Assembly: GCA_947041945.1 (NCBI GenBank)
Contig: CAMREV010000003.1
Coordinates: 1 to 64,000 of the forward strand
Source of the DNA: an uncultured Mycoplasmataceae bacterium
Lineage (GTDB): Bacteria > Bacillota_I > Bacilli_A > Mycoplasmatales > Mycoplasmoidaceae
DNA: 64,000 nt
Direction of reading: 5' to 3'
Shown here: one piece after another, positions 1-64,000 of the stretch
Position numbering within the stretch: the stretch's first letter is position 1
How the letters are laid out: the number at the start of each line of letters is the position of its first letter
Program-made: the position numbers and the translations under genes
The notes under the pieces: model-generated
The model's database searches: none
The model's input: only the letters and a program-made list of their open reading frames with translations
What the model was told of the DNA's origin: nothing

Positions 1-1
1 A

Positions 2-82
2 AGTCCTGAAATTAAAGATAAAAAAGTAAGTCCTGAAATTAAAGATAAAAAAGTAAGTCCTGAAATTAAAGATAAAAAAGTA
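2..82 (+). repeat. Three tandem 27-bp in-frame repeats
   Basis: Units at 2-28, 29-55 and 56-82 are identical in DNA sequence. Each encodes SPEIKDKKV. The unit length is a multiple of three, so gain or loss of copies would keep the frame. The array may continue to the left of the window. Confidence 0.95.
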
Positions 83-736
83 GAAGATATTTTAGTTGAT
101 ACTAAAGAAAAAATTATTTATTCAAAATTTAATAAATTTATTTTTAAAACATCTGATAATAATTCTTTTTCTAAGCAAAATAATTTAGGATACAATTTAT
201 TTAAATTTGGTTTAGCATTAATTCTTGCTGTTTTCATTTTAATATCTCTTTGAATGACTACAATATGACAAAAGGAAACTCCGGGAGTTCTTCTTGACAA
301 AGGAAATAATGGAACATTAGTTGGTCTTGGGGTGAATATTCAATTAATGAATCAATATTCAGGCGGTTCATTAACTGTTGAACAAATAGCACTAATGTTA
401 AATAAGAATATATTTGGGTTTTCTGGTTTAAATATAACTGCACCAATAGTCGATTCTATAATAGCAATTGGGTTTGTTTCTCTATTTATGTTAATACCAA
501 TTTTAGTTTTTAAAAATGGAACACTACTTTCTGTTATTTCGTTATCAATTGGGTTTGTACTTCTAATTATTATTATGACTTTATTCTTTTTAGTAATAAT
601 TGATCAAAGTGAATTAGTTCAAATTGCAAGAGAAGGAAATTACATTGCTGGATTACAAGCAAATGCTACACCACAAGAAACTATTAGATTAAAAGAAATT
701 CTAGATAGAATTGTACAAATAGTAGGAATTATTTAA
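2..736 (+). CDS. Membrane protein of unknown function, 5' end outside window
   Basis: The reading frame is open from the left edge and ends TAA at 736. It starts with three perfect copies of a nine-residue unit (SPEIKDKKV), followed by a charged stretch. A first hydrophobic segment (LFKFGLALILAVFILISLW) ends near position 250, and a loop with GG and NIT sequences follows. Two more membrane segments lie around positions 455-600 (IAIGFVSLFMLIPILVF and LSIGFVLLIIIMTLFFLV). The C-terminus is a short soluble tail. Tryptophans are encoded by TGA at about 253 and 268. I do not recognise the family. The charged repetitive region before the first membrane segment suggests a cytoplasmic or surface tail of variable length, which is inference. 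Confidence 0.75.
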
Positions 737-799
737 TCATTTTAAAATAAAATGTTTAAATTAATATATACTTAAATAAGTTATCAATAAGGAAAAAAA

Positions 800-1063
800 A
801 TGAAAACAAAAAAAATAATTATTATTGATCCAATCGGTATTCATGCTAGACCAGCAAGTGCAATTGTTAATGCTACATCAAAATTTGCATCAAAAATTGA
901 ATTTAAGCATGATGGAAAATTGGCTAATGCAAAATCAATAATTAACCTAATGGCTCTTGGTATAAAAAAAGATGCTGAATTAGAAATAATTGTAGATGGT
1001 TCTGATGAAGAAGAAGCAATCAACACTTTAGTTGAAGTTATGGAAAAAGAAAAATTAATTTAA
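800..1063 (+). CDS. ptsH: Phosphocarrier protein HPr
   Basis: HPr passes phosphate from enzyme I to the sugar-specific EIIA domains of the PTS in the cytoplasm. The 87-residue length is normal. The active-site motif GIHARPAS places the phosphorylated His at residue 15. Ser46 sits in the motif AKSIINL, the regulatory site that HPr kinase phosphorylates in Firmicutes. The ATG follows an AAGGAAAAA ribosome site. The EIICBA partner lies at 19159 in this window. The next gene is whiA; in Bacillus whiA is next to the HPr paralogue crh. Because His15 is kept here, the protein is a true HPr and not Crh. Confidence 0.97.
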   Translation: MKTKKIIIIDPIGIHARPASAIVNATSKFASKIEFKHDGKLANAKSIINLMALGIKKDAELEIIVDGSDEEEAINTLVEVMEKEKLI

Positions 1064-1101
1064 AATTTATATAAAATATAAATTTTATTTTTTTAATAAT
1101 T

Positions 1102-2016
1102 ATGACATTTTCAAAAGAAGTAAAAGAAGAAATTTCATTATTAGACTTTCCAAATCATTGCGCCAAATCACTTTTATCATCTTATTTAAAAAACTCTTTA
1201 GAGATAAGTATAATTGATGGCGAAATAAAATGAGAAATATTGAGTCAATCTCCATTTATATTAAGATTCATTTATAAATTACTTATGCAGCTTTATGATG
1301 TAGATAAGGAATTTTTATTTTCAGAAAAGAAAATGCCTAAAAATTCTACATTATACAAAATGATAATAAAGGGTAATTTAAACAAGATTGAGAAAGACTT
1401 AAAATTATTTGGTAATGAAGTTTCATTCAAAAAAAATTGTTGCTCTCGTGCTTATGTTGCGGGATTATTTTTAAGTGGTGGAAGTGTAAACTCACCAAAC
1501 AGTAAAACATATCATATGGAATTTAAGTTAAAAAACATAGAACTAAAAGATACACTAGAAAAAATTTTCAAAAGTATAAATATAGATTCTAAGCTTTTAA
1601 TTAGAAAAGATAAGTATATTTTGTATATAAAAAAATCAAGTTTTATTTCTGACATACTAAAATTTATGAGTGCTCAAAATTCTATGTTTAAATACGAAGA
1701 CAAAAGAATATCAAAAGATTTTTCAAATCAGCTACATAGATTAAATAACTTGGATATTTCTAATTTAAAAAAAACCGTGAATGCTGCCAATGATCAAATA
1801 ACATGTATTTCTTGAATAATAGATAACAAAAAAGAATTTGAAAAATTATCTGAAAAAGAAAGAAATTTTTGTAATCTTAGAATGGAAAATAATGATCTTT
1901 CTTTGAAGGAAATTTCAGAAGAATATTATAGAAAATATAAAGTAAAAATTTCAAAGGGTTCTATATTTCATTACATAAAAAAAATAAAAAATATTTATGA
2001 AAATAGAATATCATAA
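1102..2016 (+). CDS. whiA: WhiA family DNA-binding protein
   Basis: WhiA proteins join an N-terminal LAGLIDADG-like fold to a C-terminal helix-turn-helix. They act in cell division or chromosome segregation in Firmicutes and in sporulation control in actinomycetes. The 304-residue product begins MTFSKEVKEEI. Its central block contains the motif RAYVAGLFLSGGSVNSP, typical of the WhiA homing-endonuclease-like domain. The C-terminus has an HTH pattern (SLKEISEEYY, then KISKGSIFHYIKKI). TGA-encoded Trp codons at 1231 and 1813 split the frame under the standard code. No strong ribosome site precedes the ATG, and the gene sits 38 nt after ptsH, so co-transcription is likely. Confidence 0.9.
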
Positions 2017-2040
2017 ATATATATAAAGAATGGAAAAAAC

Positions 2041-2820
2041 ATGGGAACAATAAAATTAATAATTTGTAAGAATGAAAATGAAATAAGCGACTTAGCTTCA
2101 AAAATTATTGTTGATTTAGTAAACAACAAAAAGAAGAGTAATCTTGGACTTGCTACAGGAAGCTCTCCTATAGGAACTTATAAAAAAATTATAGAGAAAT
2201 ATAATAATTGCGAAGTTTGTTTAAAACATGTAAGAACTTTTAATTTGGATGAATACTTAGATTTAAAAAAAGATGATTTCAAAAACTCATATGAATATTA
2301 CATGGATGAAAACCTTTTTAGTAAAACAGACATTAGAAAGAAAAGAACTTTTTTTCCAACTATGTTAGGAAATAAACCAAATGATGATTACTCAAAATTT
2401 GAAGATAAGATTAAAAAATATGGAAAAATAGATATTCAATTATTAGGACTTGGAACAAATGGTCACATTGGTTTTAATGAACCTGGTAGTGCAATAGATA
2501 CAAGAACAAGAATTGTAGATTTAGCACAAAGTACAATTGATTCTAATTCAAGATATTTTAAATCAAAGGAAGATGTTCCGAAAAGAGCAGTTTCTATGGG
2601 TTTAGGAACAATATTAGAAGCTGAAAAAATCTTGCTTATTGCATTTGGAAAAGAAAAGGCAGAAGCAATTAAAAATTTCTTTACTAAAGAAGAATTTCAT
2701 GAAGATCTTCCAATGTCATCTTTATGAAACCATAAAAATGTTTATATAATTATTGATGAACAAGCTGCATCAAAAATTAATAAAGATAAATTAAGTAATT
2801 TCTTGATTGAAAATGAATAA
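2041..2820 (+). CDS. nagB: Glucosamine-6-phosphate deaminase
   Basis: NagB converts glucosamine 6-phosphate to fructose 6-phosphate plus ammonia, feeding amino sugars into glycolysis. The 259-residue protein shows the family hallmarks LATGSSPIGTY (phosphate binding), FNLDEYLDL (catalytic Asp region) and GLGTNGHIGFNEPGS (catalytic His and Glu). A Trp codon TGA occurs near 2725. The ATG at 2041 follows an AAGAATGGAAAAAAC leader with a weak GGA. It lies 24 nt after whiA. NagA, which makes its substrate, is encoded convergently just downstream, so the pair forms a complete route from GlcNAc-6-P. Confidence 0.97.
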
Positions 2821-2848
2821 TAACTTTTAATAAAGTTATTATTTTTTT
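2816..2848. terminator. Bidirectional terminator between nagB and nagA
   Basis: A perfect 12-bp inverted repeat (2816-2827 with 2832-2843, loop TAAT) is followed by T residues to 2848 on the plus strand and preceded by A residues. It overlaps the nagB stop and abuts the nagA stop, so it can end both transcripts. Confidence 0.8.
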
Positions 2849-3944
2849 AAAAAGTCTTGTCAACAATATTAAGTTTTTCATCTAAAATTATTAATTTTGC
2901 TTGAGCACCTTCTACAATCTTTCCATAATTTTTTATTTTAAATTGTTTACAAGTGTTGTAGCTTGTCATTTTTACAATTTCACTCAGTGAACATTTTGTT
3001 ACTTTGAAAAAATGTTTTACAATATCATTATATTTCATTGTTGATCCCGCCAATACATTTGAGTCAGCTAAAAAACATTGATTATTTTTTTTCTCAATTT
3101 CTAAAGATCCAAGCATATACTTTCCATTTTTTAAACCCTTAGGAGATAATGAATCGCTTACAATTATTATTCTTTCTGCTTTAGATATTATGTAGGTTTC
3201 TTTTAAAACTGAATCATTTACATGAACTCCATCAGCAATTAATTCTACATATGTATCTTTATTATTTAATGCATAGTTTACAATTCCGGGACTTCTATGA
3301 TCGAATCCACTCATTGCATTGTATAAATGTGTAAATTGAGTACAACCATTGTTAACAGCCTTCTCACATGTATCATAGTCTGCATTGCTATGTCCTATTG
3401 AAAAGTAAATATTTTTTAATTTATTATTTTTTATAATATTCATATTTTCTTTTATTTCAGGTGCAATGGTAATTATTTTTTTAAGATTATTTGTATCATT
3501 TATTTCTTTTAATATATCTGAATTTATACTTGTGATAAACTTTTCATTATGAGCACCTTTTTTAGCAATACTAATAAATGGTCCTTCAATGTGTCAACCA
3601 AGAACTATTTGATCTCTATTTTTTAAAATGTTTCCTAAACTTATTATTTTATTTACTTCTTGAGTAACAGTAGTTACAAAAACACCACAGACACCTTCTT
3701 TTGCTAGTTTGTTTTTTAAAACAATTAAATCATTAGAAATATTATCAGAAAATTTATCAAATGAAATACCATAACCACCATGAGTGTGTTGATCAATAAA
3801 TCCAGGCAAACAATAATTTTTGCTCTTGTCTTCTTTTTTTGATTTTATAATAATTTTTTTAATTTTATTATCTTCGATATGTATATCTCCAAAAACTATA
3901 CAGTCATGATTAACAATGTTTACATTTAAAATTTTTTTTGTCAT
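2847..3944 (-). CDS. nagA: N-acetylglucosamine-6-phosphate deacetylase
   Basis: NagA removes the acetyl group from GlcNAc-6-P, giving the NagB substrate. The 365-residue amidohydrolase has the metal motif DQHTHGG near the N-terminus and HIEGPF, the family signature, in the middle. Later motifs are GHSNADYDTC, THLYNAM and the catalytic Asp region VSDSLSP. The frame crosses a TGA Trp codon at 3592-3594 just before HIEGPF. The start ATG is at 3944, facing the divergent degV gene. The deacetylase and deaminase pair implies use of host amino sugars. No GlcNAc-specific transporter is seen in this window. Confidence 0.97.
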
Positions 3945-4023
3945 AAGTCCTATTTCAATATCTTTTATTAATTATATTGCTAATAGTTAAAAACTAAATT
4001 ATTAATTTAGATACACAATAAGA

Positions 4024-4029
4024 TATAAT
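4024..4029 (+). promoter_or_regulatory. Putative -10 box for degV
   Basis: TATAAT lies 40 nt before the degV ATG in the divergent nagA/degV spacer. No convincing -35 box is visible. The following AT-rich sequence is self-complementary (AATAATATAAATTATTAT), which could be an operator or chance. Confidence 0.4.
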
Positions 4030-4068
4030 AATATAAATTATTATATATTTAATTTAAAGGGCATTATT

Positions 4069-4947
4069 ATGAAAAACAAAATTGGTATAATAGTTGATAG
4101 TGGAGCTTCACTTCGTGAGAATAAATTAAAAAATATTGAAGTAATTCCGTTAATAATAAATGAAGTCATTGATAAGAAAATTAATACTTATAATGATGGT
4201 GTTGATTTAACAAGAGAAGATGTTAATAAAAAAATATCTAATAAAGCAAAGCTATCTACTTCTCAATCTATTTTTGGTGAATGTTTTAACCTTGTTGAAA
4301 AGATGTTAAAAAAATATGATGAGATAATGGTATTCCCTCTATCGAAAGGAATATCTGGATCATACAATACTTGAATACAAGTATCTTCAGAATTTCCAAA
4401 AGGCAAGGTTCATGTTTTTGATCATAATGATGTTGCAACAGGTTCATATTATGCAATGATGGATTCATATGAAAAATATTTAGCTGGATCTTCAATAAGT
4501 GAAATTGATAAATTTTTATTAGATAGAACAAACAAAAGAGAAGCTGTTATTTTGATAAATGATTTGGACAATCTTGTAAGAGGCGGTAGAATATCTATTG
4601 TTAAGTCAAAAATAGCTAAACTATTAAATTTAAAAGTTTTAGTAACATTCAATGGAAAGCTAGAATTATTAGATAAAACATCTAGTATTGCAAATGCAGT
4701 TGAAAAATCATTAAAGAGCATTGATAAGAATATTGGTTTTAGTAAAAATGGAATAAGAAATATATTTATTACAACAAACTATTTAAATACTGAAGATGAA
4801 GCAGTATTGGAATATAAGAAATATATTGAAAATTGATTAGATAAAAAAGATATTAATTATGAAGAAATTATAGTTGATTGTCTTCCATCAGTTATTTCTA
4901 TTCATACAGGAATAAATACAATAGTTATCTGAATTGAATCAAAATAA
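4069..4947 (+). CDS. DegV family fatty-acid-binding protein
   Basis: DegV/FakB proteins bind a fatty acid, and in Firmicutes they present it to the kinase FakA for phosphorylation and phospholipid synthesis. The 292-residue length is typical. Visible family features are the N-terminal IGIIVDSGAS (phosphate-contacting Ser/Asp region), KLSTSQS, and FPLSKGISGSYNT. The region VRGGRIS is also typical of the family. TGA Trp codons occur near 4372, 4833 and 4930. The ribosome site is AAAGGGC before ATG. Whether it acts as FakB depends on a fakA gene elsewhere. Confidence 0.9.
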
Positions 4948-4976
4948 AAAACTACTTTAAAAGTAGTTTTTTTTTA
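4947..4976 (+). terminator. Terminator after degV
   Basis: An 11-bp stem (4947-4957 with 4961-4971) is followed by a run of T to 4975. It begins in the degV stop codon. Confidence 0.85.
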
Positions 4977-4999
4977 TTACGAATTTATATGAAGGTAAA

Positions 5000-5025
5000 G
5001 AAAAAGACTACTTTTTATGTAGTCT
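5000..5025 (-). terminator. Terminator for the 30-residue peptide gene
   Basis: On the minus strand a 7-bp stem (AGACTAC/GTAGTCT, plus-strand arms 5005-5011 and 5019-5025) is followed by TTTTTC. It lies 11 nt beyond the stop of the small gene at 5037. Confidence 0.75.
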
Positions 5026-5036
5026 ATTCGCTTTTA

Positions 5037-5129
5037 TTAGTTATCTAATTGATTAAGAGCAGATTCGATTTCTTTCTTTAATGCTTCTAAATCGTTGATT
5101 AGAGAATCTAAGTTTTTTGTATTATTCAT
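5037..5129 (-). CDS. 30-residue leucine-heptad coiled-coil peptide
   Basis: This short frame starts ATG at 5129 and ends TAA at 5037. It encodes 30 residues beginning MNNTKNLDSLINDLEALKK and ending NQLDN. Leu7, Leu10, Leu14, Leu17, Ile21, Ala24 and Leu28 fall at strict 3-4-3-4-3-4 spacing, the pattern of a coiled coil. It has an AAAGGA ribosome site 6 nt before the ATG, a -35/-10 promoter at 5162..5189 and its own hairpin terminator at 5000..5025. Those signals make expression likely, although no known family is recognised. It may dimerise or bind a larger coiled-coil partner, which is inference. Its length is below usual gene-caller limits. Confidence 0.7.
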   Translation of the reverse strand: MNNTKNLDSLINDLEALKKEIESALNQLDN

Positions 5130-5161
5130 ATTCATTCCTTTACATTCATATATACATTAAT

Positions 5162-5189
5162 ATTATAGATTATTAAAAACTAAAATCAA
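5162..5189 (-). promoter_or_regulatory. Promoter of the 30-residue peptide gene
   Basis: Reading the minus strand, TTGATT (5184-5189) and TATAAT (5162-5167) are separated by 16 bp. The predicted start is near 5155, giving a leader of about 25 nt before the ATG at 5129. Confidence 0.65.
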
Positions 5190-5209
5190 TAGACGAAGCA
5201 AAAATAAAT

Positions 5210-6178
5210 TTATTTTAGTGATTGAAATGCTGTAATGTATGCTATAGACTTTGCTGCTTCAACACTAGCTCCTCTACTTAAATCATTCATTGGTTTGTTT
5301 AAACCAACTACAACCGGGCCAATAGCAACCACATCATTAGAAAGCCTTTCCATTATTTTATATCCAATATTTGCAGAATCTAAATTTGGAAAAATAAATA
5401 AATTTGCATTATTTTTTCATTTTATAGATTTTACTTTTTTATTTCTAACATTTTTATCAATAGCTGCATCAAATTGAATTTCACCAAAAAACTCAACATT
5501 TTTAACTTTTTTATTTTTAATTAAATTATATGCTTCTCTAACTTTATCTACTGATTCACCAGCTCCGCTTCCATTAGTAGAATATGAAAGTAAAGCTGTA
5601 GTAATTTTCTTATTTAGAATTTTACTTGAAAATCTTGCACTTTCCAATGCAATTGAAGCAAGTTCTTTTGAATTTGGGTTTAGATTTAATGAAACATCAG
5701 CAAACATTAATATGTCATCACTTTTTTCCATAAACATAATACTACTTACAAGTTCAACTCTTTTACTTTTTCCAATTACTTGAAGAGCAGCTCTTAATGT
5801 ATCTTTTGTAGTATATTCAATTCCACAAACAACTCCATCAACTTTTTTTCTTTCTAGTAATAATGCAGAGAAGTAATTTGGTTTAGAACAAAGAACTTGA
5901 GCTTCTTCAATACTTAGGTTTTTATGTTTTCTAATTTCATATAATCTTTTTGTATAAGAATCTAACTTAATTTCACTCATTATAATTTGTTTAATATTTT
6001 TAATAGCATTGATATTATTTTTTTTTTCAAATAATAATACCGGTTCAACAATGCCTTCTTTTTTTAATTGAATTGCTGCTTCTTGAATAGTTTTATTTCA
6101 ACCTTCAGTGAAAAGAATTGATGCTTTAACTTTTTTTGATTTTAAATCTTTACTTAATTTTTTAATAAATTTTCCCAT
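5210..6178 (-). CDS. pta: Phosphate acetyltransferase
   Basis: Pta exchanges CoA for phosphate on acetyl-CoA, giving acetyl phosphate that acetate kinase can use to make ATP. The 322-residue protein matches the single-domain Pta length. It carries DGVVCGIEYTT, FADVSLNLNP and the signature LSYSTNGSGAGESVDKV. The C-terminal part contains NIGYKIMERLS and AIGPVVVGLNKPMNDLSRG, matching the conserved end of the family. The start MGKFIKKL at 6178 has GG in its leader. No acetate kinase gene is adjacent. It is transcribed away from the CoA-synthesis block at 6233. Confidence 0.96.
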
Positions 6179-6232
6179 AAATAACCTTGATTAATTAATA
6201 TATAATTATTGTATATGTATTTAGGGATTAAT

Positions 6233-7453
6233 ATGAAAAAAATTGCTTTGTTTCCAGGTACTTTTGACAACCTTCATGAAGGTCATATTCATATAATTAA
6301 TAAAGCATTAAAAATCTTTGATAAAGTTTATTTGGTAATTGCAAAGAATGAATTAAAAAATAGCGATCTTGAAAAAAATTTTAAGAATGCAAAAAAAATA
6401 ATAAAGAAATTAAATATTAAAAATGTAAAAGTCCTTAAAACTGATAATGATATTCCAACTCTTTTTGAAGAATTAGGTTGTACACACATAGTAAGAGGAA
6501 TTAGAAATTCTAAGGACTATGAATATGAATCTATTCTAATGAAAAAATATAAAAGCAAAAATAATAAAATAGAAGAAGTATTTTTCTTTGCAAATGATCA
6601 ATATATTGATGTTGCTTCAAGTAATAGAAAACTTTTTGCATTTGATGTTGATGGAACTATAGTAAATGATAAGAAAGAATTATTAGAATCTACAAAGATA
6701 GCAATTGCTAAGATTTTAGAAAATAATAATGAAGTTATTTTATGTACAGGAAGACATTATACAAATGTTTTGAAATTAGCAGAAGAACTTAAAGTGAAAA
6801 ATTATTTAATAACTTCAGGTGGTTCAGCACTTTTTGATATAAAGTTAAATAATTTGTCAGTATCAAAAAAATTCCTATCAAAAAAAGATATTGATATTGC
6901 AATTAATTTAGCAAAAAAATATAAAAGAGAACTTATTTGAAATAATGGTGAAAAAATATATCGTGTTTATTTTGGTAAAGATCCAATTAGTGAGATAAAA
7001 GAAGAAAAATACTTTTTTGGTGGTTCTCACATAAATCCAAAATATGATAATTGAAATGAAGTAAAAAGCGAAGTTTACAATAATGTAATTCAAATTACTT
7101 TTAAGGCTGAAAGCAAAACAATTGAAAAGGAATTTAAAAAAATTCATAAAATTATTTCTAATGATTGCATTTGTTATCATGCATCAAACTTTTATATAGA
7201 TTTTTTTGATAAAAGTATTGGCAAGTATAATGCAATAAAAGATTTAGCAAAAAAATTAAATATTAAAGAAAATAACATATATGTATTTGGTGATTCAGGT
7301 AATGACACAGAAATGATTGAAAGATTTGAAAACGGTATTGCAATGGGAAATGCAGCTAAGCATATAAAGAAAAAAGCAAAATACATAATTGGTTGTAACA
7401 ATACTGACTCTATTTATAATTTTTTAATTAAAAAAGGTTTTATAAATGAATAA
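6233..7453 (+). CDS. coaD: Fusion: phosphopantetheine adenylyltransferase (CoaD) + Cof-type HAD hydrolase
   Basis: The 406-residue protein has two domains in one uninterrupted frame. Residues 1-131 are CoaD-like: FPGTFDNLHEGH (nucleotidyltransferase HxGH at 15-18) and IVRGIRNSKDYEYE (near 87-99). CoaD adenylates 4'-phosphopantetheine. This copy ends at the IDVASS segment, equivalent to the ISSS loop, so the usual last 30 or so residues are missing. Residues 134-406 form a full HAD type IIB domain: FDVDGTI (Asp138, Asp140), LCTGRH, and GDSGNDTEM. TGA Trp codons are at about 6938 and 7051. I chose ATG 6233, preceded by TAGGGA, over an upstream TTG at 6209. The gene overlaps coaX by 8 nt, which supports a role in CoA metabolism. 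The HAD substrate is unknown. Confidence 0.9.
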
Positions 7454-8201
7454 TATACTGATACTAGATATTGGAAATTCATTAATAAAAATTTCCTTAG
7501 TAAATATAAATGAAAATAAAGTTGAAGAAACATATTTATTTGGAACAAGAAATTTTAATAAATGAAAATCAGATATTAAAAATTTATTGCACAGTCTTAA
7601 TTATAAAGAAGCATTGATTGGTTCTGTAGTAATTTCAATTAATAAAAAAATAGAATCTTTGTTTCCAAAAAAATCGAAAATATATTTTATAAAAAATAGT
7701 GATTTTAGTTTCTTAGAATTTGATAAGGAATGTGATTTAAAAAATATTGGACTAGACATTCTTGGTTTCTCATATTATTTAATTGAAAACTCAATTAATT
7801 CAATTGGGATATCTTTTGGTACAGCCATTTTTTCAATAATTGTAAAAAATAAAAAAATAATGGGAGTTAGCATACTTCCATCAATTAATAAGGCATTTCA
7901 AGATTTAAAAACAAATACTGAACTTATAAATGATTTTGAAATTAAAAATATTAGAAAAGATTTTGGTTTTAATACAAATGAATGTATTGAATCAGGTTAC
8001 TACCACATTATTTTTGGAACAGTAAGTAGCATTTTAAATTATGCTTATGATAAGTATGATGTTAAAGATGTTTTTATTACTGGTGGTAATTACAGAAATA
8101 TAAATAAGTTTGAATTTGATAAAAAATTTAATATTTCAAATGATCAAGAACAAATAGTAACTCTTGGTTATTTACTTCTTTACAAAATTTTTTTAAATTA
8201 A
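7446..8201 (+). CDS. coaX: Type III pantothenate kinase
   Basis: CoaX phosphorylates pantothenate, the first step of CoA synthesis, and in type III enzymes is an ASKHA-fold kinase. The 251-residue protein starts ILILDIGNSLIKIS (phosphate 1 loop), then has IGISFGTAIFS and GVSILPSI, and ends with VFITGGNYRNI (adenosine loop region). The expected GxDR pattern is divergent here (KNIGLDILGF), so substrate residues should be checked. Its ATG overlaps the end of the CoaD-HAD gene (ATGAATAA), indicating translational coupling. Trp is encoded by TGA at about 7562. Confidence 0.85.
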
Positions 8202-8260
8202 GTTTATTAATTGTTTTATTTATTATAAAATAAATATAGTTTTTAAAAATGGAGAAAATT

Positions 8261-9142
8261 ATGGCAGATGCTAAATTAGTTAAAGAATTAAGAAATATTA
8301 CGCAAGCAGGTTTTCTTGATTGTCAAAAAGCTTTAGATTCTACAAATGGGAATATGGAAGAAGCAATCAAAATTTTAAAAGAAAAAGGAATTGCAAAGGC
8401 TGAAAAAAAATCAGATGCAATTGCAACTGAAGGAGTTACTGACACTCTTGTTGATGGAAATAAAGCACTAATAATTGAAGTAAATTCTCAAACAGACTTT
8501 GTTGCCCAAAACGAAATCTTTTTAAATTTAGTAAAAGAAATGAAAAAAGTAATTTTAGAAAAAGAAATAACTGATTTAAAATCAGTTGAAAACTTAGTAC
8601 TTTCAAATGGTCAAACAATTAAAGATGCTTCAATTGAAGCAACTTCAAAAATTGGTGAAAAAATTTCTTTTAGAAGAGCAAATATAATTAAGAAAGATCC
8701 TACAAGTACTTTTGGTGTTTACACACATCATAATAAGAAATACTCATCGATTGTTGTAATTGACAAAGATATCAATGAAAACATTGCTAAAGATATTGCT
8801 ATGCATGTTGGTGCAATGAATCCTAAATTCTTAAACAAGGAAAATGTTGATCAAGTTTGATTACAAAATGAAAAGGATTTATTAATAAAGAAAACTATTG
8901 AAGAAGGTAAACCGAAAGAATTTGCTGAAAAAATAGTTGAAGGTAGAGTTGGAAAACTATTATCTGAATATTGTTTATTAGATCAACCATTTGTTAAAGA
9001 ACCAACTTTAACAGTGAGTAAATATGTTGCTAACAATAATAATGCTGAAGTTGTATCTATGTTTAGATATGAATTAGGTGATGGTATAGTTAAAGAAGAA
9101 GTAGATTTTGCTGCTGAAGTAGCTGCTCAAATGGGTAAATAA
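8261..9142 (+). CDS. tsf: Elongation factor Ts
   Basis: EF-Ts is the nucleotide exchange factor of EF-Tu. The 293-residue protein starts ADAKLVKELRNITQAGFLDCQKAL, a UBA-like domain with the family pattern. The core contains LIIEVNSQTDFVAQNE, the EF-Tu-contacting signature. The C-terminal part has the second conserved block (FVKEPTLTV, then MFRYELGDGI). A GGAGAAAATT ribosome site precedes ATG 8261. An in-frame codon at 8249 is less likely. In most bacteria rpsB lies directly upstream; here rpsB is found three genes downstream. Confidence 0.98.
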
Positions 9143-9181
9143 TTTAATTATTTACTTTTTTAATATAAGAAGGAAAAAAAT

Positions 9182-9892
9182 ATGAAACCAAGTAAAAATA
9201 TTTTAATAAAACTAAGTGGTGCATCTTTAAAAAATGAAGATAATATTATTTGTTTTAAAAAACTAGATCAAATATCAAGTCAAATTAAAGCTTTAAAAGG
9301 ACAATATGGAATAGGTATTGTTCTTGGTGGTGGAAACATTTGAAGAGGTGCCACAAATGAAAAAATGGGTATCAATAGATCAGATGCAGATAGCATTGGG
9401 ATGCTTGCTACAATAATGAATTCTATTTCATTAAAATCATCTTTAAATAAAAATGGAATGAAAGCAAAAGTTTACTCAGCTCTTAATGTTCCAAGAGTAA
9501 CAAATGATCATGATGCAAATAATTTTAATGAAGATATCAAGAATGGTGAAATAGTAATTTTTGCTGGTGGAATTGGTATGCCATATTTCTCAACAGATAC
9601 TTGTGCAGCATTACGTTGTTTAGAAATCAATTCAAAAATAGTTTTAATGGGAAAAAATGGAACTGATGGAATTTATGATAAAGATCCTAATAAAAATAAG
9701 GATGCTAAATTTATTAGTTCAATAACTTATGATGAAATTTTTAGCAAGGAATTAAAAGTTGCAGACTTAACATTCATAACTATGTGTAAAGAAAATAATA
9801 TTGAAACAATAATTTTTGATATTGATAAAAAAGAAAGTATATTAAATGCCTTAAATAATAAAGGTAAATTTACTATAATTAAAAACAAATAA
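9182..9892 (+). CDS. pyrH: UMP kinase
   Basis: PyrH makes UDP from UMP with ATP and is an amino acid kinase-fold hexamer. The 236-residue protein shows ILIKLSGASL (N-terminal ATP loop), GIVLGGGNIWRG with the Trp as TGA, RSDADSIGMLATIMN, FAGGIGMPYFSTDT and LMGKNGTDGIYDKDP. Length and motifs are complete. A GAAGGAAAA site precedes the ATG. It lies 39 nt after tsf and 18 nt before frr, a conserved order. Confidence 0.98.
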
Positions 9893-9910
9893 TTTAAGGG
9901 AAAAATAAAA

Positions 9911-10462
9911 ATGGAATGAGATATTTACAAAACAGAATTTGAAAAAAAAGCTAGTGAAAAAATTGAATGATTAGAAGCCGAATTAAGTAAGATAAGAACT
10001 GGTAAAGTTAGTTCAAGCATTCTTGAAGATGTCTTTGTTGATTACTTTGGTACAAATTCAAAAATTATTGAAGTTGCAAACATTAAATCAGTTGATGCAA
10101 GACAACTTGTTGTTAAACCATATGATCCATCAATTCTTAATGATATTAATAGAGCAATTACAAAGGCAAATATTGGTGTTAATCCAATAGTTGATGCTGA
10201 TTCTTTAAGACTAAACTTTCCTGCTCAAACTGAAGAGAATAGAAAAGCATTAGTTAAAAAGACAAAAGAGTATTCAGAACAAACAAAAATTGGTATTAGA
10301 AATATTAGAAAAGATATTCATAGCAAGATAAATAAAGATACAGAATTAACAAAAGATAATTTAAAATATTATGTTGAAACTTTAGATAAAACAGTTAAAA
10401 GTAAAAATACTGAAATTGATAAAATAATTGAGAAAAAAGAAAAAGAATTAATGACTATATAA
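9911..10462 (+). CDS. frr: Ribosome recycling factor
   Basis: RRF, with EF-G, splits post-termination ribosomes. The 183-residue protein is full length. The N-terminus contains LSKIRTGKVSSSILEDVFVDYFG. The middle has PYDPSILNDINRAI and VDADSLRLNFP, and the C-terminal helices follow (KKTKEYSEQTKIGIRNIRKD). Two Trp codons are TGA, the first as residue 3. The start is ATG 9911 after AAGGGAAAAA. Confidence 0.98.
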
Positions 10463-10505
10463 TTAAGCATTATTTTAGGTATATAATAAATATTAGTGGT
10501 TATGT

Positions 10506-11627
10506 ATGATTACAAAAAAGTTTAATAAAAATTTATTAAAAATAAATAATATTAATGTTAATCAAAAGCAAGTTTTTTGAAACAGATTTTTGATGGCATT
10601 TTTCATATTTTTGTATTGAATGCTTATAATGGTTGTATGTTTAATATCAGATAATTCATTGAATGATGATTGATATATTGATCTTTCTGAAAACCCAATA
10701 CTGAATTTAAAATACAAAGGAATATTTGCCTATCTATTTATTGGATTGCTAGTTCCATTTATATATGGTGCTGTTTATGAAATAAATAAATTATTCTTTG
10801 GAGCTTATTCAAAGAAGACTTTTATATTCATGTTAATCGGTATATTAACACTATGCATACTTCCAAACTTTACATTTATTACAAAGTTTTATTACTTTAC
10901 ACCAATAACAGGTTCTTCTGGTCATTTAAATCCAGATGCTACTTCTAATTTCTTTACAATATTCACTTTATTTACAATGACATTGTTAATAGGGTTTATT
11001 ATTTTACTAATTATTTTAACTTATCTAATTATTGATTATGGACTTTTAGATTTAAAATCTGTTTTACTATTTTTTATTTTAAATGCTGTTGTAGGATTTG
11101 GATTTTTTTCAATTGGTTTTATAGGTCTTTTAAAATCTTGACTTGTTCTATTCTTTGTATTATCAGTTTCAGGTTTTACAGATGTATTTGCATATTTGAC
11201 AGGACTTCTTTTTGGTAAAACTCAAATGACCAAAGTTATTTCTCCTAAAAAAACATGAGAAGGTTTTTTTATTGGATTATTTGTAACTATTCTTGCTTCT
11301 TTATTATTGATTTATTTTATTTCTTTTGGAGACTCTACTCACAACACAATTCAAGACATTGTGCATGTTCCGACGATATATGAAAATGTTATTGGTAGAT
11401 GATCATTTTTAATTTTCTTGGTAATTGGAATTTCATTAATTTCTACTATTGGTGATTTAGCATTTAGTTTTTTAAAAAGAGAATATTTAATAAAAGATTA
11501 TGGAACACTATTTAAAAATCATGGTGGTGTTTTAGATAGATTTGATTCATTGTTATTTGCATTTACGCTATACACAATTTTATTGTTTTTCTTAAGTGGT
11601 CTAACTGAATCACAATTATTCTCATAA
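10506..11627 (+). CDS. cdsA: Phosphatidate cytidylyltransferase
   Basis: CdsA makes CDP-diacylglycerol from phosphatidate and CTP, the precursor of phosphatidylglycerol and cardiolipin. The 373-residue protein is longer than typical (about 270-310) because of an N-terminal part with two early membrane segments. The C-terminal signature is clear: FTDVFAYLTGLLFGKTQ, ISPKKTWEG, then STIGDLAFSFLKR and IKDYGTLFKNHGGVLDRFDSL. Six or more hydrophobic segments are seen. Several Trp codons are TGA. The ATG at 10506 keeps the frame; the ATG at 10502 is out of frame. Confidence 0.95.
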
Positions 11628-11630
11628 TAC

Positions 11631-11660
11631 TTGCATTTTTTCTATTTTTAATATTATACT
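11631..11660 (+). promoter_or_regulatory. Promoter before rpsB
   Basis: TTGCAT (11631-11636) and TATACT (11655-11660) are 18 bp apart in the cdsA-rpsB spacer. This would let rpsB be transcribed separately from the tsf-cdsA block. Confidence 0.6.
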
Positions 11661-11696
11661 TATTAAGTATGAAAATTCAGGAGAAAAAAAATTATA

Positions 11697-12761
11697 ATGG
11701 CTATAAATAAAACAGATAACGTTGGATCAGTTGAAGAAGAATCAACTGTAAAAGCAGAGCCCACTAAAAAAATATCTAAAATAACTGACAATGAAGGTAA
11801 AACTGAAGTTGTTCAAGAAGAAAAAAAGTTATATAGAAAAACTAGAGATTATGGAGATAGAGAATATAATTCTGAAAAGGGTTATAAAGGAAAAAAATCT
11901 TCAGAAGACTTTAAAAAAAGTAAAACTTATTATAAAGATAAGTCAGCTGAAATTAAAGTTGCAATCGAAAGTAAATTAGACGCAAATCCAACAGTAAAAG
12001 CAAAATATAAAGAACTAGTATCTATTAGTAAATTAATGGAAACTGGTATGCATATAGGTTTGCCTTCTAGAAAATGAAATCCAAAAATGAAAAAATTCAT
12101 TTATACAAAAAAAGGTAAAAATTACATCATTGATTTATATTTTACAGTTGTTGCATTAAGTGAAGCATATCATTTCTTGTATGAACTTGGAAAAAAAGAT
12201 GGTAAAGCTCTTTTTGTAGGAACAAAAGGATGAATTGTAAAAAATCACATCAAAATTGAGTCTAGAAAAGTAGGTTCATTCTTTGTTAACCAAAGATGAT
12301 TAGGTGGAACACTAACTAATCTAAAAACAATTAATAATTCAACAAAAAAACTAAGTGAATTAGTTGCTCTTCAAAAATTTGGTGAAATATCTAAATATTC
12401 TAAAAAAGAACAATCAGTTATACTTAAAGATATTGAAAAATTAAATAAATTTTTTGGCGGTATTAGAACAATGAAAGATCTTCCAGATGTTTTAATTGTT
12501 ACTGATCCAGTTGAAGAAAAAAATGCAATATTAGAAGCAAGAAAATTAAATATTCCTATTATAGCTATTTGTAACACAAATGCAGATCCAGATAATATTG
12601 ATATTGTGATTCCTGCAAACAATTATTCTATTAAATCAGTTTATTTAATAATTGGAATATTAGCTGATGCAATTGCTCTTGGTCAAGGAAAAACTGCAAA
12701 CTACATTGGTAAATCTGATAGTGAAATCATTTTACCAGAATCAAAAAATCAAAATCAATAA
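11697..12761 (+). CDS. rpsB: 30S ribosomal protein S2 with long N-terminal extension
   Basis: S2 binds the head/body junction of the 30S subunit. The product has 354 residues, about 100 more than ordinary S2. The canonical domain begins near residue 108 (LVSISKLMETGMHIGLPSRKWNPKM) and continues with GKALFVGTKG, VNQRWLGGTLTN, DLPDVLIVTDPVEEKNA and IPIIAICNTNADP. The extra N-terminal 105 or so residues are highly charged and rich in Lys, Glu and Tyr, and look disordered. The ATG at 11697 follows AGGAGAAAAAAA. The extension is in frame with the strong ribosome site, so it is probably translated. The gene is separated from tsf, unlike the usual order. Confidence 0.95.
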
Positions 12762-12763
12762 TT

Positions 12764-13390
12764 ATGATTAAAATTTCAAATAATTTTTATTATATTCAAA
12801 ATAGCATAATGGGTAATAACTCATATATTTTGATTAATAAAAATTTTTGTTTCATAGTTGACCCAAGTTGAAACACAGACAAACTTATTAGTTTCATTGA
12901 ATCAGAAAATTTAATATTAAAAGGAATTATTTTGACACATCTTCATTATGATCATGTTGGTGATACAAAAAAATTACTTTACAATTTTGATAATGTGAAA
13001 ATAATTGTATCTACATTAGGAAAAGAAATAGTAAAAAATACTTCAAATAGAATTTTTATTAATGATAAAGATTTTAAAAATAATAATTTCATATATGTTG
13101 AAGATGAAGAAGTAATAGAAAATGGCTTGATAAAATTCTTACAAACACCAGGACACTCTCAATGTTCTATGTGTATAATATTTGAAAATAGAATCCTAAC
13201 AGGAGATCATATTTTTGTTGATGAAATTGGAAGAACAGATCTTGAATATAGTAATCCAAAAGAAATGGGAATTTCAATAAAGAAATTTAAGAATTATGTT
13301 GATGAGAATAAAATTCATGATGTCTATCCAGGACACAATGAATTTGGAACTATGAAAATTATTTTAGAAAAAAATAAATACTTAAAATAG
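12764..13390 (+). CDS. Metallo-beta-lactamase fold hydrolase
   Basis: The 208-residue protein carries the metal-binding motif THLHYDHVGD (HxHxDH). Later ligands are TPGHSQ, TGDHIF (Asp) and the final PGHNEFG. This arrangement fits the glyoxalase II-like branch that hydrolyses thioesters such as S-lactoylglutathione, but the substrate cannot be told from sequence and mycoplasmas generally lack glutathione. It starts at ATG 12764, two nt after the rpsB stop, with a Trp TGA in DPSWNTD. It is the last gene of that unit. Confidence 0.9.
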
Positions 13391-13680
13391 TTTATAAATT
13401 GTTATAATTTAATTGGTAATATATACCTTTTGATTTCATTTCGGAATTATAAAAGTATTAGATAATTATTAGTAATAAAATTACGATTAAATTTCTGGTT
13501 TTAGTAAATTAATGTTTAGTTGTTTGCAAGCGCTCAAGATTGTAAGATTAATTAAATAAGTTTAAGTGAGCTGTCGATTTAGTTTTAAGAATTATGCGAT
13601 TATTGTTTAATATGATTAGATTTTAGAATAAGAGTTAATAAAAATATATAAAAATTATCACTTAGTTTAAAGTTTAATTT
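13391..13680 (+). other. Gene-free stretch, G over C on plus strand
   Basis: There is no usable reading frame; stop codons are frequent in all frames. A TATAAT at 13403-13408 could start a transcript near 13415. The plus strand has clearly more G than C, unlike the neighbouring spacers, and holds unusual GC words (GCAAGCGCTC, GAGCTGTCG, ATGCGAT). GGTA/TACC at 13424-13437 forms a small hairpin. It could be a non-coding RNA or a decayed region. I cannot assign it. Confidence 0.4.
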
Positions 13681-13685
13681 TTTTG

Positions 13686-13691
13686 TATAAT
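13686..13691 (+). promoter_or_regulatory. -10 box before putative structured RNA
   Basis: TTTTTTGTATAATG contains a perfect TATAAT. The -35 region is only T-rich. The predicted start is about 13698. Confidence 0.5.
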
Positions 13692-13697
13692 GTCTAT

Positions 13698-13910
13698 ATT
13701 AATTTAAATAAAAAAAACCATGCTGTGATTTTGTTTTTTCGAGAAAGACAATTTCTAAAGGCATTCGTTCCTATAAATATTTTATTCAATATTGACACCC
13801 GCGCGTACAGACTATATCACTATAGTTGAAAGAGCTCCCTATAAGGCTAAAATCGTTATACATTTAAAAAATTAAATAAAAAATACTTATTAGTGATAAT
13901 TTTTTTTTAT
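13698..13910 (+). ncRNA. Putative structured RNA upstream of dnaX
   Basis: The core (about 13718-13858) has markedly more G and C than other spacers, including CCCGCGCG at 13798-13805. Three helices can be drawn: ATGCT/GGCAT (13720-13724 with 13760-13764), an 8-bp stem TTGTTTTT/AAAGACAA (13731-13738 with 13744-13751), and ACTATA/TATAGT (13811-13816 with 13821-13826, loop TCAC). A long T-run near 13902-13910 could end it. In Bacillus the SRP RNA gene lies just before dnaX-ebfC-recR, so SRP RNA is a candidate. The conserved SRP apical motif is not visible, nor are RNase P or tmRNA signatures. The strand is also uncertain. Ends are approximate. Confidence 0.45.
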
Positions 13911-13974
13911 TTTTAAAAAACATAATTTTAATAATTTTTTAGCAAAATAAACTTTATAATATTATTGAGTAATT

Positions 13975-15873
13975 ATGAATAAAACACTATATAGAAAATA
14001 CAAACCCAATAATTTTAGTAATATAATTGGGCAATTTTACATTAAAAAAATATTATTAAATTCGCTTGTAAATAATATGATTTCACATGCCTATATTTTT
14101 AGTGGTCCAAGAGGAGTTGGAAAAACTTCGATTGCAAGAATATTTGCAAAGTCAATAAATTGTACTAATAAAATTAATGGTGATGCATGTTGTGTTTGTA
14201 ATAATTGTAAATTATTTTCATCAAGTGATTGCATGGATATAATTGAACTTGATGCTGCTTCTAATAATGGAATAAATGAAATTAGAAATTTAATTGATTC
14301 TACAAAATTTATTCCAAATATTTTTAGTAAGAAAATTTATATAATTGATGAAGCTCACATGTTAACTAATAGTTCATGAAATGCTTTATTAAAAACATTG
14401 GAAGATCCGCCTAAAAATGTAGTTTTTATCTTTGCAACAACAGAAGTGAATAAAATACCTTTAACAATTCTATCAAGATGTCAAAGATTTGATTTTGAAA
14501 AAATAAGCAATGATGTTTTAAAACAATTTGTACATAATATTATTACATTAGAGAATATTAAAATTTCATCAGATGCAATAGATGAAATAATATCAATTTC
14601 TGATGGATCTGTAAGAGATTGTTTAAGTATTTTAAATCAAACTCAAAGTTATTCAAATAATGAAATTACAGCAAATGATATAAGAGAAATATTTGGGTTA
14701 TTAGATACAAAAAGTAAAATAAATTTAGTAAACCTGATTATTAATAATGACATTATAAATATTTCTTTATTAATTAACAAATATGAATTAAAAGGTGTTA
14801 ATTTCTACAAACTTTGTTTCCAACTAATTGAAATATTACTTGATAAATTATTTCATATTAAAAGTGGTTCATTAGAAAATCTAAAAATTCTTAATGAAGA
14901 TAATATTAATAGTTTTGATTTAAGTGAAAAACAATTGCTTTCATTAATAGAAATATTACAAAATGGAATCATTCAAATTAAAAATAATATTGATGATAAA
15001 TTTTTCTTTGAATTAATAGCACTTAATTGTGTTTCTTATTTAAATAATAATAAATCAATAGTACACAAGGAGATAACAGTGGAAAACAAACCAATAAATA
15101 ATACTAACTTGTCAAAGGCTAACATTGATCAATCAATTGATAATGAGGTTGAAAAAAATGCTCCTAAGATAATTTCAAATATAGATTCAGAAGAAATTAA
15201 ATGTTCTAATGTAAAATTTGAAAATGTTGTAACTTCTAGAAAATTAGAAAATAAAGTTGTTCAAAAAGATATTTTTCAGCAATTAAATAACCAACCATAT
15301 TCTTTAAAAGAAATGAAATTAGAAAATATTATTCAAAATAAAAATGCTCCAAAAGAGGAACAAGATAATACACCTATTGAAGAGACTCCAAAAAAAGAAA
15401 ATCTTATATTAGCTGAACTTGATAAAAACCTTGTTTTGAACTTTTCTGAAATAGCTTTTAACAATAATAATGAAATTAAAGCAAAATTGAATTTAATATT
15501 TGATAACATTAGAGATACAATCCCTAGAAATCCAGAAGAAGCTTACATAATAGATGCTTCAAAAATTTTAATAGCAAGTAACAATGGATTTGTTTTTATG
15601 TTTGATGATGAAATGAGTTCAACAAATTTAAACTTAATTTCTGATAATGAAGAATTTATTTTATATATTAAAGAAAAATTTGGATCTGTCTATAAAGTTA
15701 TTGGTGTAACAAGAAAACAAGCAAGAGATTTCTCAGAATCTGTAAAAGATTTAAAAAGAAATTATAAAGTTTATCAAGATGTAAACATTGAAAAATTAAA
15801 ATTAAAAATAAAAACAAATGCTTCTACTAAAGAAATCGCACTAGAAATATTTGGGGAAGATATAGGAAAATAA
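13975..15873 (+). CDS. dnaX: DNA polymerase III subunit gamma/tau
   Basis: DnaX is the clamp-loader ATPase of the replisome. The 632-residue protein starts LYRKYKPNNFSNIIGQ and has Walker A GPRGVGKTSIARIFA. A four-Cys zinc module follows (CTNKINGDACCVCNNC), then ELDAASNNGINEIR, Walker B IYIIDEAHML, sensor 1 FATTEVNKIP and SRCQRFDF (Arg finger SRC). The C-terminal third is low-complexity, acidic and Asn-rich (tau-like linker) and ends in a small folded part. One TGA Trp lies at about 14377. No slippery shift site is obvious, so a single product is assumed. Order dnaX-ebfC-recR is conserved. Confidence 0.97.
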
Positions 15874-15875
15874 AT

Positions 15876-16172
15876 ATGAACATTCAAAACTTAATGAAAC
15901 AAGCTCAAAAAATGCAAGCTGAAATGCAAAAGAAAGCAGAAGAACTAAATAAAAAAGAATTTATTATTACTTCAAAAAACAACTTAGTTGAGATAAAAAT
16001 TTTAGGTAATCTTGAAATTCAAGATATTAAAATAAGTAAAGATTTAGTAGATGAAGATGATATTGATACTTTACAAGATGTAATTGTTGATTCAATAAAT
16101 AAAGCTATTAAAGAAGTTAATGCTGAAAAAGAAAAAATGATGCCACAAGGTATGCCAAAAGGATTAATGTAG
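15876..16172 (+). CDS. ebfC: YbaB/EbfC nucleoid-associated protein
   Basis: This 98-residue protein belongs to a family of small DNA-binding dimers found between dnaX and recR in many bacteria. It begins with a Met- and Gln-rich helix (LMKQAQKMQAEMQKKAEEL) and has the conserved beta hairpin (NLVEIKILGNLEIQDI). It ends with a Met/Pro-rich tail. The ATG is 2 nt after the dnaX stop, and the stop TAG abuts the recR GTG. Translation is probably coupled across the three genes. Confidence 0.93.
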   Translation: MNIQNLMKQAQKMQAEMQKKAEELNKKEFIITSKNNLVEIKILGNLEIQDIKISKDLVDEDDIDTLQDVIVDSINKAIKEVNAEKEKMMPQGMPKGLM

Positions 16173-16778
16173 GTGAAACCAAAAGAATTTGAATACTTTG
16201 TTGAAGGATTCAAAAAACTACCTGGCATTTCAAAAAAAAGTGCAGAAAAAATTTGTGATTTCATTTTGAGACAAGATGACAAATTTGCAAAAGATTTATC
16301 ATCAAGAATAATGGATTTAAAATTTAATGTTGTTTTTTGTTCTATTTGTAATAATCTAACAAATAATCAAATTCATTGTGATATTTGTAATGACTCAAAT
16401 AGATATAATAATAAATTATGTATTATTTCTGATTTTAATGATTTAATAAAAATTGAAAATCTAGAAATATATAATGGTTTATATTTTAATCTTAAAATGG
16501 AAATTGATAGTAAAAAGAAAAACATTGATGACATTGATATCGGATTAAAAAAAATTATAGAAATTATTGAAAAGAAAGATATTAAAGAAATATTAATAGC
16601 AACAAATATGACAATTAATGGAGAATTTACAGCATTCTATATTTCATCATATTTGAAAAAATTATTTGAAGATATTGAAATTTTTAGACTTGCTACTGGT
16701 TTGCCATTTAATTCATCAATAGATTATATTGATTCTGAATCTTTGACATCAGCAATTAAAAACAAAATAAAATTTTAG
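16173..16778 (+). CDS. recR: Recombination protein RecR
   Basis: RecR works with RecO and RecF to load RecA on gapped DNA. The 201-residue protein has a helix-hairpin-helix (FKKLPGISKKSAEK), a zinc module (CSICNN then CDICND) and a Toprim domain (LCIISDFNDLIKIE, then ILIATNMTINGEFTAFYI). The length is normal. GTG 16173 is the start: it directly follows the ebfC stop (TAG GTG), and no in-frame ATG occurs near the N-terminal motif. The ribosome site lies inside the end of ebfC (AAAAGGA, a little upstream). Confidence 0.95.
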   Translation: MKPKEFEYFVEGFKKLPGISKKSAEKICDFILRQDDKFAKDLSSRIMDLKFNVVFCSICNNLTNNQIHCDICNDSNRYNNKLCIISDFNDLIKIENLEIYNGLYFNLKMEIDSKKKNIDDIDIGLKKIIEIIEKKDIKEILIATNMTINGEFTAFYISSYLKKLFEDIEIFRLATGLPFNSSIDYIDSESLTSAIKNKIKF

Positions 16779-16781
16779 AAA

Positions 16782-18678
<1,897 letters not shown>

Positions 18679-18679
18679 A

Positions 18680-18710
18680 AAAAATCCTAAAATTTTTAGG
18701 ATTTTTTTAT
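18680..18710. terminator. Terminator between dnaK and convergent small membrane gene
   Basis: The stem AAAAATCCTAAAA/TTTTAGGATTTTT (18680-18692 with 18695-18707) is followed by T on the plus strand. On the minus strand it is also followed by T-rich sequence, so it can serve both genes. Confidence 0.85.
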
Positions 18711-18717
18711 TTAAGTA

Positions 18718-18993
18718 TTATGTTATGGGGTTTCCTTCCACAAATATTCCAAAACCTGCAAGCAAGGAAAGAAGGGCTATTAAAAATAAAGTGAAGCTTA
18801 ACATTATCATATATGGAAATTTATGTGTTGATCAATAACTAGGATTTTTTCCTTTCATACTTTTATGAAAATCCATTTCTTCTTTTGAGGGAATTTTATT
18901 ATTTCTAAATTTATATGTAAAATAAAATGATATTAAGCTTAGCAAAAAAAATATAGCAGAACCAACAAAAAAAATTCAAGAGTATCTTTCCAT
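18718..18993 (-). CDS. Small two-segment membrane protein
   Basis: This 91-residue frame starts ATG at 18993 (after AAGGAACAATA) and ends TAA at 18718. Trp codons encoded by TGA split it under the standard code. Two hydrophobic segments are visible: residues near 5-26 (SWIFFVGSAIFFLLSLISFYF) and near 66-85 (MIMLSFTLFLIALLSLLAGF). Between them is a basic loop with KFRNNKIPSKEEMDFHKSMKGKNP. I do not recognise the family. It lies between dnaK and the PTS gene on the opposite strand. Confidence 0.75.
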
Positions 18994-19158
18994 TATTGTT
19001 CCTTATTAATAATTTAATATATCATATTTTTTAAAAAGAAACATATTTTAAATATAATTTCTATATATATAGATATATTAAAATGTATATCACATTTTTA
19101 TTTTATTTTGCTATTATTAATATGTAAATATATTATTTATAAATAAGAAAGGAAAATT

Positions 19159-21669
19159 ATGCAATTAAATAATTTAAAAAATAAGTTTTCTTCTTTTTGA
19201 AATAAGCGTAAAGGTTCTGGTAATTCCAGAGAATTTATTGGCAAACTTTCAAGAGGATTAATGCTTCCAATTAGTTTACTTCCTGTAGCTGGTTTATTCT
19301 TAGGAATTGGTGCAGCTATAGTTAATGGTTCTAATGGAAATGAAGGCTTAGAATTATTTGGTAAATTTTTACAATTACCAGGTGATGCTATATTTGGTGC
19401 CCTTCCAGTGTTATTTGCAATAGCAATAGCAATAACATTTACAAGAGATGCCGGGACTGCCGGCCTAAGTGCACTTGTTGCATTCTTAGCTTTTGGTGGT
19501 ATCCAACAAGCTTTAATTCAACCTGTTATTAATGCAGCAGGACAAACCATCGGGTACGACTTGCTTTTTTATGCAGGTGGTATGTGAAGTTTATCTGGAG
19601 ATCCTAAATTTGGTTTAGATACATCTTTATTCGGTAGTGTTCTTGGATGAACACAATTAAGCACGAGTGTTTTTGGAGGATTCATAGTTGGTTTTACTGT
19701 AGCTTTTTTATATAATAAATTCAAAGATATACAGTTACCTCCAATTATAGGATTCTTTTCAGGAGTAAGATTTATTCCATTAGTGACCTTTATGGCATTT
19801 ATTCCAATAACACTTTTAGTGTTAATGGTTTGACCATTAGTTGGTACACTATTTGGAATAATAGGTGGAGCTCTTGGATCAGGTATGTATGGATTTCAAT
19901 CATTCATATTTGGTTTTATAGAAAGATCGTTAGTTCCTTTTGGGTTACACCATGCTTTCTATAGTCCACTTTGATATTCAAGTATTGGGGGGGAATTAAA
20001 CCTTAATGATCTTGCTATTGTTAATGGTCAATTTGTTTCATTAGTAGCTAATGGTACTAGTAGTGCAACATGATTAGATATTGTTAAACATTTTGATATT
20101 AATTATGATATTAATTCAACATCAATAGCTGGTGATCAAGTTATGTGAGCTTTTGTTAACTCAAATTTAGCTGGAAAAAAAGTTTTTCAACTTGGAACTT
20201 CAACTGCATTAATAGTACAGTTTTCAGATTTAACAACAACAGTTTACCAAGAGGCACTTTTAAAACTTAATGGATTAAGTAATGCTCTTAGTAAAGGTGT
20301 TAATATTGGTCAATACATGCAAGGTAAATACCCATTCATGATGTTTGGTCTTCCAGCAGCTGGTGTAGCTATGGTTATGGCAGCTCCTAAAGAAAATCGT
20401 AGAATGGCAGGTTCAGTTGTTATATCTGCATCACTTACATGTTTCTTAACGGGAATTACAGAACCATTAGAATTTACATTCTTGTTCTTAGCTCCTTGAT
20501 TATTCTGAGGATTCCATGCATTTTTCTGTGCATTATCATTTGGTTTAATGAATTGAATCGGATTAATAGTTCCTGATATTGCACCTCACGTAGGTATGAC
20601 TTTCTCAGGAGGTATTATAGATTGAACAATTTATGGTGCAATTCAAATACCAGCTGGTTCTAATGCATGAGTAGCATTATTAATTGGTATTCCATATGTT
20701 CCAATCTACTTCTTCTTCTTTTTATGAGCAATCAAGAAATTCAACATCATGACACCAGGTAGAGGAGATAATACAAAACTTTACTCTAAAGCAGATTACT
20801 TAGCAAGTAAAGATACAAACAAATCTCAAGATGGTTATGATGGAGAAGTTATAGGGATAATAAAAGCATATGGTGGCCTTGAAAATATTGTCACTGTAGA
20901 TGCATGTATTACTAAATTAAGAATTAAAGTAGTAGATCCTAAAAAAGTTGATGAAAAAAAATTAACTAATGAATTGGGTGCTATGGGTGTTATTAGACCC
21001 AGTCAAAAAGCGGTTTATTCAATATACGGTACTAGAGCTGATTGAATAAAAAATCAAATCAATAGTATTATTACTGATGTAGAAAAAAACCCTAAATTAA
21101 AAGATGAAATATTTAGCAAAGATTTTAATAAAAATATTAAAAAAATTGATTCAAATAAAGAGAATTCAAATTCTAATATGAAAAATGAAACTTTAAATGT
21201 TTACTCTCCTTTTGATGGTGAAATAGTTTCATTAAAAAAAGTTCCTGATAAAACTTTTAGTGATGAAATTATGGGTAAAGGATTAGCAATTATTCCAAGT
21301 TCAAAAAAAGTAAATTCTATTCTTGAAAAAGGTGAATTAGATTTAATTTTTGATACAGGACATGCATATATTTTTAAATCAAAAGAAGGTACTTCGTTAT
21401 TACTTCATATTGGTATAGATTCAATTAATTTAAAAGATAGTTCTAAAAAAGATGTACCCATTTTTAAAATTAATTCTAAAAAAGGTGACAAACTTAAAAA
21501 AGACTTAGACATATCTGAAATTAATTTAAATAATTTAGAGAAATATGCCAAATCACCTATTACTCCAATTATTGCTCTTAATGAAACATTAGAAGGTAGA
21601 AATGTAGAAATTATAGCAAAAAAAGGTAAGGTTAAAAAAGGCGACTTGCTATTCGTTATAAAACCATAA
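19159..21669 (+). CDS. ptsG: PTS glucose-type transporter subunit EIICBA
   Basis: This membrane permease takes up and phosphorylates a hexose, most likely glucose. The 836-residue protein has EIIC (about 30-545, many membrane segments, [25 protein letters not shown] and the motif GITEPLEF). EIIB follows with phosphorylated Cys583 (DACITKLR), then a low-complexity Asn/Ser linker. EIIA has His750 (LLLHIGIDS) and GDLLFVI near the end. EIIC has an insertion of about 100 residues between HHAFY and the GKYPFMMFG segment, as in other mycoplasma glucose EII proteins. Start is ATG 19159 after GAAAGGAAAA. The phosphate donor HPr is at 800. Confidence 0.96.
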
Positions 21670-21702
21670 AAATTTTATATTAAAAAACAATTTAGCTTTT
21701 TT

Positions 21703-21736
21703 AAAAAATCTTAACAACTTGTTAAGATTTTTTTTA
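21703..21736 (+). terminator. Terminator after ptsG
   Basis: The stem AAATCTTAACA/TGTTAAGATTT with short loop (centre about 21718) is followed by a T-run to 21735. Confidence 0.85.
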
Positions 21737-21807
21737 ATTTCTATTTAAATTTGATATAATTTTATTAAATTATGAAAATTTTTAAAAATTATTCTTAAAA
21801 GGCAATT

Positions 21808-22284
21808 ATGACTGAACAAAACAAAATATTGTTAACAAAAGAAGGTGCAGATAAATTAAAGGTAGAACTTAAAGAGTTAATTACTGTTAAGAGACCTGAA
21901 ATTATCAAACAAATTCAAGATGCAAGAGAGCAAGGGGATCTATCTGAGAATGCAGATTATGATTCAGCTAAAAATGAACAAGCAAGACTTGAGTGAAGAA
22001 TTCAAGAAATTGAAGAAATTTTAAATCGATATGAAATTATTAGGGAATCAAGTAGTAATAAGAAAACTGTTTCAATTGGTTCAAAAGTTAAATTTAAAGA
22101 TTTTTCAGATAACAAAGAATATGAATATGAAATATGTGGTTCTATTGAATCAGATCCATTACTTGGAAAGATTTCTAATGAGTCTCCTTTAGCAAAAGCT
22201 ATCCTTAATAAAACTGTTGGAACTAAGTCTGAAGTTAGAGGAATTGATAAGCCTTATAAAGTAGAAATAATAAAGATATCTTAA
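21808..22284 (+). CDS. greA: Transcription elongation factor GreA
   Basis: GreA rescues backtracked RNA polymerase by stimulating transcript cleavage. The 158-residue protein is full length. It shows [13 protein letters not shown], and the tip motif [21 protein letters not shown] with the acidic residues that enter the polymerase channel. The C-terminal FKBP-like part includes GSKVKFKDF and [13 protein letters not shown]. One Trp is TGA at about 21995. An AAAAGGCAATT site precedes ATG. A TATAAT at 21755-21760 may be its -10 box. Confidence 0.97.
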
Positions 22285-22351
22285 TTTATTTCTTTTTTAT
22301 GAAAAGTTATATATAATTAAAAATGTTTAATTATCATTAATTAAATATAAT

Positions 22352-22436
22352 GGGTAGTTAGCGAAGTGGCCAAACGCTGCTGACTGTAAATCAGCCCTCT
22401 CTGAGTTCGGCGGTTCGAATCCGTCACTACCCACCA
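22352..22436 (+). tRNA. tRNA-Tyr (GTA)
   Basis: Acceptor GGGTAGT pairs with ACTACCC, discriminator A, and CCA is encoded. The anticodon arm is CTGACTGTAAATCAG. A long variable arm is present, as in bacterial tRNA-Tyr. First of five tRNAs in one unit; TATAAT at 22312-22317 may be the promoter. Confidence 0.96.
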
Positions 22437-22441
22437 TATAT

Positions 22442-22516
22442 TGGGCTGTAGCCAAGCGGTAAGGCAATAGACTTTGACTCTATCATGCGATGGTTCGATT
22501 CCATCTAGCCCAGCCA
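22442..22516 (+). tRNA. tRNA-Gln (TTG)
   Basis: Acceptor TGGGCTG/TAGCCCA, anticodon TTG in ATAGACTTTGACTCTAT, T loop GGTTCGATTCC, CCA encoded. It starts 5 nt after tRNA-Tyr. Confidence 0.96.
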
Positions 22517-22525
22517 TTTATTTAT

Positions 22526-22600
22526 GTCCCACTAGCTCAGTGGTAGAGCATTTCACTTTTAATGAAGGGGTCGTAGGTTCGAGTCCTACGTGGGACACCA
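22526..22600 (+). tRNA. tRNA-Lys (TTT)
   Basis: Acceptor GTCCCAC/GTGGGAC, anticodon TTT between TTTCACT and AATGAAG, T loop GGTTCGAGTCC, CCA encoded. Confidence 0.96.
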
Positions 22601-22620
22601 TTTTAAAAAAAAACATGGCT

Positions 22621-22706
22621 GCTGGAGTGGCGGAATGGTAGACGCACAGGACTTAAAATCCTGAGTTAGCAATAACGTGAGGGTTCAAGTCCCTCTTCCA
22701 GCACCA
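22621..22706 (+). tRNA. tRNA-Leu (TAA)
   Basis: Acceptor GCTGGAG/TTCCAGC, anticodon TAA in CAGGACTTAAAATCCTG, class II variable arm (AGTTAGCAATAACGT), CCA encoded. Confidence 0.96.
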
Positions 22707-22715
22707 TTTATTAAT

Positions 22716-22789
22716 GCAGGTGTAGTTCAATGGTAGAACTATAGCCTTCCAAGCTATTAGCGTGGGTTCGATTCCCATCACCTGCTCCA
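22716..22789 (+). tRNA. tRNA-Gly (TCC)
   Basis: Acceptor GCAGGTG/CACCTGC, anticodon TCC in ATAGCCTTCCAAGCTAT, T loop GGTTCGATTCC, discriminator T, CCA encoded. Confidence 0.96.
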
Positions 22790-22804
22790 TAATAAAAAAT
22801 ACAT

Positions 22805-22841
22805 AATAATAATTAATTTAAAGTTAATTATTATTTTTTTA
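22805..22841 (+). terminator. Terminator after tRNA cluster
   Basis: A perfect 12-bp stem (22805-22816 with 22824-22835) with loop TTTAAAG is followed by a T-run. Confidence 0.88.
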
Positions 22842-22847
22842 TTTTCT

Positions 22848-22908
22848 TTTTACTTTTTATAAAAATATGTTATTATTTCTTTAGTGTATTTTTTTATATA
22901 CTATACAC
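22848..22908 (+). promoter_or_regulatory. Promoter and leader hairpin of the str operon
   Basis: TTTTAC (22848-22853) and TATTAT (22871-22876, preceded by TGT) are 17 bp apart. The predicted start near 22883 falls at a hairpin GTGTAT/ATACAC (22884-22889 with 22903-22908). A 5'-terminal hairpin could protect the mRNA or regulate it. The function is inference. Confidence 0.5.
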
Positions 22909-22933
22909 ACAGAATAGTTGTTAAGGGGAAATA

Positions 22934-23353
22934 ATGCCAACAATATCACAATTAATTAGAAGTGAAAGAAAAAAGAAAGTTAAAAAGACAAAGTCTCCGG
23001 CTTTGCTTTGAACTTATAATTCAATGTCAAAAGGAACTAACAATAATCCTGCTCCTTTTAAAAGAGGGGTTTGTACTAGAGTTGGTACAATGACACCAAG
23101 AAAACCTAACTCGGCCCTAAGAAAGTATGCAAAAGTAAGACTTACAAATAATTATGAAGTATTAGCATATATTCCAGGTGAAGGACATAACTTACAAGAA
23201 CATAGTGTTGTTCTTATAAGAGGTGGTAGAGTGAAAGACTTATCTGGGGTAAGATACCATATTGTAAGAGGAACACTTGATACAGTTGGTGTTGCCAATA
23301 GAAAACAAGAAAGATCAGCTTATGGTGCTAAGAAACCTAAAGCTGCTAGCTAA
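22934..23353 (+). CDS. rpsL: 30S ribosomal protein S12
   Basis: S12 sits at the decoding centre. The 139-residue protein begins [17 protein letters not shown] and has the conserved [17 protein letters not shown] and [19 protein letters not shown] blocks, the sites of streptomycin-resistance changes in other bacteria (Lys residues of TPRKPNS and the PGxGHN area, all wild type here). One Trp is TGA. AAGGGGAAATA precedes ATG 22934. First gene of rpsL-rpsG-fusA-tuf. Confidence 0.98.
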
Positions 23354-23364
23354 GGAGATTAACT

Positions 23365-23832
<468 letters not shown>

Positions 23833-23844
23833 TAAGGAAAGATC

Positions 23845-25920
23845 ATGGCAAGAAAATATCCATTAGAAAAATTTAGAAATTTTGGAATTATGGCTCATAT
23901 TGATGCAGGTAAAACTACTACATCTGAAAGAATCTTATTTCATGCAGGTAAAACTCATAAAATAGGAGAAGTTCATGATGGTGGAGCTACTATGGATTGA
24001 ATGGCTCAAGAAAAAGAACGTGGAATCACGATTACTTCTGCTGCTACTTTTGTAACATGAAAAGATCATCAATTAAATCTAATTGATACTCCAGGTCACG
24101 TTGACTTCACTGTTGAAGTTGAAAGATCACTAAGAGTATTAGATGGAGCGGTTGCTGTACTTGATGCGCAAAATGGTGTAGAACCTCAAACTGAAACAGT
24201 TTGAAGACAAGCAACAAGATATGATGTACCTAGAATTGTATTTGTTAATAAAATGGATAAAACTGGTGCTGATTTCGATATGTGTATTCATTCATTAAAA
24301 GACAGATTAGCAGCTAATGTTTCACCAATTCAATATCCTATAGGAGCAGAGTCTCATTTTAAAGGACTAATTGACATTGTTGAAATGAGAGCAATAATCT
24401 TTGATGGAAAATCAGATGAAAATTATGTTATTGAAGAAATTCCAAGTGATTTATTAGACAAAGTTAAAAAGTTAAGAGAAGAATTAATTGATAACTGTGT
24501 TGAATATGATGAAGCAACAATGGAAAAATATCTAGACGGTAAAGAACTATCAGTTGATGAAATTAAAAAATGTATTAGAAAAGGTGTAATTAGTTCAAAC
24601 TTCTATCCAGTTCTTTGTGGAACAGCTTTTAAAAATAAAGGTGTTAAAACATTACTTGATGCAATTGTAGATTATTTACCTTCACCAAATGATGTTCCTC
24701 CAATCAAGGCAACAAAATTAGATGGTAGTGAAACTCAAAGAACTAATAGTGATGATGAACCATTTGCTGCATTAGCTTTCAAAGTTGCAACAGATCCATT
24801 TGTTGGTAAACTAACTTTCATTAGAGTTTATTCAGGTGTGCTTCCAAAAGGATCATACGTAATGAATGCAACTAAGGATGAAAAAGAAAGAGTTTCAAGA
24901 TTAGTTAAAATGCACTCTAACAACAGAGATGAAATTGAAGAAGTAAGAGCTGGTGATATCTGTGCAGTAATTGGATTAAAAAATACAACTACTGGTGATA
25001 CTTTAACTAGTGAGAAAAATGAAATCATTTTAGAATCAATGACTTTTGCAGAACCAGTTATTTCATTAGCTGTTGAACCTAAGTCAAAAGGTGATCAAGA
25101 AAAAATGGGTGTAGCTTTATCAAAACTATCTGAAGAAGATCCAACATTTAGATCATTTACTGATGAAGAAACTGGTCAAGTAATTATTGCTGGTATGGGT
25201 GAACTTCACTTAGAAATTATTGTTGATAGAATGAAAAGAGAATTCAATGTTGAAACAAACGTTGGTGCTCCACAAGTTTCTTATAGAGAAACATTCTTAA
25301 AAAGCGGAGACAAAGTTGAAGCAAAATATATTAAACAATCAGGTGGTAAGGGACAATATGGTCACGTTGTGATTAACTTTGAACCAAACCCAGAAAAAGG
25401 TTTTGAATTTGTTGATAAAATAGTAGGTGGAAAAATTCCTAAGGAATATATTAAACCTGTTAAAAAAGGATTAGAAGATGCATTACATTCTGGTCCTTTA
25501 GCTGGATACCCAGTTATTGACATTAAAGCAACTTTAGTAGATGGTTCATACCATGATGTCGATTCATCTGAGATGGCATACCAAATTGCTGCATCAATGT
25601 CTCTAAAAGAAGCTGCAAAAATTTGTCACCCTGTTCTACTTGAACCAATCATGTCAGTAGAGATTACTGTTCCTGATGAATACTTTGGAACAGTAATGGG
25701 AGATATTTCTTCTAGAAGAGGAAGTATCGAAGGAAATGAGCAAAGAGGGAACGCTCAGGTTATTAAATCAAAAGTTCCTTTAAAAGAAATGTTTGGGTAT
25801 GCGACTGATTTAAGATCAAATACTCAAGGGAGAGCAACATATATAATGCAGTTTAGTAATTATGCACAAGCTCCAAAATCAATTACTGAAGAAGTTATTT
25901 CTTCTAAAACAAAAAAATAA
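23845..25920 (+). CDS. fusA: Elongation factor G
   Basis: EF-G drives translocation and, with RRF, ribosome recycling. The 691-residue GTPase has [16 protein letters not shown] (G1), [11 protein letters not shown] (switch), [15 protein letters not shown] (G3) and [13 protein letters not shown] (G4). The C-terminal domains IV-V ([18 protein letters not shown]-like [18 protein letters not shown]) are complete. Four TGA Trp codons are near the N-terminus. The start is ATG 23845 after AAGGAAAGATC. Conserved str-operon position. Confidence 0.98.
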
Positions 25921-25959
25921 TATATAATTTAAAAAGCAAAAAATAAGGAGAAATTATTT

Positions 25960-27144
25960 ATGGCAAAAGCAAAATTTGATAGATCAAAAGATCACGTTAA
26001 TATAGGTACAATAGGACATATAGACCATGGTAAAACCACTCTAACTGCTGCTATTTGTACTTTCCTTTCAAAACAAGGTAAAGCTGAAAAGAAAGATTAC
26101 GCATCAATTGATAGTGCACCAGAAGAAAAAGCAAGAGGTATTACAATTAATACAGCTCATGTGGAATATGAAACAGATAAAAGACATTACGCTCACGTAG
26201 ATTGTCCAGGACATGCTGATTATGTTAAAAACATGATTACAGGTGCTGCACAAATGGATGGTGGTATCTTAGTTGTTGCGGCAACTGATGGACCAATGCC
26301 TCAAACTAGAGAACATATCTTACTTGCAAGACAAGTAGGGGTTCCTAAGTTAGTAGTATTCCTAAACAAATGTGATATGATGGCTGATACTGAAATGCAA
26401 GACTTAGTTGAAATGGAAGTTAGAGAATTACTAACTTCATATGGATTCGATGGTGATAACACTCCAGTAATTAGAGGTTCAGCATTAAAAGGATTAGAAG
26501 GAGATGCAACTTGAGAAGCAAGACTTCAAGATTTAATGGATGCAGTTGATAGCTATATTCCAACTCCTCCAAGAGAAAATGACAAACCTTTCTTATTAGC
26601 TGTTGAAGACTCAATGACTATCTCTGGTAGAGGTACTGTTGTAACTGGTAGAGTTGAAAGAGGAACTTTAAAACTTAATGATGAAGTTGAAGTTATCGGA
26701 ATTAAACCTACTAAAAAATGTGTTGTAACAGGTATGGAAATGTTTAAGAAAACTCTTGATGAAGTAAGAGCTGGTGATAATGCTGGTATCTTATTAAGAG
26801 GTGTTAACAGAGAAGATATTATTAGAGGACAAGTATTAGCTAAACCAGGTTCAATTACTCCTCATATTAAATTCTCAGCTCAAATCTACTGTCTTAAAAA
26901 AGAAGAAGGTGGAAGACATACTCCATTCTTTAAAGGATACAGACCTCAATTTTACTTCAGAACAACTGACGTAACAGGTTCTATTGAATTAAAAGAAGGT
27001 GTTGAAATGATCACTCCTGGTGATAACACTGAAATCGTTGTTGAACTAATTTACCCAATCGCTGTTGAAGAAGGTTCTAAATTCTCTATTAGAGAAGGTG
27101 GAAGAACAGTTGGTGCTGGTACAGTTACTAAAATAATCAAATAG
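25960..27144 (+). CDS. tuf: Elongation factor Tu
   Basis: EF-Tu brings aminoacyl-tRNA to the ribosome. The 394-residue protein has [15 protein letters not shown] (G1), [16 protein letters not shown] (switch), [15 protein letters not shown] (G3), FLNKCDM (G4) and GSALKGLEG (G5), followed by domains II and III ending TKIIK. One TGA Trp lies at 26512. TAAGGAGAAATT precedes ATG. It follows fusA by 39 nt and ends the operon. TATAAT at 25923-25928 might give extra tuf transcription. Confidence 0.98.
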
Positions 27145-27146
27145 TA

Positions 27147-27180
27147 AAAAATAAAATTTTAATAAATTTTATTTTTTTTT
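27147..27180 (+). terminator. Terminator after tuf
   Basis: The stem AAAAATAAAATTT/AAATTTTATTTTT (27147-27159 with 27164-27176), loop TAAT, is followed by T to 27180. Confidence 0.85.
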
Positions 27181-27207
27181 GCTTATACTTAAAAAGTTAG
27201 GAATTTT

Positions 27208-28152
27208 ATGGAAAATTTATACATACACAATAAAATAAAAAATTTAAAGTTAAAATTAAGATTTAGTAAATCAGTTTTTAGATTAGTAAATATTCAATTT
27301 TTTCAATCAAAATTTAGTTTCATATTCTCATTTATTTTTTCTCTTGTATTAATCCTTGGTCTTGGTTTTATGAACATCTATGGATTTGGATTAATTGATA
27401 CAGGTTTAGGTTTTATGAATGTAATTGTTGGTATTATGACTTTCCAAATATTACAAACAGGAATTCAGATTTTGCCAGAAGCTATAATTGAGTTTAAACA
27501 ATCTGTTATTTTAAAAAGAATTGGTGCAACACCAATTAGATCTATTGATTTTATTTTAATTATGATTTCATATTATTTTAGTGTTATCTTTGTACAATTT
27601 TGATGAATTGTTTTATGAACAACTCTTGCATTTGGATTCTTAAATTTTGGTAATCCAACAGGTGGAACAAATACTGGGATTGAACTTTTATTTAATGGCA
27701 ATGTTGATTGATTTAGTTTTTTTATTGCTTCAATGTATACTTCTGTTTTAGCAATAGTTGTTGGATTATTTATTGCTTCAATTTCAAAAAGTTCAATTCA
27801 TTCACAAGTAATTGGAGGAATCATTTTCTTTGTTTCAATGTTCTTATCTGGAAACTTTATTTCAATACAAACAATTGATTCAATGGAAGGTATGAGATAT
27901 GTTTCAATGATTACTCCTTTTAGATCTGTTAATAATCTAACTTATATTGCTTGAAACTCTACAAATCCATATGCAATATTCCAACCATGAAATAATGCTG
28001 TGTTTCCGTTTTTCTCTGCTAATCCTTTAGAACAGGACAAGACATATACTATTGAATCATGATTCATATGATTCTCATGAATAATGCCTTTTGTTATAAT
28101 AGTAACTTTAGTTGCTTTATCTGCAAAATTCTTTAAATGAAGTAAGAGGTAA
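27208..28152 (+). CDS. ABC-2 type transporter permease
   Basis: The 314-residue protein has six or so hydrophobic segments: FSFIFSFIFSLVLILGLGF, VIVGIMTFQILQTGIQI, IDFILIMISYYFSVIFVQF, MYTSVLAIVVGLFIASIS, VIGGIIFFVSMFLSGNF and a last segment near the C-terminus. The cytoplasmic element EFKQSVILKRIGATPI is typical of ABC-2 exporters. It is rich in TGA-encoded Trp. The gene lies 2 nt before an ATPase gene, so the two probably form one exporter. The substrate is unknown. The opposite-strand giant lipoprotein gene ends just beyond. Confidence 0.88.
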
Positions 28153-28154
28153 TT

Positions 28155-28967
28155 ATGTCAAAAGTAAGAGACGAATATAAATTTGATATGTTCTTAGGAA
28201 TGTCTAAAGATAAAAAAGATGCTCCTTTTATAATTGACTACGAACCCCCAAAGGGAGAAGGTAAATTAATTGAATTTAAAAATGTTAAAAAAGTATTTAA
28301 TAGTAATAAAAATAAATTTGTAGCTTTGGATGATTTATCATTCACATTATATAATAATGAAAATGTTGCTTTATTAGGTGCTAATGGCGCTGGTAAGACA
28401 ACAACAGTTGAAATGATTATTGGTTTGAATACACCTACAGATGGTGAAATATTATATCTATATGATTACGATTTTAATTTCCAAGAAGAAATTGGAATTC
28501 AATTTCAAGACTCATCATACCCAATTGGTTTAAATGTATGCAATATAATTGATTTCATGATTGATGTTTATAATATTGATATTACAAAAGATGAAATTAT
28601 TTCAGTTGTTACAGCATTTGGTTTACATGAGTATTTAAAAAAACCTGCAAAATCTCTTTCAGGCGGACAACAACAAAGATTTAATATCTTGCTTGCTTTA
28701 TTACATAAACCAAAGATTGTTTTCCTTGATGAGTTATCAACAGGTCTTGATATTCATATCAAAAATGAAATTAGAGTATTTGTTAAAAATTATTGTGAAA
28801 AGTTTAAGATAAACATAATTCTTGTTTCTCATGATATTGAAGAAATAGAGAACATTACAGATAGAATAATGATTCTTCAAAATGGTAAGCTTAAAGTAGA
28901 TATCAATAAAAGCAAAGTTAAAAAATATGCCAAGTCTTTAAATGACTTGTTTAATAAATATATATAG
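28155..28967 (+). CDS. ABC transporter ATP-binding protein
   Basis: The 270-residue ATPase has Walker A LLGANGAGKTTTVEM, Q-loop IGIQFQDSS, signature KSLSGGQQQRF, Walker B IVFLDELSTGLD and switch His VSHDIEE. The ELSTG motif and the single domain fit ABC-2 exporters. It carries about 40 extra N-terminal residues before the domain (MSKVRDEYKFDMFLGMSK). It is coupled to the permease upstream (ATG 2 nt after its stop, AAGAGG site). Confidence 0.94.
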   Translation: MSKVRDEYKFDMFLGMSKDKKDAPFIIDYEPPKGEGKLIEFKNVKKVFNSNKNKFVALDDLSFTLYNNENVALLGANGAGKTTTVEMIIGLNTPTDGEILYLYDYDFNFQEEIGIQFQDSSYPIGLNVCNIIDFMIDVYNIDITKDEIISVVTAFGLHEYLKKPAKSLSGGQQQRFNILLALLHKPKIVFLDELSTGLDIHIKNEIRVFVKNYCEKFKINIILVSHDIEEIENITDRIMILQNGKLKVDINKSKVKKYAKSLNDLFNKYI

Positions 28968-28979
28968 AAACTATAAAAA

Positions 28980-29010
28980 AAATAAGAATCAAATCTTATT
29001 TATTTTTTTT
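28980..29010. terminator. Shared terminator of ABC operon and giant lipoprotein
   Basis: The stem AAATAAGA/TCTTATTT (28980-28987 with 28994-29001) is followed by T on the plus strand. The minus-strand gene stop (28996-28998) lies inside the right arm, so this works best for the plus-strand transcript. Confidence 0.65.
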
Positions 29011-32000
29011 GTCTTTTTCAACAATTCAATTTGGAGATAAAGCTGTCTCTGCATTTAAATCAAATACATTAAATTTATTGTTTGCTGTAATTTCATTTAA
29101 AACAACATTTTTATATTTTTCATTCATTGCAGTTTTGATTAATAAGTTAAATACAATATCTGCACCTTGTTGAGTTAAGAATGTAGTAAAGTCTTTTGAA
29201 ACATCACTATAGTTAATTTGTTTAGCATAAGCTCCATAGAAATTAACAGTATTTGAATCTGGTAATATTTGATTAGAAACAACACCTTCAAAATTTTGGA
29301 ATGCTTCATTAGGAACAACTGGACTTCCAGTAGTTGGCATTTCTAATTGTTTAATGAAAGCTTCTTTCTTTAAAGCAATTGTTGTTGCTTCATTAATTGA
29401 GTCTATATCAAAACTTCCACCTAATTCTTTACTAACATTATTTGCTAATGTTTCAATATCACTAATAAATTTAATTTCATTAATATGACCTGTTAATGCT
29501 TCTCTTGAACCATATTGGTATAAAACACCTTTTGCAGTTGTAGCAATATCAGCACCTTCTCTTTGACTATTAAATAATTTTTCAACAACTATTGAAGGTA
29601 ATGAATTTTTATCAGATGATTGTAAACCGGCATAACCCAACATATTTTTATTTGTTGTTCCACCACTATTCATTACATTATAATGATTATCTTGTGTACC
29701 ATATGTAGAAGTAGTGTATAAGTTATCTCCATTTGGATTTGCTGACAATAATGTACCAGAGTTTGAGAAATATTTAGATGCATAATTATTATTATTATTT
29801 ACTTTCATTCTATTTACATTTAATAAAGCATCTGAAGTGATTGTTCTGTTACCATCTTCAAGTTTACCATTTAAACCATCTGCTCAAACAAAGTAAAAGT
29901 CTTTTCCATATATTACTTCATCTTGTAGAGATTCCATGAATCTATTGATACCATCTCCATCATCATCTTGTAATAAATAGTTAACTGTTGAAGATAACAA
30001 GTAAGTTTCAAATCTTTTTTTGAATATATCACTTTTATTAATAGTAAATGAATTTAAAAATATTTGTTTTTTGTAATTAATTAATTGAACAGGATCTATT
30101 ACTGCATTGTCAGCTAAGGCATTTGGATTATATCTAGTTCAATCAATAAATTTATTTCCAGCCATATTATTAAAATCTTGACCATAGTATAAATTTACTA
30201 ATTGATTGTTTAATGCATTAATATTTGTTGATGTAACACCATCACCAATTGTGTCTTTAAAATTTAAATTAACATCAAAGTATGGATCTACAATTTTTCC
30301 TAATACTTCTGCTCTTATTCTATCTCCAAATATAGTTCCATTACTTTTCATATAATCATAAATAGATAAATTTAAGTAAAAATCATTAGCATAAATAATT
30401 TGACTAAATTTGAATGTATCATCAGTTGAAGCTAATGGAGTTATTGCTAAAGATTCAAGATAAGGAGTAATTGTAGCTAAATATTTTTCTCTATATGAAT
30501 CAGTCGTTCCATAAACAGGTAATGCTGCATTATATAAATTTGTTATATTGAATAAACCAGTTGATGTATTTTGACTATATATTCAAGGTGAAGCTAATCC
30601 ATTATTTTCTGCATTTGAAGAAAAGTTATTAGAATATACTTCTTTAGTACTTCTAAATTTATTTTGAACAATTCTGTTTTTATCATAATTTTTTATATTA
30701 AATAAATAATCAGACATGGCACTATAGAATTTTTCAGAAGGAGTAGCATTTTTACCAATGTAGTTATCACCAAAGAATTTTGAAACTAATGTTTGATTAC
30801 TAGCATCTAAAAATAATTCTTTTAAAACAAACTCTTTATTATCTGTGAAATATGTTTTAAGTTCATTTTGTAAACCGATAGATATATTACTATTACCTGC
30901 AAGATTAGTTAAATTTCTTTCACTTAGAAGATGTCTATAAATAATTACATCACCATATTTTTTATTTGCTTCTGTAGCAGTTGCACTTGCCTCAATATGT
31001 TTATAACCATCAATTGCAATTGCATGAACACCAGCTTCATTTCTTAACATCATAAAGTTTGATAAGAATAAATCAGCAATTGCAAAAGCATCAGAAGAAA
31101 ATAAATCAGCTCCTCTTAAACTTGTAAGATCACCGAATTGATTGATAATTTTATTTACCATTGCACTTGGAATTTTAGCAGAGTTTACATTTGCAAAAGC
31201 AGAAGTAGAAACAAACTGTTTAGTAATATTGTCTAGTACACTTGTAGTACTATTTAAATTTCTTGTATTTGCAGCAGTTAAAAGTTCACCACCAGATGCT
31301 TGAAATTTATTGTAATAAAGTGATAATGCTGCCATTGCAAATTCTGGATAAAGAGATTCATATATGCTTGAAGCTTTTGCTAATATATATGTAGAACTAT
31401 CTTCTGTATGATTTTGTGGAATATCAATAAGACCAGCACTGTTAGTAACACCACCTATTGTTGGAAGAATATAATTATTTGTAGTTCTTGCATCTTGAAT
31501 GAAGTTATTAAATTTTTCAATACTTGAGAATGTTTCGTTGTCAGAACTTTCTGAAAAGTATGGGAAAGAGTAGTTACCTGCTAGTTCAGTATTTCTATTT
31601 GAAAAAGCACTGCCACTTTCTGGAGGTGGAGGTGGAGTAATATTTGAATTATAAATACTATTGATACCACCCTTTGGAGAACCGTATTTTCATAATGACA
31701 TATTAACAATCATTGGTTTTTCAAATTCTAATCATTTATTGAAAACAAACTCTTGTATAGGAGCATAAAGTTCTTTTTCTAATGCATTTGAACCACTTCA
31801 AGCAAATGATAAACCTGCAGTTTTGTTAAGTGCATTCATTAAATCTGAAAGTTGTGGTGTTTTGATTGTTCCATTCGGTCCATTCACTACAACAAGTGAT
31901 TTTTCAAATATTTTATCAGTCAAATATGTAATTGCTCATGTATTTCTTTTAATAGCAATATAAGATTGTTCGGTACCACCATTTGGGTCTAAATGTGAAT

Positions 32001-32424
32001 CTTGTAATTCTTCTTTTCATTTTGAAGGACTACTTCTTTGAAGTTGTTCTTTAGTTTGTTTTAAATTTTCATCAATATCTTTATTTTGATTTTTTAAATC
32101 TCTAGCAAATGTAGCGTTTTCTTTTGCAATTATTTCAATTGCTTTATAAAAACTATCTCCAATTTTTCCTTCAATATTTTTTTTCATTGAAGATTCATCA
32201 AATAATGAGTCTGCAGCTACTTCTTCAAGTGAAACTAAAATTTCATCAGTACCTGTCTTGCCATTGTTAGCAAAAACATTTCCATCTTTCTTATCTATTC
32301 TAGTTTTATCATCTGTTTGAGTAGCACTACATGAAGCTAAAAGTAAGGCAGATGAAGAAACCATTGATATTAAACCTAAAGAAACAGTTGTTAAAAAAAC
32401 AGCTTTTGATCTTGTTCTTTTCAT
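28996..32424 (-). CDS. Giant lipoprotein of unknown function, 1142 residues
   Basis: The minus-strand frame runs from ATG 32424 to TAA 28996 with no TAA or TAG; TGA Trp codons split it under the standard code. The N-terminus is a lipoprotein signal: KRTR, a hydrophobic stretch and the lipobox LLLASC with Cys32. A charged linker with QLQRSS follows. Residues near 265 hold PPPPPESG, then come long Ser/Asn/Thr-rich segments with regular amphipathic helices. AGGAGAAAAT precedes the ATG. The protein should be anchored on the outer face of the membrane. I recognise no domain. A role as adhesin or nutrient-acquisition surface protein is only a guess. Confidence 0.9.
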
Positions 32425-32537
32425 ATATATTTTCTCCTAAAAATTACATAATATTATTATAATATTTTATTTCAAAAAACACATAAAAAAAGATACAAAT
32501 AAATAAAAATAAGAAATATATTTTTTTTTATTTAAAA

Positions 32538-32543
32538 TATAAT
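32538..32543 (+). promoter_or_regulatory. Putative -10 box of suf operon
   Basis: TATAAT lies 40 nt before the sufC ATG in the divergent spacer with the lipoprotein gene. The -35 region is T-rich only. Confidence 0.4.
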
Positions 32544-32582
32544 AAATCTAGTGTAGAAATACCAAAAATTGAAAGAGAAAAA

Positions 32583-33305
32583 ATGCCGAAAATTCAAATA
32601 AATAATTTATCAATTTCTATAAATGAAAAAAAAATTTTAAACAACATTAATTTAGAAATAAACAAGGGAGATGTAATTGCCATAGTAGGCCCTAATGGTA
32701 ATGGAAAATCAACGCTTTTAAAAAGCATTATGAATCATTATAGTGTTGAAAAAGAAGGCGGAGATATCTTAATTGATGGTGTAAGTACAAACGAAATGGA
32801 ACCAAATGAAATAATGAAAAATGGAATCTTTTTTGCCCCACAAAATTCAGAAGAAATTCCAGGTGTACTAATGATTGATTTTTTAAAAGCAATTGTAAAT
32901 GCAAATAGAGACACACCTATAAAAATGGCTGAATTATTTAAAAATATAGAAGCAATTTTAAAAGATTTAAATTTAGATAGATCTATTTTAAAAAGATTTG
33001 TAAATCATGGTTTTTCTGGTGGTGAAAAAAAGAAATCAGAAATACTACAAATGAAATTATTAAATCCTGAATGTATTTTATTGGATGAAATTGACTCTGG
33101 ATTAGATGTTGATTCTATTAAGCTTGTAATAAATGAATTGAAAAAAATAGTTGATGGTGAAAAATCATTAATTATAGTTAGTCACCAACAAAAAATATTT
33201 GATGTTATTAAACCAAATAAAGTAATTGTAATTATGGGTGGAAAAATAATAAAAGAAGGAGATTATTCTCTTTTGGAAAAAATTAATAATGAAGGTTATG
33301 AATGA
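32583..33305 (+). CDS. sufC: Fe-S cluster assembly ATPase SufC
   Basis: SufC is the ABC-type ATPase of the SufBCD scaffold. The 240-residue protein has Walker A IVGPNGNGKSTLLKS, Q-loop FFAPQNSEEIPG (SufC-type, with EIPGV), signature HGFSGGEKKKSEI, Walker B ECILLDEIDSGLD and switch His VSHQQK. The GGEKKR-like signature and the DEIDSGLD Walker B are characteristic of SufC over other ABC proteins. It overlaps sufD by 4 nt (ATGA). First gene of sufCDSUB. Confidence 0.97.
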   Translation: MPKIQINNLSISINEKKILNNINLEINKGDVIAIVGPNGNGKSTLLKSIMNHYSVEKEGGDILIDGVSTNEMEPNEIMKNGIFFAPQNSEEIPGVLMIDFLKAIVNANRDTPIKMAELFKNIEAILKDLNLDRSILKRFVNHGFSGGEKKKSEILQMKLLNPECILLDEIDSGLDVDSIKLVINELKKIVDGEKSLIIVSHQQKIFDVIKPNKVIVIMGGKIIKEGDYSLLEKINNEGYE

Positions 33306-33898
33306 CTAAATTTTTAATTGAAAATAATAAAATTTCAAGAACTATTGATATTTCTTCAAACACAAAAGAAAGAATATCAATAGTTGATATAAATGATAGT
33401 AACATTACAATGGATATAGTTATAAATGTCTTTGAAAATTCAAGTGTAGTATTGAATTTAGCATCTTTCTCTGAAACTACAAAGAAGAATTATAATATTA
33501 CTGTTAATCATTTTTCTAGCAACAGTTATAGTGAATGTAATGTTTTTGGAGTTTCTAAGAATAACTCTCATATAAAATTTGATCTGACAGCAAAAATTGA
33601 TGACCTATCTTTATCAAATAAATGTAAACAATCAATTAGTGGAATATTATTATCGAATGATTCTTCAATTGTTGGAGCTCCAAACCTAATCATAAATACA
33701 AATAGTATTAAAGCAGAACATTCTCTTTCAATAGGTAAAATTAACCAAAATAAATTATTTTATTTAATCTCAAAAGGATTGAGCAAAAAAGATGCACTAT
33801 ATCTTTTAGTGATGGGTTACTTTAACAATTGTTTAAAAAATTTAAAAAATGAATATCTAAAAGAAAAAGTAGAGAATAAAATAAAGGACAAATTATAA
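33302..33898 (+). CDS. sufD: SufD-like scaffold protein, short form
   Basis: SufD pairs with SufB and SufC to form the cluster scaffold. The product has only 198 residues; SufD is normally about 400 or more. The recognisable part is the C-terminal core: SSIVGAPNLIINTNSIKAEHSLSIGKINQNKLFYLISKGLSKKDA, compared with the H/GxxIG and FYLxSRGL patterns of SufB/D. The N-terminal domain seems lost. Position between sufC and sufS (overlapping both by 1-4 nt) supports the call. It is intact in frame and not decayed, so it is a minimised SufD, not a pseudogene. Confidence 0.85.
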   Translation: MTKFLIENNKISRTIDISSNTKERISIVDINDSNITMDIVINVFENSSVVLNLASFSETTKKNYNITVNHFSSNSYSECNVFGVSKNNSHIKFDLTAKIDDLSLSNKCKQSISGILLSNDSSIVGAPNLIINTNSIKAEHSLSIGKINQNKLFYLISKGLSKKDALYLLVMGYFNNCLKNLKNEYLKEKVENKIKDKL

Positions 33899-35103
33899 TG
33901 AAAAACTTTAAAAAAGACTTCCCATGGTTTGAAGCAAACAAAGGAATAACATATTTAGATAGTGGTGCAACAACTCTAAAACCACAATGTGTAATTGATT
34001 TTGTAAATAAGTATATGATTGAAGAATCTTATAACTCTCATAATACAGATTCTAAATATACATATTCAACTACAAAAATAATTTATGAAACAAAAGAAAA
34101 GCTGGCAAATTATTTAGGCACTAAAGCAGAAAATATTATTTTTACTCCTGGAGCTACATACTCAATAAATATGGTATCTCAAGGGATAAAACATATACTA
34201 AATGAAGGTGATGAAATACTATTGAATACATTAGAACATGCTTCAAATCTTTTACCATGATTTGAACTAGCAAAAGAAAAAAAATTAATTATTAAATATA
34301 TTGAAAATAAAGATATTTTTTTAACTGAAGATGAAATACTAAGTTCTATCTCTCCTAAAACAAGATTAATATCATTTGCAAATGGAACAAATTTAATTGG
34401 TGGATCACTAAATGCTGAAGAAATATCAGTTAGAATAAAAGAAAAAAATCCCAACACAATTATCTGTATTGATGGTACACAATATGTACCCTTAAATAAA
34501 ATGAATTTAATGAATTCTAAAATTGATTTCTTAGCTTGTTCTGCTCATAAAATGTGTGCTCCAACAGGGATTGGTTTACTTTATTTAAATGACGAAATGA
34601 AAAAGCATCTTAAACCAACAATATATGGTGGTGGAATGAACAAAAGCATTAAAAAAGATTCATATTCACAAATGGACAGTTTAGCCAAATATGAAGCTGG
34701 TACATTAAATATTTTAGGAATATATGGTTGAAATGCGGCTTTGGATTATTTAAACAATTTAGATTTTAAAGATGTTAAAAATAATTTGTTTGAGATTAAA
34801 AAATATCTAGACAAAGAAATAAATAAAATACCTGGTTTTTCTGTGATAAATGATAATGTTAATTCTTACATAACTATATTTAGACATGAAACTTTATTTA
34901 GTCAAGATTTAGCAGGATATTTAGGTCAAAATAAGATAATAGTTAGATCTGGTTTTTCATGTGCAAAACTAGCTCATTACAATACTAAGTATGATCAATT
35001 TGTTAGAGTTTCTTTATATGTTTATTCAGATTATGAAGATGTAGACAAATTAATTGAAGTCTTAAAAAAATATAAAAAAGGTGATGAAATTAATTGAGTT
35101 TAA
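33898..35103 (+). CDS. sufS: Cysteine desulfurase SufS
   Basis: SufS is a PLP enzyme that takes sulfur from cysteine as a persulfide. The 401-residue protein has YLDSGATTLKP, FTPGATYSINMV, LEHASNLLPW, IDGTQYVP, the PLP lysine in ACSAHKMCAPTGIGLLY, and the catalytic Cys in VRSGFSCAKLAH. TGA Trp occurs three times. The ATG shares one base with the sufD stop (TAATG). SufU, its usual acceptor in Gram-positives, is encoded next. Confidence 0.97.
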
Positions 35104-35129
35104 ACTGATTAATTTTACAAGGATAAATT

Positions 35130-35564
35130 ATGGATTACAAAGATAATGCAAATATACAAAGGGCAATAATAATTGATAATTATGAAAACCCTGACAAGAA
35201 AACAAAAGATGATTTTTCAAATGAAGAATATAAATCATATAATTTTTCTTCTGATTCATGTATCGATAATTTAACAATATTTATAAAAATAAATAATAAC
35301 AAAATTACTGATTGCTTATTTAATGGTATTGGTTGTGCAGTTAGTACAGCTTCAGCAAACATAATGTGCAATCTATTGGTTAACAAAACATCTGAACAAG
35401 CTTTTCTTATAATTGAGAATTATGAAAAAATGCTTGCTGGTGAAAAGTATGATGAAGAGATAATTGAAGAACTTAATGTTTTTTCTAATATTCATAATCA
35501 ACCCAATAGAATTAAATGTGCAAAAATTAGTTCTGAATCAGTTAAAAGAATTTTAAAAGGATAA
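35130..35564 (+). CDS. sufU: SufU sulfur-transfer protein
   Basis: SufU accepts persulfide from SufS and is zinc-bound. The 144-residue protein keeps all three zinc-ligand Cys in family positions: SDSCIDN, GIGCAVSTASANIMCNLL (here with one additional Cys) and RIKCAKISSESVKR. NIQRAIIIDNYENP at the start is typical. It has a GGATAAATT leader before ATG and lies 26 nt after sufS. Confidence 0.94.
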   Translation: MDYKDNANIQRAIIIDNYENPDKKTKDDFSNEEYKSYNFSSDSCIDNLTIFIKINNNKITDCLFNGIGCAVSTASANIMCNLLVNKTSEQAFLIIENYEKMLAGEKYDEEIIEELNVFSNIHNQPNRIKCAKISSESVKRILKG

Positions 35565-35567
35565 AAA

Positions 35568-36965
35568 ATGGAAGAAAAAAAAACTTATCAAAAAGAATAT
35601 GAATTTGGTTTTAATGATGGAAACGAATACCTTTTAAATGAAAAAAAAGGTCTTAACAAAGATATCATTAGACAAATTTCAAAATTAAAAGAAGAACCAG
35701 AATGAATGCTTGATTTAAGACTAAAAGCATTTGATGTTTTTGTTAAAATGGAAAATCCCAAATGAGGACCAGATCTTTCTTTTATAAATTTTGATGATTA
35801 CATTTATTACTCTCCTTCAAAAAAGAAAATGGAAAATGATTGAGACAAAGTTCCAGAAACAATTAAAAACACTTTTAAAAAACTTGGAATTCCTGAAGCA
35901 GAAGCCAAATTTTTAAATGGAGTTTCTACACAATATGATTCTGAAACAGTTTATAAATCTTTAAGAAAAGAATTAGAAGATCAAGGAGTTATATTTTCAA
36001 ATATTGAAACAGCCCTTAAGCTTTATCCTGAAATTGTTAAGAAGTATTTTGGCAAACTAGTTTCATATGCAGATAATAAATATGCTGCATTAAATACTTC
36101 AATATGATCAGGTGGATCATTTATTTATATTCCAAATGGTGTTAAAGTTGAAAAACCACTTCAAGCATATTTTAGAATCAATGGATTATCTTTAGGTCAA
36201 TTTGAAAGAACATTAATTATTTTAGAATCAAATGCACTTCTACATTATGTTGAAGGATGTACTGCTCCAATTTATAATGAAAACAATTTGCACGCTGCAG
36301 TTGTTGAAGTTTTTGTAGGCGAAGACTCTAGTTGTAGATATACAACAATTCAAAATTGATCAAAAAACGTTTTAAATTTAGTTACTAAAAGAGCTAAAAC
36401 TTTAAAAAGAGGCAATATGTCATGAATTGATGGAAACATTGGTTCTGGAATTAATATGAAGTATCCTTGTACTATTCTTGAAGGTGATTATTCTACAAGC
36501 GATTGTATATCAATTGCAATTGCATCAAAAAATGTTGTACAAGATTCTGGAGCAAAGATGATTCATATTGGAAGAGACACTAAATCAAAAATTATTTCTA
36601 AGTCAATTTCACTTGATGGTGGTGACACTAGATATAGAGGATTAGTTGAAATTAAAAAGAATGCAATTAATAGTTTTGCACATGTTGAATGTGACACACT
36701 TATTTTAGATTCTATTTCAAGAAGTGATACAGTACCAATTGAAAAAATTTACAATAGTGAGTCTTATTTAGAACACGAAGCTAAAATTTCTGCAATAAGT
36801 GATGAACAAATATTTTACTTCACATCAAAAGGTCTTACAAAAAAGGAAGCTGAATATTTAATTATTCTTGGTTTTATTGAACCCTTTGTAAAGGAATTAC
36901 CTATGGAATATGCAATTGAACTTAATAGATTAATTAAACTTGATATGGAAGGATCAGTAGGATAA
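35568..36965 (+). CDS. sufB: Fe-S cluster scaffold SufB
   Basis: SufB is the main scaffold subunit. The 465-residue protein is full length. Visible blocks are [73 protein letters not shown] (Cys involved in sulfur transfer), and [19 protein letters not shown]. Near the C-terminus, [23 protein letters not shown] contains the Glu/His-rich SufB/D signature. It starts 3 nt after sufU with an AAAAGG site in the sufU end. It ends the operon. Its order sufC-D-S-U-B matches Bacillus. Confidence 0.97.
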
Positions 36966-37017
36966 ATACAGCAATAATTGAGCACTATTTTTTTATTGTT
37001 TTAAGTTAAATAAAAAA

Positions 37018-37046
37018 TTGCATTTTTGCAATTAAAATTATATAAT
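37018..37046 (+). promoter_or_regulatory. Promoter of the 629-residue hypothetical gene, with overlapping inverted repeat
   Basis: TTGCAT (37018-37023) and TATAAT (37041-37046) are 17 bp apart, ideal spacing. An inverted repeat AATTGC-N6-GCAATT (37016-37033) covers the -35 box and could be an operator. Predicted start is about 37053. Confidence 0.7.
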
Positions 37047-37100
37047 TATACTAAGTATATTGCAAAGATATTGGTATTTTAAATTGGAGATAATATAATT

Positions 37101-38990
37101 ATGTCAAAGAAATTTTTTAAATTTATAACAAATGATGAAAGAAGATTAGATTTATCAAAAATGGGATTAACCCCAAATGATGCAATAATTTTAAATCTTA
37201 AAAAAAGTATATATGAAATATTAGATGATAGTGTTGATTTAGAATTAATCAGAAAATCAGCAGAAACTGACAAAACTGTTTTTGTAATTGTTAGAGAAGA
37301 CTTCCCTGCAGAAAAGGGTTCTATTGAAAATTTAGATGATATTAAACTTAAACACAAAAAAATTAGAAAAATTTTTAAAAAAAACAATAATGTTTTATTT
37401 TTCTTTGGAAATCTAAGTGAAGCTGAAAATATTTATGGAATCGAAGATGGAAACATCACAATGTCTGATCCTAATTTTTTTGATAATTTTATTTTAGAAA
37501 AAAAAGCAAAAGAAGAAAATAGATTAATTCTTGAAAACCAAAGAAAAGAAGAAGAAGCAAGATTACTAGAAGAAACGATTCAAAAAGAAGTAACAAATTT
37601 AGTAAACGAAGATTATGAATTGGAATTTTCAAATATTGATATTATAAAAGAAGAAGAAGAAATCATAGATCCCAATGCTCCAATAATTACAAATGATTTT
37701 GATAAAGAATTCGAAGAATTAAATAAAATTGAAAATGATAAAGTTGAATATCCTCTTTTAGATTCAAAAGAATATTTGCTTAAATCTATTTATGACTTTG
37801 TTTGAAGAATGTTAATTTTAAATAATAATAGCTTGCTATTAAATGATTTACTATATTTATCAGTAAATAATTTCCCTTCTTTATCTTTTGGACAAAATGA
37901 ATATATTAGAGAACTATCTAATAATGTTGATTCATTATTTGACTTAGTTTTAAAATTAGATTACAAATTAGAATTTAATAATAAATTATTCTATATCTAT
38001 TTAGCTAATTTATTTACTATTATTAATGGAAAATGTAAAGTTAATAGAGAATTCTTGGTTGATATGGCAATCTGAGTAAGTGATGATGCGAGAGAACAAT
38101 TTGTAAGTAGAACAGAAAACTTTATGAACAATAACTTAGTTTCTATTGAAAAAATTATCTACTCACATTTTATTGAATTTGCTACATTAGCACAAGGTTC
38201 TATTCCTAGAATTAAGGGTTCATTAAAAAATGAAGATGTTCATTTAGTTTTATTTAGAAAAGTACAACATGCAAACAATAGAAACTTATTTTGTATAATT
38301 CTTAGAAATTTATTTAGAGCATCAGGTGAAATTGGATTAAACTTAGAAGAATATATTTCAAATGAAGAAGGAATTGTTAATTTAGATTCACAATTAAAAA
38401 TGGATGTTGCAAATTCATATAATATTTTCTTAGAAGAAGTTAAAAACTTTATTCTTCTTAGAGGAAGTGATGAAGGAAAAATTTCAAAACTTTACAATAT
38501 CTTAATGAGTATTGGAATTGAAATGATTATTTCAGAAGCTGCTGAAGTTGTTAATGTTGCTTCATTAGTGAATCAAGAACAAATTAGAATTGAAGATAAC
38601 TACTTTAACTATATTAATAAAGTAGAACCTAAAAATGAAATAATCAATATCAAGTATGAAGAAATTGAAGCATTATACAAGGAAGCTTCTGATGCTGAAA
38701 AGCTAAGAAACTCTAACGCTGATAAAGGTGACTTTGATTTAGACTTTTTAAAAGATCAAATTAGAAAAAGAAGATCTAATGATTTAGATAGTGATTATGG
38801 TTTAAATAGCGAATTAGAATTCAACAACATCAATGTTGATTCTAATGAAATGTCAGATAAAATAGATGATTATGAATCTAAAATAAAAGCAAACATTAAA
38901 ATGATTGAAGATCAAAGAAAAATGCTTAAAGAAAAAATGGAAAAATATTCTCATAGATCATCTGATGATGAAATAATTAAAATGAAATAA
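37101..38990 (+). CDS. Large acidic hypothetical protein, 629 residues
   Basis: I do not recognise this protein. It is soluble, with no signal peptide or membrane segment. The N-terminal ~120 residues look folded (FIVREDFPAEKG region), followed by a Glu/Lys-rich helical segment (about 130-165, EEEARLLEETIQKEVT) and an acidic linker. A Leu-rich alpha-helical middle part follows (about 235-480). The C-terminal ~100 residues are charged, with repeated DLDxD-like stretches and a coiled-coil-like end (MIEDQRKMLKEKMEKYS). Two TGA Trp codons lie at 37802 and 38071. It starts at ATG 37101 after TTGGAGATAATATA and has its own good promoter and terminator, so it is a single-gene unit. Confidence 0.85.
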
Positions 38991-39022
38991 AAAAAATACA
39001 CTTTTTATATAGTGTATTTTTT
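38991..39022. terminator. Bidirectional terminator, hypothetical gene / pepP
   Basis: The stem AATACACT/AGTGTATT (38995-39002 with 39011-39018) is flanked by A and T runs. The pepP stop begins at 39025 on the minus strand. Confidence 0.85.
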
Positions 39023-40081
39023 TTATCATTCTCTTTTCTTAGTAATACTGTCTGTTAGAACTTCGCATCCATCATCAGTAATTAATATCATATCTTCAAT
39101 TCTTATACCGCCAATATTTGGAATGTATATTCCTGGTTCAATTGTTACAATTGAATTTGCAGGGAATGTATCTTTATAATTTTGAGATACAATTGGAAGT
39201 TCATGAACATCAATACCAACTCCGTGACCAGTTGAATGAACAAAGTAATCTTTAAATTCTGTTGCAGATATGATGTCTCTACAGTACTTATCAAGCTTTT
39301 GTCCTGTGATTCCAGCTTTTGCTTTTTTAATTCCTGTTTTATTTGATTTAAGAACCACATCATAAGCTTTTATTAATTCTATACAATTTGGTTTACCAAT
39401 TGCAAAAGTTCTTGTTAAATCTGAACAATAGCCTTTATACTTGCAACCCATATCAATAGTAACAAAGTCACCATCTCTAATTAGTCTATCAGTTGGTGAG
39501 TGATGGGGATATGCACCATTTGGACCTGAAGCAACAATAGGATCAAATGAATTACATTCTCCACCTGTTTCGATTATTCTACAAGAAAGTAAATTAGAAA
39601 CTTCTTTTTCAGTCATTCCTGGTTTAATTTCTTTTTTAATTCATTCCATTACTTCACAAATTTTATTTGCTGCATGTCTTAAATTATCTATTTCATTTTT
39701 ATTTTTGATAATTCTTAGTTCTTTACCTTTGATAGGTTTAATATCATCTAATAAGTCTTGAAAGAATGATAATTCTGCTAAAGAGGTATATTCTTCTTCT
39801 AAAAAAGCTGAAGTTATTGAATTTGAATAAAAATAATCAGCTAATGTTTCTCTACTTTCATAAAGTTTTACATTAATTTTAGTTGTATCAATTTCTTTCA
39901 AACCTTTTTGATAGTATCTTCCATCTAAAAAATAAGTTACTTCTTTTTTAGTAATAACAATAAAACCAAATGATGATTGAAAATTTGATAATCAATATCT
40001 ACCTTGTTGTGAACTTAAAATACATGAATTAATTTTATCTTTTTTCAAATAACTTTTAATTAATTCTATTTTTCTTTTCAT
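39023..40081 (-). CDS. pepP: Xaa-Pro aminopeptidase (M24 family)
   Basis: This cytosolic peptidase cleaves an N-terminal residue before proline. The 352-residue protein has an N-terminal creatinase-like domain and a C-terminal pita-bread domain. Metal ligands are visible: FVTIDMGCKYKGYCSDLTR (two Asp), STGHGVGIDVHE (His), TIEPGIYIP (Glu) and GIRIEDMI (Glu). TGA Trp codons include the last codon before TAA 39023. The closest named families are PepP and PepQ; the short N-terminal domain is compatible with both. No ribosome site better than AAGAAAAATA-like sequence was seen. Confidence 0.9.
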
Positions 40082-40083
40082 AC

Positions 40084-40245
40084 TTATTTCTTTTTTGTTT
40101 CAGTGTGGTCGTTAACTTTTCTACATCTGTTACAAAACTTCTTTAAAGTCATCTTTTCTGGATGAGTTTTTTGATTTTTTTGTGTTAAATAATTAATTTC
40201 ACGACACTCTTTGCATTCAAGTCTCACATGTTTTTTTATAGCCAT
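40084..40245 (-). CDS. rpmG: 50S ribosomal protein L33
   Basis: The 53-residue protein begins AIKKHVRLECKECREINYLT and contains KFCNRCRKV. It has both zinc-ligand pairs (CxxC at the N-terminus, CNRC later), so it is the zinc-containing C+ form. It starts ATG 40245 after GAGGAATTT and ends 2 nt before the pepP start, so the two are one unit. Confidence 0.95.
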   Translation of the reverse strand: MAIKKHVRLECKECREINYLTQKNQKTHPEKMTLKKFCNRCRKVNDHTETKKK

Positions 40246-40315
40246 AAATTCCTCGTTAAATGATATTGTATTTTAGTTTAAAAACATTAATATTTTACCA
40301 CTAATAATTGTATTT

Positions 40316-40582
40316 TTAAATATTATGATTAGATATTATCTTTTCTGCTTCATCTATTCCACCTAAATCGACACATTCTATATTTTTTTCTCTTAAAAAA
40401 TCCAATGCTGTCTTAGATCTATTTCCTGATAGGCAATATAAATACACAATTTTATTTTTTAATATCTCATTTTCAGAGTTTAATAATATATCCAATGGTA
40501 TATTGATTGCTTTTTCAATATGATTTTCTTCATATTCTACTTTGCTTCTTACATCGATAATAATTTTTTTCTTTATATTCAT
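40316..40582 (-). CDS. Rhodanese domain protein
   Basis: The 88-residue single-domain protein has IIDVRSKVEYEENHIEKAINIP (rhodanese N-terminal signature) and the active-site loop YLYCLSGNRSKTA with catalytic Cys. Such proteins carry persulfide sulfur or act in thiosulfate:thiol transfer. A link with the SufS/SufU system (33898-35564) is plausible but unproven. No transmembrane or second domain is seen. Confidence 0.9.
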   Translation of the reverse strand: MNIKKKIIIDVRSKVEYEENHIEKAINIPLDILLNSENEILKNKIVYLYCLSGNRSKTALDFLREKNIECVDLGGIDEAEKIISNHNI

Positions 40583-40661
40583 ACTTTAATAATTCTTAAA
40601 TAAAATAAATTATATAATAAATATAAGGTTCAATTTGAATTTTTACAATGAGTGGAGAAAA

Positions 40662-41807
40662 ATGAAGGGCAAAAGTTACAAAGGACAAGTTCTTTTAGGT
40701 AAATATAAAATTTTAAATCTATTAACTCAAGGTGGAATGGATTCTTTAATATACTTAGCAGAAGATATAAGCTTTTCTGAGAAAAATTACTTTTCAAATA
40801 AGTATAAATATTCTGCAGTAAAAATAATTGAAAAGACTGAAGACACTGACAATGATCAATGAGAAAAAATTCTTGATGAAGGAACTACAACCGGAAGATT
40901 GATTGGTAAAAAAAATATAGTTGAACTTTATGAATTTGCAAAACTTAATGAAAACACAATACTAATTATAATGGAGTACATAGATGGTCCAACTCTTTCA
41001 AAATATATTTCAAACAGCGGAGTAATCCCATTAAATGAATCTATTTATATTTTTGAACAAGTTTTAATTGGTGTAAATGAATTACACAAAAATAGTAATA
41101 TCATTATTCATAGAGATTTAAAGCCAGATAATATTTTAATATCAAAAGACTTATCAAAAGTTAAAATAATTGATTTTGGTATTTCTTCTGTTCTTAAAAA
41201 AACAAAAGATAAATCAAATAAAATGGAAGTTTTTACAAATGAAGCGTCCTTTTTTGGAACAATCCCTTATATAACTCCAGATGTATTAAGTTATAAAAGT
41301 CAATCAAAAGATAATCTTGCATCATTGATAACAAAACAATTTGATTTCCATTCTTTGGGTGTAATCTTTTATGAAATGATAACAGGTAAAAAAATATTTT
41401 ATTATGAAGATGAAAACAGTGTTAGATCAATTGGTCTTCCTTTAATTTATGATATTGTTCCAATGAAGAGTATTTCTGAAGATTTTCCTAATGATATTGA
41501 AAATATTATTTTAAAATTAATAGCTTCAAAAGAAGAAGATTATCACTATAGATATTCTAACATTGAAGAAATATTGTATGATCTTCAAGAATACAAAACA
41601 AGAATTATAAATGAAGAGCCAGAACCACCTCTTTTAAAGAAAACATCAAATAGAAATTTTCAATTTTCTCCTAAATTTGGTGTCAAAAAGGAAATTATTA
41701 AATTTCATAAAAACAATAGAATAGTTCAAAATGGATATTTAATTATAGTATTTCTTGTAATTTTATTGCTAATTTTAATTGTATTATTTTTTGTAGGAAT
41801 TTTTTAA
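40662..41807 (+). CDS. Serine/threonine protein kinase with C-terminal membrane anchor
   Basis: The 381-residue kinase has a Gly-poor P-loop (LTQGGMDSLIYLAE), the VAIK-like SAVKIIEK, IIMEYIDGPTL, the catalytic loop IIHRDLKPDNIL, DFG in KIIDFGISS and a TPE-like GTIPYITPDVL. The C-terminus is one hydrophobic segment (GYLIIVFLVILLLILIVLFFVGIF). It lacks PASTA repeats, as expected without peptidoglycan. I chose ATG 40662 after GTGGAGAAAA over the upstream in-frame codon at 40635. It overlaps rsgA by one base (TAATG). The usual PPM phosphatase partner is not adjacent. Confidence 0.93.
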
Positions 41808-42676
41808 TGTCTAAAGCAATTGTGTTGAAATCAATAAGTGGAATTTCAACACTAAAAGATTTAGAAAATTATGAAATATTTTTGGCAGAACTTAAAGGTT
41901 CGTTACTTAAAGAAAAAACAATTATTTATCCTGGTGATTATGTTGAATATAGTGATAGCCAATCAACAAAAATTATCACAAATATTATCAATAGAAAAAA
42001 TTTTTTAAATAGACCAAAAATTGCTAACATTGATTATTTAGTTATAGTCAATTCAATCACTGAACCAAAATCAAGTATTAGAATGATAAATAAATATATA
42101 CTATTTTTTCAATCCCAATTTATTGACAACATTGTTTTATATTTTACAAAATTTGATTTATTAAAAAATAATGAAATTGACGAAGCAAAAAAACTTGTTA
42201 ATCATTTTAAAAAAGATGGTTTCATATGTTTTTCATCTGACAAATATAGTGAATTTGCAGATTTTCTAAATGAACAATATGGGAAGGTAATTTGTTTTAC
42301 TGGTCAGTCAGGAGTAGGCAAATCTACTCTTCTAAATTTAATTAATGAAAAATTTAATATTCGTACTAATGAAATTTCAAAAGCATTAAATAGTGGAAAA
42401 CATACAACCACTGCTACAAATTTATTAGCTCATGAAAATGGCTACTTAGTAGATACTCCTGGTTTCTCATCAGTATCTTTAGATATGGATAAATTGTTAT
42501 TGGCAAACGGATACAAGGATTTTAGGGAAGCATCTATTAATTGTAAATTTAATAATTGCTTACATAAGACAGAAATAAATTGTGCAATAAAAGATATGGT
42601 GGAAAAAAAAATTATTTCAAAAGAAAGATATGATGATTACCTTTTCTTTTTAAATAATATTTCTGATAAGAAATAA
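41807..42676 (+). CDS. rsgA: Ribosome small subunit-dependent GTPase RsgA
   Basis: RsgA helps 30S subunit maturation. The 289-residue protein has an OB-like N-terminal domain, then the circularly permuted GTPase: TKFD (G4), then GQSGVGKSTLLN (G1) and VDTPGFSS (G3). The zinc site is CKFNNCLHKTEINC with the CxH pattern. Its start codon overlaps the kinase stop, so kinase and GTPase are translationally coupled, as in many Firmicutes (prkC-rsgA). It ends exactly where convergent miaB ends. Confidence 0.96.
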   Translation: MSKAIVLKSISGISTLKDLENYEIFLAELKGSLLKEKTIIYPGDYVEYSDSQSTKIITNIINRKNFLNRPKIANIDYLVIVNSITEPKSSIRMINKYILFFQSQFIDNIVLYFTKFDLLKNNEIDEAKKLVNHFKKDGFICFSSDKYSEFADFLNEQYGKVICFTGQSGVGKSTLLNLINEKFNIRTNEISKALNSGKHTTTATNLLAHENGYLVDTPGFSSVSLDMDKLLLANGYKDFREASINCKFNNCLHKTEINCAIKDMVEKKIISKERYDDYLFFLNNISDKK

Positions 42677-44122
42677 TTATATTTTTTGTCCGCTTAAAGA
42701 GAATTTTGATGATCCAGTAATTCTTACTTCAACAATATCACCATCTTTTGCTTCACCTTCAAAATTAACAACCTTCATTTCTTCTGAGTAACCAAATAAA
42801 AGATTTTCATTAGTTTTTGATTTACCCTCAACCAAAACATTTAAGATTTTACCTACAAAAGATAAATTCTTTTCCTTTGAATATTTTTCAACTAAAAGAT
42901 TTAATTCTTGTAGCCTAGATCTTTTTTCTTCCATTGGAATGTTGTCTTCCATTTTAGCAGCAACAGTACCATCTCTTTTGCTATAGATGTAAGTATATGC
43001 ATGATCAAACTTAACTTCATTATATAAATCAAGTGTTTTTTGAAATTGTTCTTTTGTTTCATTTGGAAAACCAATTATTAAATCAGTTGAAATAGTACAG
43101 TTTGGAATTAATTCTCTAATCTTATAAATAATTTTTAAATAGTCTTTAATGTACATGTGTCTATTCATTCTTTTTAAAATATCATCATCTCCAGATTGAA
43201 TAGGTAAATGAACATGAGGCATAATATTTTTGTATTTACTCATCACTTGAATTATTTCTTCAGAAAAGTTTCAAGGATTACTTGTAGTGAATCTTACTCT
43301 TGCAATATTAGTTTTTGCAACATCTTCTAATAAGTTTGCAAAGCTATATTTTTCATCTTTAAAATCAATTCCATATGAGTTAACATTTTGTCCTATTAGA
43401 AAAACTTCTTTGAAGTTATTTTTTATTAGATCATTTACTTCATTAATAATATCTTCTTTTTTTCTACTTCTAATCTTTCCTCTTGTAAATGGCACAATAC
43501 AATATGTACAAAACTTATCACACCCAAACATGACATTTACAGATGCTTTAACATTGCTAACTCTATTTGAAGGTAGGTTTTCTATTACATCACCTTCTTT
43601 TGATCAAACATCTACAACAGTATCTTTCTCAAAAATAACTTGTTCAATTATTTGAGGAAGTCGATGGATATTATGTGTCCCCATTATAAAATCAACATGG
43701 TGATATTTTTTTAAAATGATATCAACAATATTTTCTTCTTGTGCCATACAACCAGCAATTCCAAAAATAAAATTATTATTCTTTACTTTAAGTTGTTTTA
43801 AAAAACCTATTTCTCCAAAAACTTTATTTTCAGCATTTTCTCTAATTGCACATGTGTTTAAAATTACAAAGTCAGAAGTATAAATATCATCATTGTATTT
43901 ATAACCCAAAGCTTTTAGAATACCCATAATGTTTTCAGAGTCTCTTAAATTTGATTGGCAACCATATGTCCTAACATGGAATGTTTTACCTATTCCTATG
44001 TTTTGAATATTTTCTGGAATGTAAAAAACATCTTTTAACACTTGTGATTCTTGTATTCTTTTTCTTGCCTTATTTAAATCAGGCATGAAGTATTTAGATA
44101 TATCAACTTTTCTTTTTTTCAT
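42677..44122 (-). CDS. miaB: tRNA-2-methylthio-N6-dimethylallyladenosine synthase MiaB
   Basis: MiaB is a radical-SAM enzyme with two Fe-S clusters that adds a methylthio group to i6A37 of tRNA. The 481-residue protein has the N-terminal cluster ligands ([33 protein letters not shown]). The SAM triad is [14 protein letters not shown], and [11 protein letters not shown] follows. The TRAM domain lies at the C-terminus (VLVEGKSK and [11 protein letters not shown]). TGA Trp codons occur at about 43269 and 43604. Its clusters could be supplied by the Suf operon. Confidence 0.96.
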
Positions 44123-44211
44123 TTAATTATTATAAATGCTTTTTTTAAATTAAATTATTTAATAAAAATTAACTATAATTTATATAAGACTATTTTTTTT
44201 AAGGAGCAAGT

Positions 44212-45126
44212 ATGAAATTATCTATTGTATACAATATTTGTAATTTTTCAAAGAATTTGGACAAGTCTTTAGAATCAATTGCAAAAATAAAAGGAAAAGA
44301 TTTTGAAGTAATCTTTGTTTTAAATTTAAGTAATAAAATGGTGGAAAAAATTTTACCATTATTAAAATTTCCAAAAGAAAGAGATTCATTTGTTTTTCTT
44401 GATCAAAATTTAGGTCATTCTTATGCATATAATATTGGATTAAAGTTAGCAAAAGGTGACTATGTTTATTTTGCAGGTTCAAAAAATATTTTTAAGCAAG
44501 ATTTCATGGAAAAATTAAATGAAAAAACATCAAAAGAAAATTATGATTTTATTGTTTTAAATGATGGCGATCAAAAAAAATTCTCAACTGAGGATTATAT
44601 CAAAAATAAAAATACAGATGTAATGAGTATAAAAAGAAAAATATTTAATAGAGATTTCTTAATAAAAAATAAAATTTTATTTACAAATTACAAATACTTT
44701 AACCTGCTTTATTTATTTCAGGTAAATGAAAATGCAAAAAAAATTGGATACATTGAAAAAAGTACTTGTGAGTTTATATATTCAGAAAAAGTAAATTACA
44801 ATTTATATGATATTCTTACATGTTCTGAAATGCTTTTTAAAATAATCAATGAATCTAAATTTGACAAATACAAAAAGGAATACTATAGAATGATAATAAC
44901 TGTTTCAATTCTATATGATTTCATTTATAAAGTTTTTAAAAATTATACTGATAAAAACATAATAATAAATTCAATTACTAATGCATATAGAGTTATTGAA
45001 AAAATATATCCAGAGTATAAAGAAAATAGATTTTTATTAAAAAATAAAAATAAAGAAATTCCAAACTTTATCTTAAATTTTAAAGTGAATTTGAAATACT
45101 GTAAAAATGTTTTAGAATTCTTGTAG
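44212..45126 (+). CDS. Glycosyltransferase family 2-like protein
   Basis: The 304-residue protein has the GT-A N-terminal pattern: SIVYNICNFSKNLDKSLESI, then LDQNLGHSYAYNIGLKLAKGDYVYFAGS. The usual DxD is replaced by AGS, so metal binding may be altered. Later parts are helical and rich in Lys and Tyr. No membrane segment is certain. It may act in glycolipid or capsule synthesis, but the acceptor is unknown. The ATG follows AAGGAGCAAGT. The next gene, an RDD membrane protein, begins 6 nt later. Confidence 0.82.
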   Translation: MKLSIVYNICNFSKNLDKSLESIAKIKGKDFEVIFVLNLSNKMVEKILPLLKFPKERDSFVFLDQNLGHSYAYNIGLKLAKGDYVYFAGSKNIFKQDFMEKLNEKTSKENYDFIVLNDGDQKKFSTEDYIKNKNTDVMSIKRKIFNRDFLIKNKILFTNYKYFNLLYLFQVNENAKKIGYIEKSTCEFIYSEKVNYNLYDILTCSEMLFKIINESKFDKYKKEYYRMIITVSILYDFIYKVFKNYTDKNIIINSITNAYRVIEKIYPEYKENRFLLKNKNKEIPNFILNFKVNLKYCKNVLEFL

Positions 45127-45132
45127 AAAATA

Positions 45133-45945
45133 ATGAAAAAAGTTTACCCTTTGGCACCGGCATCTAGGAGGTTCTTTGCTAGATTATTAGATTTCATTTT
45201 AGTGTTTGGAATAATAGTAATTTTTTATTTTGTATTGTTTTCTAGAAATCCAATTGAAACTGATTTTAAGGGATACTTATTCTTTTTATACATGATATTT
45301 ATTTGACTATCTTTATTTATTTATTTTGTTTTAATACCATCTTTAAATAAGGGAAGAACTTTATTTACATTCATATTAAAGATGAGAATATTTGATTCAA
45401 ATTCTGAAAATTATTTTTTAATTGAAAAAATTAATTTTAGAAATGACAAACATAAAATATATCTTTATTTTATAACTAACCTATTTAAAAGAGAATTTTT
45501 TGTTTGAAATATATTTTGCATAATCAATTTTTCATTAAGTATTGTTTTATTATCACTTGGAGATATAAAAGGTTTAATTTTTTTAAAATCAGTTTTTATA
45601 TCAAATGCAGGAATAAGTAATACAGAAGGAACTAATGCTTTTGCAGTCATATTTACTTCTTTATACTCAATTAATCTTTTAGTACTTTTTGGTATATTTA
45701 TTAACTTTTGAATTAATTCAGGTAAGAGAAATGTAATTGATATTTTCAGTTCTACAGTTACTCTTTACTTGGAAGAAATTAAACCAAAATCAGACAATTT
45801 TAATAAAGATAAAAAGAATATAATAAATTATGGATTGCCTGGTGAAATTTTAGATTCAGTTTTTAATGAAATGTATGAAATAGAGAAAGAAAAAGATAAT
45901 GAGAAAAATAAATGAAAAGCAAAAAGAAGCAATAGAATCAGGTAA
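45133..45945 (+). CDS. RDD family membrane protein
   Basis: The 270-residue protein starts KVYPLAPASRRFFARLLDFILVF, the RDD signature, followed by membrane segments (IIVIFYFVLF, MIFIWLSLFIYFVLIPSL, NIFCIINFSLSIVLLSL and ILINFWINSG region). NKGRTLFTFILKMRI matches the conserved RDD loop (GKT-like, then K-rich). TGA Trp codons at about 45304, 45505 and 45709 break the frame under the standard code. The stop is TAA 45943-45945, so the end overlaps the pcrA start (45899) by 47 nt. Function of RDD proteins is uncertain; some act as sodium/proton antiporters. Confidence 0.8.
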
Positions 45946-48088
45946 TGAACCATTAATGGTAATAGCGGGAGCTGGTTCTGGGAAAACATTTGTTTTAACT
46001 CAAAGAATAATTTACTTAGTAAATGAACTTGGTTTTTATCATAATTCTATTCTTGCATTCACTTTTACAAATAAAGCAGCAAATGAAATAAGAGAAAGAA
46101 TTTTAAGTTCAATTCCTGATGTGCCATTTAATTGAATTGGAACTTTCCATAGTATTTGTTTAAAAATATTAAGGGAAGACATTTCTGTTTTAAATCGTTC
46201 AAATAATTTTGTTATTTTAGATGAAGAAGATCAACTATCTGTAATAAAAGAGATTTATAAGATAAAAGCTTTTTCTAAAGATATTATTGTTCAAAAAAAG
46301 GCACTTTTATATGTTAGCTATTTAAAATCTAAAAAAATAGATGTTGAAGATCAAGAAGAAATAAATGAAGAACTAACTAGATCTGATTTGAGTGAAGATA
46401 AAATTAAAATTATTTCTATTTGTTATAAAGAATATTGCAATTACTTATTGGTAAAAAATTTATTAGATTTTGATGATTTAATTATTTGTGTAAATAAAAT
46501 ATTTTCAATTAATGAAGAAGTAAAATTAAAATGACAAAGCAAATTTAATTATATTTTAGTAGATGAGTTTCAAGATACAAATGAAGATCAATTTGAGTTA
46601 TTGAATCATTTGGTAAGAAATAAAGAAAATATTTTTATAGTTGGTGATCCTGATCAAATGATTTATTCATGAAGAGGAGCATATTCAAATATCTTTGAAG
46701 ATTTTCAAAGAATCTATCCAAATCACAAAAAAATTCTTTTAGAAAAAAATTATCGTTCATCACAAAACATTCTAGATGTTTCAAATCAATTAATAAGAAA
46801 TAATAAGTTCAGAATTGAGAAGGCTTTATATACTGACAACAATAGAGGATCAAATATAATTCACTATCAAGCTGTTAGCTCTGATAGAGAATCAAATTGA
46901 ATTGCAAATAAAATAATTGACCTTAAAGATAATTATGGATATAGATATAAAGACATTGTTGTTTTATATAGAAGTAATTATTTATCAAGAAACATAGAAC
47001 AGTCTTTAATTTATAAAGATATACCATACATAATATTTGGTGGCCTAAAATTCTTTCAAAGAAAAGAAATAAAAGATTTAATTTCATTTATGAAGTTAAT
47101 ATGTTTTGATGATGATGTTTCGCTAAATAGAATTCACAATACGCCAAAAAGAAAAATTAGTGAAGCCGTTTATTCTAAAATTCTTCAATTTGCAAATTAT
47201 AATAATATTTCAACATGAGAATCATTTAAAAAGGTTCATGAAATAAACGAATTAAAAGATGCAGCAAAGAAAAGCTGTTATGAATTTTATGAAATGATTT
47301 TAGCGTTAAAAGAATTCAAATATATTTCAATTAATGATTTAGTTGATAAGATTTTAGATGATACAAATTATTTAGAATATTTAAAAGATGCAGATGAAGA
47401 ATACAGAGTTGAAAATATAAGGGAATTAAAATCAGCAATTGGTTTATATCAATATAGAAATCCTTCTTCAACACTTCAAGACTATTTACAAGAAATAACA
47501 TTATACATGTCTAACGAAGAGAGAAATTTAGAAAATAATAGAGATTATGTTTCACTTATGACAATCCATAATGCAAAAGGTCTAGAATTTAAAAATGTTT
47601 TTTTAATTGCTTTTTGTGATGGTTTGTTTCCATCTTCTAAATCAATAGAAAAAGGTGATATTTCTGAAGAAAGAAGAATTGCATATGTTGCAATGACAAG
47701 AGCAAAAGAGAATTTATTTATTTCATCCCATGATGGAAAAAATTTCCATTCATCTAAATTATCTGATTTAGTACCATCAAGATTTATTGAAGAAATAAAA
47801 TCTAACAAAAATTTTGAATTAAATAAAGATCCTGCAAGCAGACCAAAAATAAATAATAATTATAAAAATTTTTCAATTGACAGAGTTGCTTCAGAAGAAA
47901 AAGATTTTACTGAAAATTATTATAAAGAAAAGCAAACATTTGAATTAGGAGACCCTGTTGTTCATACAATGTTTGGTTCTGGAATAGTTGTTGGAATTGA
48001 TGGAGAGACATTAAAAATAACTTTTAAATCCCCTCATGGAATCAAGTTTATTTCTCGAGATCATAAAAGTATTAAAAAGTTAGATTAA
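45899..48088 (+). CDS. pcrA: ATP-dependent DNA helicase PcrA/UvrD
   Basis: This SF1A helicase acts in repair and clears RecA and polymerase from DNA. The 729-residue protein has motif [18 protein letters not shown], Ia [74 protein letters not shown] and [16 protein letters not shown]-terminal tudor-like domain ([20 protein letters not shown]) fits PcrA. Its start lies in the RDD gene (47-nt overlap). The stop shares bases with the convergent lipoprotein gene. Confidence 0.97.
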
Positions 48089-48960
48089 TTTGTTCCGAAT
48101 TTTTTGTCTAAATAGTATTCATAAAGAGACTTAACAGTTTCATTAGATGCAATAGAGTTATTTACATTGTCTGCATTACCAAGAAGAATAGGTTTTTTCT
48201 TATTCGAAAATGCAATTCCACCTGATAATTTATTATTATCTCCCACAATTGAACTTAAGTTTGGTCTTACAGATAATGCATAATCAATAAAATCTCTATA
48301 ATCTATTGCAGGTTGGTCTTGTCTTATATATAAACCATTTAATATTTTATATTCAAATGGTAATTTACTAAATTCTGCAATTTCATTATGTTCTATACTA
48401 GGTGTTAAATTATTTTTAATAGTAAAATCATAATTATATTTGTCTAATAATTTTATTTCATCATAAGTTGCAAATGGGTCAAAATTTAATTCTGAAAAAA
48501 TATTATTAGTGCTTTCGAATGCAGGGTTATCAATAAATAACAAAACTTGAACAAATGGATTTAATTCTTTTTCTGAAAGAAATGCTTCAAGAAAGTTTGA
48601 ATCAACAATTGGATTTGTAGAAACTCCACCACCATTTTCAATTCCACCACCACTTAATCAATTTCTAAATTCTAAAGTAGAAGCCGATCCAGCTAATGAA
48701 CCATATATAAAAATGTAATTTCCTTTATTAATACCTGTATCACCTAGAATAGCCTCTTTTGGAGAACTGTTCTGTACTTTTAAGTCTGAAAGCAAAACTT
48801 TACCATTTACTTCTGGTGATAATTCCATTATTTTTAATTTAATAGAATCTTTTGTTGTTTGAGCTCCACATGAAACTAAGAACATAGATGAAACTAATGA
48901 AATATTAAACAAAGAAAAAAGTAATATTTTTTTTCTATTTCTTTTAATAATTTTTTTCAT
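48085..48960 (-). CDS. Lipoprotein of unknown function, 291 residues
   Basis: The minus-strand frame runs from ATG 48960 to TAA 48085, with a TGA Trp at 48658-48660. The signal region is KKIIKRNRKKILLFSLFNISLVSSMFLVSC with lipobox Cys31 (LVSC). The mature protein is Gly-rich near residues 100-115 (SGGGIENGGGVS) and otherwise Asn/Asp-rich, resembling the surface lipoproteins of this group. I do not recognise a domain. The stop codon overlaps the pcrA stop. AAGGAGCCAT precedes the ATG. Confidence 0.85.
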
Positions 48961-49183
48961 ATGGCTCCTTAATTTATTTTATTTTCATAAAAATATATCA
49001 ATAATAATTATATATTATTTAATAAAAAAATTAATAGTTAATATTAAGATGTACTTTTTTAACTCAAAATCACATATCAAAATCAAAAAAAATGAAATTT
49101 TTAAAAAAAGTGTTTAAAAACAAGCATTAAATAATAAAATTTAGATGTATGCATGTTGCATTATATTACCAAGGAGAAATAAA

Positions 49184-49507
49184 ATGGGAAAAAAATTAGT
49201 GTTAGATTCAAATATGAGGCCATTAACTAAAAATCAAATAATAAAACTTATTAGTGATAATGCAAATATTTCAATACCAGTTATAAAAGATATATTCGAT
49301 GATTTTCAAAAATTAATGTTTGCTGAATTAGACAGATGTTTAGAATTTAAATTATTAGATATAGGAAAAGTAAAAGTTAAACGTTCTAACCCTAGAACTG
49401 GTGTAAACCCAAGTACTGGTCAAAAAGTAGAAATTTCTGCTAAAACAAAATTAAAATTCACTTTTTCAAAAGGTTGTAAAGATTTTGCAGAATCACTATA
49501 TATTTAG
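49184..49507 (+). CDS. hup: HU-like DNA-binding protein
   Basis: The 107-residue protein is an HU/IHF-family nucleoid protein. It has LTKNQIIKLISDNANISIPV, FKLLDIGKVKVKRSNPRTGVNPSTGQKVEISAKTKLKF and SKGCKD. The arm motif RxNPRTG-N is the DNA-bending signature. About 15 residues precede the usual start of HU. I chose ATG 49184 (AAGGAGAAATAAA in front) over an upstream in-frame codon at 49145. Confidence 0.94.
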   Translation: MGKKLVLDSNMRPLTKNQIIKLISDNANISIPVIKDIFDDFQKLMFAELDRCLEFKLLDIGKVKVKRSNPRTGVNPSTGQKVEISAKTKLKFTFSKGCKDFAESLYI

Positions 49508-49578
49508 TGATCAAAATATTATAAATTATATATAATAAAAAAAAAGACTATTTTTTAGTTGGAAGGAAAAAATAAAAT

Positions 49579-50584
<1,006 letters not shown>

Positions 50585-50586
<2 letters not shown>

Positions 50587-50627
50587 TAATTTTCAAATGT
50601 TTATCACATTTAAAAATTATTTTTTTT
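50585..50627 (+). terminator. Terminator after gapA
   Basis: A long stem, AATAATTTT-AAATG with CATTT-AAAATTATT (50585-50599 with 50607-50621, one mismatch), is followed by a T-run. Confidence 0.8.
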
Positions 50628-50653
50628 CTCCATTATTATAAAAAGGATATAAA

Positions 50654-52156
50654 ATGAAAAAAAAAACCAAAAAAATTATTAAGGCTAGTTTAACAACACT
50701 ATTTGGTTTTGGACTATTAGCATTTATTATTTCAACTTCTGTGATTAATGTAGGAAGTAACACTTCTAATTTATTTGCAGAAATAGTTGTTTCAGACAAC
50801 ACTTCAGTTCTTGCTGATAAATCTTTTAGTGAAACTACTTTTAATGGTTATAGAGATTTCCTAAATTCCAGAAATGAAAAAGAGTTAGATAGACCTGTTG
50901 AAGATTTTAGAGAAGGTTTTGGTTTATGAAGAAGACCAGGAACAAACAACCAAGAAAAAGAGACAACATTCAAAGGAATATTTGAAAATGGTAAAGATAT
51001 TATTATTGCTCCAGGTTTCAATAGTCAAGCAGCAATAGAAAGTGTTATAAAAGATTCAACATATTCAGATAAGGGTTTTTTACTCTTAGATGCCGATTTA
51101 GAAAAAGCTAGTAATGTTTCAACAGTAATATTTAGAATGGAACAAGCAGCATTCCAATGTGGTGTTGCAGCATCAGAGTTCTTAAGTTTAAATGAATCAA
51201 TATTTGGAAAAGATGGATCTTTAAAAATTGGAGGATTTGTTGGAATTCCCATTCCATCAACTTTAGACTTCCTTATTGGATTTCAAAAAGGTATGGTTGC
51301 ATGAAATGAACATAACCCTCTTAAAACAAAAGTTGAATGAACTACGCTTGGAAACAATATTGACTCTTATAAGTCTGGAAGTTTTGGTATTGGTGATGGA
51401 AGACAAAAATCTAAAGAATTACTAGACAAGGGAGCTGATGTAATATTACCAATTGCAGGACCTCAAACTTTAGATACAATTGCGGAAATAAGATTAGAAA
51501 ATAGACCAGTAATAATTGTTGCCGCTGACTCTGCTCAAGAAGATAATGTTGGAATTCAACAACCTATCCCCGGTTTAGGAAGCAATGTTATTAAAAATGC
51601 TGATGGAACAAACTCTACTAATAATAACATTATTCAATTTTCTGCAGTAAAAAAATTAGATGTTGCTGTTCAAGGTACTTTAACTGCTATATCTAATTTA
51701 GATGGTAGCAATATTGCAACTTTTGATGGATCTCAATATGGTGGTTTTGGCTATAGTAATACAATTGCATTGGGTGAAAAAGGAGAAAGTGCCGTTGGTA
51801 TTTCGCAAGCTGGAAAAGCTTATTTCACTCAAGGTCTTGGTGGAACTGATTTTGGTACCGTTGTAAGTGGTTTACCAATAAATAATATATTTAAAGAAAT
51901 GATTGGTATACCAACTCCTGAAAATGTAATACAGCTTTTTAATACAGCTGATGGAACTCCAGGAATTGGCGGAAGTAGTGCCGTAGCATCAATTGGCAGA
52001 TATTCAGATGGCCTTAATAACCAAAAAAAATCAATTGCACCAGTAAATGTCGCTGGTAAAGAAATAAGGTTAAATGGTAGTCATTTTGCACCACCATTAC
52101 CAACTACTCCATTCCTACTTAGCGATTATGGAATTTTAAGAAGAAAGGTAATATAA
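50654..52156 (+). CDS. BMP-family ABC substrate-binding protein (nucleoside type), no lipobox
   Basis: The 500-residue protein belongs to the BMP (basic membrane protein/PnrA-like) family that binds nucleosides for the ABC importer encoded next. Family features are the N-terminal FNGYRDFLN-like region, IIIAPGFNSQAAIES, FLLLDADLE, VIFRMEQAAFQCGVAASEFL (typical FxxxQxAFLxG), IGGFVGIPIPSTLDF, and ADVILPIAGPQT. The N-terminus is KKKTKKIIKASLTTLFGFGLLAFII, a hydrophobic segment without Cys after it. A usual BMP lipoprotein has a lipobox, so anchoring here must be by an uncleaved segment, or the protein is secreted. TGA Trp codons are present. First gene of the four-gene transporter. Confidence 0.88.
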
Positions 52157-52158
52157 TT

Positions 52159-53766
52159 ATGAACGATAAAATACAAGATTATATTGTTTACATAGATAAC
52201 ATATCTAAATCCTTTTTAAATGGAAAAATTAAAGCTAACCAAAACATTACATTAAGAGTAAAACAAAATGAAGTTTATGCACTAATGGGTGAGAATGGTG
52301 CTGGAAAATCCACAATAATGTCAATCTTATTTGGTATTTATAAACAAGATAGTGGAAAAATATATATTAGAGGAAAAGAAGTTGATTTCAAATTTGCAAA
52401 TGATGCACATAAAGAAAAAATTGGAATGGTACATCAACACTTTAAATTAGTAGAAGAATTTACTGTTCTTGAAAATATTATTCTTGGTAATGAAATTTGT
52501 AAAGAAGACTTACTTATAAAGAACTTTATTATTGATAAGAAAAAAAGTAGAAAAAAAATTGAAGAACTAATTAAAAAGTACAAATTAGATATTAATTTAA
52601 ATGATAAAATTAAAAAATTAAATGTTTCACAAAAACAAAAAGTAGAAATTTTAAAATTATTATTTCTTGATTCTGAAATATTAATATTTGATGAACCAAC
52701 TGCCATACTTTCAAAAAGCGAAATTGCTCTATTTTTAGAAATGATTAAAAATTTCAAAAAAGAAGGCAAAACAATTATACTAATTACTCATAAACTTAAA
52801 GAAGTTTTTGAAGTTGCTGAAAGAGGAGCAATAATTAGAAAAGGTAAATTAGTTGAAGAAGTAGACATTAAAAAGATGGATGCTAAAAAAATTAGTTCAC
52901 TAATGGTTGGAAAAGAAATTAATGAAGTAAAAAACAAATCTAAAAAACAATTTGGAGAAGTGGTACTTTCTGTAAAAGATTTAGTAATAGAGGAAAACAA
53001 AACAATTTCATTTGATATAAGAGCAGGAGAAATTTTCTCAATTGCTGGAGTAAGTGGAAATGGTCAAACAGATTTAATATCCTTAATTACAGGTTTAGAA
53101 AAACCTAAAAAAGGACAAGTTTTTATTAGAGATGTTGAAACTAATTCTTTAATAGAAACTTCAAAAATGGACATAAATAAAAAATATAGAGTTGGATTAT
53201 CATTTGTTCCAGAAGATAGACAAAAACATGGTTTATTTTTGGATTCATCAATTGCATACAATTGTGTAATAAATCGATTTAACGAATATATTGGAGATAA
53301 AAAAGTTAAATTTTATATGACGATCCCTTTTCTACCTTTTCTTAAATTTATAAATTGAAATGCAATAAGTCATACTGCAATTAAATTAGTTAAAAAATAT
53401 AATGTTGCAGGAGCATCTTCAATACATGATAGTGCTGGTAATCTTTCTGGTGGTAATCAACAAAAAATTATCATTGGTAGAGAACTAAGTAAACAAAGTA
53501 ATTTAATTATATTATTTCAACCAACAAGAGGTTTAGATATTGGAGCAATTCAAATGCTTCATGAATATATTCTTAAAGCAAAAGAAAAAGGAAAAGCAAT
53601 TTTACTAGTATCTTATGAATTATCTGAAATATATTCCTTATCTGATACAATATCAGTTATTAGTAAAAATTCACTGGTAAGTCAAGGAACTGTTCAAGAA
53701 ATGAACATTGATAAAGTTGGTCAACTAATGACAACATCAACATTTGGAGTAGAAAATGAAAAATAG
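52159..53766 (+). CDS. Sugar/nucleoside ABC transporter, double ATP-binding protein
   Basis: The 535-residue protein has two ABC domains. Domain 1: Walker A LMGENGAGKSTIMS, Q-loop MVHQHFKLVE, Walker B ILIFDEPTAIL and switch His ITHKLKE; its signature LNVSQKQKVEI is degenerate. Domain 2: IAGVSGNGQTDLI (degenerate Walker A, typical of this class), signature NLSGGNQQKIIIGRE and ILFQPTRGLDIG. This asymmetric pattern matches the BMP/PnrA nucleoside and ribose transporter ATPases. It starts 2 nt after the binding protein gene and overlaps the permease start by 11 nt. Confidence 0.94.
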
Positions 53767-55138
53767 TAATTATGTTAAAAACAAAACAAAATATACTTTA
53801 GATAGTGTTTTCTATAATTACAAAAATAGATCTCTATTAAAGCAAATAGGATTTGTAATCTTGTTTATTTTGGGTTCTTTATTTGTTTCTCTAATAATCA
53901 TTCAAATGTTAGGCTACAACATGATTGATGCATTGCATGCAATCTTAACAAGACCATTTCAAAGTTTCTTATATAAGGACTTTATAACAAACATTTCCAC
54001 ATTAGGAATTTCTGGATTAGCCTTTGCAGTCGCATATAAGGCCGGAATATTCAATATTGGTGTAAGTGGCCAAATGGTAGCTGCTGGTCTGGCTATTGTT
54101 GGTGTAAGTCAATCACTTACTAGAGAAGTCACAATAAGTGGTGAGATTAAATTAGAAACTACAACAGGACCTTCTGGAGTAATTATTATTGTTTTAGTAG
54201 CAATGCTTACAGGTATGTTTGTTTCAATGGTAATTGGAGCATTAAAAGTGTTCTTCAAAGTGCATGAAGTTGTTAGTTCAATTTTATTAAACTGAATTAT
54301 TTTCTTTTTAGGAAAATGATTAATTATTGATGGACCTTTATCAAATCCAAATGATCCTTTATATTCATTAAGAGTTCATGAAGATCTTGCATTTTATGAT
54401 GGCGGTTTCCTTTCTGGTTTTGTAGGAGCTTTAATATCATTATTAGTATTAGTTGTAGTTATCTGAGCAATCTTTAAATTTACAATATTTGGAAAGCAAA
54501 TGATATTTGTTGGAAAGTCGCTAACTGCAAGTAAATACTCTGGTTATAAAATTAGAGAATTACAATTAAGTGCATTTGCTATTTCTGGTGCAATTTCAGG
54601 AATATTAGCATGTATAGTTTATACAGCAAATTCAACAAAAGCAATGCCAATACCATTAGTTAACTTATTACCTTTAGAAGGTTTTAATGGTATAGCAATT
54701 GGATTGATTGCATTCTCAAATCCAGTTGCAATTATACCTGTTTCATTTGTAATGGCATTATTCTCAACAACTGCATTAGCAGCTGCTCCATTTCCTAACT
54801 CAATGGGTAACTTAATTCTTGGTTTAGTAATGTATGGTACTTCAATATTTGCAATTGCATATAAAATACAATTAATGACAAGAATAAGAAATTATTTATC
54901 TAAAAAACTTGATAATAATTTTACAAAAAAATGAGATACAAGAGTTAAAAACAAAAGTAAATTCTTGAGAGAAATTGATAGAAAATTATCAGATTTAAAA
55001 ATTGCCTTATTTAGTGTAAAAATTAAAGATGATTATCTTGGAGATGCAACTAAAGAAAGTCTTATAGAAAAATATCTAATTGAAAAAAATGAGTTGAAAA
55101 ACAAACTAAATTTAATTAAAGAAAAAGAGGGAGAATAA
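53756..55138 (+). CDS. BMP-type ABC transporter permease 1
   Basis: The 460-residue membrane protein has about ten hydrophobic segments. Family features are GISGLAFAVAYKAGIFNIGVSGQM and, near the middle, VHEVVSSILLNWIIFFL (EAA-like cytoplasmic region). The block LSAFAISGAISGILACI and VNLLPLEGFNGIAIGLIAF are typical of BMP/branched-chain-type permeases. The last ~70 residues form a charged cytoplasmic tail (RNYLSKKLDNNFTKKWD and following) not usual in this family. It ends 2 nt before the second permease. Confidence 0.92.
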
Positions 55139-55140
55139 TT

Positions 55141-56079
55141 ATGAATTTTTCAAACATATTAAACATTGCACTATTATTCTCTCTTGTTTTAGGATTGGGT
55201 GCACTTAGTGGTTTCTTTTCTGAGAGAGTTGGAATTGTAAACATCGGAATTAATGGAATGATGACATTTGGAGCTTTATTCTACTGTATATATGGTGGCT
55301 TAATAAACGGAGGAAATGCCGGATTTAAGGGCGGAACCGCAGGAGATGGAACATTCTTAATACCAATGATTCTTGCATCTATATCAACAATATTAATTGG
55401 TTTTTTATTTGGTTTTGCAGTTATTAAATTAAAAGCAAATCATATTATAGCGGGAACAGCAATAAATTTACTTGGAGCATCATTTGGTATATTTCTAAAT
55501 AGTTCTCTAGGATTCTCAATTTTAGGTGTTGAAGAATTAAGAGATTCTTACACACAAATATTAAAAATTGGTGATACAGATTTATTTGGTTCTACATTGA
55601 TATTATTCTTCTTAATTGGTTTTGTAGTATTAGGAATTTGATTATTCATTAAATATACAAAATTCGGTTTGAGATTTATATCAATTGGTGAAAACCCATA
55701 TGCAGCTGATGTTCAAGGTATCAATGTAATTAAATATCAATGAGTTGGAATAATAATTTCAGCAGCAATTGCTGGATTGGCTGGTTCAATATTCATGTAT
55801 AATGGCACTTCTTTCAGAGGTGATGTTGACTCATTAGGTTTCTTATCTCTTGCAATCATGATTGCTGGAGCTTGAAGAATTCCATTGATATCATTAGTAA
55901 CAATTGTCTTTGCATTCTTAGTAAGTATTTCAAGACAAAATATTCCAAATACTAGTTCAGATTTATTATTAATTCTTCCATATGCATTTACACTATTAAC
56001 ATTAGTTGTGTTCTCTTTCTTTAGTTTTGGTAATCCACCAAAACATGCGGGACAACATTTTGCTCATGAGAAGATATAA
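55141..56079 (+). CDS. BMP-type ABC transporter permease 2
   Basis: The 312-residue membrane protein has FSNILNIALLFSLVLGLGALSGFFSERVGIVNIGINGMM, and later KLKANHIIAGTAINLLG and LRFISIGENPYAADVQGINV (EAA-like loop). Eight to nine hydrophobic segments are visible. It pairs with permease 1 as the translocation pore. TGA Trp codons near 55639, 55741 and 55873 split it. The C-terminus is polar (PPKHAGQHFAHEKI). It ends the operon and a strong terminator follows. Confidence 0.93.
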
Positions 56080-56099
56080 ATATAATTCATAGATAACAA

Positions 56100-56136
56100 A
56101 AAAAATATTTGCTCATTAAGAACAAATATTTTTTTT
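56100..56136 (+). terminator. Terminator after BMP transporter
   Basis: A 12-bp stem (56100-56111 with 56123-56134) and T-run to 56136 follow the last permease gene. Confidence 0.88.
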
Positions 56137-56144
56137 GTTTATAT

Positions 56145-56229
56145 TGGTGCACTTAAAGGGACTCGAACCCCCACGCCGTAAGGCATTAGATCCTAAGTCT
56201 AACGCGTCTGCCAATTCCGCCATAAGTGC
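56145..56229 (-). tRNA. tRNA-Leu (TAG)
   Basis: Minus strand: acceptor GCACTTA/TAAGTGC, anticodon TAG in TTAGACTTAGGATCTAA, long variable arm, T loop GGTTCGAGTCC, CCA encoded. It is the 3'-most of five adjacent tRNAs. Confidence 0.95.
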
Positions 56230-56296
56230 ACAAGGAACTTGTTTTGGGTTTTTAACCCTTGCCTATAATTATTTATAAGCTAAATAAGTATATATA

Positions 56297-56372
56297 TGGT
56301 GCCGACTATAGGAGTTGAACCTACAACCTACTGATTACAAGTCAGTTGCTCTGCCAATTGAGCTAAGTCGGC
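56297..56372 (-). tRNA. tRNA-Thr (TGT)
   Basis: Minus strand: acceptor GCCGACT/AGTCGGC, anticodon TGT in ACTGACTTGTAATCAGT, T loop GGTTCAACTCC, CCA encoded. Confidence 0.95.
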
Positions 56373-56379
56373 AATATAA

Positions 56380-56455
56380 TGGTGGAGTGTGAGGGGATCG
56401 AACCCCCGACCCTATGCTTGTAAGGCATATGCTCTCCCAGCTGAGCTAACACTCC
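56380..56455 (-). tRNA. tRNA-Val (TAC)
   Basis: Minus strand: acceptor GGAGTGT/ACACTCC, anticodon TAC in TATGCCTTACAAGCATA, T loop GGTTCGATCCC, CCA encoded. Confidence 0.95.
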
Positions 56456-56488
56456 ATGTAAAATTAATATTAATTAATTTATTTATAA

Positions 56489-56565
56489 TGGTGACCCGTA
56501 CGGGATTCAAACCCGTGAATGCACGCGTGAAAGGCGTGTGTGTTAAGTCGCTTCACCAACGGGCC
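56489..56565 (-). tRNA. tRNA-Glu (TTC)
   Basis: Minus strand: acceptor GGCCCGT/ACGGGTC (one G-T pair), anticodon TTC in CACGCCTTTCACGCGTG, T loop GGTTTGAATCC, CCA encoded. Confidence 0.95.
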
Positions 56566-56571
56566 ATAAAA

Positions 56572-56646
56572 TGGCGGCTGCAGTAGGGATCGAACCTACG
56601 ACCAATTGATTAACAGTCAACTGCTCTACCGCTGAGCTATGCAGCC
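56572..56646 (-). tRNA. tRNA-Asn (GTT)
   Basis: Minus strand: acceptor GGCTGCA/TGCAGCC, anticodon GTT in TTGACTGTTAATCAA, T loop GGTTCGATCCC, discriminator G, CCA encoded. It is the first of the minus-strand cluster. Confidence 0.95.
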
Positions 56647-56725
56647 TTATAATTCATGCTTTTTTAAGTTATTAAAAAATCATACATAACAATTATATTA
56701 TATTTTGCTTTTTTTTAAAATTATT

Positions 56726-58375
56726 TTATCCTAATTTAATTTCAATATCAGAATACTTAGTTAATTCTCTCTTAGAGTGTCTATTTGCGAACATTTGCAT
56801 TGAATTCATAATACCTAATTGACCAAAAAACATTAGTACTATAAATGGAGCATATGAAATATAACCTATTTTAGAAGTTAATCCTGTTGATAACCCAGTA
56901 GTTCCAAATGCAGATGATGCTTCAAATGCTAAGTCAGTTAAATCAAAAGAACTTAATGCACCATTTTCAATTGATAAGAAACCAACTAATATAGTAAGGA
57001 ACATTATTGTAATTACTGATAAAGAGAATATACTTGTTGAATCAATTGTTGTTGTTTTAGAAATTCTTTTCTTAAATATTGTAGTTTCATTTCTACCACT
57101 AATTCTAGATAAAATAGATTTGATTAAAACTACAAATGTTGTTGTTCTAATACCACCACCAGTTGATGTTGGAGAAGTTCCTAAGAACATTAATGATATA
57201 AAGATTCATTTAGTAATATCATTTAAAATACTTACATCAATTGTTGCAAAACCAGCACTTCTTGTAGAAAGTGTATTATAAATAATAGCTCAATTTGAGT
57301 TTATTGCATTGTTATCAAAATATGTATTATATGAAGAACCAAGAATAGAAGTATTACTTTTTAATAAATATTCAGATGTGAATGACATTCCTATAGATAT
57401 AACTCCAAAAATAAGTGAAGATCATAAACAAATTTTTGAAAAAATAGAAATAGGTGGACTTTCATTTTCATACATATTAGGATTTAATTTAAAGAAAGAT
57501 GAAAAACTTTCAGGAAATTTTTTTAAAATAAAATATTCAACTTTTTGTCAAATATCATAAATTACTACATATCCTATTCCACCTAAAATAAATAGAACCA
57601 TCGTAAAAAATTGAACTAATATTCCAATATCATTTCTAAATGGTGCAAGTGAAGTAGAGCCAAATAAGTCAAAACCTGCATTATTCATTGCAGACCCTGT
57701 TATAAACATTGCATGTCAAATAGAAGAACCAGCATTTTGATACATTGGTAAGGCAACTGAAGATTCAACTCACATTCCACTTGTATCAGGAATTACTTGA
57801 AAGAATTGAACATTATAAAAGATAGTAGAAAATGCAATTGAAAATACAATTTGAATAACAAAGTTAATAAGGAAAATTGAAAACAAAACTTTACCATTTG
57901 TAGATATTTTTGTTCCACCTCTTTCAGCATAACTAATTCATGAACTAGATAGTATTTTTTTATTAAAAATTTTATTTAAAGATTTTCCTACAAGATAAAA
58001 AGCAGATAGTAAACCAAATCCACCCAATTGAATCCATATATATAAAACAACATGTCCAAAAACTGTAAATGTTTGTGAAACATCAGTAACTGTTAATCCT
58101 GTATTAGAAAATGCTGAAGATGAAATAAATATCGCATCATAGAAATTATAATTACCACCATCACTTTTATAATATCCATTTTGCAATGAAATTGGTAAAT
58201 ATAGTAATACTGCTCCAAGTATTACAAAAATTATGTAAGCAATTAATAATTTAAATGAATTTGTAAAATGGTCAATAAAAAATTGAGAGAAAGATTTTCA
58301 TTTATTTTCAAATTTTCTCTTAAATTTATCTCTATTTATTTCATTACTAATTTTGCTATTATTTTTATTTGACAT
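56726..58375 (-). CDS. ktrB: Potassium uptake membrane protein KtrB/TrkH type
   Basis: KtrB is the membrane subunit of sodium-dependent potassium uptake. The 549-residue protein has about ten hydrophobic segments. The repeated pore regions are visible: SSAFSNTGLT, GSAMNNAGFDLFG, STRSAGFATID and SSAFGTTGLSTGL, each with a selectivity-filter Gly. TGA codons encode Trp throughout. The C-terminus includes LMFFGQLGIMNSMQMFANRH. Start ATG 58375 faces the divergent ktrA gene. Confidence 0.94.
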
Positions 58376-58515
58376 AATATCTCATTTGTTATTATATAAT
58401 ATTAAAAATAATAAAATTTTAAAAATTATTTTTTTATTAAATGTATAAAAGATTTTAAATATTAAAAATTTTAATCGTTGTATAATTCTTATAATTCTAA
58501 ATAGAGAGGTTGTTT
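58376..58515. promoter_or_regulatory. Divergent ktrB/ktrA spacer
   Basis: TATAAT at 58481-58486 points toward ktrA (start about 58493). For ktrB, minus-strand TATAAT-like sequence lies at about 58400. The rest is poly-A/T. No ydaO-type or other riboswitch signature is visible. Confidence 0.4.
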
Positions 58516-59241
58516 GTGATAAATAAAAATCAAAAAACAAAATACTTAGTAATAGGTTACGGAAAATTTGGTAATGGTTTCATTACAAGACTTGTTGACG
58601 AAGGAATTAAAAAAAATGATATTTATGTTACTGATTTAAGTGATGAAGTAATTTCTAATTTAAGTTCTAGAGGTTTTAACAATTTAATAAAATCAAAAAT
58701 TGTAGATTTAAAACAATTAGAAAACTTCATACCTCTTGATGATATTGATATTATTTTAATTGGTACATCAAATTTAGAGATTTCAATGTCTATTGCTTAT
58801 TCTTGAGCAAACAATCCAGAATTTTCAAAAAAAGAAATTTTTGCAAAAGCTTCAAATGACTTACATAAAAAGCTATTAAAAACTGTTGGTATAAATTCTA
58901 ATAATATTGTTATTCCGGAAGAAGAAGTAGGAAGTAAAACTGCACTTAAATCTTTCTTTAGTGCCTCAACAAATATTGAAGATATAAGTAAAGATTTTTC
59001 AATAGTTCATTTATTTATAGAAAACAAAAATCTAAATGGTGTTTCAATAAATGAATTAGGACAGCTATGAAAAAATGCACATGAAAGTAGAAACTGAAAT
59101 ATTATTATAATTCTTGATATTAATGGTAAAACTAAAATGGCTCAGCCTGATCAAAAAATATTTGTTGGTGACAGATTATCAATTGGATGTTTAAAATCGG
59201 ACATAAAAAAACTTTATTCTTTTATGATTAAAAGCAAATAA
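58516..59241 (+). CDS. ktrA: Potassium uptake regulatory subunit KtrA
   Basis: KtrA forms a cytoplasmic ring that gates KtrB. The 241-residue protein has an RCK_N nucleotide-binding domain (YLVIGYGKFGNGFITRLV, then VTDLSDEVI) and an RCK_C domain (GVSINELGQLW, ending FVGDRLSIGC), which binds c-di-AMP in Firmicutes. GTG 58516 is preferred: AGAGAGG lies seven bases upstream. TTG 58510 is in frame but overlaps that site. Two TGA Trp codons are present. It is divergent from ktrB. Confidence 0.93.
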
Positions 59242-59263
59242 AGTTTTTTTTATACATATTAAA

Positions 59264-59339
59264 TGGCAGGGGTGACAGGACTCGAACCCGCAACAAATAG
59301 ATTTGAAGTCTACTGCTCTACCAATTGAACTACACCCCT
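59264..59339 (-). tRNA. tRNA-Trp (TCA), reads TGA
   Basis: Minus strand: acceptor AGGGGTG/CACCCCT, anticodon TCA in TAGACTTCAAATCTA, T loop GGTTCGAGTCC, discriminator G, CCA encoded. The anticodon reads TGA and, by wobble, TGG. This is direct support for the mycoplasma code used throughout this annotation. Confidence 0.96.
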
Positions 59340-59406
59340 AATTACTTATTTATTATAAATTAATATTGAAAAAATATGATTTTTTTTATATCTAAGATTT
59401 TAATAG

Positions 59407-59460
59407 TATAATAATTATGCATTATTTTATATATGCACTCTTTGCCGAGTAAAGGCTTTT
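59407..59460 (+). promoter_or_regulatory. rpsF promoter and possible S6:S18 leader motif
   Basis: TATAAT at 59407-59412 gives a start near 59419. The leader has ACTCTTTGCCGAGTAAAG (59437-59454), where ACTC/GAGT or CTTT/AAAG can pair and expose a CCG. An S6:S18 binding element with an exposed CCG is known in rpsF leaders of many bacteria, and this operon does encode S6 and S18. The match is by inspection only. Confidence 0.45.
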
Positions 59461-59481
59461 ATCCAAAAAGGGGAAATAAAC

Positions 59482-59922
59482 ATGTCAAAATATGAAACAA
59501 TGGTTGTTATTAGAGGTTCATTAAAAGATACTGAAGCTAAAAAAGCTTTAAATGAAGTTCTTGAAATAATAAAAACAATCAAAAATGTTGATGTAACTGA
59601 CTTAGGACATAAGGCATTAGCTTATCCAATTGATGATGAACTAAATGCTTACTACTATGTTTTAAACTTCGAAACTGAAGAAAAATTAATTTTAGCTGAA
59701 TTTAGAAGATTACTTTTATTAAATAAAAGTGTAATCAGACATTTAATTATTAATCTTGAAAAAGATTATGGTTATAAAGCTACAGTTAATCCTAAAAAAG
59801 TTGCTAAATCGCAATATAGAGCAGAAGTATACAAGTCTGTTCAAGAGAAAATTAAAAAAGATCAAGAATCATATGAAAGTAAATCGAAAGATTTTACCCC
59901 AGTAAAAGTATCTGATATTTAA
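59482..59922 (+). CDS. rpsF: 30S ribosomal protein S6
   Basis: S6 pairs with S18 on the 30S platform. The 146-residue protein begins SKYETMVVIRGSL, has VTDLGHKALAYPIDDELNAYYYVLNFE and LLLLNKSVIRHLIINLEKD. The C-terminal ~45 residues form a charged extension beyond the core, ending TPVKVSDI. AAGGGGAAATAAAC precedes the ATG. First gene of rpsF-ssb-rpsR. Confidence 0.97.
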   Translation: MSKYETMVVIRGSLKDTEAKKALNEVLEIIKTIKNVDVTDLGHKALAYPIDDELNAYYYVLNFETEEKLILAEFRRLLLLNKSVIRHLIINLEKDYGYKATVNPKKVAKSQYRAEVYKSVQEKIKKDQESYESKSKDFTPVKVSDI

Positions 59923-59953
59923 TTAACATTACAAAAAATTAAAAGGAAAAAAC

Positions 59954-60613
59954 ATGAATAAAATTTTCATTGTAGGTAGATTAGTTTCTGATCCTCAACC
60001 ATTTGTAACACAATCAGGAAGATTAGTGTCTAATATTACTATTGCTTGTGCTGATAATACTAATAAAAATGAAACTTATTTTTTTCCTTGTGTTGCGTGA
60101 CAAACGCCTGCAAAATTTATTAACACTTATTTAAAAAAAGGTGACTCAGTTGTTGTAGATGGAAAATTAATTAGAAGAAGTTATGTTTCAAAAGATGGAA
60201 AAAACGTTTATGTTACTGAAATAATAATTGATTTAATAAAATTAGTTAGCAGTCCTAGAAGAAATCAAGATTCTCCATATGTTGAAAATAATCAAAATTA
60301 TTCTTTTGCAAACCAAAAACAAAATACTGAAGTATCTTTTGAAAACAATTCAATGAGTAATCAAAATTCTTTTAACGAAAATAATTACTCTGATGTTGTT
60401 TTTCCAAAAACAAATAAGCCATTTGAAAATGACTTTTCAAATAATAATGTAAGCAACGATTTCAATGCAAATCAAAATAAAGAAATAAACAATACTAATT
60501 CAATACCAAGTCACAATAATGATTCAAGCGTTATTTATAATAATAATATTGTAAATGATGAACAACATGATGAAATTATTGATCTTGATTGATTAGATGA
60601 AATAGATAAATAA
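59954..60613 (+). CDS. ssb: Single-stranded DNA-binding protein
   Basis: SSB coats single-stranded DNA and recruits repair and replication proteins by its C-terminal tip. The 219-residue protein has the OB fold (NKIFIVGRLVSDPQP, VAWQTPAKFINTYLKKGDSVVVDGKL, YVSKDGKNVYVTEII). The C-terminal ~110 residues are very Asn-rich and probably disordered. It ends DLDWLDEIDK, an acidic tail with a partial match to the usual DDDIPF tip, so partner contacts may differ. Two TGA Trp codons. AAAAGGAAAAAAC precedes ATG 59954. Confidence 0.96.
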
Positions 60614-60631
60614 AATAAGAAAGGATTTAAA

Positions 60632-60907
60632 ATGTCTGAAGTAAAACAAAAAAGAGAAAACAAACCTTATAATTCTAAATTTAAAGGTAATAAATTTAAT
60701 AGAAGAAAAAAATTCTGTAGATTCTGTGCTCAAGGAATTGAGCATGTTGATTATAAAGATGTGAATACACTTTCACATTACATTAATTTCAACAAAAAAA
60801 TAATTCCTGCAAAACAATCTTTTAATTGCACATCTCATCAAAGAAGAGTGTCGATTGCAATTAAAAGAGCAAGAATAGTTGGTTTAGTACCATATATAGC
60901 AGATTAA
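60632..60907 (+). CDS. rpsR: 30S ribosomal protein S18
   Basis: S18 pairs with S6. The 91-residue protein begins with basic residues, then CRFCAQGIEHVDYKDVNTLSHYI, ending TSHQRRVSIAIKRARIVGLVPYI, a strong family match. AAGAAAGGATTTAAA precedes the ATG. It lies 18 nt after ssb. Confidence 0.97.
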   Translation: MSEVKQKRENKPYNSKFKGNKFNRRKKFCRFCAQGIEHVDYKDVNTLSHYINFNKKIIPAKQSFNCTSHQRRVSIAIKRARIVGLVPYIAD

Positions 60908-60926
60908 TTCTTGAAAGGAATAAAAA

Positions 60927-61535
60927 ATGAGTAAGATATTACTAATTAGATGTTCAATTAACTCTAAATCAAAAAGAGGTTCAATTTCTGGACATGCTTT
61001 AGATTTATTTAAAAAAGAATATATTGAAAAATATCCTCAAGATACAATAATTGAAAAAGATCTAAATAAAATTGATTTTCTACAAGTATGTATTAATGAG
61101 AATAACTTAGATACATGATTTGATCAAAATTCTAAAGATTTAATTAATGAATTAAAATCGGTAGATAAATTGGTTGTTGCTACATCTATGGTTAACTTTA
61201 ACTTTCCATCGTTATTAAAAAATTATATTGACAAAATTTGCCTTGCTGGAGAAACATTTGTTTATAAGTATGATAATGGTAAGGGTGGTAGTGAAGGATT
61301 GCTTAAAAATTTAAAAGTAGCTTTCATAACTTCTCAAGGTTCTCCTGTTGAATATTACCCATTTTCTGCAATCCCATCTAACTTAGAAGGTACATTCAGA
61401 TTCTTAGGTTCTAACGTTGTTAAGAGTGTTATTTTAGATGGATCTAAAACACCTACAGAATCAACTAAAACAAAAGAAGAATTTGTAGATAAATTTAAAA
61501 GTGAAATTTCTAATCTAGTTAATACACTAAATTAA
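60927..61535 (+). CDS. azoR: FMN-dependent NADH-azoreductase (AzoR) family
   Basis: This family of flavodoxin-fold enzymes reduces quinones and azo compounds with NADH. The 202-residue protein has the N-terminal FMN region LLIRCSINSKSKRGSIS, then VVATSMVNFNFPSLLKNYIDKICLAGETFVY, and TSQGSPVEYYP. TGA Trp at 61118. It lies after rpsR at 19 nt, with a GAAAGGAATAAAA site. The substrate in a mycoplasma is unknown; a role in quinone or flavin redox balance is inference. Confidence 0.9.
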
Positions 61536-61544
61536 TTTATAAAT

Positions 61545-61576
61545 AAAAAAATAACTGTTAAAAGTTATTTTTTTTA
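61545..61576 (+). terminator. Terminator after azoR
   Basis: The stem AATAACT/AGTTATT (61550-61556 with 61563-61569), flanked by A and T runs, loop GTTAAA, is followed by T to 61575. Confidence 0.82.
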
Positions 61577-61603
61577 TATAATTAAATAAGTTGGAGTAAA
61601 ACA

Positions 61604-61837
61604 ATGAATGCAATTGAAATAATATTTTATGTAATAGCAGGTCTATCATTAGTTATTGCTTTATTACTTTCGGGAAGTGGTTCTTCAAATGGGTTAAACT
61701 CAATGGCTGCTACTGATCTTGAAATTTTTAAAAAGACTAAAGATAGAGGAGTTACAAAAGTTCTACAAATAATTTTATTTATAATAGTTTTTGTTTTGAT
61801 AACTCTAGCTCTCATATATAGATTTTTAATAAAATAA
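61604..61837 (+). CDS. secG: Preprotein translocase subunit SecG
   Basis: SecG is the small accessory subunit of SecYEG. The 77-residue protein has two hydrophobic segments (IEIIFYVIAGLSLVIALLLSGSGS, and VTKVLQIILFIIVFVLITLALIYRFLI) with the Gly/Ser-rich SGSGSSNGLNSMA link typical of the family. A GGAGTAAAAC site precedes ATG. It is 3 nt before rnr, and secG-rnr is a conserved pair. Confidence 0.92.
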   Translation: MNAIEIIFYVIAGLSLVIALLLSGSGSSNGLNSMAATDLEIFKKTKDRGVTKVLQIILFIIVFVLITLALIYRFLIK

Positions 61838-61840
61838 TTT

Positions 61841-63991
61841 ATGAATAAATTAGATCAAATAATAATTGAATTTATTAAAAATGAAAACAACAGACCAGTT
61901 TCTAAAAAAATATTAATTACTAAAATACAAAAAGTTCACAAAGATATTGAAGTAAAGAATATTTTTCATTCTATACGTTTCCTAGAAAAGAATAAAAAAA
62001 TTGTTACTCTTATTTCTGGTAAGATGGTTTTACCATACGATTCAGGAAAAATAATTTCAGATAGTGAAGGTACTGGAGAAATTTCTATCAACTCTTATGG
62101 AGATGGTTTTATTAAGATTCATAATGATGATTCAAGAGAAATTTTTATATATAGAGATAATGTTAAAAATGCATTAAACGGAGATGTTGTAGAATTTGTT
62201 GAAACTGATGCAGTATCTAAAAATAATTTAACAAACGGAATCGTTACAAAAGTAATTAAAAGAGCAAAAGATATATTTGTAGGTGAATTTGTAAAAACTG
62301 ACGAAGGATACAATGTTATTTTAAATGATCAAAAAGTTAATAAGAAAATAATAATAGAGAATTTAAGTGGTGTTGTTGATGGACACAAAATAGTTCTAAA
62401 GGCAATTGAATATAGAGACGATTCTATTATTGCAGAAGTCGTAAGAATTATTGGACACAAAAATGATGTAGGAATAGACATTTTATCTATTTTATATGAT
62501 AACAAAATTGAACCAGAATTTTCAAAAGAAATTTTAGATTTTGCTCATGATATCTCAAAAGATATACCTGAAGAAGAAAGAAAAAAAAGAAAAAATCTTA
62601 CTAATCTACCATTTATAACTATTGACCCAGAAACGTCAAAAGATCTAGATGATGCAATATGTGTAAAAAAAGAAAACAATGACTATAGATTATGAGTTTC
62701 AATTGCAGATGTTTCTCACTATGTTACACCTAATTCATTAATAGATGTTGAAGCATTAAAAAGAGGAACTTCTATTTATTTAGTAAATAAAGTTGTCCCA
62801 ATGCTTCCTCATAATTTATCAAATGATATTTGTTCACTTAATCCTCATGAAGAAAGACTGACATTAACATGTGAAATGCTAATTGATTCAAATGGAAATT
62901 TCAAAACAATAGATGTCTATCCTTCTATTTTTATTAATAAAAGAAGATTTTCTTATGATGAAGTAAATAAATATTTTAGTAAAGAACTTTCTTTTGAAAA
63001 AGAAAATTTAGAAATAATAGAAGTTTTAAATTCATCATTTAATTTGTATGAAATTTTAAGAGTTAATTTCAAAAAAAGAGGATACATAAATTTTGATATT
63101 AAAGAACCAAAAATAATTCTTGATGATCAAGAGAGACCAATTGACATAAAACTTTATGAAAGAGGAGATGCTCAAATGATGATTGAGAATTTTATGGTTG
63201 CTGCAAATGAAGCTGTGACAATTAATTTTCAAAAATATAAAATCCCCTTTATCTATAGAGTACATGATAAACCTGATCCAAATAAATTAAAGAGTTTTGC
63301 TGTTGAAGCAAAAAAACTTAATTTCAAAATTGATAATGAAATAAAAGAAATAAAACCTAATACTATTGCAAGATGAATTGAAGAAAATAAGGAATCATAC
63401 TCATCTCAGTTAATTAATAAATTACTATTAAGAGTAATGGCTAAAGCTGAGTATCTAACTTCAAATATTGGTCACTTTGGTTTAGCAAGCTCTTTTTACA
63501 CTCATTTCACATCTCCGATTAGAAGATATCCAGATTTAATTGTTCATCGTCTATATAGAATGTTTGCCTTTGAAAGACACTTATATAGTGATAGTGATAG
63601 AAATAGTTTATTATCTCAACTTAACAACATTTGTTCTTTATCTTCATCCAATGAACAAAAAGCTGTTTCAATTGAAAGGGAAGTAAATGCTCTTAAATTT
63701 GCGGAATATATGGAAAAACATGTTGGTGATAATTTTAAAGGAGTAATTTCATATATTACATCTTTTGGAATATTCATTGAATTAGAAAATTCTATTGAAG
63801 GATTATGTAGAATAAAAAATATAAAAATAAATGATTTCTTTAAATATAATGAAGAAAATACAACTTACATTGGAGAAAAAACAAAGACAGTGCTTTCATT
63901 TGGTTTACCAGTATTAGTTAAAGTAGTTGGAGCTAATGCAATATCTAAAAAGATAGATGTGGAAATAATTGATGTAATCAACGGAAAATAA
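61841..63991 (+). CDS. rnr: Ribonuclease R
   Basis: RNase R is a 3'-to-5' exoribonuclease that degrades structured RNA and defective mRNA. The 716-residue protein has N-terminal cold-shock-like domains (GTGEISINSYGDGFIKI), the RNB catalytic domain with ITIDPETSKDLDDAICVKKE (metal-binding Asp cluster), VADVSHYV, IPFIYRVHDKPDP and HFTSPIRRYPDLIVHRL, and a C-terminal S1 domain (FKGVISYITSFGIFIELE). TGA Trp codons at about 62694 and 63374. The stop TAA is at 63989-63991. smpB often follows this gene in other genomes but is outside the window. Confidence 0.97.
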
Positions 63992-64000
63992 CACTATGAA

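Follow-up and report, generated by a model that had tools for sequence, protein, structure and literature searches.

Does the joining of a CoA enzyme to a phosphatase mean that the phosphatase works in CoA metabolism? The question is raised by one gene of the window, a term used here for the whole stretch of DNA analysed, 64,000 nucleotides of contig CAMREV010000003.1 from an uncultured Mycoplasmataceae bacterium. Nucleotides 6233-7453 of the plus strand form a single frame of 406 codons plus stop, which encodes a 406-aa protein in code 4, where TGA is read as Trp. Two Trp codons of the frame (W236 and W274) are TGA, and the other two frames are interrupted over the same interval by 36 and 41 stops. 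The first part of the protein is CoaD (phosphopantetheine adenylyltransferase), the second a Cof-type HAD phosphatase. The features of the region are the following.

5210-6178, minus strand: phosphotransacetylase-like gene (pta), divergent neighbour, its identity read from the sequence
6233-6622, plus strand: CoaD domain, residues 1-130, with HxGH at 15-18, K42, R88/R91 and SS at 129-130; profile, PDB sequence and fold matches
6623-6631, plus strand: joint of about 3 residues, 131-133 (NRK), with no nearby ATG; the sister species retain the ATG (HAD start Met)
6632-7453, plus strand: Cof-type HAD-IIB phosphatase domain, residues 134-406 and stop codon, with D138/D140, T172, K331 and GDSGND at 353-358; fold match
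7446-8201, plus strand: coaX (type III pantothenate kinase, TIGR00671), PAN motif GLDI, Arg replaced by Ile; 8-nt overlap with the fusion
8249-9142, plus strand: tsf (EF-Ts), syntenic anchor, found 3' of the free-standing HAD gene in relatives

A genus-specific gene fusion

An earlier note on this DNA had described a CoaD joined in frame to a complete HAD domain, had placed an ASS segment at residues 128-130 and the HAD Asp pair at D138/D140, and had reported that coaX overlaps the fusion by 8 nt. The first statement is borne out by the single 406-aa frame and by two domain profile matches, both placements are correct, and the nucleotides shared with coaX are 7446-7453. The same note held that some mycoplasmas may share the fusion. 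CoaD-HAD has been identified in 3 of the 320 genomes of the order that were searched (G000, G001 and G002), all belonging to one genus. The copies of G001 and G002, the two sister species, are in frame and 42% identical to the protein of the window; the G002 copy is broken off by the contig end. None was found in the remaining 317 genomes of the order, and among the matches listed for 395 genomes sampled from the class only that of the window itself spans both domains. The claim of a wider occurrence holds for the genus of the window, and not elsewhere in these two sets. Nothing relevant to a CoaD-HAD fusion was found in the literature searched.

The assemblies are drafts, two of them (G001 and G002) metagenome bins, and two genes could have been joined by an assembly or sequencing artefact. 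Against this, the fusion resides on three separate contigs, diverged to the extent given above, and is flanked in each of them by the same divergent pta-like gene. An accident of assembly can be dismissed as extremely improbable, since the same in-frame fusion recurs in two further genomes of the genus. Within the genomes searched, CoaD-HAD is a real, genus-specific fusion.

The two halves of the protein

Residues 1-130 match TIGR01510 (CoaD) over profile positions 1-129 of 155, and score 99.1 bits, slightly below the cut-off of 103.3, a shortfall consistent with the absence of the CoaD tail. Matches to CoaDs in the PDB have E values as low as 8e-19. The catalytic and ligand residues are all there (T10, H15/H18 of the HxGH motif, K42, R88, R91, and S129/S130 of the SS motif), named after those of E. 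coli CoaD. In the predicted structure residues 1-130 superpose on the solved E. coli CoaD (about 130 residues, 1.6-2.5 A, TMt 0.73-0.74, 30% identity). This half is called here a domain, rather than a full-length family member, because residues and fold are those of CoaD, and the profile score stays under the cut-off.

The usual C-terminal residues of CoaD, about 30, had been reported as missing. The end is indeed short, but its loss is mostly not an effect of the fusion: the free-standing CoaDs of the relatives sampled are mostly 137-156 aa long, and some have only 7-14 residues past the SS motif. A short CoaD is thus largely a lineage trait, mostly older than the fusion. One PPAT motif is known to be absent in several species of the mycoplasma group (PMC8721197).

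One may wonder whether the CoaD half is decaying, the protein being effectively a HAD phosphatase that carries a CoaD remnant. The sub-threshold profile score would fit such a view, as would the RGxRN motif, which reads RAIRN or RSIRN in G001 and G002. Residues past the SS motif are absent, among them the equivalents of E134 and R137 of E. coli CoaD, presumably located after that motif, as judged by alignment. Yet the protein of the window retains T10, H15/H18, K42, R88 and R91, the free CoaDs of the relatives are only slightly longer and many of them also have RS at the RGxRN position, and the model superposes on a solved CoaD. Moreover, the CoaD-like gene of the fusion is the sole one found in the genome, the two further members of the superfamily being NadD-YqeK and RibF. 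Decay of the CoaD half is, on these grounds, rather unlikely.

The NadD-YqeK protein (L001:946-1974, minus strand, own contig 10) ends in an HD domain, and two of the three HxGH adenylyltransferases of the genome bear a phosphohydrolase domain. RibF (L003:970-2286, plus strand, own contig 2) carries about 170 additional residues at its N-terminus, which gave no Pfam match at E 0.001.

The CoA genes of the bacterium bear on the role of the CoaD half. CoaE is present, with a profile score above the cut-off. CoaBC was matched by neither of the two models used, and its absence could be a gap, the genome being about 90% complete. CoaX of the window scores 83 bits against TIGR00671 (cut-off 58.2), and its PAN motif reads GLDI instead of the expected hGhDR. 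Replacement of this Arg by Leu or Ile is reported as general in mycoplasmas, and has been suggested to affect pantothenate binding (PMC8721197). In G001 and G002, both incomplete genomes with the fusion, coaX was not found. Since CoaE is present, no CoaBC was detected and CoaX has lost the Arg that binds pantothenate, CoaD probably functions in salvage. As far as the gene set can tell, the most likely role of the CoaD half is to adenylate 4'-phosphopantetheine, as CoaDs do, and to provide dephospho-CoA by the salvage route.

The HAD half is a complete Cof-type enzyme. Residues 134-398 score 161.1 bits against TIGR00099 (Cof-type HAD-IIB; cut-off 137), and the half spans the entire Pfam Hydrolase_3 model (1-255 of 255). 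The four HAD motifs listed above are complete, D354 and D358 being the acidic residues of GDSGND, and are accompanied by a C2B cap. Fold matches in the PDB are HAD-IIB phosphatases (BT4131 family, YidA and PfHAD1; TMt about 0.8). Assignment to the YcsE-related riboflavin phosphatases (NF045966) was tried and rejected, the score being 106.3 bits and the equivalog cut-off 220.

An AlphaFold model of the whole protein, built from 55 aligned sequences of the window and of the loci, has two well-formed domains (mean pLDDT 94.2, pTM 0.80); the block of lowest pLDDT is formed by residues 121-130, immediately before the joint. Taken with the PDB fold matches, the model indicates that both halves can fold despite the short joint. 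Only generic HAD and nucleotidyltransferase matches were obtained from a viral structure library.

Origin of the fusion

The order of genes in the window is coaD-HAD - coaX - tsf. The relatives G042 and G035 share the arrangement coaD - ldh - HAD - tsf, preceded in G042 by S2 and an MBL gene. EF-Ts of the window is 54-55% identical to the EF-Ts encoded downstream of the HAD gene in L065 and L008, and the fused HAD shares 40-44% identity with the free HADs of the relatives. Other arrangements occur. In G283 coaD and the HAD gene lie about 1 kb apart on the same strand; the M. penetrans-like G011 (S2 - coaD - ldh) and G054 (S2 - coaD - ldh - insert - tsf) have no HAD gene at this site. At the joint G001 and G002 carry IKNRKMFLFDVDGT and IKERKMFVFDIDGT (IKNRKMFLFD and IKERKMFVFD, respectively). 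The Met of both sequences coincides with the start of the free HAD (MKLFVFDIDGT), and the protein of the window has Leu at this place.

Synteny and the sequence of the joint make the following history likely. The ldh gene located between coaD and the HAD gene would have been lost in this genus, and the coaD frame would have been read through into the start codon of the HAD gene, giving rise to CoaD-HAD. Loss of ldh and read-through would explain why the HAD start Met is retained at the joint in the sister species. Such a fusion probably comes about when a gene is lost and the frame before it becomes joined to the start codon that follows.

The g9 genomes have coaD next to coaX, and coaD adjoins the same divergent pta gene which flanks the fusion. 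The proximity of coaD to coaX therefore predates the fusion, or is independent of it. At two loci (L134:2491-4961 and L133:2198-4649) a gene for a CNNM/CBS-domain membrane protein (Pfam, L134) lies between coaD and coaX, on the opposite strand.

The substrate of the HAD half and its possible link to CoA

About 115 Cof HADs from the searched genomes were used to build trees. The fused HADs cluster with the ldh-tsf HADs and with two g6 HADs (support 0.97-0.99); a branch confined to the fused and the ldh-tsf HADs has a low support of 0.56-0.76. The next groups are encoded beside rpe (L011, L012 and L016), fused to Rpe (L046), or encoded beside a ROK kinase (L009 and L010). Of these rpe and ROK labels, those of L012, L046 and L009 were verified with Pfam, the others assigned by eye. 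Deeper branches are poorly supported (0.23-0.58). In L012 and L016 the HAD gene and rpe are overlapping neighbours. The HAD-Rpe fusion (L046:820-2304, minus strand, G009) is a protein of 494 aa, and its Cof HAD belongs to a clade neighbouring that of the fused one.

Five positions of the cap (R232, G248, G264, K291 and E293) are 84-100% conserved across fused, ldh/tsf, rpe, Rpe-fused and ROK-linked HADs. The signature is absent from ten comparison Cof HADs, two of them being the HAD encoded beside coaX in M. penetrans and the one joined to CoaE in HAD-CoaE. Such conservation suggests a shared substrate class, without naming which substrate. Since the signature is common to HADs linked to Rpe, to ROK and to ldh-tsf, the substrate of the fused HAD seems older than the fusion. 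The HAD half would thus keep its pre-fusion substrate, a small phosphorylated metabolite, and a sugar or pentose phosphate, foreign to the CoA pathway, is the most likely candidate, as judged from the cap and from the relatives linked to Rpe and to a sugar kinase. For this locus it had been suggested that the HAD half takes an intermediate of the CoA pathway as substrate, or forms a self-balancing CoA module with CoaD. This is not supported, since the cap is shared with HADs found in non-CoA contexts and differs from that of the HADs linked to coaX and CoaE that served for comparison. The activities of CoaD and HAD are probably independent within the one chain. On balance, we regard it as fairly probable that CoaD-HAD is a lineage-specific bifunctional protein produced by reductive evolution, whose HAD half retained an older substrate.

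Cof HADs are found joined to a variety of other partners. Proteins of about 760-790 aa from g10 (L021:1477-3849, minus strand; L180; L203) have a divergent 6-phosphogluconate dehydrogenase-like N-terminus (Pfam, L021), followed by a long Asn-, Asp- and Glu-rich middle part and a C-terminal Cof HAD. Tandem Cof HAD domains make up an ORF of 563 aa (L204, contig 28 of G002) in one of the genomes which bear the fusion, and an ASCH domain is fused to a Cof HAD in G182 (L187:1132-2307, plus strand). As Cof HADs are joined to Rpe, to 6PGDH-like and ASCH domains and to each other, the fusion partner is a weak guide to the role of the HAD.

CoA genes are among the partners as well. In Mesomycoplasma-like genomes CoaE is joined to Cof HADs of other clades, in proteins of about 445 aa (L148 and others). 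Both stages of the process are found in one genus, HAD and CoaE being fused in eight genomes (L148, L150, L152, L153, L155-L157 and L159), and encoded by separate adjacent or overlapping genes in L151 and L154. Elsewhere coaE overlaps an upstream Cof HAD gene, and a second Cof HAD gene converges on it (L130:1678-3915). In M. penetrans-like genomes (G011, G028 and G058) a Cof HAD gene of another clade lies directly downstream of coaX (L128:2695-4314, L129:2286-3958 and L147:419-2091). These associations, observed in genomes partly selected for such adjacency, hint that some Cof HADs may serve CoA metabolism.

Two ways in which the HAD half could serve the pathway have been considered. It might act as a brake, dephosphorylating 4'-phosphopantetheine or dephospho-CoA and setting in this way the level of CoA. 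Fusion to an enzyme of CoA salvage, next to coaX, would suit a brake, and a regulatory role has been proposed, without test there, for the HAD of HAD-DPCK (PMC8721197). Such an activity would however oppose CoaD within the same chain, the signature of the cap is found in non-CoA contexts, and the fusion occurs in two genomes, both incomplete, in which coaX was not found. A brake appears quite improbable.

Alternatively, the HAD half might clear wrong or damaged products, or an excess of 4'-phosphopantetheine, at the CoaD half, much as YqeK does for NadD. The layout is the same in the two proteins, an HxGH adenylyltransferase followed by a phosphohydrolase, and both are encoded by this genome. 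NadD of JCVI-syn3A is nucleotide-unspecific and YqeK removes its products, in-vitro evidence supporting proofreading by NadD-YqeK; FMN and CoA proved to be in-vitro substrates of one Cof HAD of the same organism, 0066 (PMC9426524). The HADs of JCVI-syn3A (0066 and others) were mapped to HADs of G095/G063 and G076/G091 by position only, and none of these is put forward as an orthologue of 0066; of the G095 HADs, all seven that were tested lie outside the clade to which the fused HAD belongs. In eukaryotes PANK4 is a pathway-related protein with a DUF89 phosphopantetheine phosphatase (PMC8861153), and HAD-CoaE fusions, besides those found here, were already known (PMC8721197). These elements, above all the CoA-linked Cof HADs, the action of a syn3A Cof HAD on CoA and proofreading by NadD-YqeK, keep a repair role alive. 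They are offset by the cap signature, which recurs in HADs of the Rpe, ROK and ldh-tsf contexts, by the placement of coaE- and coaX-linked HADs in different clades, and by the diversity of the partners described above. In addition, YqeK is a diphosphatase, and HAD-IIB enzymes are typically monoester phosphatases. Clearance of CoaD products by the HAD half is unlikely. The broader proposal, which sets CoaD-HAD beside NadD-YqeK as a further repair enzyme of reduced mycoplasma genomes built from an adenylyltransferase and a phosphohydrolase, and has Cof HADs independently recruited to CoaD, CoaX and CoaE for this task, is a little more doubtful still. If the HAD half did act on CoaD products, the parallel with NadD-YqeK would suggest that minimal cells generally need product repair.

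On the favoured reading, of a bifunctional protein whose HAD retained an older substrate, a fusion is by itself no sign of membership in a pathway, and the HAD keeps the cap signature of other contexts. CoaD joins the CoA enzymes known as fusions with Cof phosphatases in mycoplasmas, HAD-CoaE and NadD-YqeK being its analogues. Archaeal CoaDs fused to an NTP phosphatase domain are also known.

The closest parts are found in the Malacoplasma-like relatives with the order coaD - ldh - HAD - tsf, where they are homologous, similarly ordered, and CoaD is already short. There, however, the genes are separate, ldh lies in between, and coaX is elsewhere. The HAD of HAD-Rpe comes from a neighbouring clade and shares the cap signature, but it is N-terminal and its partner is ribulose-phosphate 3-epimerase. 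HAD-DPCK of the M. hyopneumoniae group (PMC8721197) likewise combines, in a reduced mycoplasma genome, a late CoA enzyme with a Cof HAD-IIB. In CoaD-HAD the partner is CoaD instead of CoaE, and the HAD is C-terminal instead of N-terminal. As the two HADs belong to different and distant Cof clades, the fusions are convergent. NadD-YqeK (PMC9426524), found in this same genome, shares with CoaD-HAD the order of its domains, a phosphohydrolase placed after an HxGH-superfamily adenylyltransferase. The second domain is in one case an HD-domain diphosphatase acting on the products of NadD, in the other a HAD-IIB phosphatase with a cap shared with non-CoA HADs.
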